Program-made: the position numbers and the translations under genes
The notes under the pieces: model-generated
What the model saw: only the letters and a program-made list of their open reading frames with translations
Told to the model about the DNA's origin: nothing
Database searches by the model: none
Source of the DNA: a virus
IMG/VR virus record: IMGVR_UViG_3300042514_000732
Span: 1-35,429 of that record
DNA length: 35,429 nucleotides
Strand: one strand, 5' to 3'
Part shown: piece after piece, positions 1-35,429 of the stretch
Position numbering within the stretch: the first letter of the stretch is position 1
Layout of the letters: the number at the start of each line of letters is the position of its first letter

Positions 1-60
1 AACATTATTATATTTATTTACAAAATCTTCTGATAGACGAAACGAAAAAACTTCTGACAT
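1..60 (-). CDS. 5' end of a leftward gene running off the window (N-terminal 20 aa)
   Basis: Reading leftward, ATG at 60-58 follows AAAGG about 8 nt upstream, and the frame stays open to the window edge. The visible N-terminus is MSEVFSFRLSEDFVNKYNNV. The 'FSFRLSEDFV' opening recalls the start of adenosylcobalamin-dependent ribonucleotide reductases, but 20 residues are too few to assign it. It lies downstream of a strong terminator, so it starts a separate unit. Confidence 0.55.
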   Translation of the reverse strand, partial: MSEVFSFRLSEDFVNKYNNV

Positions 61-143
61 TTATTTACCTTTCTAAGCAAATTTAGATGAGTACTTTGAG
101 TTTTCCAAAGTGGTCTTAAGTATATCATAAATTTACAAAGAAA

Positions 144-168
144 AAAACTCCACTTTATGCGGAGTTTT
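144..168 (-). terminator. rho-independent terminator after the tail-fibre genes
   Basis: Perfect 8-bp stem AAAACTCC/GGAGTTTT with a 9-nt loop. Read leftward it is followed by a run of T (141-147 complement), so it fits termination of the leftward tail transcript ending at 211. The A/T flanks make it potentially bidirectional. Confidence 0.8.
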
Positions 169-210
169 AATTCTTTAACTATAAAGTTAAGGTTGAGTGC
201 TTTTAATTAA

Positions 211-1464
211 TTAAAGTGCACCCATAATTTGCATTGTTTCAATATCAACTTCATATCCATCAGCATCTAGTGTCGTGAATTGATCTGAGCGAACTTTTGT
301 AAGTCCAACAATTGTTGTTACTGTTGCACCAGAGGCTATTGATGTTGAACCAAGTGTTGGTGCTGAGTATCCTGATACTGTTCCCCAAGAAAGTGTTCCT
401 GAGCCATCTGTTGTAAGATATTTGCCAGAGTTAGATGCCTGGTCTGGAAGAAGTGCAGTTGCTGCAGTCATTGCTGTAGTTTGACCAGTTCCACCATTTG
501 CAATTGCAATTGCTGTACCAGTCCATGTACCAGATGTAATTGTTCCTACAGATGTAAGAGAAGATCCTGTAACTCCAGAACCAAGTGTTGATCCTGAAAG
601 AACTGATGTGCCATTAATTTTATATACTTTACCAGTTAGCAGATTGAAGTCTTCTGATGAAGTCCAGGCATCTGTAGCATCTACCCAGTTTAGTGTCTTA
701 TCTGTTAAGCCCTTTAATGTGATACCGCCACCATCAGCACTTTCATCTGATGGAGTTGTTACATCTGCAAGAACGATATTCTTATCTTCAACAACTAGGT
801 TGGTTGAGTTGATGTTTGTTGTGGTTCCGTTAACAGTTAGGTTGCCAGAAATTGTCAAGTTAACTGCTGTTGCATCTCCAGTAAGTGCTGGGCCTGCTAG
901 AGGAGCCTTAGCATCCACCTGTGTCTGGATTGCTGAAGTAACACCATTTAGGTAGCCAATTTCTGTGTCAGATACATCTGTAACTCTAAGTTGAACTGTT
1001 CCAGTTGCATCAGGGAAAGTGATTGTTCGATCAGCCGTAGGATCTCCTGCTGAAAGTGTAAGTTCATGAGCATCTGCTGTAGAACCTTCCATTACGATTG
1101 TTGAAGTAAATACTCCAATGTCTGTAATGTCTGAAAGGTTACCAGTTGTAATAACTGTTCCTGTTACATTTGGGAGGGTAATTGTACGATCAGCGGTTGG
1201 ATCTGTTACCTGAAGAGTGGTTTCATATGCATCTGCAGTTGATCCCTCAAAACTAATACTTGTTCCAAAGACAGGAACCACTGTTGAGTTAATATCAGAG
1301 AAGTAGTCTAGGTTTGCCCAGTAGGACACTCCATCACCAATTTTAAATTTGTTTGTGTCTGACTCCCAGCCGATTTCTCCAGCATTTAGGATTGGACCAT
1401 CACCTGCGTTAGAAGATATCCACTGTGATGCGGTACCTCTACGTTGTTGCATTCTTGTTGCCAT
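211..1464 (-). CDS. tail fibre protein with Mtd-like N-terminal domain
   Basis: 417 aa. The N-terminus (MATRMQQRRGTASQW, then NAGEIGWESDTNKFKIGDG) matches the short beta domain found at the head of many phage tail fibres, including the major tropism determinant N-terminal family. It is followed by two copies of DPTADRTIT(L/F)P (about residues 88-155), a GYLNGVTSAIQTQVDAK segment, and a block (about 215-270) typical of marine and cyanophage fibre proteins. The protein ends in IMGAL, as the protein at 10596-11063 ends in LMGAL. Its RBS is GGAGGAG and its own TGATATAAT box lies 29 nt upstream. Predicted role: distal fibre and receptor contact. The structural call is firm, but receptor and partner proteins cannot be read from sequence. 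Confidence 0.88.
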   Translation of the reverse strand: MATRMQQRRGTASQWISSNAGDGPILNAGEIGWESDTNKFKIGDGVSYWANLDYFSDINSTVVPVFGTSISFEGSTADAYETTLQVTDPTADRTITLPNVTGTVITTGNLSDITDIGVFTSTIVMEGSTADAHELTLSAGDPTADRTITFPDATGTVQLRVTDVSDTEIGYLNGVTSAIQTQVDAKAPLAGPALTGDATAVNLTISGNLTVNGTTTNINSTNLVVEDKNIVLADVTTPSDESADGGGITLKGLTDKTLNWVDATDAWTSSEDFNLLTGKVYKINGTSVLSGSTLGSGVTGSSLTSVGTITSGTWTGTAIAIANGGTGQTTAMTAATALLPDQASNSGKYLTTDGSGTLSWGTVSGYSAPTLGSTSIASGATVTTIVGLTKVRSDQFTTLDADGYEVDIETMQIMGAL

Positions 1465-1493
1465 TATTTACTCCTCCATAGGTGTATAGTCAT

Positions 1494-1502
1494 ATTATAT
1501 CA
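1494..1502 (-). promoter_or_regulatory. extended -10 promoter for the 417-aa fibre gene
   Basis: Reads TGATATAAT on the minus strand, 29 nt before the ATG at 1464. No TTGACA-like hexamer sits 16-18 nt upstream. It is one of a series of TGRTATAAT boxes in front of leftward tail genes. Confidence 0.6.
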
Positions 1503-1506
1503 GTTT

Positions 1507-1965
1507 TTAATTAAATACTTCTGTTGCAATACCGCCATCATATGTGGCAGCCCAACTGTTAGTATTATAAAAACCAGCATCTTCTTCAGATCCAGCCTCA
1601 TTGTAAAATCCTGCATCTTTAAATGTACTTACAATAAGCCCTGTTCCACCAATTGCTGTATCGTGAATGTGCTGTTGAAGTTCAAGAGTATCTTGAAGCA
1701 ATGCTGTTGTATTCCATTGACCATTGTAATAAAATAAAAGTCTATTGTTCTGTGTATCAATAAAAAGTTCACCATTTGATGAATTTTCTGCGCTAGGGGC
1801 TACAGAGCCTGCGGTGACAAGAAGTTCTCTAGCGTCTACATATGCCTTAGTAGCGGCGTGTGTATTTTCGGTTGGGGTGGCAACTGTGACAGGTGATCCA
1901 AAAGTACCGCCTTCGGCTACAGCGAGCCCATGCTTTACTCTGAAGTCTTTATTTACAGTTGCCAT
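1507..1965 (-). CDS. short tail-fibre-like structural protein
   Basis: 152 aa. The N-terminus MATVNKDFRVKHGLAVAEGG is nearly the same as that of the next gene upstream in the transcript (MATVTKDFRVKAGLVVEGAS in the 708-aa protein), so the two share an attachment or polymerisation module. An ATKAYVDAREL segment, common in phage fibre proteins, lies near residue 38. A central helical stretch (LLQDTLELQQHIHD) may trimerise. The C-terminus repeats 'DAGFYN' twice. It has a GAGG-type RBS and sits 21 nt after the 708-aa gene. Likely an accessory fibre or adaptor; the exact role is unknown. Confidence 0.8.
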   Translation of the reverse strand: MATVNKDFRVKHGLAVAEGGTFGSPVTVATPTENTHAATKAYVDARELLVTAGSVAPSAENSSNGELFIDTQNNRLLFYYNGQWNTTALLQDTLELQQHIHDTAIGGTGLIVSTFKDAGFYNEAGSEEDAGFYNTNSWAATYDGGIATEVFN

Positions 1966-1986
1966 TCCCAGCCTCTATTCTATTAT

Positions 1987-4113
1987 TTATGCTTCAATAT
2001 AAATCTTGTGAATCTTAACAGAAGTGTCTGCTGCTGCTGCAGTTACCTTTAGAACAACGTTTGTGCCGTCATGGACAGCATCTGTTGTTCCAAGTTGTGC
2101 ATTGCTAATTACATCAGCATACTCTGTTAGATAAACGTCATTTGTTCCGTTAACTGCAACAAGAACTTCAAGAACTTCAATATCATTGCCCTTTTTCATT
2201 TGAACAATATACTTAGCAGCAGAATATGTTGCTGATGGCCATGAATCAATTGTAGTTGCTGATGTTCCAGCAGTTGCTAGAGCAGAACCAACAAGAGCAT
2301 CTGCAAAAGCAATGCTTGTTGCTGCTGCTTCACCAAGAGTTGGTGTAACAAAAGTTGGGCTAGTAGTAAATGCTACTGTTCCAGAACCTGCTTCATCAGT
2401 TAATGCTGCTGCAAGGTTTGAAGAAGATGGTGTAGCAAGGAATGTTGCTACGCCTGTTCCAAGACCTGAAATACCAGTTGCCACTGGAAGACCAGTTGCA
2501 TTTGTAAGAGTTCCTGCTGATGGAGTTCCAAGATCAGGAGTTGTTAGTGTTGGTGATGTCAGTGTCTTGTTTGTAAGAGTTTGTGTACCTGTTAGTGTTA
2601 CTACTGTTGAATCAATATCAAGAGTGTTTCCAGTCTTGTCTAATCCTGTACCCGCAACAATTTGTCCAAGACCAGTAAACTGTGTGAAGACAAGTGCTGT
2701 AGTACCAACTGTAACTGAACCATTATTTGTTAGTGTAAATCCTGAGTCAGAGTTTACTGTTCCTTGTTCTACGAATACCGCAAAGTTTGCAGTAACTTCT
2801 GCACCTGCATCTGCATCAGTTGAACGATCTGGGGCACCAGATACCTTAACTACGTAGATACCGTTTTCTGAACCAGTTGACTGATCCTTAACAAGAACAC
2901 GATCTCCAGTAGCAAGAGTTACGCCATCAAGTACATCTCCATTTTCAAGATCAGAGGCAAGTGTTACGTTTGCAGTTGTTGCTGCCTTTACAGATGCCTT
3001 CCAGTCAATACCTTGAACCGTTGTATCTACATAGTTCTTAGTTGCTGCATCTTGTGCTGATGTTGGATCTCCAAGACCTGTAATCTTAGATGTACCCATT
3101 GCGATTGCACCAGACATTGTTCCACCAGCAAGTGCTAGTTTCTCGCTAAGCGATGTTGTTAAGCCATCAACTTTAGATTGAGCAATTGCTGCTGATGCAT
3201 TAATATCAGCGTTTACAATTGTGCCATCTAGAATCTTTGCTGAAGTTACTGCTCCGTCTGCAATCTTTCCTTCTGTTACTGCGCTGTTTGCAATCTTTGC
3301 TGTTTCTACAGAGTCTGAAGCAAGTTTAGCAGCAGTTACGTTTGCATCTTTAATCTTTAATGTTTCAACTGCATCTGTAGCAAGTTTTACTGCAGTTACA
3401 GCACTTGCAGCAATCTCTGCTGTATCTACTGCTGAATCTGCAATCTTAGCATTTGTAACTGAGTTTGCAGCAAGTTTTGCATCTGTTACGTTAGCATCAA
3501 GAATCTTTGCTGTTGTAACTGCATCTGAAGCCAACTTTGCTGCTGTAACATTTGAATCTACAATCTTTGCTGTTTCTACAGAGTCTGCAGCAAGTTTAGC
3601 AGCGGTTACTGCTGCATTAACAATCTTTGCTGTTTCTACAGAGTCTGTAGCAAGTTTTGCTGCAGTTACGTTTGCGTCTAGAATTTTTACAGTAGTTACT
3701 GAATCTGAAGCAAGGATTGTTGCTGTAACTGTACCAGTATCACCAGATGTAACTACTGTTCCATCTACGTTAGGAAGTGTAATTGTACGATCTGCTGTTG
3801 GATCTACAACTGTAAGAGTTGTCTCATAATCGTTTGCTGTTGCGCCTTCAAATGTAATCTGTGTATCAAATACACCAACTGCTTGAGGTGCTGCCCACTT
3901 AACACCTGTTGCCTCATTTGAGTCTGCTGTTAAGATATAATTATTTTGTCCAACGCCTAATTTAGATATTGCATTATCTGCAGTACCAACTAGTAAATCA
4001 CCTTTTGCATCTACAATTTTCTTTGTAAGAATATCGTGGCCGTCAACGGTTGCGCTTGCGCCTTCAACTACTAATCCAGCCTTTACTCTAAAATCTTTTG
4101 TTACTGTTGCCAT
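1987..4113 (-). CDS. large tail fibre protein with decapeptide repeats
   Basis: 708 aa, the largest protein of the window. Order: shared N-terminus (1-20); a DAKGDLLVGTADNAISKLGVG module (about 35-75), also present in the 155-aa protein at 10596; DPTADRTITLPN (about 104-116); about 18 tandem decapeptides of the V(T/E)xAK(L/I)xxxx type (about 129-308); an ATKNYVD/GIDWKASVKAAT beta region (about 350-480); TLTNKTLTSPTL repeats (about 520-545); and a C-terminal beta domain (about 625-708) resembling that of the 146-aa protein at 4129. Such repeats form long beta-rich fibre shafts in other phages. RBS AAGGAG. Likely the main tail fibre. Confidence 0.9.
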   Translation of the reverse strand: MATVTKDFRVKAGLVVEGASATVDGHDILTKKIVDAKGDLLVGTADNAISKLGVGQNNYILTADSNEATGVKWAAPQAVGVFDTQITFEGATANDYETTLTVVDPTADRTITLPNVDGTVVTSGDTGTVTATILASDSVTTVKILDANVTAAKLATDSVETAKIVNAAVTAAKLAADSVETAKIVDSNVTAAKLASDAVTTAKILDANVTDAKLAANSVTNAKIADSAVDTAEIAASAVTAVKLATDAVETLKIKDANVTAAKLASDSVETAKIANSAVTEGKIADGAVTSAKILDGTIVNADINASAAIAQSKVDGLTTSLSEKLALAGGTMSGAIAMGTSKITGLGDPTSAQDAATKNYVDTTVQGIDWKASVKAATTANVTLASDLENGDVLDGVTLATGDRVLVKDQSTGSENGIYVVKVSGAPDRSTDADAGAEVTANFAVFVEQGTVNSDSGFTLTNNGSVTVGTTALVFTQFTGLGQIVAGTGLDKTGNTLDIDSTVVTLTGTQTLTNKTLTSPTLTTPDLGTPSAGTLTNATGLPVATGISGLGTGVATFLATPSSSNLAAALTDEAGSGTVAFTTSPTFVTPTLGEAAATSIAFADALVGSALATAGTSATTIDSWPSATYSAAKYIVQMKKGNDIEVLEVLVAVNGTNDVYLTEYADVISNAQLGTTDAVHDGTNVVLKVTAAAADTSVKIHKIYIEA
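3190..3729 (-). repeat. 30-bp tandem repeats encoding about 18 decapeptides
   Basis: In-frame array inside the 708-aa fibre gene. Successive 30-bp units encode variants of VTAAKLATDS / VETAKIVDAN in loose alternation. It is a likely site of length variation by recombination or slippage. Confidence 0.85.
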
Positions 4114-4128
4114 TTGTTATCTCCTTGG

Positions 4129-4569
4129 TTAAGCCTTCAAACCAGTACGCATGTAGCGTAAGGTAATCGGGGTCTGACCCACCACGGGAATTACAGTTAG
4201 ATTAACTGTGCCTCCTGCCCTAGAGACGCTAATGGTGCCAATATTCCCATTGTTGTCTACTGTTCCATATTCACTAACATTATCATCTGTGCCTGCTGGG
4301 ATTATGGTTAACTCTGTTGTGAAGAACTTGTCTTCAGTGCTCTTCTTTAATGTGACCACGTATTTAACGGATCTCCATTCTGAGGCTGTAAAATTATCAA
4401 AGATTGTGCTGTTCTCAATACCAGTGATTGTTACTTCGTTGTTACCCGCAGAACCTAGATCTGTTGCCTGTGCTGATGCGGTATCAATTAAATCTACATA
4501 CTGTTCTTCAGTAGGTCTATCGCCTGTTTGGAAATAAGCCTTTACGCTTGATAATGATATTTTAGCCAT
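4129..4569 (-). CDS. tail protein with shared C-terminal beta domain
   Basis: 146 aa. The N-terminal part (LSSVKAYFQTGDRPTEEQYV) recalls short baseplate/fibre adaptor segments. The C-terminal half (EWRSVKYVVTLKK to the end) aligns by eye with the end of the 708-aa protein (SAAKYIVQMKKG, then an 'EYxxV' and a 'G..V.L.V' strand pattern). The gene has no Shine-Dalgarno, and its TGATATAAT box ends exactly 6 nt before ATG, so translation is probably leaderless. Function beyond virion structure is not recognised. Confidence 0.8.
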   Translation of the reverse strand: MAKISLSSVKAYFQTGDRPTEEQYVDLIDTASAQATDLGSAGNNEVTITGIENSTIFDNFTASEWRSVKYVVTLKKSTEDKFFTTELTIIPAGTDDNVSEYGTVDNNGNIGTISVSRAGGTVNLTVIPVVGQTPITLRYMRTGLKA

Positions 4570-4575
4570 GTCTGA

Positions 4576-4584
4576 ATTATATCA
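4576..4584 (-). promoter_or_regulatory. extended -10, leaderless promoter
   Basis: TGATATAAT on the minus strand, 6 nt before ATG (4569), which places the start site at or next to the A of ATG. No -35 is seen. Confidence 0.65.
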
Positions 4585-4590
4585 TAGATT

Positions 4591-4926
4591 TTAAAGTATA
4601 TAGTTAGAGAAACCAATTACCTGAACCCCAATACCTGGGGGATTGTCTGCTCTATATCCTTCAATACCAATATTGGTTATAGTTAATCTAAATGGAAGTA
4701 TTTCCGTTACCGTTGTTGTTTTAGGATAGTCTGCAGTTACCAAAGATCCAATAGAGCCTGATATGTTTTGAATTGTTGGCGATATTACAATTGTTGCTGC
4801 TGTAACTAAAAGAGCAATGTTAGAAATTAATGAAGAATGGCCAGAAATGTTTTCTAATGTTGTTGTTGGTTTTATGTCAGAGATGGTTTGGCTTCTGCCA
4901 ATATTAGTTATATTGGTTGTTGCCAT
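4591..4926 (-). CDS. small structural-region protein, function unknown
   Basis: 111 aa, no recognised family. It is rich in Ile, Thr and Ser with a beta-like alternation (TNITNIGRSQTISDIKPTTT). One hydrophobic stretch (about 30-48) is probably a beta-strand core and not a membrane span. ATG lies 2 nt after the TAA of the preceding gene (4929), so translation is likely coupled. Position among fibre and baseplate genes suggests a virion or assembly role. Confidence 0.7.
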   Translation of the reverse strand: MATTNITNIGRSQTISDIKPTTTLENISGHSSLISNIALLVTAATIVISPTIQNISGSIGSLVTADYPKTTTVTEILPFRLTITNIGIEGYRADNPPGIGVQVIGFSNYIL

Positions 4927-4928
4927 GA

Positions 4929-5390
4929 TTAACTTACTGTATCTTGTTCTGTAACTTCACCGATCATAATCATTTCACCCTGACAAACAGTCCAAACACG
5001 AGTAGCATCTCTTAATTGAATATCAAAGACATCGCCCGTTCTTAAAATCTTAGACTGTGCAGGCGAGAGTGTAACTGTAAACTCTCCAGCCTCATCAAAT
5101 TCTGTTTGGTCTGGATAAACCGTAAACAATAAATCATCTCCAACGTTATCAGAGTATCGTCTAAACTCTCCAGAAATGTCCCATCCAGAATCGTCTCCAA
5201 CAGATGTGGTGTCATAATCTAAAGGATTTTCAAGATCATCTTCAACATAAATTCTAAAAGAAGCACTATCTCCAATTACACAAGTCCAGTTAACAAGTGG
5301 GGGTATATTTCCAACATTGTATGTTGAAGGAGCGGGAGCAACGGGCTGAGGATCTAATGCAGTCTCATTGGGGTTTCTATATACGGCCAT
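4929..5390 (-). CDS. baseplate/tail Ig-like protein (paralogue 1 of 3)
   Basis: 153 aa. After a proline-rich leader it has NWTCVIGDSASFRIYVED, matching by eye 'YYRGDTYQFVVRP' in the 117-aa protein (11645) and 'NVVRGDTATLKVEF' in the 138-aa protein (12855). All three share the (R/I)GD(S/T)xxxxxxV strand pair, a middle strand block and a C-terminal 'GxxxxIGxV/ITV' strand. This resembles the BppU-type N-terminal baseplate Ig fold, which is an inference from pattern. Its promoter gives a leaderless mRNA (TGGTATAAT, 6 nt, ATG). Confidence 0.75.
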   Translation of the reverse strand: MAVYRNPNETALDPQPVAPAPSTYNVGNIPPLVNWTCVIGDSASFRIYVEDDLENPLDYDTTSVGDDSGWDISGEFRRYSDNVGDDLLFTVYPDQTEFDEAGEFTVTLSPAQSKILRTGDVFDIQLRDATRVWTVCQGEMIMIGEVTEQDTVS

Positions 5391-5396
5391 TGTTAA

Positions 5397-5405
5397 ATTA
5401 TACCA
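5397..5405 (-). promoter_or_regulatory. extended -10, leaderless promoter
   Basis: TGGTATAAT on the minus strand ends 6 nt before the ATG at 5390. There is no -35 and no Shine-Dalgarno. Confidence 0.65.
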
Positions 5406-5933
5406 TTAAGCAAGTCCATTTTTTAATGCCCCCCAAGTTCCATTACCCTTTGGCTGACCAACAATAATAATTCCAGTTGAGGCATTTGATTTAGCGACTA
5501 CCGCTACAGCCCCTGACCCACCAGTAGGAATTGAGTTTGTCAAACCTCCACCATTGGCAACATATAAGATATCTCCAGCGGTATAAGAAGAAGTGTCAAT
5601 TCCTTCAAATACTCCAGAGATAATTATTACTCCATCTGCGTTATTTGAAATTGCTGCCTGTGTTATTCCTACAACTGGAAAGGTTGTTAAGTCATCTGAA
5701 TCAGATTTTGCAATTAATGGTTTTGTTGAATACCCTGAAATATATACTGGAGTTCCTTTTGCAATTGTTGCACCTGTTGTATTTCTAACTTCTAAAGAAA
5801 TAAATGGAACACCAACATTAGATAGGACATCTTCTAATCGCTCTGCAAGTGACTGAATATCCTCATGAACATTTACAGGGTCACTTAAAACGGGATAAGG
5901 AAGATCATAAGTATTAGTTGCACCAGTAGCCAT
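5406..5933 (-). CDS. tail fibre or decoration-like protein
   Basis: 175 aa. It contains an NTTGATIAKGTPVYISG motif (about 51-67), followed by a Gly/Ala-rich beta region (GDILYVANGGGLTN, VVAKSNASTGIIIVG). This domain is common in phage fibre and capsid-decoration proteins. It starts the leftward run 5933-211, with TGGTATAAT 10 nt upstream of ATG and no clear RBS, so a nearly leaderless message is likely. The structural role is well supported; the exact virion location is not. Confidence 0.8.
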   Translation of the reverse strand: MATGATNTYDLPYPVLSDPVNVHEDIQSLAERLEDVLSNVGVPFISLEVRNTTGATIAKGTPVYISGYSTKPLIAKSDSDDLTTFPVVGITQAAISNNADGVIIISGVFEGIDTSSYTAGDILYVANGGGLTNSIPTGGSGAVAVVAKSNASTGIIIVGQPKGNGTWGALKNGLA

Positions 5934-5943
5934 AGTACTTATT

Positions 5944-5952
5944 ATTATACCA
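5944..5952 (-). promoter_or_regulatory. extended -10 promoter, leftward tail run
   Basis: TGGTATAAT on the minus strand, 10 nt before ATG 5933. It lies back-to-back with the rightward lysozyme promoter at 5999. Confidence 0.6.
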
Positions 5953-5998
5953 CTTCCCTCACAAAAAATTAAAAAGTTACCAAAATGTTACCTAAAGT

Positions 5999-6028
5999 TT
6001 GACTTTGGAGCCAAATTCATGTTATAAT
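5999..6028 (+). promoter_or_regulatory. sigma70-type promoter of the transglycosylase gene
   Basis: TTGACT (5999-6004), 18-nt spacer, TATAAT (6023-6028) preceded by TGT (extended -10). Predicted +1 is about 6035, the first base of a hairpin. Confidence 0.75.
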
Positions 6029-6034
6029 TAATAC

Positions 6035-6058
6035 ATGCTACTAACAAGTAGCATTTTT
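6035..6058 (+). promoter_or_regulatory. hairpin at the very 5' end of the lysozyme mRNA
   Basis: ATGCTACT-AACA-AGTAGCAT is a perfect 8-bp stem with a 4-nt loop, followed by TTTT (6055-6058). It begins at the predicted transcription start and ends 8 nt before the RBS. It could protect the 5' end from decay or act as a weak attenuator. Confidence 0.65.
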
Positions 6059-6079
6059 AGTCTCTAGGAGGTTTTTATT

Positions 6080-6625
6080 ATGAGAAGAGATAAAAAGGCT
6101 TGGATTGGAATCCTAGCATTAGTTGGAGTTGTGGCACCATTTAGCAACTTTGCTAATGCATCAACTACGGAAAACAACTTACTAATTAAACAGGCTGAAA
6201 ACCCTGCTGCCACCCACAAGGTGGCTTTTGTTGTTTCTAAAGCAAAAATGTTAGAACGTTATGAAAACAAGACACATCTTACAGATGTTGAATTAAAGAA
6301 GTTACTTTCTTTGGTGGGATTTGAAGGTAATGATTTAGTAGTGGCTTGGGCTATTGCCAAGAAAGAATCTAATGGTCGTCCTTTAGCATTTAACGGAAAC
6401 CATAAGACAGGGGACTCATCCTACGGGATGTTTCAAATTAATATGATTGATACACTGGGTCCAGATAGACGAGATAAGTTTGATCTTGACTCTAACGCTG
6501 AATTATTCAATCCCGTCAAAAATGCTGAGATTGCATACTACATGTCTAGGGGTGGAGAAGATTGGTCTTCTTGGAAGGGCATAACACCTAAAACTAGAAT
6601 GTGGATGAATAAATTTCCTAAATAA
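6080..6625 (+). CDS. secreted lytic transglycosylase / lysozyme-like endolysin
   Basis: 181 aa. Residues 1-28 are a Sec signal peptide: RRDKK, a hydrophobic core, then FANA before STT. The C-terminal domain (about 65-181) matches the SLT/GH23 lysozyme-like fold, with AIAKKESNGRP carrying the probable catalytic Glu96 and SSYGMFQINM forming the active-site strand. It would cleave the glycan strands of host peptidoglycan from outside the membrane. It has a strong RBS (AGGAGG, 8 nt), its own promoter and 5' hairpin, and opposes the tail genes. A signal-bearing enzyme does not need a classical holin pore for export. The alternative is a virion-associated lysin. Confidence 0.85.
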   Translation: MRRDKKAWIGILALVGVVAPFSNFANASTTENNLLIKQAENPAATHKVAFVVSKAKMLERYENKTHLTDVELKKLLSLVGFEGNDLVVAWAIAKKESNGRPLAFNGNHKTGDSSYGMFQINMIDTLGPDRRDKFDLDSNAELFNPVKNAEIAYYMSRGGEDWSSWKGITPKTRMWMNKFPK

Positions 6626-6632
6626 TAAAAAG

Positions 6633-6665
6633 TAACCCTCTATTAATTTAGGGGGTTATTTTTTT
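6633..6665. terminator. bidirectional terminator
   Basis: TAACCCTC / GGGGGTTA is an 8-bp stem (one G-T pair) with a 10-nt AT loop, T-run on the right and A-run on the left. It serves the lysozyme gene rightward and overlaps the last codons of the oxygenase gene leftward. Confidence 0.8.
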
Positions 6666-7187
6666 GTTTAAAAACTTTAATTCAAGGTCTGGATTTTCAC
6701 TAATCCAAATTGGCATAGCATATCTAATGCCAGTTTTTACAACTTCTACCCCATGACTTGTTTTTTCTGATCCTGAATTAAATAGGGTTAAATCCCCCAT
6801 TTTAGGAGAATGTCTAAAGTTTAGGTCTGGAAAAACAATGTCCCCTCCAGAGAAATCATTATTTAGGTATGCTACTGCAGTTACTGAAAAATGATCCTTA
6901 CCATCCTCTAAATCACTGTGTAGTTGCATCTTGAACCCTGGATTATATCTAGACAACATGTATTCTGTTATGTATAGGTTTTCGTTGTTTAGTACTTCTC
7001 TAATTTTCTTTATATATTTAGACAATAAAGAAACCATTATTTCAGACTCAGAGTTAACAATCATCTGCCTTAAACTATTTTCTATCCAAAACTTTCTATC
7101 TTTTACGCTATCCATGTAACTAGTTATAGAAAGACACTCTTCTTCTGTAAGAAAACCTTCAATTACTTTTAGTTCATCATTATTCAC
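6648..7187 (-). CDS. 2-oxoglutarate/Fe(II)-dependent oxygenase (prolyl-hydroxylase-like)
   Basis: 179 aa. It has the complete iron-binding facial triad of the P4Hc family: His90 and Asp92 in MQLHSDLEDG, and His145 in KTSHGVEVV. Arg155 in KTGIRYAMPIWI suits 2-oxoglutarate binding. The predicted reaction is hydroxylation of a peptidyl or small-molecule substrate with 2OG and O2. Such enzymes are frequent in aquatic phages, where they are thought to modify virion or host proteins. It overlaps the upstream gene by 8 nt and sits beside two PEWYK-family genes. The substrate is unknown. Confidence 0.88.
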   Translation of the reverse strand: MNNDELKVIEGFLTEEECLSITSYMDSVKDRKFWIENSLRQMIVNSESEIMVSLLSKYIKKIREVLNNENLYITEYMLSRYNPGFKMQLHSDLEDGKDHFSVTAVAYLNNDFSGGDIVFPDLNFRHSPKMGDLTLFNSGSEKTSHGVEVVKTGIRYAMPIWISENPDLELKFLNKKITP

Positions 7188-7704
7188 TATTATTCTCCTT
7201 TAAAGAATTTATAAAAAGATCTGCATTTCTTCTTAACTTATTATACTCTCCAATTTCAAATTCTGAGTTATCTAAAGACTTCATATATGGACAGTAAACT
7301 CTTGCCTGTTTCATACAATCAAAATGTAGTGGATGATTATCTGAAAAAACACGAGATCCAACTTCAAATGGGTTAGCGTTTGTGTCTGTCCATCTTATAC
7401 ACTCTTCTGTATCATCTATTTTTATGCCGCAAAATGAACATAAATTATTTTTATAAACTAAAGATTCATTATCTTCTACTACATTAAAAACAACCCTAGT
7501 AACTTCATCAAAAATTGGTTTTGACTGCCAGGGTATAGGAATTATCTTATGTAAATAAAACTTTCCTTTTACTTTTTTACCGTTTGCTAATACTCTTTTC
7601 CTATTCCAAAAACTTTGTGGCACGTTATGCGATGGTCTTGGAGATCCTGTAAAATTAATTAATAAATTATTCCAAATTAAGGTTTTAGATATATACTTTC
7701 CCAT
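7180..7704 (-). CDS. Cys-rich, probably zinc-binding protein of unknown function
   Basis: 174 aa, family not recognised. A CSFCG knuckle (about 90-94) is followed by ECIRW, NHPLHFDCMKQ and YCPYM, suggesting one or two zinc sites from CxxC, HxxxxC and further Cys. The basic N-terminal half (NRKRVLANGKKVKGKFYLHK) could bind nucleic acid or act structurally. It overlaps the downstream oxygenase by 8 nt and starts 2 nt after the paralogue at 7707, so the three are likely co-translated. Confidence 0.7.
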   Translation of the reverse strand: MGKYISKTLIWNNLLINFTGSPRPSHNVPQSFWNRKRVLANGKKVKGKFYLHKIIPIPWQSKPIFDEVTRVVFNVVEDNESLVYKNNLCSFCGIKIDDTEECIRWTDTNANPFEVGSRVFSDNHPLHFDCMKQARVYCPYMKSLDNSEFEIGEYNKLRRNADLFINSLKENNSE

Positions 7705-7706
7705 AT

Positions 7707-8426
7707 TTATTCATAACTTTTCTTTTTCCAAATATTTTTTTTATACCAGCCATATGCTGGAAGTATGCTTTTAATATGATTAAGATTTGCTTTTTGTAAA
7801 ATACCTTTGTCAATTTTGCTTTTCCAATTTTCTCTTTTAAATAAAATAATTTGAGCAATTGGAGTTCCTGCAGGAATTATTCCTTCAAAAGTTGAACTAA
7901 AATATACTGGAATAGATCCATTATACATATCGAACTCTCCATCTACAATTCCAGTTAAAGTAAAAAATGGTAAATCAAATCTATTTAATGGATGACCAAT
8001 AAGGGCACTATAACCTTTTGGTATGTTAATTGCATGCTGTGTCTTCCATGCAAAATGATTTGGAGAACATCCCATTGGGGTTGGTAGGGTTGAATTTTGA
8101 CTTATTAATCTTTTTTCTACAATAGGAGGTACTAAATTTATATTGTTCCAAGTTATAATTGGGCCTGCATCTGTTTGTTGTATAGCAATATCCATTGATA
8201 ATGGCATCATATACCCAGAGAGAAGGCTGTCGCTAAAAGATGAGCAAAGTTTAAATCCTGGTTCAATTGGTAGACTTTTTATTATTTTTTGACCATCTTT
8301 TATATTGTCTCCTCTTTTATACCATTCTGGCATAAACTCTTTTGCTGGAGATATTTCTTTTATTCCATCAATTATTGCAGAGTGCCTAAATATATTTTTC
8401 ATTTTTCCCATAACTCTAGTATACAT
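7707..8426 (-). CDS. PEWYK-family phage protein, paralogue A (distantly DUF6065-like)
   Basis: Up to 239 aa. It carries the family landmarks: MPEWYK near 33-38, SGYMMPLSMD (about 71-80), PKGYSALIGHP (about 136-146), a GIVD strand, EGIIPAGTPIAQII followed by FKRENWK (about 184-205), and a terminal WYKKNIWKKKSY. Four relatives lie in this window (8442, 15408, 33155, 34354). The GTPxxQxI(P/L)FKR signature suggests a double-stranded beta-helix-like fold (inference). The start is uncertain: ATGs at 8426, 8411 and 8402 are in frame, and 8402 has GGGA upstream. Function is unknown; the oxygenase neighbour hints at a modification cassette. Confidence 0.75.
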   Translation of the reverse strand: MYTRVMGKMKNIFRHSAIIDGIKEISPAKEFMPEWYKRGDNIKDGQKIIKSLPIEPGFKLCSSFSDSLLSGYMMPLSMDIAIQQTDAGPIITWNNINLVPPIVEKRLISQNSTLPTPMGCSPNHFAWKTQHAINIPKGYSALIGHPLNRFDLPFFTLTGIVDGEFDMYNGSIPVYFSSTFEGIIPAGTPIAQIILFKRENWKSKIDKGILQKANLNHIKSILPAYGWYKKNIWKKKSYE

Positions 8427-8441
8427 AAAAATTATTCTTCA

Positions 8442-9137
8442 TTATTTAAAAGATTTTGATGTCCAAAACATTTTTTTATATCTATCATAAAATTGACTTG
8501 AAAGAAGTCTTGTAGTTTCTGTAGATTTTTTTTCATTAATTTCAGATCCAAGTTCTTGTTTCCAGGAATCACGCTTAAAAGGTATTATTTGGACCATCGG
8601 AGTTCCTGCTGGAATTAATCCAGTGAACTCTGTATCTTTTAAAACAAATGGAAAATTAACTGGAGAAGTATACCTATCGGTATCCACTATTCCTTCTGCA
8701 ATTTGAAAATACTCATTACCTCCATGAACTGGTGGTATAAATAAACAAGAATACCCCTTTGGCGTTTCAATTGACCAGGGGTTAATCCATTTAGGATATG
8801 GATGTTGATTCATAAATGGGTGGTATGGTGCTTGTGGTGTTGGGTGAAACTGAATATCTATCTCATTACTTGTTAAGTAATGTATTTCATTTCCCTCTGT
8901 TTTTTTTATCCAAAGATCTGTATAGGTTGGAATTATGTATCCTCCAGTAATTGCATCAAATACTGGAAGACATTTTTTTATTGTAGCAGTTGTTGCACTA
9001 ACAAAGTTTGGTTCTTTTTTATCATCTACATATGATTTTGTTTTTTTATACCATTCTGGCAAAAGGGTAGATGCAGGTGTTGGGAAATATTCATCCGAAA
9101 CAGGAAGAGTTTTTGTAAAAATAATTTTTTTAGACAT
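8442..9137 (-). CDS. PEWYK-family phage protein, paralogue B
   Basis: 231 aa from the ATG at 9137, chosen because AGGGGG lies 6 nt upstream; an in-frame GTG at 9143 overlaps that RBS. Landmarks: LLPEWYKKTKSY, KKCLPVFDAITGGYIIPTY, TPKGYSCLFIPP, GIVDTDRY, GLIPAGTPMVQIIPFKRDSW, and a terminal YKKMFWTSKSFK. It is closer to paralogues C and D than A is, since it keeps the GYSCL and PFKR cores and the C-terminal W-x-x-K-x-F-K. It lies 15 nt upstream of paralogue A, so the pair looks like an old tandem duplication. Confidence 0.78.
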   Translation of the reverse strand: MSKKIIFTKTLPVSDEYFPTPASTLLPEWYKKTKSYVDDKKEPNFVSATTATIKKCLPVFDAITGGYIIPTYTDLWIKKTEGNEIHYLTSNEIDIQFHPTPQAPYHPFMNQHPYPKWINPWSIETPKGYSCLFIPPVHGGNEYFQIAEGIVDTDRYTSPVNFPFVLKDTEFTGLIPAGTPMVQIIPFKRDSWKQELGSEINEKKSTETTRLLSSQFYDRYKKMFWTSKSFK

Positions 9138-9160
9138 ACACACCCCCTAATGAATAAAAA

Positions 9161-9652
9161 TTATGCTTCAGAACCAGGTTCTGTAGTTGGATTTTCCATT
9201 TGATTCTGTACAAAAAGACGTTCAGCCTCTGCTTGAGCCTGTGTAGCAAGGATATTTGCGTATTGTTCATCTGTCATGGCAGGCATGCTTGCACTTGTTG
9301 TAATTTCTTTTCCATCAAATATAATTGTATCGTAAGCAACTGGCTTCTGTATATCTGAAAATTCAGAACCGTTCCAAGTCCATAATACCTTTACTGCTGG
9401 ATTGGTAATAATTGGTCCCTTTACGTCAGATGAAAAAATTGTTTTTTCAATTCCTACAACTGTATCTTCGTCAATAATTGCATATTTAATTTCTGGAGCA
9501 TCAACAAAGTTGCCATCAACATGCTTTTTTAGAAGATATGTAGATCCATCTGAAGGAACTTCAATTATGTTATCTCCTGGAATATCAATATCTGTTGAAG
9601 ATGAGTGATGTGCAAAAACAATGTCATCTTTTAAGTGTACAAAATATTTCAT
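9161..9652 (-). CDS. tail-region protein, possible fibre assembly/cap protein
   Basis: 163 aa. N-terminus MKYFVHLKDDIVFAHHSSST, a middle segment VLWTWNGSEFSD, and an acidic Glu/Gln-rich helical tail (TDEQYANILATQAQAEAERL). Short proteins with a 'W-N-G-S' motif and a charged C-terminal helix next to fibre genes are often tail fibre assembly proteins, but no family signature is decisive. RBS AAGGGAG. It sits between the 187-aa structural gene and paralogue B. Confidence 0.65.
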   Translation of the reverse strand: MKYFVHLKDDIVFAHHSSSTDIDIPGDNIIEVPSDGSTYLLKKHVDGNFVDAPEIKYAIIDEDTVVGIEKTIFSSDVKGPIITNPAVKVLWTWNGSEFSDIQKPVAYDTIIFDGKEITTSASMPAMTDEQYANILATQAQAEAERLFVQNQMENPTTEPGSEA

Positions 9653-9672
9653 TTATTTTTCTCCCTTATATC

Positions 9673-10236
9673 CTAGTTATACTCTACTACTTCATACTGA
9701 CATGGACCAGTTACTACTAGGTTAGTTGATGAAGATAAATATGCTCCATAAACACCAGCCATAAGGTTTGTAGATCCGCCAGAAAGATTTGTTGCATTAA
9801 GACCAATGTTTTGACCATTAACGTTCATTGCAGAAATACCAAATGTTCCAGAGTTCATATATCCTCCAAATGGTGCTGCTGGTACGTTATTTGGATTATA
9901 AGTTTGACCGTAACGACCTGAGTAATATGGTGCTACGTATGGCTGTGGTGTACCAGTAGAACCTGCATACCCCATGTAAGTACCTGATGCATCGAGTCCG
10001 CCATAAGCAGCGGAGTTTGAAGTTGTTTGTCCAGAAGCAGTTCCATTTGCGGCACTCACTGTTCCTGTTGCTGCAACCGTACCTGCTGATGCTGTTGAAA
10101 AAGAGTTAACCATTGTTTTTGTAGTATCAACAGCACTAATTGTAATATTACCTGCAGATGCTGCCGATCCACGCTGAAGGCTTTTAATTGCTGAAGATAG
10201 ACCAGATGATGATGCTGGAAATGTTGCAATACCCAT
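9673..10236 (-). CDS. minor structural protein, Gly/Ser/Tyr-rich
   Basis: 187 aa. The N-terminus resembles the small phage proteins with IKSLQRG...ITISAVDTTKTMVN (residues about 18-43), a motif seen in tail or head-fibre components. The middle (about 75-140) is rich in Gly, Tyr, Asn and Pro (GGYMNSGTFG), and the end is a beta strand (TNLVVTGPCQYEVVEYN). Its ATG shares one base with the stop of the preceding gene (TAATG), so translation is coupled. Likely virion-associated. Confidence 0.7.
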   Translation of the reverse strand: MGIATFPASSSGLSSAIKSLQRGSAASAGNITISAVDTTKTMVNSFSTASAGTVAATGTVSAANGTASGQTTSNSAAYGGLDASGTYMGYAGSTGTPQPYVAPYYSGRYGQTYNPNNVPAAPFGGYMNSGTFGISAMNVNGQNIGLNATNLSGGSTNLMAGVYGAYLSSSTNLVVTGPCQYEVVEYN

Positions 10237-10538
10237 TACGCTATCTCCACTCCGCTGATATGAAAGTTAACTGTTGTTGCTGATGCAAAACCTTTAATTG
10301 TTTTGGTCGTGGCGAGGGTCTGCTTTAGATCAATATACACAGTTGAGTTTGCTGCAATCGCCGTTGTTGTATGAAGAGAGACATCATCTAACAATAGAGA
10401 AAAGGTTCCTGCTGATCCTGCTGTATTTGTAACAGCAATATTTGTTATTACTGCTGTGGTGGATGCTGGCACTGTATATAGAGTTGCAGAAGACGTTGCT
10501 GCTGCTGCTCTTGCTAGTGCTTTAGTTGTTGTAGCCAT
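10236..10538 (-). CDS. small beta-sandwich tail-associated protein
   Basis: 100 aa. MATTTKALARAAAATSSATLYTVPASTTAVITNIAVTNTAG... is the typical pattern of small phage structural proteins, with a helical start, 'TLYTVPAxTTAxIxxIxVxN', then 'SLLLDD' and 'VYIDLKQTL' strands. RBS AGGAGG (10548-10553 complement) and a TATAAT 32 nt upstream. It starts the pair with the 187-aa gene. Probably a homo-oligomeric tail or neck decoration. Confidence 0.78.
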   Translation of the reverse strand: MATTTKALARAAAATSSATLYTVPASTTAVITNIAVTNTAGSAGTFSLLLDDVSLHTTTAIAANSTVYIDLKQTLATTKTIKGFASATTVNFHISGVEIA

Positions 10539-10570
10539 TAGTTACTACCTCCTAAGTAGGTTATGGTTAT

Positions 10571-10576
10571 ATTATA
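10571..10576 (-). promoter_or_regulatory. -10 box (TATAAT), leftward
   Basis: TATAAT 32 nt before the ATG at 10538, preceded by GTG, so this member lacks the TGN extension seen in the sister promoters. Confidence 0.5.
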
Positions 10577-10595
10577 CACTATATTTTTTAAAATT

Positions 10596-11063
10596 TTACA
10601 AAGCCCCCATTAAAACTAATATTTCTGAAGCAACTCCATCTAATGTATTATCATCATATGCTATTGTCTTGTTTGTTAATGTTACAGAATTAGATGTTGT
10701 AACTGATGGGGCAGCCCACTTTACACCCAACGTTTGTGCGGTATCAACGGTAAGAACGTACCCATTAGTTCCAAGTGAGAGATTATCTACGGTATCATTT
10801 GCACTTCCTACAAGCAAGTCACCCTTTGCATCAATTATTGATTTTGAAACAGATCCTGATGGATCAAGATCAGTAATTTGTCCTTGAAGGTTATTTAGTG
10901 TGTATGCAATTGATGGGTTAATAAGGTTTGCAGCGTTTGACTCGCTAGTATCAAATGAATACGAGCCATAGTGATATGCTCTTAGAGCAGCCTGAATATC
11001 GGCATTGTCTGCATACCCTGGAATTTTTGTGGAGTATAAAACTCCTATTGATTCTACTGCCAT
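10596..11063 (-). CDS. tail fibre protein sharing modules with the 708-aa fibre
   Basis: 155 aa. Its SIIDAKGDLLVGSANDTVDNL region and following 'LGVKWAAPS' (about 75-118) match the IVDAKGDLLVGTADNAISKL...GVKWAAPQ module of the 708-aa fibre. A 'VTLTNKTI' strand recalls that protein's TLTNKTL repeats. It ends LVLMGAL, like the 417-aa fibre. The unique N-terminus (MAVESIGVLYSTKIPGYADN) may be the attachment part. It appears to be a mini-fibre assembled from the same parts. AAGGTG-type RBS, and a TGATATAAT box 17 nt upstream of ATG. Confidence 0.8.
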   Translation of the reverse strand: MAVESIGVLYSTKIPGYADNADIQAALRAYHYGSYSFDTSESNAANLINPSIAYTLNNLQGQITDLDPSGSVSKSIIDAKGDLLVGSANDTVDNLSLGTNGYVLTVDTAQTLGVKWAAPSVTTSNSVTLTNKTIAYDDNTLDGVASEILVLMGAL

Positions 11064-11080
11064 GTCATTTCACCTTGTTC

Positions 11081-11089
11081 ATTATATCA
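11081..11089 (-). promoter_or_regulatory. extended -10 promoter
   Basis: TGATATAAT on the minus strand, 17 nt upstream of ATG 11063, overlapping the stop codon of the preceding gene. Confidence 0.6.
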
Positions 11090-11645
11090 TAACCGATACA
11101 AAAATATGAACTGAAACCTCTGCATCAAATGAGCCCCAGGTTCCGTCATACTCAGAAGCCTCAAGATTTATAACTAAATCTGTTCCAGATATACTAACAG
11201 ATGAGAGAGAAGAGGCTAATGGTTTTGTATTTTGAATTGAGTATTGGACATTAAAGTTTGCAGCGGTAAGTCCAGCAGCCGTAGATATATCTGTTATTGG
11301 AATAACTACAGATCCATTTCCAGCATAAGCACTTGTTCCTGAAGCAAAAGTTACTGTATGTAATTTAGAATAAATTGTTGGGTTTAATCTTAAAACTTCT
11401 ACCCAGGTATCTCCACCAGGCTGTGAAACATATTGGTATAAATAACCATAGTCTGATCCAGGAGCAGAGTTAATATATAAATCGTTTAATATTTTAGTTG
11501 ATAGAGTAACTGAGTTTGGATTTCCAACACCTACAAAAAACTTGCTACCTCTTGTTCCAGTTGGACCTATATCAACAAGAAGTTCAATTGTTTCTGGTCC
11601 AGATAAAACAGTTAAATCGTCATTAGATAATACAACGTCTGGCAT
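11082..11645 (-). CDS. tail/baseplate beta-rich protein
   Basis: 187 aa. The N-terminus (PDVVLSNDDLTVLSGPETIELLVDIGPTG...) is of the type seen in phage appendage proteins, followed by 'GPTGTRGSKFFVGVGNPN' and a beta-rich body with 'AYAGNGSVVIPITDI'. The C-terminal strand is 'AEVSVHIFVSVMI'. It overlaps the 117-aa Ig-like gene by one base (TAATG), which indicates co-translation and probably interacting products. Function is inferred from context only. Confidence 0.72.
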   Translation of the reverse strand: MPDVVLSNDDLTVLSGPETIELLVDIGPTGTRGSKFFVGVGNPNSVTLSTKILNDLYINSAPGSDYGYLYQYVSQPGGDTWVEVLRLNPTIYSKLHTVTFASGTSAYAGNGSVVIPITDISTAAGLTAANFNVQYSIQNTKPLASSLSSVSISGTDLVINLEASEYDGTWGSFDAEVSVHIFVSVMI

Positions 11646-11998
11646 TAAACTGCTCCAGTAATATCATCTGTTACTGTAATTGATCCAGTAAGTAGTGTAA
11701 ATATATTACCAGCACCATTGTCAATTTGCACGTCATAAACATAAGTTGTTCCAGCAGTAAGTTCTCGTCCTTGTTCTGGTGTAATTGTGCATGTAATTAT
11801 ATGGCTTGTTGTATCAACTGCCGTTGTTGCTACGACCTGGGTTCCAGTGCTTCCACGTCTATTCGCTATGGTAAACAATGCTCCATCAAAATAATCATCA
11901 AGGGTAAAAACTGATCCATTTGCATTTTTTGGACGGACTACAAATTGATACGTATCACCACGGTAGTAACTAAAATTATATGTGCCTGGAAATGCCAT
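11645..11998 (-). CDS. baseplate/tail Ig-like protein (paralogue 2 of 3)
   Basis: 117 aa. 'NFSYYRGDTYQFVVRPKN' begins the domain shared with 4929-5390 and 12855-13271. A central 'ALFTIANRRG' block and the terminal 'FTLLTGSITVTDDITG' follow. This is the shortest copy, essentially the bare domain of about 110 residues, which helps define its limits. Strong RBS AGGAGG (12003-12008 complement) and its own TGGTATAAT 16 nt upstream of ATG. Confidence 0.75.
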   Translation of the reverse strand: MAFPGTYNFSYYRGDTYQFVVRPKNANGSVFTLDDYFDGALFTIANRRGSTGTQVVATTAVDTTSHIITCTITPEQGRELTAGTTYVYDVQIDNGAGNIFTLLTGSITVTDDITGAV

Positions 11999-12014
11999 TG
12001 TTCCTCCTAAGTTT

Positions 12015-12023
12015 ATTATACCA
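12015..12023 (-). promoter_or_regulatory. extended -10 promoter
   Basis: TGGTATAAT on the minus strand, in the 25-nt gap between the collagen-like gene and the Ig-like gene; AGGAGG follows it. Confidence 0.62.
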
Positions 12024-12761
12024 TTAACAAACTGAGATATAGATGCCCTTTAGCAATAAAGTACTTTCTGAATCTGTTCTTGCCTGTGGTCTTGCTCCAT
12101 ATCCTTTAATTCTTTGGTCATCAATATATACTGTTTGAAAAAATGACATGTCATAAGAATACTGGTATTTAAGGTTTGCAACGTACGATGTAGGAGAGTT
12201 TAAATATTTTTCATTAAAAGTTCTAAGCCATAACTCTGTATAGTTTGATTCAGTGGCTATTGTAAAATCATACCTTATATCAACTTTAGCCCCTAGTTTT
12301 AATGATTTAAAATTAAACATATTGGTCTCTGATAGCCAAAGTTGATTACTATTTTTCATAATATATTCTTGGTTTGAAGATTCAAGGTTTGGATAAAAAT
12401 TAAGAGATACCCAACCGTCATCTCCTCTTTCTGGACCTAAAATGTTAAGTTTATCTGACCCATTTTTATAATATGCCCAACCTGGATATTGTCCTGAAAT
12501 TGAATCATAGCCTTCTCCGCCTTTTCCAGGCTCGCCACGCTCTCCCTGTGCTCCAGTCCTACCACGCTCTCCCTGTAGTCCTTGAGGCCCTATATCACCC
12601 TTGTCACCCTTATCGCCTTTAGGTCCTTGTAATCCAGTTTCTCCTTGAAGACCAGGAACTGCAATATATTGTTTATCTAATTCTTGTGGGGTTGAAGATT
12701 GAACAGCATCTAAATAATTTTTTTTCCTTAAGGGTTGAGGCGATTCCATGCTCTTTGCCAT
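12024..12761 (-). CDS. collagen-like tail fibre protein
   Basis: 245 aa from the ATG at 12761 (an in-frame TTG at 12806 would give 260 aa). Residues about 37-85 are some 16 Gly-X-Y triplets (GLQGETGLQGPKGDKGDKGD and onward), which form a collagen triple-helix shaft. The C-terminal 150 residues are Trp/Tyr-rich beta structure (DDGWVSLNFYPNLES, DMSFFQTVYIDDQRIKGYG), likely a trimeric receptor-binding or tip domain. Neither start has a strong RBS. The gene lies just after the 28-aa ORF in another frame, so a frameshift or coupled start is possible. The structural assignment is firm. Confidence 0.85.
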   Translation of the reverse strand: MAKSMESPQPLRKKNYLDAVQSSTPQELDKQYIAVPGLQGETGLQGPKGDKGDKGDIGPQGLQGERGRTGAQGERGEPGKGGEGYDSISGQYPGWAYYKNGSDKLNILGPERGDDGWVSLNFYPNLESSNQEYIMKNSNQLWLSETNMFNFKSLKLGAKVDIRYDFTIATESNYTELWLRTFNEKYLNSPTSYVANLKYQYSYDMSFFQTVYIDDQRIKGYGARPQARTDSESTLLLKGIYISVC

Positions 12762-12771
12762 AAGCCACGTA

Positions 12772-12858
12772 CTACTTTGACTGTGTTCTGTAAACCTTAT
12801 TTCCAACTTTAATTACAGGAGGAATATTTACTTGGGCTGGAGTTACTGTAACTATCAT
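12772..12858 (-). CDS. 28-aa ORF coupled to the Ig-like gene; possible N-terminus of the collagen fibre
   Basis: MIVTVTPAQVNIPPVIKVGN, then KVYRTQSK and TAG. Its ATG overlaps the stop of the 138-aa gene as ATGA, the coupling used across this genome, so it is probably translated. It ends 10 nt before the ATG of the collagen-like gene, in a different reading frame. It could be an independent microprotein, or the true fibre N-terminus joined by ribosomal frameshifting or split by a mutation or sequencing error. Confidence 0.5.
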   Translation of the reverse strand: MIVTVTPAQVNIPPVIKVGNKVYRTQSK

Positions 12859-13271
12859 AGGGTACCGCTTACATCGCCTATTACACAAATTGTTCCAACA
12901 ACTGGTGTCCACTTGGTAACTTCATCTCCGCCACCGCCTGATACTCCATCTCCAGGCAGTGTAGCCTGTAGGTCAAACCTTAACTCTGCAACAACTGGCT
13001 TGTATTTCCCAAGTCCCCAGTTCTTTGTAATGTTTGCTTTTGCAATAATATAAATAACACCATCTTCATAGGACTCTACCGTTAGTAAGTCCAGAGCATC
13101 TGATACTGGATCATATGAGGTTGCTATAAATGTCCAAGCGGTAGTCTCATACGGGGTGGTTTCATCATCTTCAAAAAACTCTACCTTAAGAGTTGCCGTA
13201 TCCCCACGAACAACGTTCCATTGGATGTTGGCTGGTGTTGCACCAAGTTTTTCAATTGTAGGAGTACACAT
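12855..13271 (-). CDS. baseplate/tail Ig-like protein (paralogue 3 of 3)
   Basis: 138 aa. The domain starts at IQWNVVRGDTATLKVEFFED and carries 'WTFIATSYDP' and 'GVIYIIAKANI'. It ends with 'TPVVGTICVIGDVSGTL', equivalent to the C-terminal strand of the other two copies. A Gly-rich linker (SGGGGDE) precedes the last strand. It is the first gene of the run 13271-12024. There is no RBS; TGGTATAAT lies only 8 nt before ATG, so the message is near-leaderless. Confidence 0.75.
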   Translation of the reverse strand: MCTPTIEKLGATPANIQWNVVRGDTATLKVEFFEDDETTPYETTAWTFIATSYDPVSDALDLLTVESYEDGVIYIIAKANITKNWGLGKYKPVVAELRFDLQATLPGDGVSGGGGDEVTKWTPVVGTICVIGDVSGTL

Positions 13272-13279
13272 AATATTAG

Positions 13280-13288
13280 ATTATACCA
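13280..13288 (-). promoter_or_regulatory. extended -10 promoter, near-leaderless
   Basis: TGGTATAAT on the minus strand, 8 nt before the ATG at 13271. A large hairpin (13299-13346) occupies the place of a -35 element. Confidence 0.62.
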
Positions 13289-13298
13289 TAATTCGTAA

Positions 13299-13346
13299 CT
13301 GGACACTCTAAGCGCAGTGGGGTGGGGGTAGAACTTAGAGTGCCAG
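13299..13346. promoter_or_regulatory. 13-bp hairpin just upstream of a leftward -10 box
   Basis: CTGG-a-CACTCTAAG pairs with CTTAGAGTGCCAG: 13 base pairs with a single bulged A and a 21-nt G-rich loop. It is not followed by a T-run on either strand, so it is not a normal terminator. The rest of the 13272-13543 gap is AT-rich and non-coding. Confidence 0.6.
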
Positions 13347-13543
13347 CCCTCACATTATAACATTAATTTATACCAGTACACATAAAGGTATAACAAAAAG
13401 TTATATACTTGAATTGTTACAAAAGAGTTATAATCAGCCAGGGTATTAATAGTTAAAACAAAGAACTTTTGGTGTATACTTAAATATATATAAGAAAGAA
13501 TATACTATAGTTAAGTCTTTTAAAGATAGTTTATATATAGTAG

Positions 13544-13831
13544 TTATTTAGAATTCTTAGAAACATACTCTAAAAGAATATCGTACATACGATCAAGTTT
13601 ATCACTAGTTGCTTTTCTTTTATCTCTAGCATTTTCTTGCTCAAGTTTAATATACTTAATTTCATCACGCATTGAGGTTCCGCCGTTTGTCTTAGTTTCT
13701 TTTCTGATATCCTCTACGGCTTCGGCAATAGGTTTAACTTGAATCTTTATGTACCAGCGAATTGCACCAATTATAATTGCGCCGATTGAAAGCAAAGCAA
13801 GAATAAATTGAGCCCAATCGGTTGCTGTCAT
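13544..13831 (-). CDS. holin-like single-span membrane protein (DUF2746-like)
   Basis: 95 aa. One transmembrane helix (about residues 6-28, WAQFILALLSIGAIIIGAI) is followed by a charged coiled coil (about 35-95). A 'TNGGTSMRDEI' turn resembles the 'NGGxSxRD' signature of small actinophage membrane proteins (DUF2746 type). These are usually annotated as putative holins. It would sit in the host membrane and time lysis. Promoter TGATATAAT lies 9 nt before ATG, without RBS. The single span makes the holin call provisional. Confidence 0.72.
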   Translation of the reverse strand: MTATDWAQFILALLSIGAIIIGAIRWYIKIQVKPIAEAVEDIRKETKTNGGTSMRDEIKYIKLEQENARDKRKATSDKLDRMYDILLEYVSKNSK

Positions 13832-13840
13832 AGTGAGATT

Positions 13841-13849
13841 ATTATATCA
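13841..13849 (-). promoter_or_regulatory. extended -10 promoter of the holin candidate
   Basis: TGATATAAT on the minus strand, 9 nt upstream of ATG 13831. It is divergent from the promoter at 13885. Confidence 0.6.
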
Positions 13850-13884
13850 TTATTTAAGACTAAATTGCATATTCTTTAGTTTTA

Positions 13885-13893
13885 TGATAGAAT
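13885..13893 (+). promoter_or_regulatory. extended -10, leaderless promoter
   Basis: TGATAGAAT ends 6 nt before ATG 13900; no RBS. Confidence 0.6.
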
Positions 13894-13899
13894 GTTTAT

Positions 13900-14769
13900 A
13901 TGCAAAATCACCCTATATTTGGCAAATATAATGGATCGATAATAAGACAATCAACACAAAGTTATCAAAATATTGAGCCATTTTCAAAATTTGAAATCCT
14001 TTGTCCAGACTGTGACCATAAAAATCTTACCTGTGTTAGTCATAATCAAAAAACAAAAAAAAATATACCAGACAAACTAATATCATACGAATTAAATAAT
14101 TATGGACTAAGGTCTGATAATTTTTCAAAAGAACTTTCTAAAAATAATTTTTTATTTTCTGGATGTTCAAATACATCTGGTACGGGACTTCCATATAACT
14201 CAACATGGGCCTATCAAGTAAATAAAATGTTTAATAAAGAAAATTTTTTTAATGTTGCAATTAATGCAAATAATATACAAATGTCAATTTCTAATGTTTT
14301 TGAATATATAAAAGAATTTGGAAATCCGTTAGGAATTTTTATACTACTACCTCCATATTCTAGATCTACAGTATTTCAATATGATATAAATTATTTTCTT
14401 GATGCTGAAAATGGTAAATATATAACAACATTAACAGATTTAAACCTAAATAAAGATTATTACAGATTAAATCTATATACACAAATTACTTCTTTAGAGT
14501 TATACTGTAATAATCTACAAATACCACTAATTTGGGGAAGTTGGGATCATGAAACTAGTGAAGATATAAATAAATTTTCACATTTATTCTCAAATTATTT
14601 AGATATGGGTCCAAACCATGTTGACTTTGATTTTATTGGCAAAGCACCAAAAGAATTAAAAAATAATAAATATTGGTATAGAGCAAGGGATCTATTTCAT
14701 TTTGGTGTTGGAATACACTATTCGCTGGCTAATAGATTTAAAGAAGAATGGGATAAAAAATATGCATAA
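13900..14769 (+). CDS. SGNH/GDSL hydrolase-like protein
   Basis: 289 aa. Block I is FLFSGCSNTSGTGLPYNSTW (about residues 86-105), the phage variant of the GDS block with a nucleophile-like Ser in GCSN. Block V is represented by DLFHFGVGIHYS near the C-terminus, giving the Asp-x-x-His pair. A CPDCDHKNLTC segment at about 35-45 may bind zinc. The family acts as esterases or deacetylases on acylated sugars; in phages it is often linked to fibres or glycan modification. The -10 sits 6 nt from ATG, so it is leaderless. The substrate is unknown, and the fold is inferred from the two blocks. Confidence 0.75.
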   Translation: MQNHPIFGKYNGSIIRQSTQSYQNIEPFSKFEILCPDCDHKNLTCVSHNQKTKKNIPDKLISYELNNYGLRSDNFSKELSKNNFLFSGCSNTSGTGLPYNSTWAYQVNKMFNKENFFNVAINANNIQMSISNVFEYIKEFGNPLGIFILLPPYSRSTVFQYDINYFLDAENGKYITTLTDLNLNKDYYRLNLYTQITSLELYCNNLQIPLIWGSWDHETSEDINKFSHLFSNYLDMGPNHVDFDFIGKAPKELKNNKYWYRARDLFHFGVGIHYSLANRFKEEWDKKYA

Positions 14770-14836
14770 AATAATTAATAAAATTAAAAAATTTTTTTGG
14801 GTAAGAAAGCAACGCAAAAAAAAATATATATACTAA
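14762..14836 (+). CDS. 24-aa cationic amphipathic peptide
   Basis: MHKIINKIKKFFWVRKQRKK, then KYIY and stop. The ATG lies inside the last codons of the SGNH gene (8-nt overlap), as in other coupled pairs here. Nine Lys and Arg residues plus an aromatic FFW centre make a strongly basic amphipathic helix. Whether it is expressed is unproven. Confidence 0.45.
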   Translation: MHKIINKIKKFFWVRKQRKKKYIY

Positions 14837-14946
14837 ATTCGGCGGGATTTAAGTCAAGCCGAAAATAGAAGAATAAAACATAGTATGAACAACGTAAGGC
14901 ATTTCATGCCTAATATGTACAAGAAATGTATAGCATATCTATGTTC

Positions 14947-14955
14947 TGCTATAAT
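14947..14955 (+). promoter_or_regulatory. extended -10 promoter
   Basis: TGCTATAAT; predicted +1 about 14962, giving a short leader with AGAGGG before ATG 14983. Confidence 0.6.
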
Positions 14956-14982
14956 AGATTTAACCAAAAGAGGGATATAACT

Positions 14983-15174
14983 ATGGAAATTACAACTACA
15001 CAAGAACTGCTAGAGGAAAAAATATTTAACTATCTTTCAGAAGATTTTTTAAATAGCCTCAAGGAAACTGACTTGGACGAAGATGAAAAACATGCAAATG
15101 TTATTTTGTCAAGAAAGCGTACTGCAGAAAATGCTAAGAACATTGCAAATATAGTTTTTAAGGCATTTGAATAA
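14983..15174 (+). CDS. 63-aa acidic helical protein, unknown function
   Basis: The ATG at 14983 is chosen because AGAGGG lies 8 nt upstream and the promoter lies between it and the longer in-frame ORF start. The product (MEITTTQELLEEKIFNYLSE...) is largely helical and charged, with no recognised motif. It ends 5 nt before the next gene, forming a two-gene unit with the zinc-ribbon protein. Confidence 0.7.
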   Translation: MEITTTQELLEEKIFNYLSEDFLNSLKETDLDEDEKHANVILSRKRTAENAKNIANIVFKAFE

Positions 15175-15179
15175 CTTCT

Positions 15180-15377
15180 ATGTCAGATGATGTTAAGCCT
15201 TGGGATTTATTTAATGGGTCTCCCAGATCGCCAGAGGAAGTAGCAGCAGCCAGATTAGAAATATGCAAAGGCTGTGATTTCTTTAGACCAAAAACTCAAA
15301 CATGTAAGAAGTGTGGATGTTTTATGGCTGCTAAGTCAATGTTACAAAATGCTAAATGTCCAATAGGTAAATGGTAG
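15180..15377 (+). CDS. small zinc-ribbon phage protein (DUF6171-like)
   Basis: 65 aa. Four Cys-type ligands are in ICKGCDFF and TCKKCGCFM, followed by the conserved-looking tail KSMLQNAKCPIGKW. The arrangement C-x2-C ... C-x2-C-x-C ... CP(I/L)G(K/R)W is typical of a small family widespread in tailed phages. Zinc binding is expected and the role is unknown. It ends at the convergent hairpin with the minus-strand gene at 15408. Confidence 0.8.
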   Translation: MSDDVKPWDLFNGSPRSPEEVAAARLEICKGCDFFRPKTQTCKKCGCFMAAKSMLQNAKCPIGKW

Positions 15378-15381
15378 TTCA

Positions 15382-15415
15382 AAAGATAGTCTTTTTATTT
15401 ATCACAACTATCTTT
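15382..15415. terminator. AT-rich convergent inverted repeat, possible bidirectional terminator
   Basis: AAAGATAGT / ACTATCTTT is a perfect 9-bp stem with a 16-nt loop, between the converging genes ending at 15377 and 15408. The stem is weak, and the flanking T-runs are short. Confidence 0.45.
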
Positions 15416-16154
15416 GATGATTTGGAAAAATATTATTGTAGATATCTCGCCCTTTAAGATATAATCTATCAAATAGGGCTTTTCCTTCTTGTTCAGATTC
15501 TTTTTGAACCCCTCTTCTAAACTGATGATCATATAATGCATTTACTTCTTCAACAACTACAGAGTCTTCAAATAAATCATCAGCATCTTTTATTGTAAAT
15601 CCATCAGCAAAGTATCTAGGAATTGGAATTATCGTACTTAAAGGTGTTCCAGCAGGAATATGTGTTAGCACATTTGGTTCTTGAACTCTTAAGTTAAGGG
15701 TAAAAGGCATCCTTATATTGTCAGATTCAACACTGCCTGTCAATACCGTTAAATTTTTTAAAATTTCATTTGGTGGGCTTATTGTCATAAGGTTTATTCC
15801 AGGAGGAGTTCTTAGGACAAATGGTGTTGCTATTGTTATTATTCCATGACCGAAATCAGATGTTACTTCTGGAGATATTTTTCCCTTTGTTTCTTTGTTT
15901 TCTATGTACGTAATTTGAAGATCTTCTTTTTTATCCCCACCGTTCCAAATAAAGTTAATATCACAATTTAATACAATGTTAAATCCGTATTCATTTGCAA
16001 CCATAAATGGAAGACAGTTATATACAAACCAAGGTGCCCAGTCTCTTTTTTTATTTGGTTTTTTAATAATATCTTCCATGTTAAGGTTTGTAAACTCTTC
16101 AAATCTAAAAAGTGCAATAGTTTTCTCAGGAACGTCATTTCCTTGATTAATCAT
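15408..16154 (-). CDS. DUF6065-like protein, paralogue E of the PEWYK family
   Basis: 248 aa. Its pattern (KKRDWAPWFVYNCLPFMVAN, then NIVLNCDINFIWNGG, GHGIITIATPFVLRTPPGIN, VLTHIPAGTPLSTIIPIPRY) matches my memory of DUF6065 quite well. It is the most diverged of the five relatives: it lacks PEWYK but keeps RTPPG, the 'SVESDNIRMPF' segment equivalent to GIVDTD, and the IPAGTPxxxIIP core. This copy is the main reason for linking the whole set to DUF6065. RBS GGGGG. It follows a 45-aa microgene by 26 nt. Confidence 0.78.
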   Translation of the reverse strand: MINQGNDVPEKTIALFRFEEFTNLNMEDIIKKPNKKRDWAPWFVYNCLPFMVANEYGFNIVLNCDINFIWNGGDKKEDLQITYIENKETKGKISPEVTSDFGHGIITIATPFVLRTPPGINLMTISPPNEILKNLTVLTGSVESDNIRMPFTLNLRVQEPNVLTHIPAGTPLSTIIPIPRYFADGFTIKDADDLFEDSVVVEEVNALYDHQFRRGVQKESEQEGKALFDRLYLKGRDIYNNIFPNHQR

Positions 16155-16180
16155 TTATTCCCCCAATATATAACAAATTG

Positions 16181-16318
16181 TTACTCTTTTATATGGTCTG
16201 ATTCAGATTTACAAAAACATCCATTGCAACAAGTTTCTGAAAAAACCTTTATAGCCAGAGAAGATGATTCGCTCTCAAATAGTGGCTTGTTGTTATCTAG
16301 GTTGTTTAGTATAGCCAT
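16181..16318 (-). CDS. 45-aa Cys-rich microprotein
   Basis: MAILNNLDNNKPLFESESSS leads to an 'ETCCNGCFCKSESDH' cluster with four Cys and a terminal His, so zinc or metal binding is plausible. ATG is 6 nt after TGATACAAT, a leaderless start of the kind repeated through the genome, which supports the gene. It precedes paralogue E in the same transcript. No family recognised. Confidence 0.7.
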   Translation of the reverse strand: MAILNNLDNNKPLFESESSSLAIKVFSETCCNGCFCKSESDHIKE

Positions 16319-16324
16319 GTAATT

Positions 16325-16333
16325 ATTGTATCA
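16325..16333 (-). promoter_or_regulatory. extended -10, leaderless promoter
   Basis: TGATACAAT on the minus strand, 6 nt before ATG 16318. Just upstream, CAAAATCTGAA occurs twice (16342-16352 and 16376-16386), a possible operator pair. Confidence 0.6.
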
Positions 16334-16447
16334 TATCCCGTCAAAATCTGAAAAATTATAAAAATTGAGTTTACCCAAAATCTGAATATTTTGTATAAGT
16401 GTATGATACATGTTTTTGTGTAAAAAATGTGAATAAATTAGTGAGCA

Positions 16448-16473
16448 CACTAGGGTAGATCATACACCTAGTG
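16448..16473. repeat. inverted repeat CACTAGG-N12-CCTAGTG
   Basis: 7-bp stem just beyond the stop codon (16487) of the leftward microgene trio. It may end or protect that transcript; there is no T-run. Confidence 0.45.
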
Positions 16474-16486
16474 CGACCTAATTATT

Positions 16487-16585
16487 CTAGCACTTGCAAG
16501 GGTCTATGCGGGTCTCATTCTCACTAAAAATAATGATACCTGTATCACCGCAGGTCTCGCATGTGTGTGCATACATTCCATTCAT
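16487..16585 (-). CDS. 32-aa zinc-knuckle microprotein (third of three)
   Basis: MNGMYAHTCETCGDTGIIIF then SENETRIDPCKC: CxxC plus terminal CxC. Its ATG directly abuts the TAA of the gene before it (TAA-ATG, zero gap). This spacing and the paired cysteines support a real gene. Confidence 0.68.
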   Translation of the reverse strand: MNGMYAHTCETCGDTGIIIFSENETRIDPCKC

Positions 16586-16684
16586 TTACTTATCCCAACA
16601 CTTAGGGCAAGTGATAATGTCATCACTGGCAAAGGCTTCACTTGACATCTTGCTATCGCATAGGCGACATGATAGTGTTATCAT
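16586..16684 (-). CDS. 32-aa zinc-ribbon microprotein (second of three)
   Basis: MITLSCRLCDSKMSSEAFAS then DDIITCPKCWDK: two CxxC knuckles 19 residues apart form a minimal zinc ribbon. ATG directly abuts the stop of the 57-aa gene (TAA-ATG). Confidence 0.7.
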   Translation of the reverse strand: MITLSCRLCDSKMSSEAFASDDIITCPKCWDK

Positions 16685-16858
16685 TTAGAAACCATACCAC
16701 TTCTTGCGGATTTCTTCCACAGTAGCGATTTGTGCTTCATCAGCAGAACGATAAGCCTCTACGCTCTCTCGTATCCATGGAGACTTTAGCATAGCCTTCT
16801 CATGTGCTTCGTGGCGAGCAAGGTCTTGCTCTGCCTTTATTCTGTTTAGTGTATCCAT
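16685..16858 (-). CDS. 57-aa helical protein (first of the leftward microgene trio)
   Basis: MDTLNRIKAEQDLARHEAHE..., ending VEEIRKKWYGF. Strongly helical and charged, with no recognised family. A GAAAGG-type RBS precedes ATG. Upstream, GGGTAT-catac-ATACCC (16903-16919) is a candidate operator. The trio is probably driven by the promoter at 17055-17083. Confidence 0.72.
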   Translation of the reverse strand: MDTLNRIKAEQDLARHEAHEKAMLKSPWIRESVEAYRSADEAQIATVEEIRKKWYGF

Positions 16859-16951
16859 TGTATAGGCTACCTTTCTTTAGTTATTTAATCTTATACCTGT
16901 AAGGGTATCATACATACCCTGAAAACTCAAGGCGACACGCCGTAGGCGTTG

Positions 16952-16967
16952 TGTGATGTGTGTCACT
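16952..16967. promoter_or_regulatory. CRP-like site 1
   Basis: TGTGA-TGTGTG-TCACT, one mismatch to TGTGA-N6-TCACA; in the leader of the leftward trio. Confidence 0.5.
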
Positions 16968-17054
16968 TATTTGCTACGCTCATGCGAACACTTGTTCGCC
17001 TTATTTGGTAGGCTCATTGACTTTTTTAACACTATTTAATTTTCTTATACTAGA

Positions 17055-17083
17055 AGTATAGCAAAGAAATGTCAAAAAGTCAA
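17055..17083 (-). promoter_or_regulatory. leftward promoter of the microgene trio
   Basis: On the minus strand TTGACT, 17 nt, TATACT, then TCTAGTATAA. It is closely similar to the rightward promoter at 18089 and gives a leader of about 190 nt to ATG 16858. Confidence 0.65.
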
Positions 17084-17104
17084 GACGACACGCCGTATCT
17101 TGTA

Positions 17105-17120
17105 TGTGATGTGCCTCACA
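17105..17120. promoter_or_regulatory. CRP-like site 2
   Basis: Exact TGTGA-TGTGCC-TCACA, upstream of the leftward promoter at 17055-17083. Confidence 0.55.
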
Positions 17121-17135
17121 CGCCTCGAAAAAAAG

Positions 17136-17158
17136 TTATCCACATGACGTACATCACA
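17136..17158. promoter_or_regulatory. DnaA-box 9-mer abutting CRP-like site 3
   Basis: TTATCCACA (17136-17144) overlaps CATGA-CGTACA-TCACA (17143-17158). The same composite recurs 42 bp downstream. Confidence 0.55.
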
Positions 17159-17177
17159 CCCCTATTTCACGCTCAAG

Positions 17178-17200
17178 TTATCCACATGACCTGTATCACA
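17178..17200. promoter_or_regulatory. DnaA-box 9-mer abutting CRP-like site 4
   Basis: TTATCCACA (17178-17186) overlaps CATGA-CCTGTA-TCACA (17185-17200), an exact repeat of the composite at 17136. The two lie four helical turns apart. Confidence 0.55.
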
Positions 17201-17240
17201 ATCCCTTTTGTCCGCTATGTCCGTTTTGTACCCCTCAATT

Positions 17241-17262
17241 TGTCACACCCCCCTGTTATACT
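17241..17262 (+). promoter_or_regulatory. rightward promoter with TGTCAC spacer element
   Basis: TGTCAC, 10 nt, TATACT: the same geometry as five TGTCAG promoters downstream. It drives the 17315-17972 microgenes. The palindrome TTGATAA-agg-TTATCAA (17280-17296) follows within the leader. Confidence 0.6.
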
Positions 17263-17314
17263 TACTAGTATAAGGAAAGTTGATAAAGGTTATCAAACTT
17301 AGAAAGGTCAGAAA

Positions 17315-17488
17315 ATGACAAATCGTATTTGGGAAAGTGTAAATGACTACACTAATGAAAGTGACGCTAAGCGTCTTGGCTATGTAACTTGCTCAGCAGG
17401 TTGCGGTAGAGTAACCGCTTGGTCACTCTGCACAATGTGTGGCGGTAACTATACCGAACACAATCTACTAGGAAAGGTGGTCAAGTAA
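17315..17488 (+). CDS. 57-aa zinc-binding microprotein
   Basis: MTNRIWESVNDYTNESDAKR... with CSAGCGR and CTMCGG knuckles (C-x3-C ... C-x2-C), a likely zinc ribbon. First gene of a five-gene run. RBS AGAAAGG. It ends TAATG, sharing a base with the next start. Function unknown. Confidence 0.72.
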   Translation: MTNRIWESVNDYTNESDAKRLGYVTCSAGCGRVTAWSLCTMCGGNYTEHNLLGKVVK

Positions 17489-17670
17489 TGACTACACTAA
17501 CAATAAACAATGTATGCAAAGAGCATACACCTAATAAACCTGCTATCTCTGATGTAGCAGATACACAATTCACATTCTGTGAGATGTGTGAAAATAACAT
17601 TGAGCGTTACTACTATGATGGTGACCCTGAACGACTACCTGAGTGGTCAGATTGGAAGGTGTCTCTATGA
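17488..17670 (+). CDS. 60-aa Cys-containing microprotein
   Basis: MTTLTINNVCKEHTPNKPAI..., with VCKEH and FCEMCENN supplying C, H and CxxC ligands; acidic C-terminus. Coupled to neighbours by TAATG upstream and ATGA downstream. No family recognised. Confidence 0.7.
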   Translation: MTTLTINNVCKEHTPNKPAISDVADTQFTFCEMCENNIERYYYDGDPERLPEWSDWKVSL

Positions 17671-17828
17671 GTCACTATGTAAATGTAAAGTCAGTATGTG
17701 GTAACGCTACTACATCTATTGACATCTATGACTTAGAGTTAAACGATAACATTGTGTGTTGTGATAACTGTAAATCTATCCTGATGTGTCGCAAGGCATG
17801 GGACTACCTATACAAGGAGGCTAAGTAA
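17667..17828 (+). CDS. 53-aa zinc-ribbon microprotein
   Basis: The start is the ATG that overlaps the previous stop as ATGA (17667-17670), giving MSHYVNVKSVCGNATTSIDI...; an earlier in-frame ATG at 17643 would overlap too far. 'CCDNCKSILMC' is a CxxC-type knuckle. Ends TAATG into the next gene. Confidence 0.7.
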   Translation: MSHYVNVKSVCGNATTSIDIYDLELNDNIVCCDNCKSILMCRKAWDYLYKEAK

Positions 17829-17917
17829 TGACAACACTACAAGATAAATTAGATGCAGTAGCACTAACACTAGAGCCAGTGTTATGGGATTTGCTAGATG
17901 AGATTGAGGAGAAATAA
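17828..17917 (+). CDS. 29-aa acidic helical microprotein
   Basis: MTTLQDKLDAVALTLEPVLW then DLLDEIEEK. The TAATG overlap with the previous stop supports translation. It is an acidic amphipathic helix of unknown role. Confidence 0.6.
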   Translation: MTTLQDKLDAVALTLEPVLWDLLDEIEEK

Positions 17918-17918
17918 A

Positions 17919-17972
17919 TTGTTAGTTATTCTAATTGCTATGATTGTATTTGGTTTTCTTTACTCTTTGTAA
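17919..17972 (+). CDS. 17-aa membrane peptide (TTG start)
   Basis: LVILIAMIVFGFLYSL after a TTG start, with GAGGAG 8 nt upstream. It consists of one hydrophobic span and is the shortest of six such peptides in the window. Confidence 0.45.
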   Translation: MLVILIAMIVFGFLYSL

Positions 17973-17980
17973 ATTAGATC

Positions 17981-18008
17981 TTGGCGGGTTATTTATTTAG
18001 CCCGTCAA
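17981..18008 (+). terminator. hairpin ending the 17.3-18.0 kb microgene operon
   Basis: TTGGCGGG / CCCGTCAA is an 8-bp stem with one G-T pair and a 12-nt loop, just after the last gene. It is followed by ATTTTCGAC (18010-18018), a motif found after most operons here. Confidence 0.55.
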
Positions 18009-18023
18009 AATTTTCGACAAAAG

Positions 18024-18067
18024 TTATCCACAGGGTTATACACAGGGTAAATGTGGTGTATCTCACA
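18024..18067. promoter_or_regulatory. two DnaA-box 9-mers and CRP-like site 5
   Basis: TTATCCACA (18024-18032), TTATACACA (18036-18044) and the degenerate TGTGG-TGTATC-TCACA (18052-18067), followed by CGACACGCCGT (18070-18080). Confidence 0.5.
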
Positions 18068-18088
18068 CACGACACGCCGTTGCAGGAC

Positions 18089-18117
18089 TTGACTTTCTGA
18101 CATTTTCATGGTACTAT
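18089..18117 (+). promoter_or_regulatory. rightward copy of the duplicated promoter
   Basis: TTGACT, 17 nt, TACTAT, then TCTAGTATAA. It is homologous to the leftward promoter at 17055-17083. The first ATG downstream (18138) opens only a 21-codon frame. Confidence 0.62.
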
Positions 18118-18150
18118 TCTAGTATAACAATTAAATAATGACTAATAAGG

Positions 18151-18206
18151 CAGTGAGCCTAGCAAATAAATGTGACCAGTATCACAGTGAGCCTAGCGAA
18201 TAAATG
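18151..18206 (+). repeat. 22-bp direct repeat flanking CRP-like site 6
   Basis: CAGTGAGCCTAGC(A/G)AATAAATG occurs at 18151-18172 and 18185-18206 (one mismatch). TGTGA-CCAGTA-TCACA (18171-18186) fills the space between. Related units, TGAGCCTACCAAATAAGG and TGAGCGTAGCAAATAAGTG, lie on the minus strand at about 16968-17018. Confidence 0.65.
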
Positions 18207-18214
18207 CCCTAAAA

Positions 18215-18236
18215 TGTCAGCCCCCCATGATAGGAT
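18215..18236 (+). promoter_or_regulatory. TGTCAG-N10-TAGGAT promoter
   Basis: TGTCAG 18215-18220, TAGGAT 18231-18236 with TGA extension. Drives 18270-18992. Confidence 0.6.
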
Positions 18237-18269
18237 AGTCTTATCAACTTAACGAAAGGAAGTCAATAA

Positions 18270-18455
18270 ATGACTTACACTGTAACACTAGAAACCTTTT
18301 CAGGTTCTACTAAAAAAATCAACCTCTCCTCTAAAGGTCAGGTTGCTCAATTCATCAACACTTATCCTAACACTCTACCTGTTGGCGTATCTGTTAAAGT
18401 CGCTTGCGACTCTCTTGGTATTAGCGGTACACTTCGTGGAAAGGCTTCACTATAA
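18270..18455 (+). CDS. 61-aa protein, unknown function
   Basis: MTYTVTLETFSGSTKKINLS...: a small beta-rich protein with an 'SSKGQVAQFINTYPNTLPVG' helix-turn segment. RBS AAAGGAAG. First of four overlapping genes (TAATG to the next). No family recognised. Confidence 0.72.
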   Translation: MTYTVTLETFSGSTKKINLSSKGQVAQFINTYPNTLPVGVSVKVACDSLGISGTLRGKASL

Positions 18456-18661
18456 TGGTAAAAATCCCTCACTCACTTCACTTCGTAACAGAGGTAGATG
18501 AAACTCATCCAGTAGGAATGCAACTACTTAGACTTTCAGAGTCAATGCGTACTCAAATGCTTGAAGAAATGCTAAAAGAATTATTGGCTCCGATGATTCA
18601 ACCTCACCTTGATGAAATAAATGAGCGTGGCACTTATGCAATTCTTAAGGTGGCAGAATAA
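18455..18661 (+). CDS. 68-aa helical protein, unknown function
   Basis: MVKIPHSLHFVTEVDETHPV... with a long amphipathic helix (LSESMRTQMLEEMLKELL). TAATG on both sides. No recognised motif. Confidence 0.72.
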   Translation: MVKIPHSLHFVTEVDETHPVGMQLLRLSESMRTQMLEEMLKELLAPMIQPHLDEINERGTYAILKVAE

Positions 18662-18846
18662 TGATGACACGCAAGGACTATGTAGCAACTGCTGAAATCC
18701 TACACGGATTCAAAGATTTAATTGGCGACCAATTACTTTTTGAAGATTTGGTGGACGAGTTTTCTTTAATGTTTGAAAGTGATAACGAAAGATTTGACCA
18801 TGTAAAGTTTTTCAATGCTTGCCATAAAGAAAGCGAGTTAGCATGA
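18661..18846 (+). CDS. 61-aa conserved phage microprotein
   Basis: MMTRKDYVATAEILHGFKDL..., with 'DLVDEFSLMFESDNERFDHV' and a 'FNAC' end. This MTRKDY(V)xxAxIL ... DNxRFDxxxFxxAC pattern looks like one I associate with many phage microproteins, from memory. Role unknown. Overlaps the next gene as ATGA. Confidence 0.75.
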   Translation: MMTRKDYVATAEILHGFKDLIGDQLLFEDLVDEFSLMFESDNERFDHVKFFNACHKESELA

Positions 18847-18992
18847 TTTTAGATACTGGAACACTCATTGCAATTGTAATTGCCCTTGGTGGATCTCTTT
18901 CAATGATGCTTGTATTTTGGAAACAAAATGTTGAGCAACATAAAGAAATTCGTAGATTGCAAATCGCATTGCGAGATGAACGCAACAAATAA
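18843..18992 (+). CDS. 49-aa single-span membrane protein
   Basis: MILDTGTLIAIVIALGGSLS then MMLVFWKQNVEQHKEIRRLQ...: one transmembrane helix (about 7-26) followed by a basic coiled-coil-like helix. ATGA overlap supports translation. It resembles Rz/holin-type small membrane proteins only in outline. Confidence 0.65.
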   Translation: MILDTGTLIAIVIALGGSLSMMLVFWKQNVEQHKEIRRLQIALRDERNK

Positions 18993-19002
18993 AATAAAAT
19001 CC

Positions 19003-19025
19003 TGAGCATGATTGAAAACTGCTCA
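19003..19025 (+). ncRNA. covarying hairpin element, copy 1
   Basis: TGAGCA / TGCTCA stem with 11-nt loop TGATTGAAAAC, preceded by TCC, 11 nt after a stop codon. Confidence 0.6.
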
Positions 19026-19028
19026 AGA

Positions 19029-19107
19029 ATTTTCGACCCGTTCGGGCGTGTCGTCCACAGTTTACGTAAGTTATCCACAGGCCCAGTATTTTGTGAGGTT
19101 TATCACA
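19029..19107. promoter_or_regulatory. intergenic regulatory module with DnaA box and CRP-like site 7
   Basis: ATTTTCGACCC (19029-19039), GGGCGTGTCG (19044-19053), TTTACGTAAG (19061-19070), TTATCCACA (19071-19079), and exact TGTGA-GGTTTA-TCACA (19092-19107). The first three parts recur in order at 20516-20554. Confidence 0.55.
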
Positions 19108-19148
19108 TGGCTTGAGCGTCTCACTATTTGGAATTACTGGCTGGTAGG

Positions 19149-19178
19149 TTGATAAATGTCAGCCATAAATGATAGGAT
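19149..19178 (+). promoter_or_regulatory. promoter with TGTCAG spacer element
   Basis: TTGATA (19149-19154), 18 nt, TAGGAT (19173-19178) with TGA extension; TGTCAG at 19157-19162, 10 nt before the -10. Confidence 0.62.
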
Positions 19179-19221
19179 TACAGAGTAATAAAGTAATTAA
19201 ACTAACGAAAGGCGGACTTAA

Positions 19222-19446
19222 ATGTCAGCACTAACTTATACAATAGATAACCTACTAGTAGGAAAACACTATCGTTCCCGTAATCGTAAGATTGAAGGAA
19301 TTATCCAAGATGCAGAAAGTCATGACGCATGGTATGGAAATGAATACCAAGCCTATCGTGTTCGTGTTAGACCTCAACACGGAGATAGCATTAAATCATG
19401 GGGTAAAGATTTTTATGCGGTTGTCGCAGTAAAGACGGGAGAATAA
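19222..19446 (+). CDS. 74-aa protein, unknown function
   Basis: MSALTYTIDNLLVGKHYRSR..., basic and beta-rich with HYRSRNRKIEGII and VRVRPQHGDSIKSWG; it reads like a small SH3/OB-type barrel. A related arrangement (VGDTYTTQKSKVTGVIKEI) is seen in the protein at 21661. RBS GAAAGGCGG. First gene of the 19222-20488 operon. Confidence 0.72.
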   Translation: MSALTYTIDNLLVGKHYRSRNRKIEGIIQDAESHDAWYGNEYQAYRVRVRPQHGDSIKSWGKDFYAVVAVKTGE

Positions 19447-19449
19447 ATA

Positions 19450-19641
19450 ATGGGAAATTTATTTGATGAAATTGGTACTTGCTTTGAGTGCTATGATGAA
19501 GGCGTATTATTCTTTGGCAATAGTAGCGAGGAATACGATACAGAATTCTGCACTTGCGCTAAAGGTCAAGAATTAGAAAATTACTACATTGAGTGGTATG
19601 CTGAGAATGAAATGAATGAATACACATTGGAGAATGCATAA
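19450..19641 (+). CDS. 63-aa Cys-rich acidic protein
   Basis: MGNLFDEIGTCFECYDEGVL..., with TCFECYD and EFCTCAKG giving CxxC and CxC, a probable zinc knuckle. Acidic C-terminus. Ends TAATG into the next gene. Family not recognised. Confidence 0.7.
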   Translation: MGNLFDEIGTCFECYDEGVLFFGNSSEEYDTEFCTCAKGQELENYYIEWYAENEMNEYTLENA

Positions 19642-19856
19642 TGGATTACCTATACTCTGTCACCGCTACCTATGACTCTGCCCCTATCCCTAATTGGGTT
19701 GGGCGTTATAGTGATGCTTTATCTGCCGTTGAAACTTTCCAACAGTTTGTTGATAGTGGAGATGCTAAAGAATACGCAACAATAAACTTGTCTGAACCTT
19801 CAGGCAAGATGCACACAAAAACTTTCTACACTACAGGATTGGTCGTAACAAAATAA
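19641..19856 (+). CDS. 71-aa protein, unknown function
   Basis: MDYLYSVTATYDSAPIPNWV..., an alpha/beta pattern (a strand, the DALSAVETFQQFVDSG helix, then two strands). TAATG at both ends. Confidence 0.7.
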   Translation: MDYLYSVTATYDSAPIPNWVGRYSDALSAVETFQQFVDSGDAKEYATINLSEPSGKMHTKTFYTTGLVVTK

Positions 19857-20176
19857 TGGGAAACAATACAGCGATGGACTTAGCAGAAAACATTGACATA
19901 ACACTTGAACAGGCTATTGGTTATCACTTACAGGGTAATCACTATCCACCAGTACCTCTTAGCATGGTGCCAGTATGCATACAGGCTCTTGACTTTGCTA
20001 ATGAAGATTTATGGGATGAAACCGTTGAGATGCCAGAGGGTATTTTGTACAAGGGCAACACGGCTGCACCTGTATGGGCTATTATTGAGCAACACCACCT
20101 ACACGCATGGCTACCTGAAAACATTGAATACTACAATGAAGATGAAGGATTTGAGTTAGGATTGGGGCTAGAATAA
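19856..20176 (+). CDS. 106-aa acidic protein, unknown function
   Basis: MGNNTAMDLAENIDITLEQA..., with HYPPVPLSMVPVCIQALDFA and LHAWLPENIEYYN. The segment around 'HYPPVP..M' looks like an active or binding loop, but no family is recognised. Coupled by TAATG to a 22-aa membrane peptide. Confidence 0.72.
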   Translation: MGNNTAMDLAENIDITLEQAIGYHLQGNHYPPVPLSMVPVCIQALDFANEDLWDETVEMPEGILYKGNTAAPVWAIIEQHHLHAWLPENIEYYNEDEGFELGLGLE

Positions 20177-20244
20177 TGGATGCATGGCTAATATTCTTTG
20201 GCTTTCTTTTACTATCAATTATCGTTACAGCGGGAGGACGTTAA
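20176..20244 (+). CDS. 22-aa membrane peptide
   Basis: MDAWLIFFGFLLLSIIVTAG, GR, stop. A single hydrophobic span ending AGGR. The TAATG overlap supports translation. It is similar to the 21-aa peptide at 21469, which ends AGGK. Confidence 0.58.
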   Translation: MDAWLIFFGFLLLSIIVTAGGR

Positions 20245-20245
20245 A

Positions 20246-20488
20246 ATGACTGTTACAATAACTAGCATGGAATTAAAATTTGCAGATAACCTTACACCAG
20301 ATCAATTAATGATTGAAGACTTAATTATGGTTGAAGATGAGGTTGTTGAGGTACTTGGAATTCAATCTGATTCATCGGGTAACATTTATCTTGTTGCTTA
20401 TAAAGATGAGTTTGGTGAAAAGAACATTGTGCAATTCCAGCATGATGAATTTGTTTCTCTCTACGTGTATGTAGATAGTGACGAATAA
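20246..20488 (+). CDS. 80-aa acidic protein, unknown function
   Basis: Start ATG 20246 chosen for GGGAGGACG upstream. MTVTITSMELKFADNLTPDQ..., a compact acidic beta-rich protein (LIMVEDEVVEVLGIQSD, IVQFQHDEFVSLYVYVD), possibly a small beta-barrel. Last gene of its operon. Confidence 0.72.
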   Translation: MTVTITSMELKFADNLTPDQLMIEDLIMVEDEVVEVLGIQSDSSGNIYLVAYKDEFGEKNIVQFQHDEFVSLYVYVDSDE

Positions 20489-20490
20489 AG

Positions 20491-20516
20491 TTTTTATGCA
20501 CTTCCCCGCATAAAAA
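20491..20516 (+). terminator. operon-end hairpin
   Basis: TTTTTATGC / GCATAAAAA is a 9-bp stem with an 8-nt loop, 2 nt after a stop codon. The module AATTTCGACCC, GGGCGTGTCG, TTTACGTAAG follows (20516-20554). Confidence 0.55.
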
Positions 20517-20556
20517 TTTCGACCCCCGCACTCGGGCGTGTCGGTTTACGTAAGAT

Positions 20557-20585
20557 TTGACATTTTCCCACATTTTTGGTAAGAT
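20557..20585 (+). promoter_or_regulatory. leaderless promoter of the GP88 operon
   Basis: TTGACA, 17 nt, TAAGAT, 6 nt, ATG (20592). The spacer contains TTTTCCCACATTTTTGG, similar to the spacer of the promoter at 24444. Confidence 0.75.
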
Positions 20586-20591
20586 TAATTT

Positions 20592-20747
20592 ATGAAGAAA
20601 ACCAAAGAGGAATTACGTAGACTAATGGAATTACGTAGGTCTAACGCTGCCTCTGCCGTGCCCTCTAAGAAAAACTATTCTAGGAAAAAGAAATGTCAGT
20701 CCCTTATGCTAGAATTAAAAAAAGAAAGCGAGACCCCCAATGACTAA
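20592..20747 (+). CDS. 51-aa basic protein
   Basis: MKKTKEELRRLMELRRSNAA..., very rich in Lys and Arg (NYSRKKKCQ), so nucleic-acid binding is plausible. Leaderless by the -10 to ATG distance. Overlaps the GP88-like gene by 8 nt. Confidence 0.7.
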   Translation: MKKTKEELRRLMELRRSNAASAVPSKKNYSRKKKCQSLMLELKKESETPND

Positions 20748-21462
20748 ATTGCTAAGAAGCAAAGATAGGAAAGTAACTAATGCCGTCTCACCAAATGGAA
20801 AGACCCCAACAATTGCTAACACATTCGGATTACCAGCAGGAAAGGCTTATTCATGTCCTGGCGCAACGTCTGTCTGTGAGAGTGTTTGCTATGCAGGCAA
20901 ATTGGAAAAGGTATTCCCAACAGTAAAGAAAAACTTATTACATAACTGGGAATTACTAAAGGACGCAGACCTTGACACCATGCAGGTGTTGCTAAGTGAA
21001 ATGATAGATGAATTTATTATTGACTGCAACAAGCGCAATGCCCCTAAACTATTCCGTATCCACTGGGACGGCGACTTCTTCAATGATACCTACACACAGG
21101 CATGGAAGACTATCATCCTTAATAATACAGACATACAGTTCTGGGTTTATACCCGTGTAAAATCTGCAGCCCTTATGCTTAAGGGTATTGAAAATCTCTC
21201 ACTATACTATTCCACAGATAGCGAGAATAAAGATACAGGTGTGGAATTAAAAACAGATCATGGAATACGTCTTGCATACCTTGCTAAGAATTTCTTAATA
21301 GGGCAAGCAGACATGAAAGCACTTATGGGCAAGCCAGCCGCTAAGTGTCCTGAGAATAATAAACAGATACCACTAATCAGCACAAAGGGCTCGGCTTGCG
21401 TTTCTTGCTCATTGTGTGTATACTCTAAAGCAGACATAGTTTTTTCTGCCTCAAAGAAATGA
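20740..21462 (+). CDS. GP88-family phage protein (Cys-cluster protein)
   Basis: 240 aa. It begins KLLRSKDRKVTNAVSP and then carries the hallmark SCPGATSVCESVCYAGKLEK (about residues 38-57). 'FRIHWDGDFFNDTYTQAW' lies at about 105-122 and a C-terminal cysteine cluster KCPENN...KGSACVSCSLCVYS. This is the pattern of mycobacteriophage 'gene product 88'. The grouped Cys suggest a metal or Fe-S cluster; the biochemical role is not established. Overlapping start with the basic 51-aa gene. Confidence 0.85.
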   Translation: MTKLLRSKDRKVTNAVSPNGKTPTIANTFGLPAGKAYSCPGATSVCESVCYAGKLEKVFPTVKKNLLHNWELLKDADLDTMQVLLSEMIDEFIIDCNKRNAPKLFRIHWDGDFFNDTYTQAWKTIILNNTDIQFWVYTRVKSAALMLKGIENLSLYYSTDSENKDTGVELKTDHGIRLAYLAKNFLIGQADMKALMGKPAAKCPENNKQIPLISTKGSACVSCSLCVYSKADIVFSASKK

Positions 21463-21468
21463 GAATAA

Positions 21469-21534
21469 ATGGAAATCTTAATCGTATTAGTAATAGGCTT
21501 AATAACCATGCTAATCATAGCAGGGGGCAAATAG
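21469..21534 (+). CDS. 21-aa membrane peptide
   Basis: MEILIVLVIGLITMLIIAGG, K, stop. One span ending AGGK, parallel to the 22-aa peptide at 20176. ATG is 6 nt after the GP88 stop. Confidence 0.52.
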   Translation: MEILIVLVIGLITMLIIAGGK

Positions 21535-21539
21535 CCCAT

Positions 21540-21555
21540 TGTGACATAAATCACA
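21540..21555. promoter_or_regulatory. CRP-like site 8
   Basis: Exact TGTGA-CATAAA-TCACA, centred about 76 bp upstream of the -10 at 21621. Confidence 0.6.
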
Positions 21556-21596
21556 CCCGCAAGCGTCTCAAATAGTGAGAAATCTAGGAAAGGGAT

Positions 21597-21626
21597 TTGG
21601 AAAATGTCAGTAGGAAATGTTATACT
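21597..21626 (+). promoter_or_regulatory. promoter with TGTCAG spacer element
   Basis: TTGGAA (21597-21602), 18 nt, TATACT (21621-21626); TGTCAG 21605-21610. Confidence 0.62.
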
Positions 21627-21660
21627 TAATACATACAACAAACTAAAAAGGAGAAACACA

Positions 21661-21825
21661 ATGTCAGTAGCAACAGCAACATACAAGGTAGGCGACACAT
21701 ACACAACACAGAAGTCAAAGGTCACAGGAGTAATCAAGGAGATTACACCACAGGCTAATGGTAATGTACGAGTAGCCCTAGATGTAGAAGGCAAGACTCG
21801 TTACACAACTTGGACGGCTAAGTAA
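21661..21825 (+). CDS. 54-aa basic beta-rich protein
   Basis: Start ATG 21661 with AAGGAG 7 nt upstream. MSVATATYKVGDTYTTQKSK..., with VTGVIKEITPQANGNVRVAL: five short strands, like a small SH3/OB barrel. Unknown role; possibly nucleic-acid binding from the basic charge. Confidence 0.72.
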   Translation: MSVATATYKVGDTYTTQKSKVTGVIKEITPQANGNVRVALDVEGKTRYTTWTAK

Positions 21826-21841
21826 TCTAATTACTTATTCC

Positions 21842-21864
21842 TGAGCATGAAGTAAAACTGCTCA
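21842..21864 (+). ncRNA. covarying hairpin element, copy 2
   Basis: TGAGCA / TGCTCA with loop TGAAGTAAAAC, preceded by TCC, 17 nt after a stop codon. Confidence 0.6.
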
Positions 21865-21910
21865 ACACACCCCCTAAAAAAATCAACCACCAAAGAAAAG
21901 AGATAAACAG

Positions 21911-22333
21911 ATGGCAAGACAAAAAGCAATCTCAGTAAAGATAGCAACACCAAAGGTAATCAAGGCACTAGAACAATCACTTGCTAAGTTAGAACTTGAT
22001 TGGACTTCACAAGAAGCAAACGAGGCTAAGTATGAGAAGGCTCGTAAAGCATGGCAGAAAGAACTTATTGACTTTGCCGTAGCAAACATCAAGAAGGCAG
22101 AAAACTTCCGTACTAACTATCGCTCATGGTCAAACAATCTTAACATTGACTTTGACTTGACAGTAGCAGAAAAAGATTTGCCTAAAGAGCCTGAGAAGGA
22201 CTATGTATCACTACATCAACACTCATACAATGAGCAGAAAGAGGAAATCTCTAACGCTATTCGTATTCTAAAGATGACAGATGAGGAAACAGTAAGCACC
22301 AGCACTTACAATGCTATTGCTCGTTATCTCTAA
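21911..22333 (+). CDS. 140-aa helical protein, unknown function
   Basis: MARQKAISVKIATPKVIKAL..., long charged helices (about 15-70, coiled-coil-like) and a conserved-looking middle 'FRTNYRSWSNNLNIDFDLTV'. Hexad spacing suggests oligomerisation. RBS AAGAGA. Ends just before a GC-rich hairpin. Unknown role. Confidence 0.72.
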   Translation: MARQKAISVKIATPKVIKALEQSLAKLELDWTSQEANEAKYEKARKAWQKELIDFAVANIKKAENFRTNYRSWSNNLNIDFDLTVAEKDLPKEPEKDYVSLHQHSYNEQKEEISNAIRILKMTDEETVSTSTYNAIARYL

Positions 22334-22337
22334 ATAA

Positions 22338-22367
22338 TTTGGGGGAGGCGTAAAAACCTCCCTCAAA
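22338..22367 (+). terminator. terminator-like hairpin
   Basis: TTTGGGGGAGG / CCTCCCTCAAA is an 11-bp stem (one G-T) with an 8-nt loop, 4 nt after a stop codon. The T-run is poor. Confidence 0.6.
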
Positions 22368-22530
22368 CTTCATCTCTGCTAAGCCCTATGCCATGATGCG
22401 TAGGTATGCCTGAGATGATGTTCGCCAGGCTGATTAGGGCGATAACATAAATACTATAGAGCAAGGTTCCTGCAGACCTAAAGAAGCAGACATCCTGAGC
22501 ATGATCCAAAAAGGCTCCCCGCAAGGGTCC
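22368..22530 (+). ncRNA. structured intergenic segment, possible small RNA; includes hairpin copy 3
   Basis: No ORF. GCCCTA (about 22383) can pair with TAGGGC (about 22436), enclosing a GCCT / AGGC hairpin. GAGC / GCTC (22497-22517) with loop beginning ATGATCCAAAAA is a weaker copy of the hairpin family. Confidence 0.35.
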
Positions 22531-22560
22531 TTGACAATTGTCAGTGGTACCTAGTACAAT
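22531..22560 (+). promoter_or_regulatory. promoter with TGTCAG spacer element
   Basis: TTGACA (22531-22536), 18 nt, TACAAT (22555-22560); TGTCAG 22539-22544. Confidence 0.68.
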
Positions 22561-22591
22561 TAAATATACCAACTACAGAAAGAGGCCCCTT

Positions 22592-23020
22592 ATGGACCAA
22601 ATGGAAACATCGTACCCAACAGTTATAAACGCAACAGAAGACTTTCTTAAGAATCAAATTCAGCAAAAGGATGCTCGCATCGTAGCGCTAGAAGAGCACA
22701 GTCAGCGAGTAACCCAACGTGACTTTGACACAAGAGCAAAACTAGAAAGAATTCGCAATGACATGCAAGAGTGGACCCTAGAAGCAATGGACAATGACAC
22801 CATTGATGAAAGCGTTGCTACAGAAATTGCTGACATATGTGGCTTTGAATTAACAAAAGAATTTGAATTGGAAGTTACAGTTCTTTATTCAATTACCGTT
22901 AATGCACGAGATGAAGAAAGTGCACAGAATTTAATTCACGATATTGATTTTGATACCGTTCAATATAGTGATGAAAATATTTCTTGGTTAAACGCCAGTG
23001 TTGATAGAATAGATATTTAG
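22592..23020 (+). CDS. 142-aa coiled-coil phage protein
   Basis: ATG 22592 is preferred because the promoter at 22531-22560 lies downstream of the ATG that opens the longer frame. N-terminal METSYPTVINATEDFLKNQI, coiled coil (about 18-60), then a C-terminal alpha/beta domain ending in 'TVLYSITVNARDEESAQNLI', the layout of a small ferredoxin-like fold domain that follows a helical stalk. Unknown role. RBS AAAGAGG. Confidence 0.75.
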   Translation: MDQMETSYPTVINATEDFLKNQIQQKDARIVALEEHSQRVTQRDFDTRAKLERIRNDMQEWTLEAMDNDTIDESVATEIADICGFELTKEFELEVTVLYSITVNARDEESAQNLIHDIDFDTVQYSDENISWLNASVDRIDI

Positions 23021-23071
23021 TAGGGGGCTACTAATAGACATATCGCATGTCTTTAAACTAGATAAGGGCCC

Positions 23072-23104
23072 TAAGCATGGCCACGTAAACTGCTTATTTT
23101 TTTT
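23072..23104 (+). terminator. terminator-form copy 4 of the hairpin family
   Basis: TAAGCA / TGCTTA (6 bp, 13-nt loop ending GTAAAC) followed by eight T. The stem differs from copies 1 and 2 by a compensated change. Two small hairpins precede it (23018-23033, 23036-23052). Confidence 0.7.
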
Positions 23105-23112
23105 GCCATAAA

Positions 23113-23140
23113 ATTTTCGACCCGTGTGACCTGGATCACA
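23113..23140. promoter_or_regulatory. ATTTTCGAC motif and CRP-like site 9
   Basis: ATTTTCGAC (23113-23121) followed by exact TGTGA-CCTGGA-TCACA (23125-23140). Confidence 0.6.
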
Positions 23141-23198
23141 TGTGTTTAAGAACACACTTTAAGAATGTCCGATTTGCCCCATGTCTAACTATACCGAT

Positions 23199-23227
23199 TT
23201 GCATTTGTCAGACTATCCTGCTACACT
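23199..23227 (+). promoter_or_regulatory. promoter with TGTCAG spacer element
   Basis: TTGCAT (23199-23204), 17 nt, TACACT (23222-23227) with TGC-type extension; TGTCAG 23206-23211. Confidence 0.65.
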
Positions 23228-23260
23228 TAGATTAACTACAAAAAGAAAGAAGAAAAACTC

Positions 23261-24277
23261 ATGGCACATGAACTAGAAACGCAAAACGGAAAAGCATCAT
23301 TCGCATCTTTCCGTGAGCCTGCTTGGCATGGATTGGGTACCGTATTCACAGAAGAAAAAACCACAAAAGAAATGTTAGACCTAGCAAGTCTATCTAACTG
23401 GAATGTTCGTCTTGAAGATTTGGAAACCCCATCACACTTAGTAAGTGACAAAAACTATCAGTACGTATTGCGTACCAATCCTACAGATTCAACACAGACA
23501 GACATTCTTGGTGTCGTTGGTGAGCGTTATCATGTAATGCAGAATGAAGATTTATTCTCATTCGGTGATAACATTCTAGACGGTGGAGGACGTTGGGAAA
23601 CTGCTGGCTCAATCAAGGGTGGACGTGTTGTGTTCGGTGCGTTAGCATTGGAACGTGAAACAATCCTAGACCCTAATGGTGTTGCAGATAAGGTTAAAAC
23701 TTATTTACTTATCAACACATCACACGATGGCTCAATCGCTATTCAAGCAAGCATCACACCTGTTCGTGTTGTGTGCGCTAATACTCTCAATCTTGCTCTT
23801 GGTTCAATCAAGAAAAAGAATGGTGTTAAGCAATCATTCAAGATTCGTCACACACAGACCGCAAGTGGCAAGGTTGCCGTTGCTCGTGAGACTCTTGGTC
23901 TTGCACATAAGTACATGGATTCATTTGACATCATGGCAAAGGCTATGATTGAAAAAGAAGTCAATGCTAAGCAATTCAACGACATCATTCTTGCTGCATA
24001 CCCTAAGCCAGAAAAAGATTCTAAGGGTGCTTTCAAGAAATGGGAAAACAAGGTAGATGTTATCAACGACATTTATACAGGCGAGTACAATGGAATGATT
24101 GCTGGTAATGCGTGGGGTGCTTTCAATGCATTAACAGAACGCCTTGATTGGTACCGCTCTGCTCGTGGTGGTTCTAACGAATCTATCCTTGCATCAGCAT
24201 CAGGATTTGACCCTGCAATTAACGCAGAGAAAAATCGTTTGCTAAAAATTGTGCAAAGCACAATGCAGATTGCATAA
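23261..24277 (+). CDS. DUF932 / phage-plasmid-like protein (TIGR03299 type)
   Basis: 338 aa. N-terminal FREPAWHGLGTVF (about 18-30), 'GVVGERYHVMQNEDLFSFGD' (about 87-106), 'GGRWETAGSIKGGRVVFGAL' and 'TPVRVVCANTLNLAL' are the landmark segments of DUF932. The length agrees with the family. Members are widespread in phages and plasmids with no settled function; some are linked to recombination or replication loci. It has its own regulated promoter with a CRP-like site about 95 bp upstream and is followed by hairpin copy 5 and tRNA-Asp. Confidence 0.88.
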   Translation: MAHELETQNGKASFASFREPAWHGLGTVFTEEKTTKEMLDLASLSNWNVRLEDLETPSHLVSDKNYQYVLRTNPTDSTQTDILGVVGERYHVMQNEDLFSFGDNILDGGGRWETAGSIKGGRVVFGALALERETILDPNGVADKVKTYLLINTSHDGSIAIQASITPVRVVCANTLNLALGSIKKKNGVKQSFKIRHTQTASGKVAVARETLGLAHKYMDSFDIMAKAMIEKEVNAKQFNDIILAAYPKPEKDSKGAFKKWENKVDVINDIYTGEYNGMIAGNAWGAFNALTERLDWYRSARGGSNESILASASGFDPAINAEKNRLLKIVQSTMQIA

Positions 24278-24290
24278 ATAAAAAAAATCC

Positions 24291-24313
24291 TAAGCATGAT
24301 TTAAAACTGCTTG
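24291..24313 (+). ncRNA. covarying hairpin element, copy 5
   Basis: TAAGCA / TGCTTG with loop TGATTTAAAAC, preceded by TCC, 13 nt after a stop and 3 nt before tRNA-Asp. Confidence 0.6.
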
Positions 24314-24316
24314 CAT

Positions 24317-24390
24317 GGTCTGTTAGAATAGTTGGTTAGTTCGCCACCCTGTCACGGTGGAGGTCACGGGTTCAAGTCCCGTACAGATCG
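24317..24390 (+). tRNA. tRNA-Asp (GUC)
   Basis: 74 nt cloverleaf: acceptor GGTCTGT/ACAGATC (one G-U), anticodon arm CCACC-CTGTCAC-GGTGG with anticodon GTC, T arm ACGGG-TTCAAGT-CCCGT, discriminator G; CCA not encoded. Confidence 0.9.
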
Positions 24391-24443
24391 CAAGAAATTT
24401 TCGAAATTGTGATATAAAACACACTTTACGATTACGTAACAAG

Positions 24444-24472
24444 TTGCATTTTTCCACGATTTCGGCTACAAT
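24444..24472 (+). promoter_or_regulatory. leaderless promoter
   Basis: TTGCAT, 17 nt, TACAAT, 6 nt, ATG (24479). A degenerate CRP-like site (TGTGA-TATAAA-ACACA, 24408-24423) lies upstream. Confidence 0.7.
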
Positions 24473-24478
24473 TAGTAT

Positions 24479-24634
24479 ATGACTACCACTACAAAACCAT
24501 ACACCATAGGCGAACTCGTAGATGAAATCTACAATGACAACTACTCACATCTTGAATTCATGGATAACATGGGTGGAGACTGTGACTGCGTAATACATAC
24601 CACCATGCAAACTATCTTAGAATACTGGGGATAA
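24479..24634 (+). CDS. 51-aa microprotein
   Basis: MTTTTKPYTIGELVDEIYND... with GDCDCVIHTTM (CxC plus His). Leaderless; first gene of the 24.5-26.7 kb run. No family recognised. Confidence 0.72.
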   Translation: MTTTTKPYTIGELVDEIYNDNYSHLEFMDNMGGDCDCVIHTTMQTILEYWG

Positions 24635-24636
24635 CA

Positions 24637-24789
24637 ATGTTAGGTTATACTGAAACAGATATTGCAGTAATGACAGATGCAATGGAAGACGCTATCAAAT
24701 CAGGTAGACTCTCTGATGAAATCACAGATGGCCTGGAGAAGGCTATGTCTTTCTTTGATGGCCTATGGTCAGAAGGGTACTTTGACTAA
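24637..24789 (+). CDS. 50-aa acidic helical microprotein
   Basis: MLGYTETDIAVMTDAMEDAI..., ending FFDGLWSEGYFD. Mostly helical; 2-nt gap to the previous gene and TAATG into the next. Unknown role. Confidence 0.7.
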   Translation: MLGYTETDIAVMTDAMEDAIKSGRLSDEITDGLEKAMSFFDGLWSEGYFD

Positions 24790-25013
24790 TGTGGAACTGG
24801 ACTAAGTATGATTATCTATGTACTGACTGTGATGCATTGATTGAGATAACTACCCTGAAAGATAGGTCTGAATGTTTTCAACCTCTTTGCACCTGTGGAT
24901 CTGTTAATGTAATTAATATTGGGGTATCAGACGGCAATGCTCCCCTCTTTGAACCTGTGATTGAAGTCACACCCCCACAACTTGTAAAAATCAACACCAA
25001 CCCGTATACTTAG
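24789..25013 (+). CDS. 74-aa zinc-ribbon protein
   Basis: MWNWTKYDYLCTDCDALIEI..., with LCTDCD and PLCTCGS forming CxxC and CxC about 20 residues apart, a zinc ribbon reminiscent of small regulatory or transcription-factor ribbons. Proline-rich tail. Unknown role. Confidence 0.74.
   Translation: MWNWTKYDYLCTDCDALIEITTLKDRSECFQPLCTCGSVNVINIGVSDGNAPLFEPVIEVTPPQLVKINTNPYT
24982..25010 (+). promoter_or_regulatory. internal near-leaderless promoter
   Basis: TTGTAA, 17 nt, TATACT, 7 nt, ATG (25018), overlapping the end of the previous gene. Confidence 0.5.
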
Positions 25014-25017
25014 TATT

Positions 25018-25182
25018 ATGAACAACATTATATATACCCGATTTGCCACCTTTACTGATTACGACTGCACAGTCTGCAAAAATAAACTTAATGTTGATGA
25101 AGCAGATAACTTTATGTTATGCCATGGATGTTATTGTGAAGTCTTTGACCCTGCCCTAAGAGAGTCATCCCAATGGACCTAA
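25018..25182 (+). CDS. 54-aa zinc-ribbon protein
   Basis: MNNIIYTRFATFTDYDCTVC..., with DCTVCKN and LCHGCYC: a four-to-five Cys zinc site. Overlaps the next gene by 10 nt. Confidence 0.7.
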   Translation: MNNIIYTRFATFTDYDCTVCKNKLNVDEADNFMLCHGCYCEVFDPALRESSQWT

Positions 25183-25334
25183 ACATTTTACGAGAGTACT
25201 TAAAAATTCACCTGATTAGCCTTCAACAAGACCTAGAGAAGATTGACTATGTAAATGGACATCATTTCTATAAGATTAAAGAAGCAGAGATTGATACCGT
25301 ACTACATATACTAGGAGTAATGGATGAGCGATAA
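25173..25334 (+). CDS. 53-aa helical protein
   Basis: MDLNILREYLKIHLISLQQD..., an amphipathic two-helix pattern with a central NGHHF turn. Overlaps both neighbours by about 10 nt. No family recognised. Confidence 0.68.
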   Translation: MDLNILREYLKIHLISLQQDLEKIDYVNGHHFYKIKEAEIDTVLHILGVMDER

Positions 25335-25563
25335 GTATCCTTTCATACCCGAATATTTAGTGAAGTCACTTGAAGATGTGACTATCCCATTAATTGATGT
25401 TATCCACGGCTACCTAAAGGTTGAAATGCTGGAGACAGAAGAAGTCATGGACGGAGACAATGACGATAGATTTTTGGAAGGGTACCTACAGGCCTTGACA
25501 AATACATATGTCATGACCTATAATTTATCTATAGACCGCAAACACATAGAGGAGAAGCAATGA
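25324..25563 (+). CDS. 79-aa acidic helical protein, paralogue of the next gene
   Basis: MSDKYPFIPEYLVKSLEDVT... The C-terminal half (DRFLEGYLQALTNTYVMTYNLS) matches TYADGFVEGLSAAYHLVYDK in the next gene, so the two are tandem duplicates. Helical, acidic. GGAG upstream. Unknown role. Confidence 0.74.
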   Translation: MSDKYPFIPEYLVKSLEDVTIPLIDVIHGYLKVEMLETEEVMDGDNDDRFLEGYLQALTNTYVMTYNLSIDRKHIEEKQ

Positions 25564-25778
25564 CCCCGCAAGAAATGTTAGAACAGATGATTGACAAGGC
25601 AACCTTTGATTTCCTTGGCATTGCAAAGGAAGAAGAAGATGGCGGCTACTCAGACGCAATGCTATCTATGGAACGCACATATGCTGATGGCTTTGTAGAA
25701 GGTTTGTCAGCAGCCTACCACCTTGTTTATGATAAGGAATATATTTCATCTGTAGCATTGGATGAATCAGATGAATAA
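25560..25778 (+). CDS. 72-aa acidic helical protein
   Basis: MTPQEMLEQMIDKATFDFLG..., the duplicate partner of 25324-25563 (ATGA overlap). The shared G(F/Y)(V/L)xx(L)xxxYxxxY motif probably marks a dimerising helix. Confidence 0.74.
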   Translation: MTPQEMLEQMIDKATFDFLGIAKEEEDGGYSDAMLSMERTYADGFVEGLSAAYHLVYDKEYISSVALDESDE

Positions 25779-26217
25779 CGAACGCTTCATTGAATTGACA
25801 GAAGAGGAATGGTTTGACACTTATAAACCTATTAAGAATCACATTGAGGTTACCTCTTCATTTGATGGCCACATGTTTGAGACCTATGGCCCTGAAGTAG
25901 AATTCGTTAAGTCACAGGACACTGATAAGATATGGATGTTTGGTGACGGAGACGACGGTGGCATGTACATCTGGAGCGGTTGGGGATTTGTTAACCGCAT
26001 AGGATATTTTATTACTGAGGTGCCTTGTCCACCTGACACGACCATTCAGATTCAAGTTGGGGTACCTTGGTATTACTGCGAGAACTGTGATTCAGAGTTA
26101 GAGGACCCTGATAATATTATTAGAGATGCATTTCAAGAAGTTGATTTGGAAAAATGCCCTAACTGTGCTACCCTTGAAGAAATGAAACTTACAGGACTGG
26201 AGACCCAAAATGCCTAA
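25771..26217 (+). CDS. 148-aa protein with zinc-ribbon end
   Basis: The start could also be ATG 25762. MNNERFIELTEEEWFDTYKP..., with an aromatic acidic body (IWMFGDGDDGGMYIWSGWGF) and two knuckles YYCENCDSE and KCPNCAT near the C-terminus. Body plus terminal ribbon is seen in many phage hypothetical proteins; no function assigned. Confidence 0.75.
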   Translation: MNNERFIELTEEEWFDTYKPIKNHIEVTSSFDGHMFETYGPEVEFVKSQDTDKIWMFGDGDDGGMYIWSGWGFVNRIGYFITEVPCPPDTTIQIQVGVPWYYCENCDSELEDPDNIIRDAFQEVDLEKCPNCATLEEMKLTGLETQNA

Positions 26218-26356
26218 CTATGAAGTTGAAGTAATCTTTGAACCCACTGGCCACTTTATGAATTTTACATATGAGGCTGAATCAGATAATGAGAAAGACC
26301 TCTGCAATGAAGTATTAAACCAATTATCAATTGTATCTTGGAAGGTAGACGAATAA
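26210..26356 (+). CDS. 48-aa microprotein
   Basis: MPNYEVEVIFEPTGHFMNFT..., a beta-alpha-beta pattern similar to a minimal ferredoxin-like half. Overlaps the previous gene by 8 nt and shares TAATG with the next. Confidence 0.68.
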   Translation: MPNYEVEVIFEPTGHFMNFTYEAESDNEKDLCNEVLNQLSIVSWKVDE

Positions 26357-26718
26357 TGGGAGCACGTATTAATTTTGTATTTAAAGACCGTGAAGACAAG
26401 CCTGCAGTAGTGCTATACAGTCACTGGGGTCAGGATGAATGGCAGCGGGACCTAGCAATGGCGTTAGACCATGCACGGCCACGTTGGGGCGATGAGTCAT
26501 ACCTAACACGTATGGTTATTAGTTATCTTATGCAAGATAGTATTCTAGAGTCAACAGGTTTTGGCATTTATGCTATTAATGATACATCGTCTGACCTAGG
26601 TGATCAAACCGTTATTGTTGACATTATTCAGGAAGTAGTTATTGACGGCAACGTTAAGGCTGATTGGGACCTATTTGTACAGGCGTATAAGCCTGTCGCT
26701 GCGCTAGTGGGGGAGTAG
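26356..26718 (+). CDS. 120-aa conserved phage protein
   Basis: Start at the TAATG overlap. MGARINFVFKDREDKPAVVL..., then 'YSHWGQDEWQRDLAMALDHA' and 'RWGDESYLTRMVISYLM'. This layout (MGARINFxF ... VLYSHWG ... RWxDxSYxxR) is familiar from many phage genomes, from memory; function unknown. Last gene before a strong terminator. Confidence 0.8.
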   Translation: MGARINFVFKDREDKPAVVLYSHWGQDEWQRDLAMALDHARPRWGDESYLTRMVISYLMQDSILESTGFGIYAINDTSSDLGDQTVIVDIIQEVVIDGNVKADWDLFVQAYKPVAALVGE

Positions 26719-26736
26719 GGTCACTCTCGCACTTAC

Positions 26737-26780
26737 GGTGGGGGGCGAACTGTGGTGGGTTGCCCTCCACCTTTCTTTTT
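26737..26780 (+). terminator. strong rho-independent terminator
   Basis: GGTGGGGGGC / GCCCTCCACC is a 10-bp stem (one G-U) with a 15-nt loop and TTTCTTTTT tail. Its right arm overlaps the -35 of the next promoter. Confidence 0.85.
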
Positions 26781-26788
26781 GGTATAAT
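26760..26788 (+). promoter_or_regulatory. promoter nested in the terminator
   Basis: TTGCCC (26760-26765), 17 nt, TATAAT (26783-26788) with TGG extension; AAGGGG RBS before ATG 26806. Confidence 0.68.
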
Positions 26789-26805
26789 GGATAGAAGGGG
26801 ACTAA

Positions 26806-27042
26806 ATGACTTTTAGGATTAGTAAGGGTATAACGCCAGAAGAGCGTGTTGCCATGAGAATTAAAACTATCATAGAAGACCTGAACTTAGACCTTGACCA
26901 GACAGGAATTATGTTGGCAAGGGTATTGCCACACTTGACATACAATAGATTAATTGCTATGATTGAGAGTGCCCAGTATGAGAAAGAGGGTATCTTAGAC
27001 CCTAACCTACAGAGAGAGCGGTGGAGAAGTGGACTTTGGTAA
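26806..27042 (+). CDS. 78-aa helical protein, unknown function
   Basis: MTFRISKGITPEERVAMRIK..., helical with LNLDLDQTGIMLARVLPHLT. First of three overlapping genes (26806-27573). No family recognised. Confidence 0.74.
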   Translation: MTFRISKGITPEERVAMRIKTIIEDLNLDLDQTGIMLARVLPHLTYNRLIAMIESAQYEKEGILDPNLQRERWRSGLW

Positions 27043-27298
27043 GATTGCTATTATCCTTTCACAGATTAATACAGACGCATTAGAGTTAGAAAATGTAGAG
27101 TATCTACCTTCAGAGTTTTGGGTAGACTTTGAGGACGGGCTAGGTCTTGCAGACTTTGTTGCTGGTAGTTGGGCAGAGCCTACAGACATGGGCAAGTCAC
27201 AGTTAGAATTGGTTTGGCGTACTCTTTGTGACATTAGAGAGATTGACCCTGAGACAATGTATGACTCACCTGCTGACTTTTTCAAGGCACAGGTATGA
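27029..27298 (+). CDS. 89-aa acidic protein (GTG start)
   Basis: GTG start with GGTGGAG upstream. MDFGKIAIILSQINTDALEL..., with EYLPSEFWVDFEDGLGLADF. It overlaps both neighbours. Acidic alpha-helical; unknown role. Confidence 0.72.
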   Translation: MDFGKIAIILSQINTDALELENVEYLPSEFWVDFEDGLGLADFVAGSWAEPTDMGKSQLELVWRTLCDIREIDPETMYDSPADFFKAQV

Positions 27299-27573
27299 CA
27301 GACTTTGCAACCCAGTGTGTAATCCTGGGGGAGTTATATGAAGGCTATAAAGAAGAAAAAGATTTCAGGGCATTCATAGAGTTTAACGATCTTGGTTTAC
27401 CATTAGCATATCTAACTGCCCAGGGATTAGTTGTAGAGGTTTCAGATGATGGACGCAGATACATTGCTGATACATTTGAAATGTTTCTTAAGTCTATTAA
27501 ACTAACTGAAGATGACATTATTGAAGGCATGACCCTTGATGAGGTTTTAGAAATGGCTGCTGCCGAAGACTGA
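27295..27573 (+). CDS. 92-aa acidic protein
   Basis: MTDFATQCVILGELYEGYKE..., with DLGLPLAYLTAQGLV, which looks similar to a winged-helix or regulator-type segment, and an acidic tail. ATGA overlap with the preceding gene. Last gene before the iteron region, so a replication-linked or regulatory role is possible but unproven. Confidence 0.72.
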   Translation: MTDFATQCVILGELYEGYKEEKDFRAFIEFNDLGLPLAYLTAQGLVVEVSDDGRRYIADTFEMFLKSIKLTEDDIIEGMTLDEVLEMAAAED

Positions 27574-28015
27574 GATTTTTCGACAAACCTTTCAACCATC
27601 AAACCTTATTACGAATCGAAGATATTTTTCCCAGGATTCTAGACATTACGAACGATCTAAAAATTTTGCAGGATTCTAGCATATCAAACCTTACATGTCA
27701 AACCTTTATATATCAAACCTCTATATCCAAAAGCCAGAATGTATGGTTTGTTATTCCTATAGGGGTATTACGAACTCTCTTATTTATCCCCCGCCCTGCA
27801 ATGATTCATAATACTATCAGACATTCTGCAGCGGGGGATCAGAAGATATACCAAACCCCACAGTATAAAAGACATTACGAAGGACATATATTTTTCCCTG
27901 GATTCTAGAATATTATCAAACCTTTATAGATTTTTATGTAAGGTTTTCTACATTTTTCTCACATTTTCCACAGGTTTTATATAGGGTTTTGTTATCAAAT
28001 TGTTATCAAATATAC

Positions 28016-28044
28016 TTGACAATATAGAGGTTTGGGAGTATAAT
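28016..28044 (+). promoter_or_regulatory. perfect-consensus promoter inside the iteron region
   Basis: TTGACA, 17 nt, TATAAT, with an AGGTTTG repeat in the spacer and three more just after the predicted +1 (about 28051). There is no gene for about 215 nt downstream, so it may make a primer or regulatory RNA. Confidence 0.75.
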
Positions 28045-28193
28045 CCAGGCAAAGGTTTGATATGTAAGGTTTGGGGATGTGAGGTTTGGCCGCTGTGACA
28101 TTACGAGCCCCCTCTTATAAATGCTCAATAACCCACTATCCTCCACTTTCCTCCACTCTAAGATAAATCTAAAAAATATCAGTAACATTTAAT

Positions 28194-28246
28194 TGTGGAT
28201 AAACCTGTGGATAACTAACATTTTCACGGTATTGACATGTGGATAA
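28194..28246 (-). promoter_or_regulatory. cluster of three DnaA-box 9-mers
   Basis: TGTGGATAA at 28194-28202, 28206-28214 and 28238-28246 (reverse complement of TTATCCACA), in the same orientation within 53 bp. The third lies in the spacer of the 28232 promoter. Confidence 0.65.
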
Positions 28247-28260
28247 CTGTGTGATATCCT
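28232..28260 (+). promoter_or_regulatory. leaderless promoter with DnaA box in its spacer
   Basis: TTGACA, 17 nt, TATCCT with TGA extension, 6 nt, ATG (28267). Confidence 0.7.
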
Positions 28261-28266
28261 TGATGT

Positions 28267-28389
28267 ATGACCTGTACAAAGTATGGCTGTGACTATGAAC
28301 TAGACCTTGATGGTCAGGTAACATGTACTGTTTGTGGGGCTATGGATGATGATAGCCAACCAGTAAACCTTGAGGAAGACTTTAAATGA
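28267..28389 (+). CDS. 40-aa zinc-ribbon microprotein
   Basis: MTCTKYGCDYELDLDGQVTC then TVCGAMDDDS...: Cys at CTKYGC and CTVC make a four-Cys zinc ribbon. Leaderless. First gene after the putative origin, so possibly early. Overlaps the next gene as ATGA. Confidence 0.68.
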   Translation: MTCTKYGCDYELDLDGQVTCTVCGAMDDDSQPVNLEEDFK

Positions 28390-28472
28390 AACCTTTTCTG
28401 ATCATCATGCTAGGCATATTCCTATTCTTAAACTACATGGCCTATCTTCAACAAATCCGTATGTCTGGATAA
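28386..28472 (+). CDS. 28-aa membrane peptide
   Basis: MKPFLIIMLGIFLFLNYMAY then LQQIRMSG. One hydrophobic span (about 4-20); ATGA overlap. Confidence 0.58.
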   Translation: MKPFLIIMLGIFLFLNYMAYLQQIRMSG

Positions 28473-28477
28473 ACCAG

Positions 28478-28795
28478 TCAAACCTCTTTAATCGCCTTAT
28501 TAACCATACGGATCAACATTCTCCTGGTTACTTTACTTGCATCAAATGTCTCCGTATATCCCCCATGAGGCATTTGCTCTTTAGTTAGATAGTATCCGTA
28601 TCTATCCCTTAGTGTTCTTAGTACTATAGTTTCTACTTCTTTTGCCTTATACCGTTCAAAAAAATGCCAATACTTAATTAAGATCCAACCATGCTGTCTG
28701 TGGCTTGCAAACCTTTTACCTGAGATATCTGATATGCCTATCTTAATAGCCCTGTGTGTTGGACTGTATAATAAATATAAGACTGCTTGCTCCAT
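28478..28795 (-). CDS. GIY-YIG-type / T5orf172 (MUG113) nuclease
   Basis: 105 aa from ATG 28795 (the longer frame starts inside the divergent promoter). YLLYSPTHRAIKIGISDIS is the modified GIY-YIG core, followed by RFASHRQHGWILIKYW with the catalytic Arg region, 'KEVETIVLRTLRD' with the acidic residue, and 'MPHGGYTETF' near the end. Such proteins are mostly homing or stand-alone phage nucleases. -10 TATAAT lies 6 nt from ATG: leaderless and divergent from 28823. Opposed to neighbouring genes, as expected for a mobile insertion. Confidence 0.8.
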   Translation of the reverse strand: MEQAVLYLLYSPTHRAIKIGISDISGKRFASHRQHGWILIKYWHFFERYKAKEVETIVLRTLRDRYGYYLTKEQMPHGGYTETFDASKVTRRMLIRMVNKAIKEV

Positions 28796-28801
28796 GCATA
28801 C

Positions 28802-28816
28802 ATTATAGGCTATACT
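28802..28816. promoter_or_regulatory. overlapping divergent leaderless promoters
   Basis: Leftward TATAAT (28802-28807, minus) is 6 nt before ATG 28795; rightward TATACT (28811-28816) is 6 nt before ATG 28823. The two starts are only 27 nt apart, so they should interfere with each other. Confidence 0.6.
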
Positions 28817-28822
28817 AAGGCT

Positions 28823-28987
28823 ATGCCATCCAAAAAGGAAAAACAGGATTTGCAACAACAATATTTTCAGAAAGTAAGATTAAATAATAAAGAACTCTGG
28901 AGCCTATGTTATATATGTTCTAAACCCAGACATTGCTTTGATACTGTAGAGAATATCCCTATGCCTGTGTGTAAGGAACACTGTTGA
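28823..28987 (+). CDS. 54-aa zinc-knuckle protein
   Basis: MPSKKEKQDLQQQYFQKVRL..., with CYICSKPRHCFD and VCKEHC: a CxxC ... C ... CxxHC arrangement similar to treble-clef fingers. Leaderless. Basic N-terminal helix. Could be a degenerate HNH-like or structural zinc protein. Confidence 0.7.
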   Translation: MPSKKEKQDLQQQYFQKVRLNNKELWSLCYICSKPRHCFDTVENIPMPVCKEHC

Positions 28988-29012
28988 TATACCGTTTCAA
29001 ATTTGCTATAAT
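28984..29012 (+). promoter_or_regulatory. leaderless promoter of the ferredoxin gene
   Basis: TTGATA, 17 nt, TATAAT with TGC extension, 6 nt, ATG (29019). The spacer has CCGTTTCAAA, as in the next promoter (CCGTTCAAAA). Confidence 0.75.
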
Positions 29013-29018
29013 AATAAC

Positions 29019-29252
29019 ATGACGTATGTAATTACAGAAGCATGCATGGATGTGATGGATAAGTCCTGTATTGAGGAATGTCCAGTAGACTGTATTAAAG
29101 TTGGTAAAAATATGCTTTATATTGATCCAAATGATTGCGTTGACTGTGGTGCTTGCGAGCCTGTGTGTCCCGTTGAAGCCATCTATTACGAAGATGATGT
29201 CCCTGCTAACCTTGAGCATTATAAGGATATTAATAAAAACTTCTTTGCTTGA
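29019..29252 (+). CDS. fdxA: phage-encoded FdxA-type ferredoxin
   Basis: 77 aa. MTYVITEACMDVMDKSCIEE is followed by CPVDCIKVG, 'MLYIDPNDCVDCGACEPVCP' and VEAIYYEDDVP, the pattern of actinobacterial FdxA. Cys 9, 17, 21, 25, 40, 43, 46 and 50 are all present, enough for a 3Fe-4S plus 4Fe-4S (or 2x4Fe) protein. It stops soon after EDDVP, so it lacks the long C-terminal tail of host proteins (usually about 105 aa). Role: low-potential electron transfer; possible partners are the 2OG/Fe or reductase-type enzymes of the phage or a host P450 or reductase. Own promoter and leaderless start; no phage partner is adjacent. Confidence 0.9.
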   Translation: MTYVITEACMDVMDKSCIEECPVDCIKVGKNMLYIDPNDCVDCGACEPVCPVEAIYYEDDVPANLEHYKDINKNFFA

Positions 29253-29277
29253 CATGCCGTTCAAAAATTGATAGACT
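29249..29277 (+). promoter_or_regulatory. leaderless promoter of the HNH gene
   Basis: TTGACA, 17 nt, TAGACT with TGA extension, 6 nt, ATG (29284). Confidence 0.72.
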
Positions 29278-29283
29278 TAGTGT

Positions 29284-29856
29284 ATGGATACAAAGGTTTG
29301 TCGTAAATGTCTTATAGAGTCTTCTGTAGACAATTTCTACAAGAACTCTGCAAAGTGCAAGCCCTGTGCCAAAGAGTATGCTAAGGCTTGGGCAAAGGCT
29401 AATCCAGAGAAGTATAAGATTCAATGGCAAAAGAAAAATAAAAGTCGTTGGGTACAACAAAAGCAAGATCAAGCCTATATGCTTAAAAAGGCTATCTATC
29501 GTCAAGAAAATAGTGCAAGGCGTGTGGCTACGGCTAAGGCTTGGAATCAAGCAAACCGTGAAAGATTTACCCTTCATGTAGCAAACTCTCATATTAAACG
29601 TAGGATAGCCAAAGATGCTAGAACCTATAAAATATTAGATAAAGAATACAAAAGGCTATATAACTCTCCCTGTGCTTTTTGCGGTGCCACAGAAAAGATT
29701 ACGATGGATCATATTATTCCCATATCTAGGTCGGGAAACCACTCAATTGGAAATCTACAGCCTCTCTGTAGGAGATGTAATTCAAGTAAAAAGAGTAGGC
29801 TTGTCTCAGAGTATAAATACTATTTGAGCAAGTTGAAGTCTGTTAACCAAGGGTGA
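29284..29856 (+). CDS. HNH homing-type endonuclease
   Basis: 190 aa. An N-terminal zinc knuckle (VCRKC ... CKPCAKEYAKAW), a Lys/Gln-rich helical middle (about 30-120) and a C-terminal HNH domain follow: CAFCGATEKITMDHIIPISR, GNHSIGNLQPLCRRCNSSKK. Both Cys pairs and the D-H-x-x-P, N-L-x-P-L-C residues are present. DNA cutting and lateral spread are typical roles. It is free-standing, with its own leaderless promoter. A hairpin TGAGTC-gtta-GACTCA (29854-29869) follows the stop. Confidence 0.85.
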   Translation: MDTKVCRKCLIESSVDNFYKNSAKCKPCAKEYAKAWAKANPEKYKIQWQKKNKSRWVQQKQDQAYMLKKAIYRQENSARRVATAKAWNQANRERFTLHVANSHIKRRIAKDARTYKILDKEYKRLYNSPCAFCGATEKITMDHIIPISRSGNHSIGNLQPLCRRCNSSKKSRLVSEYKYYLSKLKSVNQG

Positions 29857-29894
29857 GTCGTTAGACTCAGGGGAAGGTTTGCTACTCTATTTTG

Positions 29895-29931
29895 CGCCGA
29901 ACTTGACAAACTATCCGCCGAACTGTATAAT
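29895..29931 (+). promoter_or_regulatory. consensus leaderless promoter with direct-repeat operator
   Basis: TTGACA (29903-29908), 17 nt, TATAAT (29926-29931), 6 nt, ATG (29938). CGCCGAACT occurs at 29895-29903 and 29916-29924, 21 bp apart (same DNA face). An AGGTTTG iteron lies at 29875-29881. Confidence 0.75.
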
Positions 29932-29937
29932 GGAATT

Positions 29938-30081
29938 ATGACAAGCCAAGAAATTTCCGAACTACTAAACAAAGAATCCTATCGCATTTGGGACACTACT
30001 AAGGTTATTAAAAATCAGGACTATCATGATGGTCTGGTCCGTGGTCTAAAAATGGCTGCTATTTTAGTTGGTAAACTATGA
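29938..30081 (+). CDS. 47-aa microprotein
   Basis: MTSQEISELLNKESYRIWDT..., helical with a basic end (HDGLVRGLKMAAILVGKL). Its strong regulated promoter hints at an early regulator. ATGA overlap with the next gene. Confidence 0.7.
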   Translation: MTSQEISELLNKESYRIWDTTKVIKNQDYHDGLVRGLKMAAILVGKL

Positions 30082-30257
30082 GCCTAGATGATATGTTATT
30101 GCGAGAAGAAATTGCAAGGGCTATTGAAGCAATACCTCTTGGTGAAGAAAATGCTCAACTAAATGCAGTTGGTATGCGTATGCTTGCTGCAAAGGTTGCA
30201 AGAGGACAAAGCAACTACATAACAAGCATGTTTGAAAACCAGTTAGATTTTGAGTAA
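30078..30257 (+). CDS. 59-aa helical microprotein
   Basis: MSLDDMLLREEIARAIEAIP..., two amphipathic helices around a GEENAQLNAVGMRMLAAKVA core. No family recognised. Confidence 0.68.
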   Translation: MSLDDMLLREEIARAIEAIPLGEENAQLNAVGMRMLAAKVARGQSNYITSMFENQLDFE

Positions 30258-30262
30258 ATAAA

Positions 30263-30472
30263 ATGTGGTCATGGATATTAGCAGTTATTGGTGTAACAGG
30301 CATCTTCTTTGTTGGTCGTAAAACCATATGGGGATGGTTTGTCTTACTATTTAATGAATGTCTTTGGATAGCCTATGCTATTCATACAGATCAATATGGT
30401 TTTATTTTTAGTGCCCTTGCATATGCAGCAGTCTACATTAAATCTTATCTGCATTGGAAGAGAGAAGAATGA
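30263..30472 (+). CDS. 69-aa multi-span membrane protein
   Basis: MWSWILAVIGVTGIFFVGRK... with three hydrophobic segments (about 2-18, 22-41, 44-60) and conserved-looking polar residues (NECLWIAYAI, LAYAAVYIKSYLHW). It resembles the small PnuC/MtN3-like helical modules of phages; transport is possible but unproven. Confidence 0.7.
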   Translation: MWSWILAVIGVTGIFFVGRKTIWGWFVLLFNECLWIAYAIHTDQYGFIFSALAYAAVYIKSYLHWKREE

Positions 30473-30585
30473 AACCTCAAGAATGTCTAAAGTGTGAGAT
30501 GAGCCTTAAAGATCCACTATTTTGGGAACTTCATCAAACCATGACAGATAACAGGATTTGGTGTGCATATGCTAAAAAACCTTGA
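30469..30585 (+). CDS. 38-aa Cys-containing microprotein
   Basis: MKPQECLKCEMSLKDPLFWE then LHQTMTDNRIWCAYAKKP: CLKC plus a later Cys. ATGA overlap with the membrane protein gene. Confidence 0.6.
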   Translation: MKPQECLKCEMSLKDPLFWELHQTMTDNRIWCAYAKKP

Positions 30586-30778
30586 AATACCTGATCCATT
30601 TCAAACTTTTATATCAAAGAAATATGCCAACGCTAAGGGCTATGTCCATGACTGGTTTACTGGAGAATGGTCTTATAAATGTTTAACTTGTAAGGATGAT
30701 CTTTCTGCTCCATCCCGCAAAATATTGACAAAGATTAGATTATTTCACACACGCAATGAATGTCTTGGTGGATACTAG
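30569..30778 (+). CDS. 69-aa zinc-binding protein
   Basis: Start ATG 30569 (GTG 30563 is possible). MLKNLEIPDPFQTFISKKYA..., with KCLTCKDD and later HTRNEC, a CxxC ... HxxxxC finger. Shares TAGTG with the next gene. Confidence 0.65.
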   Translation: MLKNLEIPDPFQTFISKKYANAKGYVHDWFTGEWSYKCLTCKDDLSAPSRKILTKIRLFHTRNECLGGY

Positions 30779-31002
30779 TGACAAGGCAAGAGATGGAAGC
30801 AAAGATAGAATCATTAAAGACTCCTAAAGGTGGATGGACTAAGGCTTCCCTTGCATCTCTTGGAGTGAGTTGGCCTCCTCCTTCTGGATGGAAAGCAAAA
30901 CTTTTAGATGATACAGAGTGTGAGCACACATGGTATATGCGTGAACTAGGTATACAATGTACTAAGTGTCTAGTTATATGGGAGAGCGATGAAAGAGCCT
31001 AA
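30778..31002 (+). CDS. 74-aa protein with GGWTKASL motif (GTG start)
   Basis: GTG overlapping the previous stop (TAGTG). 'SLKTPKGGWTKASLASLGVS' followed by WPPPSGWKAKLL is a motif I have seen in phage proteins. It looks like a small DNA-binding or endonuclease-associated repeat (inference). C-terminal CTKCLVIW with ECEHTW gives a zinc ribbon. Confidence 0.7.
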   Translation: MTRQEMEAKIESLKTPKGGWTKASLASLGVSWPPPSGWKAKLLDDTECEHTWYMRELGIQCTKCLVIWESDERA

Positions 31003-31114
31003 GATAACTCAAATGGACTGGCGTAGCCTTGGTTATTGGCCTGTATGGAAAAATGGAAAGAAAGTCTGGGTACCTAAAGATGATAAATCATTCCACAAAG
31101 ATACAAAGAACTAA
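30989..31114 (+). CDS. 41-aa Trp-rich basic microprotein
   Basis: MKEPKITQMDWRSLGYWPVW then KNGKKVWVPKDDKSFHKDTK. Overlaps its neighbours. No family recognised. Confidence 0.6.
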   Translation: MKEPKITQMDWRSLGYWPVWKNGKKVWVPKDDKSFHKDTKN

Positions 31115-31403
31115 GACCCTTCCCCTTAGATGGATAGGTAATATATCTGGTGAGTTTGCAGGTAATCATATAGTTAAGTGTGTCAATATGGACGAAGATC
31201 AAGAATTAGGATGGCGTTATAAATACCACGCTTTTATGTGGAAATATCTTAACAAGCCTTACGAATGGTGGGGAACATATTATATGTTAGACATGGCTGC
31301 CTGGAAAGAAGAATTAGATCAAACAAGGATAGCCATGGCAGATGAAGGCTGGGATGACTATGATACTTTTGGTAAAGCCTATTGGGAAAAGGAAGAGGAA
31401 TGA
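31080..31403 (+). CDS. 107-aa protein, unknown function
   Basis: ATG 31080 is chosen over 31029 because the latter lies deep in the previous gene; ATG 31188 is another option. After MINHSTKIQRTKTLPLRWIG the core is 'YKYHAFMWKYLNKPYEWWGT' and 'WDDYDTFGKAYWEKEEE', aromatic and acidic. No family recognised. ATGA overlap downstream. Confidence 0.68.
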   Translation: MINHSTKIQRTKTLPLRWIGNISGEFAGNHIVKCVNMDEDQELGWRYKYHAFMWKYLNKPYEWWGTYYMLDMAAWKEELDQTRIAMADEGWDDYDTFGKAYWEKEEE

Positions 31404-31567
31404 GAGAATCAAAAAAGTTTGAAGAATTAGAAAAACCTATTAGTCTTACGGTTAAGACTAAGTGTCCAGAAAAATATTTTCTTGTAGATAGAGAAACTGG
31501 TGATATATTTATTGGCAGCATTATGGGACATTGGGACAGATTTGAATCAGTTACTAAAAATTTCTGA
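31400..31567 (+). CDS. 55-aa protein, unknown function
   Basis: Start at the ATGA overlap with GGAAGAGG upstream. MRESKKFEELEKPISLTVKT..., a compact alpha/beta pattern (KYFLVDRETGDIFIGSIMGHW). No family recognised. Confidence 0.7.
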   Translation: MRESKKFEELEKPISLTVKTKCPEKYFLVDRETGDIFIGSIMGHWDRFESVTKNF

Positions 31568-31591
31568 TAGAATAGACATGTTAGGATAAGT

Positions 31592-31693
31592 ATGTTTTGT
31601 AACTATTGTGGTAACAGATTAGAGTACGGCGATTGTAATTATTGTAATGATAATAATAATGCCCTTAGAGAATTTGAGGAAGAAGATGATTAA
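31592..31693 (+). CDS. 33-aa zinc-ribbon microprotein
   Basis: MFCNYCGNRLEYGDCNYCND then NNNALREFEEEDD: two CxxC knuckles, a minimal rubredoxin-like ribbon. Preceded by TGATAGAAT and AGGA. Confidence 0.65.
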   Translation: MFCNYCGNRLEYGDCNYCNDNNNALREFEEEDD

Positions 31694-31769
31694 TATTTTA
31701 TTTTTGATCCCTGCATTTATTGTTGGGTATGTAGCATGTTATTTTGTTATGACATATAAAGTTAACTAA
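31686..31769 (+). CDS. 27-aa membrane peptide
   Basis: MINILFLIPAFIVGYVACYF then VMTYKVN. One hydrophobic span; overlaps the stop of the zinc-ribbon gene by 8 nt. Confidence 0.55.
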   Translation: MINILFLIPAFIVGYVACYFVMTYKVN

Positions 31770-31792
31770 TAAAAAGATGGGTAAAAATAAAA

Positions 31793-32449
31793 TTGCCTAA
31801 TAATAACGTAACACTCAGTTGGTGCGATAATGGATTGGTCCATGGTCAGTTTGCTGCATCTATTTCTGATCTAATAATATCAAAAGACATACCAATAACG
31901 TCAGTAATGCAAACTGCTGGAAGTCAAATATCTTTACTAAGACAGTACACTATTACAAAATGGATGAACGAATATGAAGAAGACTGGATATTAATACTTG
32001 ATTCAGACATAGTTGCCTATCGAGACAAAATAAAAGTATTATGGGATGTCGTACAGTCAACAGATATTAAAATAATTTCTGGATTATACTTTATTAATAA
32101 ACTTGGAATAATTCAACCTGCACTATTTAATAAAGGTACTGAAAATGAGTTTATGACACCAATTTATCCAATTCCAGAAAATAAATTAATTAAAGTAGAC
32201 TATGCAGGAATGGGTTGCATATTAATCCATAGAGATATAATAAAACAAATAGTTGATAAGTTAAAAACAAACATATTATTTAGAGAAGACTATATAAATA
32301 ATCAAATGGTTGGTGAAGACACTTATTTCTTTAAAATGGTAAAGGATGCTGGAATACAGTTATATGCACATACTGGTGCACATGTTGATCACATAAAGAC
32401 CTATAGGTTAAATATTGGTCACTATAATAATTTAATCAACCAAAGATAG
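31793..32449 (+). CDS. GT-A-type glycosyltransferase (phage GT2-like)
   Basis: 218 aa from TTG 31793, the only in-frame start after the upstream stop. WILILDSDIVAY carries the DxD metal/nucleotide-sugar motif (Asp70, Asp72). 'VGEDTYFF' (about 173-180) supplies the acidic base position and 'GAHVDHIKTY' (about 195-204) the His/Asp metal-binding end. It has the standard Rossmann-like start 'VTLSWCDNGLVHGQFAASIS'. Such phage enzymes glycosylate DNA, virion proteins or host surface sugars. The DxD, GED and HVDH set is intact, unlike in its neighbour. Confidence 0.82.
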   Translation: MPNNNVTLSWCDNGLVHGQFAASISDLIISKDIPITSVMQTAGSQISLLRQYTITKWMNEYEEDWILILDSDIVAYRDKIKVLWDVVQSTDIKIISGLYFINKLGIIQPALFNKGTENEFMTPIYPIPENKLIKVDYAGMGCILIHRDIIKQIVDKLKTNILFREDYINNQMVGEDTYFFKMVKDAGIQLYAHTGAHVDHIKTYRLNIGHYNNLINQR

Positions 32450-32454
32450 TTATT

Positions 32455-32483
32455 TTGACAAATAAAAAGTTTTATGGTATTAT
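32455..32483 (+). promoter_or_regulatory. leaderless promoter of the second GT copy
   Basis: TTGACA, 17 nt, TATTAT with TGG extension, 6 nt, ATG (32490). Confidence 0.72.
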
Positions 32484-32489
32484 GGTTAT

Positions 32490-33146
32490 ATGATTGAAAC
32501 AGTAACCCTAGGTTGGATAGATGACGGAGAAGTTGAAGGAAAGTTTGCAGCATCTGTTGTTCATCTTTTAATGCAAAAAAGTTTACCATTATTAAACTTA
32601 ATACAAATAACAGGTAAAAATAATGCAACAGATAAAAATTCTTTAATTAATAGGTGGATTGAAACCTGCACGGATGAATGGCTATTAATGGTAGAGCCAA
32701 ATGCTGTTATTTACCCACAGAGTATAGAAATAATGTGGAAGTCGGCAAAAGAAAAAAACATGAAGGTTATTTCTGGACTATTCTTAGGAATATATGAACA
32801 AACAATATTGGTTCCAACTGTATATAATCTTAATGATGATGGAACATACTCAATGCCAGATATTGCTAAAAATACTGAAAACAAAGTAGATGCTTTTGAT
32901 TTTGGATGTTTCTTAATTCATAGAGATGCAATTTTAAAAATCATGAATACAGAAAAAACCAAAACATTTTTTAAAGATGAATATTTAAATGATATTTATA
33001 TGGGTCATACTTTTTCATTTTTTAGATTACTAAAAAAAATAAATGTTCAGCCATATGTACATTCTGGTGTATTTTTAGATAGAATAAAAAAAATAATGAT
33101 ACATTCAGGCCAGCAAGACATTATAAATATTAAAAATATTTTTTAG
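32490..33146 (+). CDS. glycosyltransferase paralogue with lost catalytic motifs
   Basis: 218 aa, same length and layout as the preceding gene (VTLGWIDDGEVEGKFAASVV; NRWIETCTDEWLLMV; VDAFDFGCFLIHRDAILKIM). The DxD segment LDSD is replaced by VEPN (68-71), GED by GHT (172-174) and HVDH by FLDR (195-198). It is full length with its own consensus promoter, so it is maintained and not a plain pseudogene. It may be a regulatory, binding or dimer partner of the active copy. Confidence 0.8.
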   Translation: MIETVTLGWIDDGEVEGKFAASVVHLLMQKSLPLLNLIQITGKNNATDKNSLINRWIETCTDEWLLMVEPNAVIYPQSIEIMWKSAKEKNMKVISGLFLGIYEQTILVPTVYNLNDDGTYSMPDIAKNTENKVDAFDFGCFLIHRDAILKIMNTEKTKTFFKDEYLNDIYMGHTFSFFRLLKKINVQPYVHSGVFLDRIKKIMIHSGQQDIINIKNIF

Positions 33147-33154
33147 GAGTAGAC

Positions 33155-33874
33155 ATGTCTCAAATTATAAACTTTAAGGCTAAAGATAAATTTGGCTTTG
33201 ATACACAACTAAAGCCACACCCAGCATCTAAGTCAATTCCAGATTGGTATAAAAATGCACCCATTTATGAGCCAGCACCAAACAACCTTGATGGTAAAAA
33301 ACTATCAATATTTAATGGAACATTAAACCACTCTTTTAAAAAATGCACACCAATGCTAGAGCCATTAACATTTGGATATATAATTCCATTGTGGGCTGAT
33401 GTTCTTGTTAGCCTTAAAGATGGCAGTCCTGAAATATCTTGGATGACTGAAACACAAATATTTAGCCCACATGGAGACACATCAAAAAGAGTTGAACATC
33501 CACCTGGATATACAAATCTTGTAGTAAAGTATGTGTCAACATGGATGGCACAAACACCTGCTGGATATTCCTGTTTGATCACTAGTCCTTTTGGGTATAG
33601 AAATTTGCCATTTATGCAAATACCATCAATTATTGATACAGATAAGTCCGTTATGGAAGGATCTTTTCCTATGTGGATTAAGGCAGGCTTTGAAGGAATT
33701 GTTGAAAAGGGAACACCCCTAGTTCAAGTCATTCCCTTTAAAAGAAATGACTGGAAGTCTACATTTGATTATTATGAAGATGGAGAACATAGAACATTAA
33801 TTGAAAAAACTTTTAAGACAACAATGTTAAATCATTACACAAAAAATATTTGGTCTAAAAAAGATTTTAAATAA
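33155..33874 (+). CDS. PEWYK-family phage protein, paralogue C
   Basis: 239 aa. IPDWYKNAPIYEP (about 28-40), KKCTPMLEPLTFGYIIPLW, TPAGYSCLITSPFGY, IIDTDKS, EKGTPLVQVIPFKRNDW and terminal YTKNIWSKKDFK: the complete family signature. It is very close to paralogue D (34354). RBS AGGAG, 8 nt after the GT paralogue. It shares one base (TAATG) with the nuclease gene. Unknown function. Confidence 0.8.
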   Translation: MSQIINFKAKDKFGFDTQLKPHPASKSIPDWYKNAPIYEPAPNNLDGKKLSIFNGTLNHSFKKCTPMLEPLTFGYIIPLWADVLVSLKDGSPEISWMTETQIFSPHGDTSKRVEHPPGYTNLVVKYVSTWMAQTPAGYSCLITSPFGYRNLPFMQIPSIIDTDKSVMEGSFPMWIKAGFEGIVEKGTPLVQVIPFKRNDWKSTFDYYEDGEHRTLIEKTFKTTMLNHYTKNIWSKKDFK

Positions 33875-34353
33875 TGTTAATAAACTTTCAATCAGAATCC
33901 AAGAAGTCAGGAGATGCTTTTGAAGAACTTGTATACGCAGATTTGGTTAGTAGGGGTTTTGGTCCTATTGATAGAAATTATTGCTTTGAGAATGTTGGTT
34001 GTGAAGTAGACTTTCGTGCACACTCTAAAACAACCCTTGAGTATGTTGAGGCAAAGGGTGGCCTCTCTGGTGAAGGTAAAAGACCAGGAGCACAAAGAAC
34101 TGACAATGTTAAAAAAGCAATTGCTAACGGGGCATTAATAAAAACTTCTAATGATTTGTATTATGTTGTTTATTTTTCTGCCAAACCAGAACCAGGAAGT
34201 TATTCTGATAGCATGATTAAGACTGCATTAAAACATAACATTATTAATGAAGTTAGATATATAATTGATGAAACAAATATCATAAAAAATGATTATTTTC
34301 AGAATGCTTTACATTTAGACATAGATGATGTACAACATATACAGGAGATATAA
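33874..34353 (+). CDS. PD-(D/E)XK-type nuclease
   Basis: 159 aa. 'SGDAFEELVYADLVSRGFGP' (helix with Glu17-18), 'VGCEVDFRAHS' with Asp48, and 'LEYVEAKGGLSG' with Glu59 and Lys61 form the E ... D ... ExK active site. The strand-helix-strand order fits the restriction-endonuclease-like fold. Candidates are a Holliday-junction-type or repair nuclease, or a small restriction-like enzyme. It is translationally coupled between two PEWYK paralogues (TAATG upstream, ATG adjacent to its stop downstream), an unusual sandwich. Confidence 0.8.
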   Translation: MLINFQSESKKSGDAFEELVYADLVSRGFGPIDRNYCFENVGCEVDFRAHSKTTLEYVEAKGGLSGEGKRPGAQRTDNVKKAIANGALIKTSNDLYYVVYFSAKPEPGSYSDSMIKTALKHNIINEVRYIIDETNIIKNDYFQNALHLDIDDVQHIQEI

Positions 34354-35070
34354 ATGTTTACTAAAAAAAATAAAATTGTTTTTAAGGCTCAAGATAAACA
34401 TGTTATGGAAGTAAGGACTAAGCCAGTTCCTGCTACGCAGTTAGTTCCACAATGGTGGAAAGATTTACCGCCATATTTTGGAAATAATGGAAAATTTCAA
34501 TTAACTGATCAAGGTCCAAACACTACAGTTAAAAAATGCGCCCCATCATTAGATGCAATAACTTCTGGCTATATAGTTACCCTGTGGGCAGATATACAAG
34601 TTGAAACAAATAGTTTTGAAATTCCTACAGCAAAGTGGAATACTCAAAAACCAGTGTTTAGTATTTGGACTCAAGAACAAAGTAGTGGTTTTGAAATTGA
34701 TGAAAGTTACAACCCTCTGGTATTTAAATACCTACACGGATGGACAATTAAAACTCCACCTGGATATTCTTGTTTAATTACTCATCCTATAGGATATCAA
34801 AATTTACCATTCAAGGCAATTAGCGGTGTTGTTGATACTGATAAATTAAATACTGATATAAATACCCCAATTGTATTCAAAAAAGGATTTAATGGAGTAA
34901 TTGAAAAAGGTACCCCAATGTTTCAAGTTATTCCTATAAAAAGAGAAAATTGGGAATCTGAGTTTGAATTACAAGAAGAACAAGAATTGTTTTTTAATCA
35001 AGAAAAAATAGCATCTACATATATTAGTTCATATGCAAGAAATTTAAGAGAAAAGAAAAATTATAAATAA
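34354..35070 (+). CDS. PEWYK-family phage protein, paralogue D
   Basis: 238 aa. VPQWWKDLPPYFG, KKCAPSLDAITSGYIVTLWAD, TPPGYSCLITHPIGYQNLPF, GVVDTDKL, EKGTPMFQVIPIKRENW and a terminal NLREKKNYK. Keeps all landmarks, with WW instead of WY in the first motif. RBS AGGAGA. It follows the nuclease with zero gap. Last gene before the tRNA cluster. Confidence 0.8.
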   Translation: MFTKKNKIVFKAQDKHVMEVRTKPVPATQLVPQWWKDLPPYFGNNGKFQLTDQGPNTTVKKCAPSLDAITSGYIVTLWADIQVETNSFEIPTAKWNTQKPVFSIWTQEQSSGFEIDESYNPLVFKYLHGWTIKTPPGYSCLITHPIGYQNLPFKAISGVVDTDKLNTDINTPIVFKKGFNGVIEKGTPMFQVIPIKRENWESEFELQEEQELFFNQEKIASTYISSYARNLREKKNYK

Positions 35071-35078
35071 AAATAATG

Positions 35079-35107
35079 TTGACATATTTAAACACTTCTG
35101 AGATACC
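35079..35107 (+). promoter_or_regulatory. possible tRNA-operon promoter
   Basis: TTGACA, 17 nt, GATACC (poor -10) with TGA extension, upstream of the first tRNA. Confidence 0.35.
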
Positions 35108-35126
35108 TAGAAGGTTAAAAGACTAA

Positions 35127-35200
35127 GCACCAGTAGCCAAGTTGGTTAAGGCACCGAACTCATAATTCGGCTATCGTAGGTTCAAGTCCTACCTGGTGTA
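35127..35200 (+). tRNA. tRNA with CAU anticodon (Met or lysidine-type Ile)
   Basis: 74 nt: acceptor GCACCAG/CTGGTGT, anticodon arm CCGAA-CTCATAA-TTCGG (CAT at 35161-35163), T arm GTAGG-TTCAAGT-CCTAC, discriminator A. Met versus Ile2 cannot be settled from this sequence alone. Confidence 0.88.
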
Positions 35201-35204
35201 CTAA

Positions 35205-35278
35205 ACATCTGTAACTCAGTTGGTTAGAGTACCTGCCTTATATGCAGAGAGCCGAAGGTTCAAGTCCTTCCAGATGTA
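35205..35278 (+). tRNA. tRNA-Ile (UAU)
   Basis: 74 nt: acceptor ACATCTG/CAGATGT, anticodon loop CTTATAT with TAT at 35239-35241, T arm GAAGG-TTCAAGT-CCTTC, discriminator A. A rare anticodon reading AUA. Confidence 0.88.
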
Positions 35279-35282
35279 CTAA

Positions 35283-35354
35283 ATCCCTGTAACTCAGCGG
35301 AAGAGTGACACCCTTCTAAGGTGTAGGCCGTAGGTTCAAATCCTACCAGGGATG
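35283..35354 (+). tRNA. tRNA-Arg (UCU)
   Basis: 72 nt: acceptor ATCCCTG/CAGGGAT, anticodon arm ACACC-CTTCTAA-GGTGT with TCT at 35315-35317, T arm GTAGG-TTCAAAT-CCTAC, discriminator G. Reads AGA. Confidence 0.9.
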
Positions 35355-35361
35355 CTATAAT
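35353..35361 (+). promoter_or_regulatory. extended -10 promoter at the tRNA end
   Basis: TGCTATAAT starting in the last bases of tRNA-Arg, followed by AAGGGG and a TTG start. Confidence 0.55.
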
Positions 35362-35383
35362 AGATTAAAACAAAGGGGTAGTC

Positions 35384-35429
35384 TTGGCTAATATAGTTTT
35401 TCTTGGTAACTTTGAAGTGTCTTATAGTA
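35384..35429 (+). CDS. 5' end of a gene leaving the window, possible glycosyltransferase
   Basis: TTG start with AAGGGG about 5 nt upstream. The visible residues are MANIVFLGNFEVSYS. The (I/V)VFLGNFxVxYS opening is typical of GT4-like phage glycosyltransferases, but 15 residues are not enough to assign. Confidence 0.5.
   Translation, partial: MANIVFLGNFEVSYS

What the first reader, a model, noticed from the sequence alone, without database searches (positions are those of the whole stretch)
16952..23140. Array of nine CRP/GlxR-like palindromes in the middle-gene intergenic regions
Seen: TGTGA-N6-TCACA occurs exactly at 17105, 18171, 19092, 21540 and 23125, with one- or two-mismatch copies at 16952, 17143, 17185 and 18052 and a weaker one at 24408. 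By simple count a fixed 10-base palindrome is expected about 0.03 times in 35 kb. All are in non-coding gaps, mostly 50-95 bp upstream of a -10 box. The consensus equals the CRP family site, close to actinobacterial Crp/GlxR (known). Inference: the phage ties its middle genes to the host cAMP-type regulator, or encodes its own CRP-like factor outside this window.
Basis: partly seen in the sequence, partly recalled or inferred. Interest (0 to 1): 0.9.

Follow-up and report, generated by a model that had tools for sequence, protein, structure and literature searches.

The report
Host-Crp-like sites on phage promoters
A large family of freshwater phages carries near-perfect copies of a bacterial master-switch (Crp) binding site at fixed, helix-matched distances upstream of a cluster of its promoters, which suggests that the phages switch on these genes with their host's own regulator, in hosts that do not visibly use such sites and seem unable to make the switch's usual signal.

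Summary
In 160 related loci the palindrome is the commonest of all 5+5 palindromes: 784 copies with a 6-bp spacer against 0-20 with other spacers. Fifteen phage records of 90-114 kb average 54 sites/Mb; in the two read in full the sites fall within 11-14 kb. They stand upstream of orthologous promoters, not inside operons. Spacer preferences fit the GlxR/CRP consensus. Sites lie 49, 60, 70 or 80-81 bp from the -10, about one helical turn apart, and do not overlap the core promoter: the layout of a class-I-type activator, not a repressor. Most cores are a rigid composite, TGTC[AG]-N8-TGnTAnnnT. The 15 records encode no Crp-type DNA-binding domain. A host-like phage gene points to Nanopelagicales (acI) as host. 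Six of those genomes each have one Crp (recognition helix as in mycobacterial CRP where read), but no class III/IV adenylate cyclase, and the order hardly has the palindrome. Best reading: host Crp, possibly without cAMP, activates these phage genes, more likely early than middle. Binding is untested.

The parts
16952..16967 (.). imperfect CRP-like palindrome (1 mismatch), 305 bp from the nearest + strand -10; role doubtful
17105..17120 (.). exact CRP-like palindrome TGTGATGTGCCTCACA, most upstream of three in the leader region
17136..17144 (+). perfect DnaA box TTATCCACA next to the CRP-like site at 17143
17143..17158 (.). imperfect CRP-like site (2 mismatches) CATGACGTACATCACA
17178..17186 (+). 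perfect DnaA box TTATCCACA next to the CRP-like site at 17185
17185..17200 (.). imperfect CRP-like site (2 mismatches) CATGACCTGTATCACA, 72 bp from the -10
17241..17262 (+). class B core promoter TGTCA-N8-TGTTATACT
18024..18032 (+). perfect DnaA box TTATCCACA
18052..18067 (.). CRP-like site (1 mismatch), 60 bp from the -10
18089..18117 (+). class A promoter TTGACT-N17-TACTAT
18171..18186 (.). exact CRP-like site, 60 bp from the -10
18215..18236 (+). class B core promoter TGTCAG-N7-TGATAGGAT
19071..19079 (+). perfect DnaA box TTATCCACA, starting 21 bp upstream of the CRP-like site at 19092
19092..19107 (.). exact CRP-like site, 81 bp from the -10; present with at most 1 mismatch at all 82 distinct orthologous upstream regions
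19157..19178 (+). class B core promoter TGTCAG-N7-TGATAGGAT
20694..20715 (+). class B core promoter of the GP88-family gene, without an exact CRP-like site here (a site with at most 1 mismatch in 32% of relatives)
21540..21555 (.). exact CRP-like site, 81 bp from the -10
21605..21626 (+). class B core promoter TGTCAG-N7-TGTTATACT
23125..23140 (.). exact CRP-like site, 97 bp from the -10 (off the main spacing series)
23199..23227 (+). core promoter with both a TTGCAT-N17-TACACT layout and the TGTCAG element (class B) upstream of the DUF932 gene 23261-24277
24408..24423 (.). CRP-like site (1 mismatch), 59 bp from the -10
24444..24472 (+). class A promoter TTGCAT-N17-TACAAT
24982..25010 (+). class A promoter TTGTAA-N17-TATACT

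Best explanation
The palindromes are operators for the host's single Crp/GlxR-type regulator, and together they make a phage regulon. When the phage DNA enters an actinobacterial cell (most likely Nanopelagicales), host Crp dimers bind these near-consensus sites and recruit host RNA polymerase from the upstream face of the helix (class-I-type activation). This turns on a block of small, probably early, host-takeover operons. The polymerase reads either a TTGnnn-N17-TAnnnT core or a rigid composite core with TGTC[AG] at about -28 to -24 and an extended -10. Shown: the array, its conservation, its restriction to promoters, its spacing, the core-promoter motif, the absence of HTH_Crp_2 in 15 related phage records, and a Crp in six candidate host genomes (with the CRP_Mt recognition helix in the two read). 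Inferred: that Crp is the binder, that binding activates, that the genes are early, that the host is Nanopelagicales, and that Crp may act there without cAMP.
For: 784 TGTGA-N6-TCACA against 0-20 for other spacers in 160 relatives; top of all 5+5 palindromes with spacers 0-12. 84 sites in 1.57 Mb of 15 phage records, reversed-pattern control 0. Sites precede orthologous promoters (79-100% with at most 1 mismatch for three well-sampled promoters) and are near zero upstream of operon-internal genes. Half-site continues as T/C/G (A 5%) then N then T/A (G 6%), i.e. TGTGAt-n-w, consistent with GlxR TGTGANNTANNTCACA (PMC4254451). Site to -10 distances cluster at 49, 60, 70, 80/81, and orthologous promoters differ by whole turns. 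No site starts from 44 bp upstream to 44 bp downstream of the -10 in 460 class B promoters, so no overlap with the core. No HTH_Crp_2 in 15 phage records. Six Nanopelagicales genomes each have one clear Crp; in the two read, the RETVNKAL helix is identical to M. tuberculosis CRP. Host assignment: phage PstS is 57% identical over full length to Nanopelagicales PstS (458 bits) against 79 bits for the best hit in a phylum-wide sample beyond the one Nanopelagicales reference genome; phage WhiB present. CRP_Mt binds DNA about equally well with and without cAMP (PMC8026907) and its sites cluster at -60 to -40 (PMC4117774).
Against: The inferred host order does not use the palindrome: 14 exact sites in 121 genomes (reversed-pattern control 42), and none, even as GTGA-N6-TCAC, in intergenic DNA of one genome read in full. 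No adenylate cyclase of class III or IV was found in six host genomes. Spacing is 2-3 bp off the E. coli class I series (from memory: -61.5, -72, -82.5). The period is not tightly fixed statistically (9.8 to 11 fit about as well), and one promoter group sits at 65-66. Host inferred from one gene of one relative. No binding data.
Confidence: 0.62

Rival explanations
1. A phage-encoded DNA-binding protein of another fold, made early, recognises the same palindrome and activates the array as a phage regulon.
For: The inferred host shows no own regulon with this site, as expected if the binder is phage-specific. Most early-region proteins are small and without a known family.
Against: The spacer preferences and half-site are those of CRP/GlxR. 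No regulator domain shows in the 30 early-region ORFs scanned. WhiB is present elsewhere in the genome, but WhiB proteins are not known to read such palindromes (own knowledge).
Confidence: 0.2
2. The sites are operators of a repressor (immunity or host silencing) that keeps the promoters off.
For: Multiple palindromes near promoters in actinophages recall L5-type stoperators. CRP_Mt can repress when bound near the start site (PMC4117774).
Against: Sites practically never overlap the core promoter or the start site; they lie at about -53 to -102 with helical spacing. Family-wide conservation of a host-run silencer of phage genes would be odd. No repressor or integrase showed in the families listed (top 25 only for A1).
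Confidence: 0.08
3. The sites are a decoy that soaks up host Crp, disturbing host regulation; their place at promoters is secondary.
For: Phage density (about 54/Mb) far exceeds any of 296 phylum genomes (highest count 17 in a 3.4-Mb genome).
Against: Helical spacing to promoters and conservation promoter by promoter are not expected of a decoy. The inferred host has almost no own consensus sites to compete with.
Confidence: 0.05
4. Host Crp and host DnaA act together on these regions, so that the array is a replication-linked control region as much as a promoter array.
For: TTATCCACA occurs 810 times on both strands in 2.68 Mb of relatives against about 20 expected, and clusters 18-25 bp upstream of the palindromes; 4 of 7 boxes in the window lie in the array.
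Against: Many palindromes have no adjacent box. A separate triple-box cluster at 28194-28254 looks a better origin candidate.
Confidence: 0.05

Closest known systems
Class-I-type Crp/GlxR-activated promoters of Actinobacteria (GlxR of Corynebacterium glutamicum, CRP_Mt/Rv3676)
   Same: Palindrome and spacer preference (GlxR consensus TGTGANNTANNTCACA, PMC4254451); upstream placement; host Crp with the recognition helix of CRP_Mt.
   Different: Here the targets are phage promoters; the site density is far above that of any bacterial genome sampled; the inferred host lacks the sites and the class III/IV cyclases; preferred positions about -53.5, -64.5, -74.5, -85.
Phages known to respond to host CRP-cAMP (e.g. 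lambda lysogeny, CTXphi; recalled, not tested here)
   Same: A host catabolite regulator affects phage genes.
   Different: Those cases are recalled as single or indirect inputs; here a family-wide array serves several operons with fixed geometry.
T4 middle promoters (MotA box)
   Same: An element centred near -26 to -30 replaces or overlaps the -35, about 11-12 bp from the -10, often with TGn (PMC2988021).
   Different: The element is TGTC[AG], not TGCTT; MotA/AsiA homologues not sought; most of these promoters add an upstream CRP-like site.
Stoperators of L5-like (cluster A) mycobacteriophages
   Same: Many copies of a regulator site in intergenic regions of an actinophage.
   Different: Stoperators are asymmetric 13-bp repressor sites (own knowledge); here the site is a palindrome at activator positions.

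Membership tests
CRP/GlxR-type operator array | TGTGA-N6-TCACA palindrome with fixed 6-bp spacer | tested here: met
   784 at spacer 6, 0-20 at other spacers
CRP/GlxR-type operator array | CRP-like preferences in the spacer (T-rich flank, A/T-rich centre) | tested here: met
   185 distinct 16-mers, half-site TGTGA[T>C>G]N[T>A]
CRP/GlxR-type operator array | Upstream of promoters at helically spaced activator positions | tested here: met
   49/60/70/81 bp from the -10; steps of a whole turn within orthologous promoters; period only loosely fixed
CRP/GlxR-type operator array | Bound by a CRP-family protein | not testable with these tools
   Needs EMSA, footprint or ChIP
CRP/GlxR-type operator array | Cell contains a Crp with the matching recognition helix | tested here: met
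   One clear Crp in each of six Nanopelagicales genomes; RETVNKAL helix seen in the two read; host itself inferred
CRP/GlxR-type operator array | Same operators used in the host's own genome | tested here: not met
   14 exact sites in 121 genomes; none intergenic in one genome
CRP/GlxR-type operator array | cAMP-dependent control | tested here: inconclusive
   No PF00211 or PF01928 cyclase in six host genomes; other cyclase classes not sought
Phage-encoded CRP homologue | HTH_Crp_2 domain in the phage genome | tested here: not met
   0 of 15 records of 90-114 kb; completeness of the records not certified
T4-type middle promoters | Element centred at about -30, replacing the -35, at fixed distance from the -10 | tested here: met
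   TGTC[AG]-N8-TGnTAnnnT: 471 at spacing 8 against at most 64 elsewhere; geometry only
T4-type middle promoters | MotA and AsiA homologues | not tested
   Only general Pfam/PHROG scans, top 25 families listed
L5-like stoperators | Asymmetric 13-bp repressor sites scattered through the genome | tested here: not met
   Palindromic, and within 11-14 kb in the two records read in full

The most novel reading that the evidence does not exclude
A large family of phages of the commonest freshwater bacteria has built a gene-activation programme on the host's Crp, which works there without cAMP and has almost no consensus operators of its own in the host genome. The phage's sites would be the best Crp sites in the cell, and they act together with a phage-type composite core promoter (TGTCAG at about -28) whose reader is unknown.
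Probability: 0.3. Interest if true: 0.87.

Novelty: new variant of a known kind. Interest (0 to 1): 0.74.

Why it matters
It would make a whole phage gene block depend on one host metabolic regulator in abundant lake bacteria, and it offers a first handle on what Crp does in streamlined acI genomes, where no own regulon with this site is visible. The spacing series is a natural experiment on how actinobacterial Crp contacts RNA polymerase. The prediction is testable with purified Crp and reporter plasmids.

Tried and rejected
A genome-contig search with the DUF932 protein to find the host directly: no relative. Phage-encoded Crp: none. First promoter model (TTGTCA as -35 with a 17-bp spacer): misplaced the -10 in many promoters; replaced after finding TGTC[AG]-N8-TGnTAnnnT. 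Cultured Stanwilliamsviridae relatives as carriers of the array: no exact sites. De novo search for a host Crp regulon in one Nanopelagicales genome: nothing. KU886271 (metagenomic phage proposed to infect acI) and the isolated Planktophila phages could not be compared: KU886271 is not in the collection, and no record accession for the isolates was at hand. Searches of the held papers for phage gene regulons under Crp/GlxR found none; subscription journals are mostly missing.
Full report
What is there. Three more copies have one mismatch (16952, 18052, 24408) and two have two mismatches but an intact ATCACA half (17143, 17185). Base composition predicts 0.04 exact sites. Counting everything up to two mismatches gives no excess (22 against 23.4), so the imperfect copies rest on their position only.

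Relatives. The window is a 35-kb virus record. The DUF932 protein (23261-24277) and the GP88-family protein (20740-21462) brought in 160 loci of related viral contigs, many of them 50-115 kb. In these 2.65 Mb (overlapping loci included) the palindrome with a 6-bp spacer occurs 784 times, against 0 to 20 for spacers of 2-5 and 7-11, and it is the commonest of all 5+5 palindromes with spacers 0-12. Fifteen records of 90-114 kb hold 84 sites in 1.57 Mb where 1.5 are expected, and the reversed pattern has none. In the two records read in full the sites fall within 13.9 and 10.6 kb.

Position. For orthologous genes, the region upstream of gene 19222 has a site with at most one mismatch in all of 82 distinct sequences, that of 18270 in 79% of 84, and that of 23261 in 82% of 99. 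Operon-internal genes (19450, 19856, 21911, 25762) and 15180 have 0-4%.

The core promoters. The TGTC[AG] element lies at about -28 to -24, the place of the MotA box in T4 middle promoters (PMC2988021). This is a likeness of layout only. The rest are ordinary TTGnnn-N17-TAnnnT promoters.

Spacing. Counted from site start to the start of the -10, distances pile up at 49 (second class) and at 60, 70 and 79-81 (composite class), that is centres at about -53.5, -64.5, -74.5 and -85 if the start lies 12 bp downstream of the -10 start. Within orthologous promoters the distance changes by whole turns (70/81, 60/70, 69/80). Of 460 distinct composite promoters, 300 have a site with at most one mismatch within 160 bp, and none of these starts from 44 bp upstream to 44 bp downstream of the -10. 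A circular test on distinct (promoter group, distance) pairs gives R = 0.40 at 10.5 bp (n = 105). The best period varies from 9.8 to 11 with the subset (12.8 in the smallest), and groups are not fully independent. So phasing is well supported and the exact period is not. One group sits at 65-66, and in the window the DUF932 promoter sits at 97. The layout is that of an activator acting on polymerase from upstream, and it argues against a repressor.

What binds. Positions inside the spacer are also selected: next to TGTGA, T 53% and A 5%; two further in, T 53%, A 26%, G 6% (185 distinct sites). This is consistent with GlxR TGTGANNTANNTCACA (PMC4254451). None of the 15 phage records has an HTH_Crp_2 domain, while all 14 control genomes do. 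The early-region proteins show no recognised regulator, although a WhiB-family protein occurs in the full genome examined. A host Crp is thus the simplest binder.

Which host. WhiB points to Actinobacteria. A PstS-like protein of one relative (record G001) is 57% identical over its full length to PstS of Nanopelagicales genomes (458 bits). In a phylum-wide sample of 296 genomes the best hit, apart from the one Nanopelagicales reference genome, has 79 bits. Six Nanopelagicales genomes each carry one clear Crp. In the two read, the gene lies next to what looks like an endonuclease III gene (by eye), and its RETVNKAL helix is identical to that of M. tuberculosis CRP. The assignment rests on one gene of one relative.

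The unexpected part. These hosts show no class III or class IV adenylate cyclase. In 121 genomes of the order there are only 14 exact palindromes, fewer than the reversed control (42). In one genome read in full, none lies between genes even as GTGA-N6-TCAC. So either the host's Crp regulates its own genes through weaker sites, or the binder is not Crp, or the host is another lineage. That CRP_Mt binds DNA about equally with and without cAMP (PMC8026907) makes cAMP-free use plausible, not shown.

Timing. The closest cultured homologue of the DUF932 gene lies at the left end of Streptomyces phages of the Stanwilliamsviridae, in a run of small genes. That these are early genes is inference from gene content and position. 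Those phages have no exact sites, so the array is particular to the freshwater group as far as seen.

Verdict. A real, conserved, promoter-linked operator array, most probably read by host Crp as an activator.

Noticed in passing
window 17241, 18215, 19157, 20694, 21605, 23206 (+): Rigid composite core promoter TGTC[AG]-N8-TGnTAnnnT, 471 distinct cases in relatives; only 2 matches in one Nanopelagicales genome. Its reader is unknown.
   Followed up: partly
window 17136, 17178, 18024, 19071 (+): Perfect DnaA boxes TTATCCACA beside the CRP-like sites; strongly enriched in relatives, often 18-25 bp upstream of the palindrome.
   Followed up: partly
window 28194-28254: Three TGTGGATAA boxes in about 55 bp around a TTGACA; possible replication origin or DnaA-controlled promoter; a similar triple lies at 82124-82198 in record G001.
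   Followed up: no
window 19002, 21841, 24290 (near-copy at 22494): Conserved hairpin CCTGAGCATGA..AAACTGCTCA after operons; GAGCA-N11-TGCTC is the second commonest palindrome in relatives (334; 198 distinct contexts), without an obvious U tract.
   Followed up: no
window 18011, 19030, 23114, 24398: TTTTCGA(C) word recurs just before the CRP/DnaA regions, and TTACGTAA palindromes at 19062, 20546, 24432.
   Followed up: no
L162:16389-16404 (Mycobacterium phage Trixie 46388-46403): An exact TGTGA-N6-TCACA site in the gap between the repressor gene 75 and gene 76 of a cluster A mycobacteriophage; conservation of the site itself in relatives was not checked.
   Followed up: partly
L199:9481-10602 (record G001): A phosphate-binding PstS-like gene in a relative, closest to Nanopelagicales; a likely host-derived gene.
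   Followed up: yes
window 29019-29252: Small 4Fe-4S ferredoxin-like gene in the phage.
   Followed up: no
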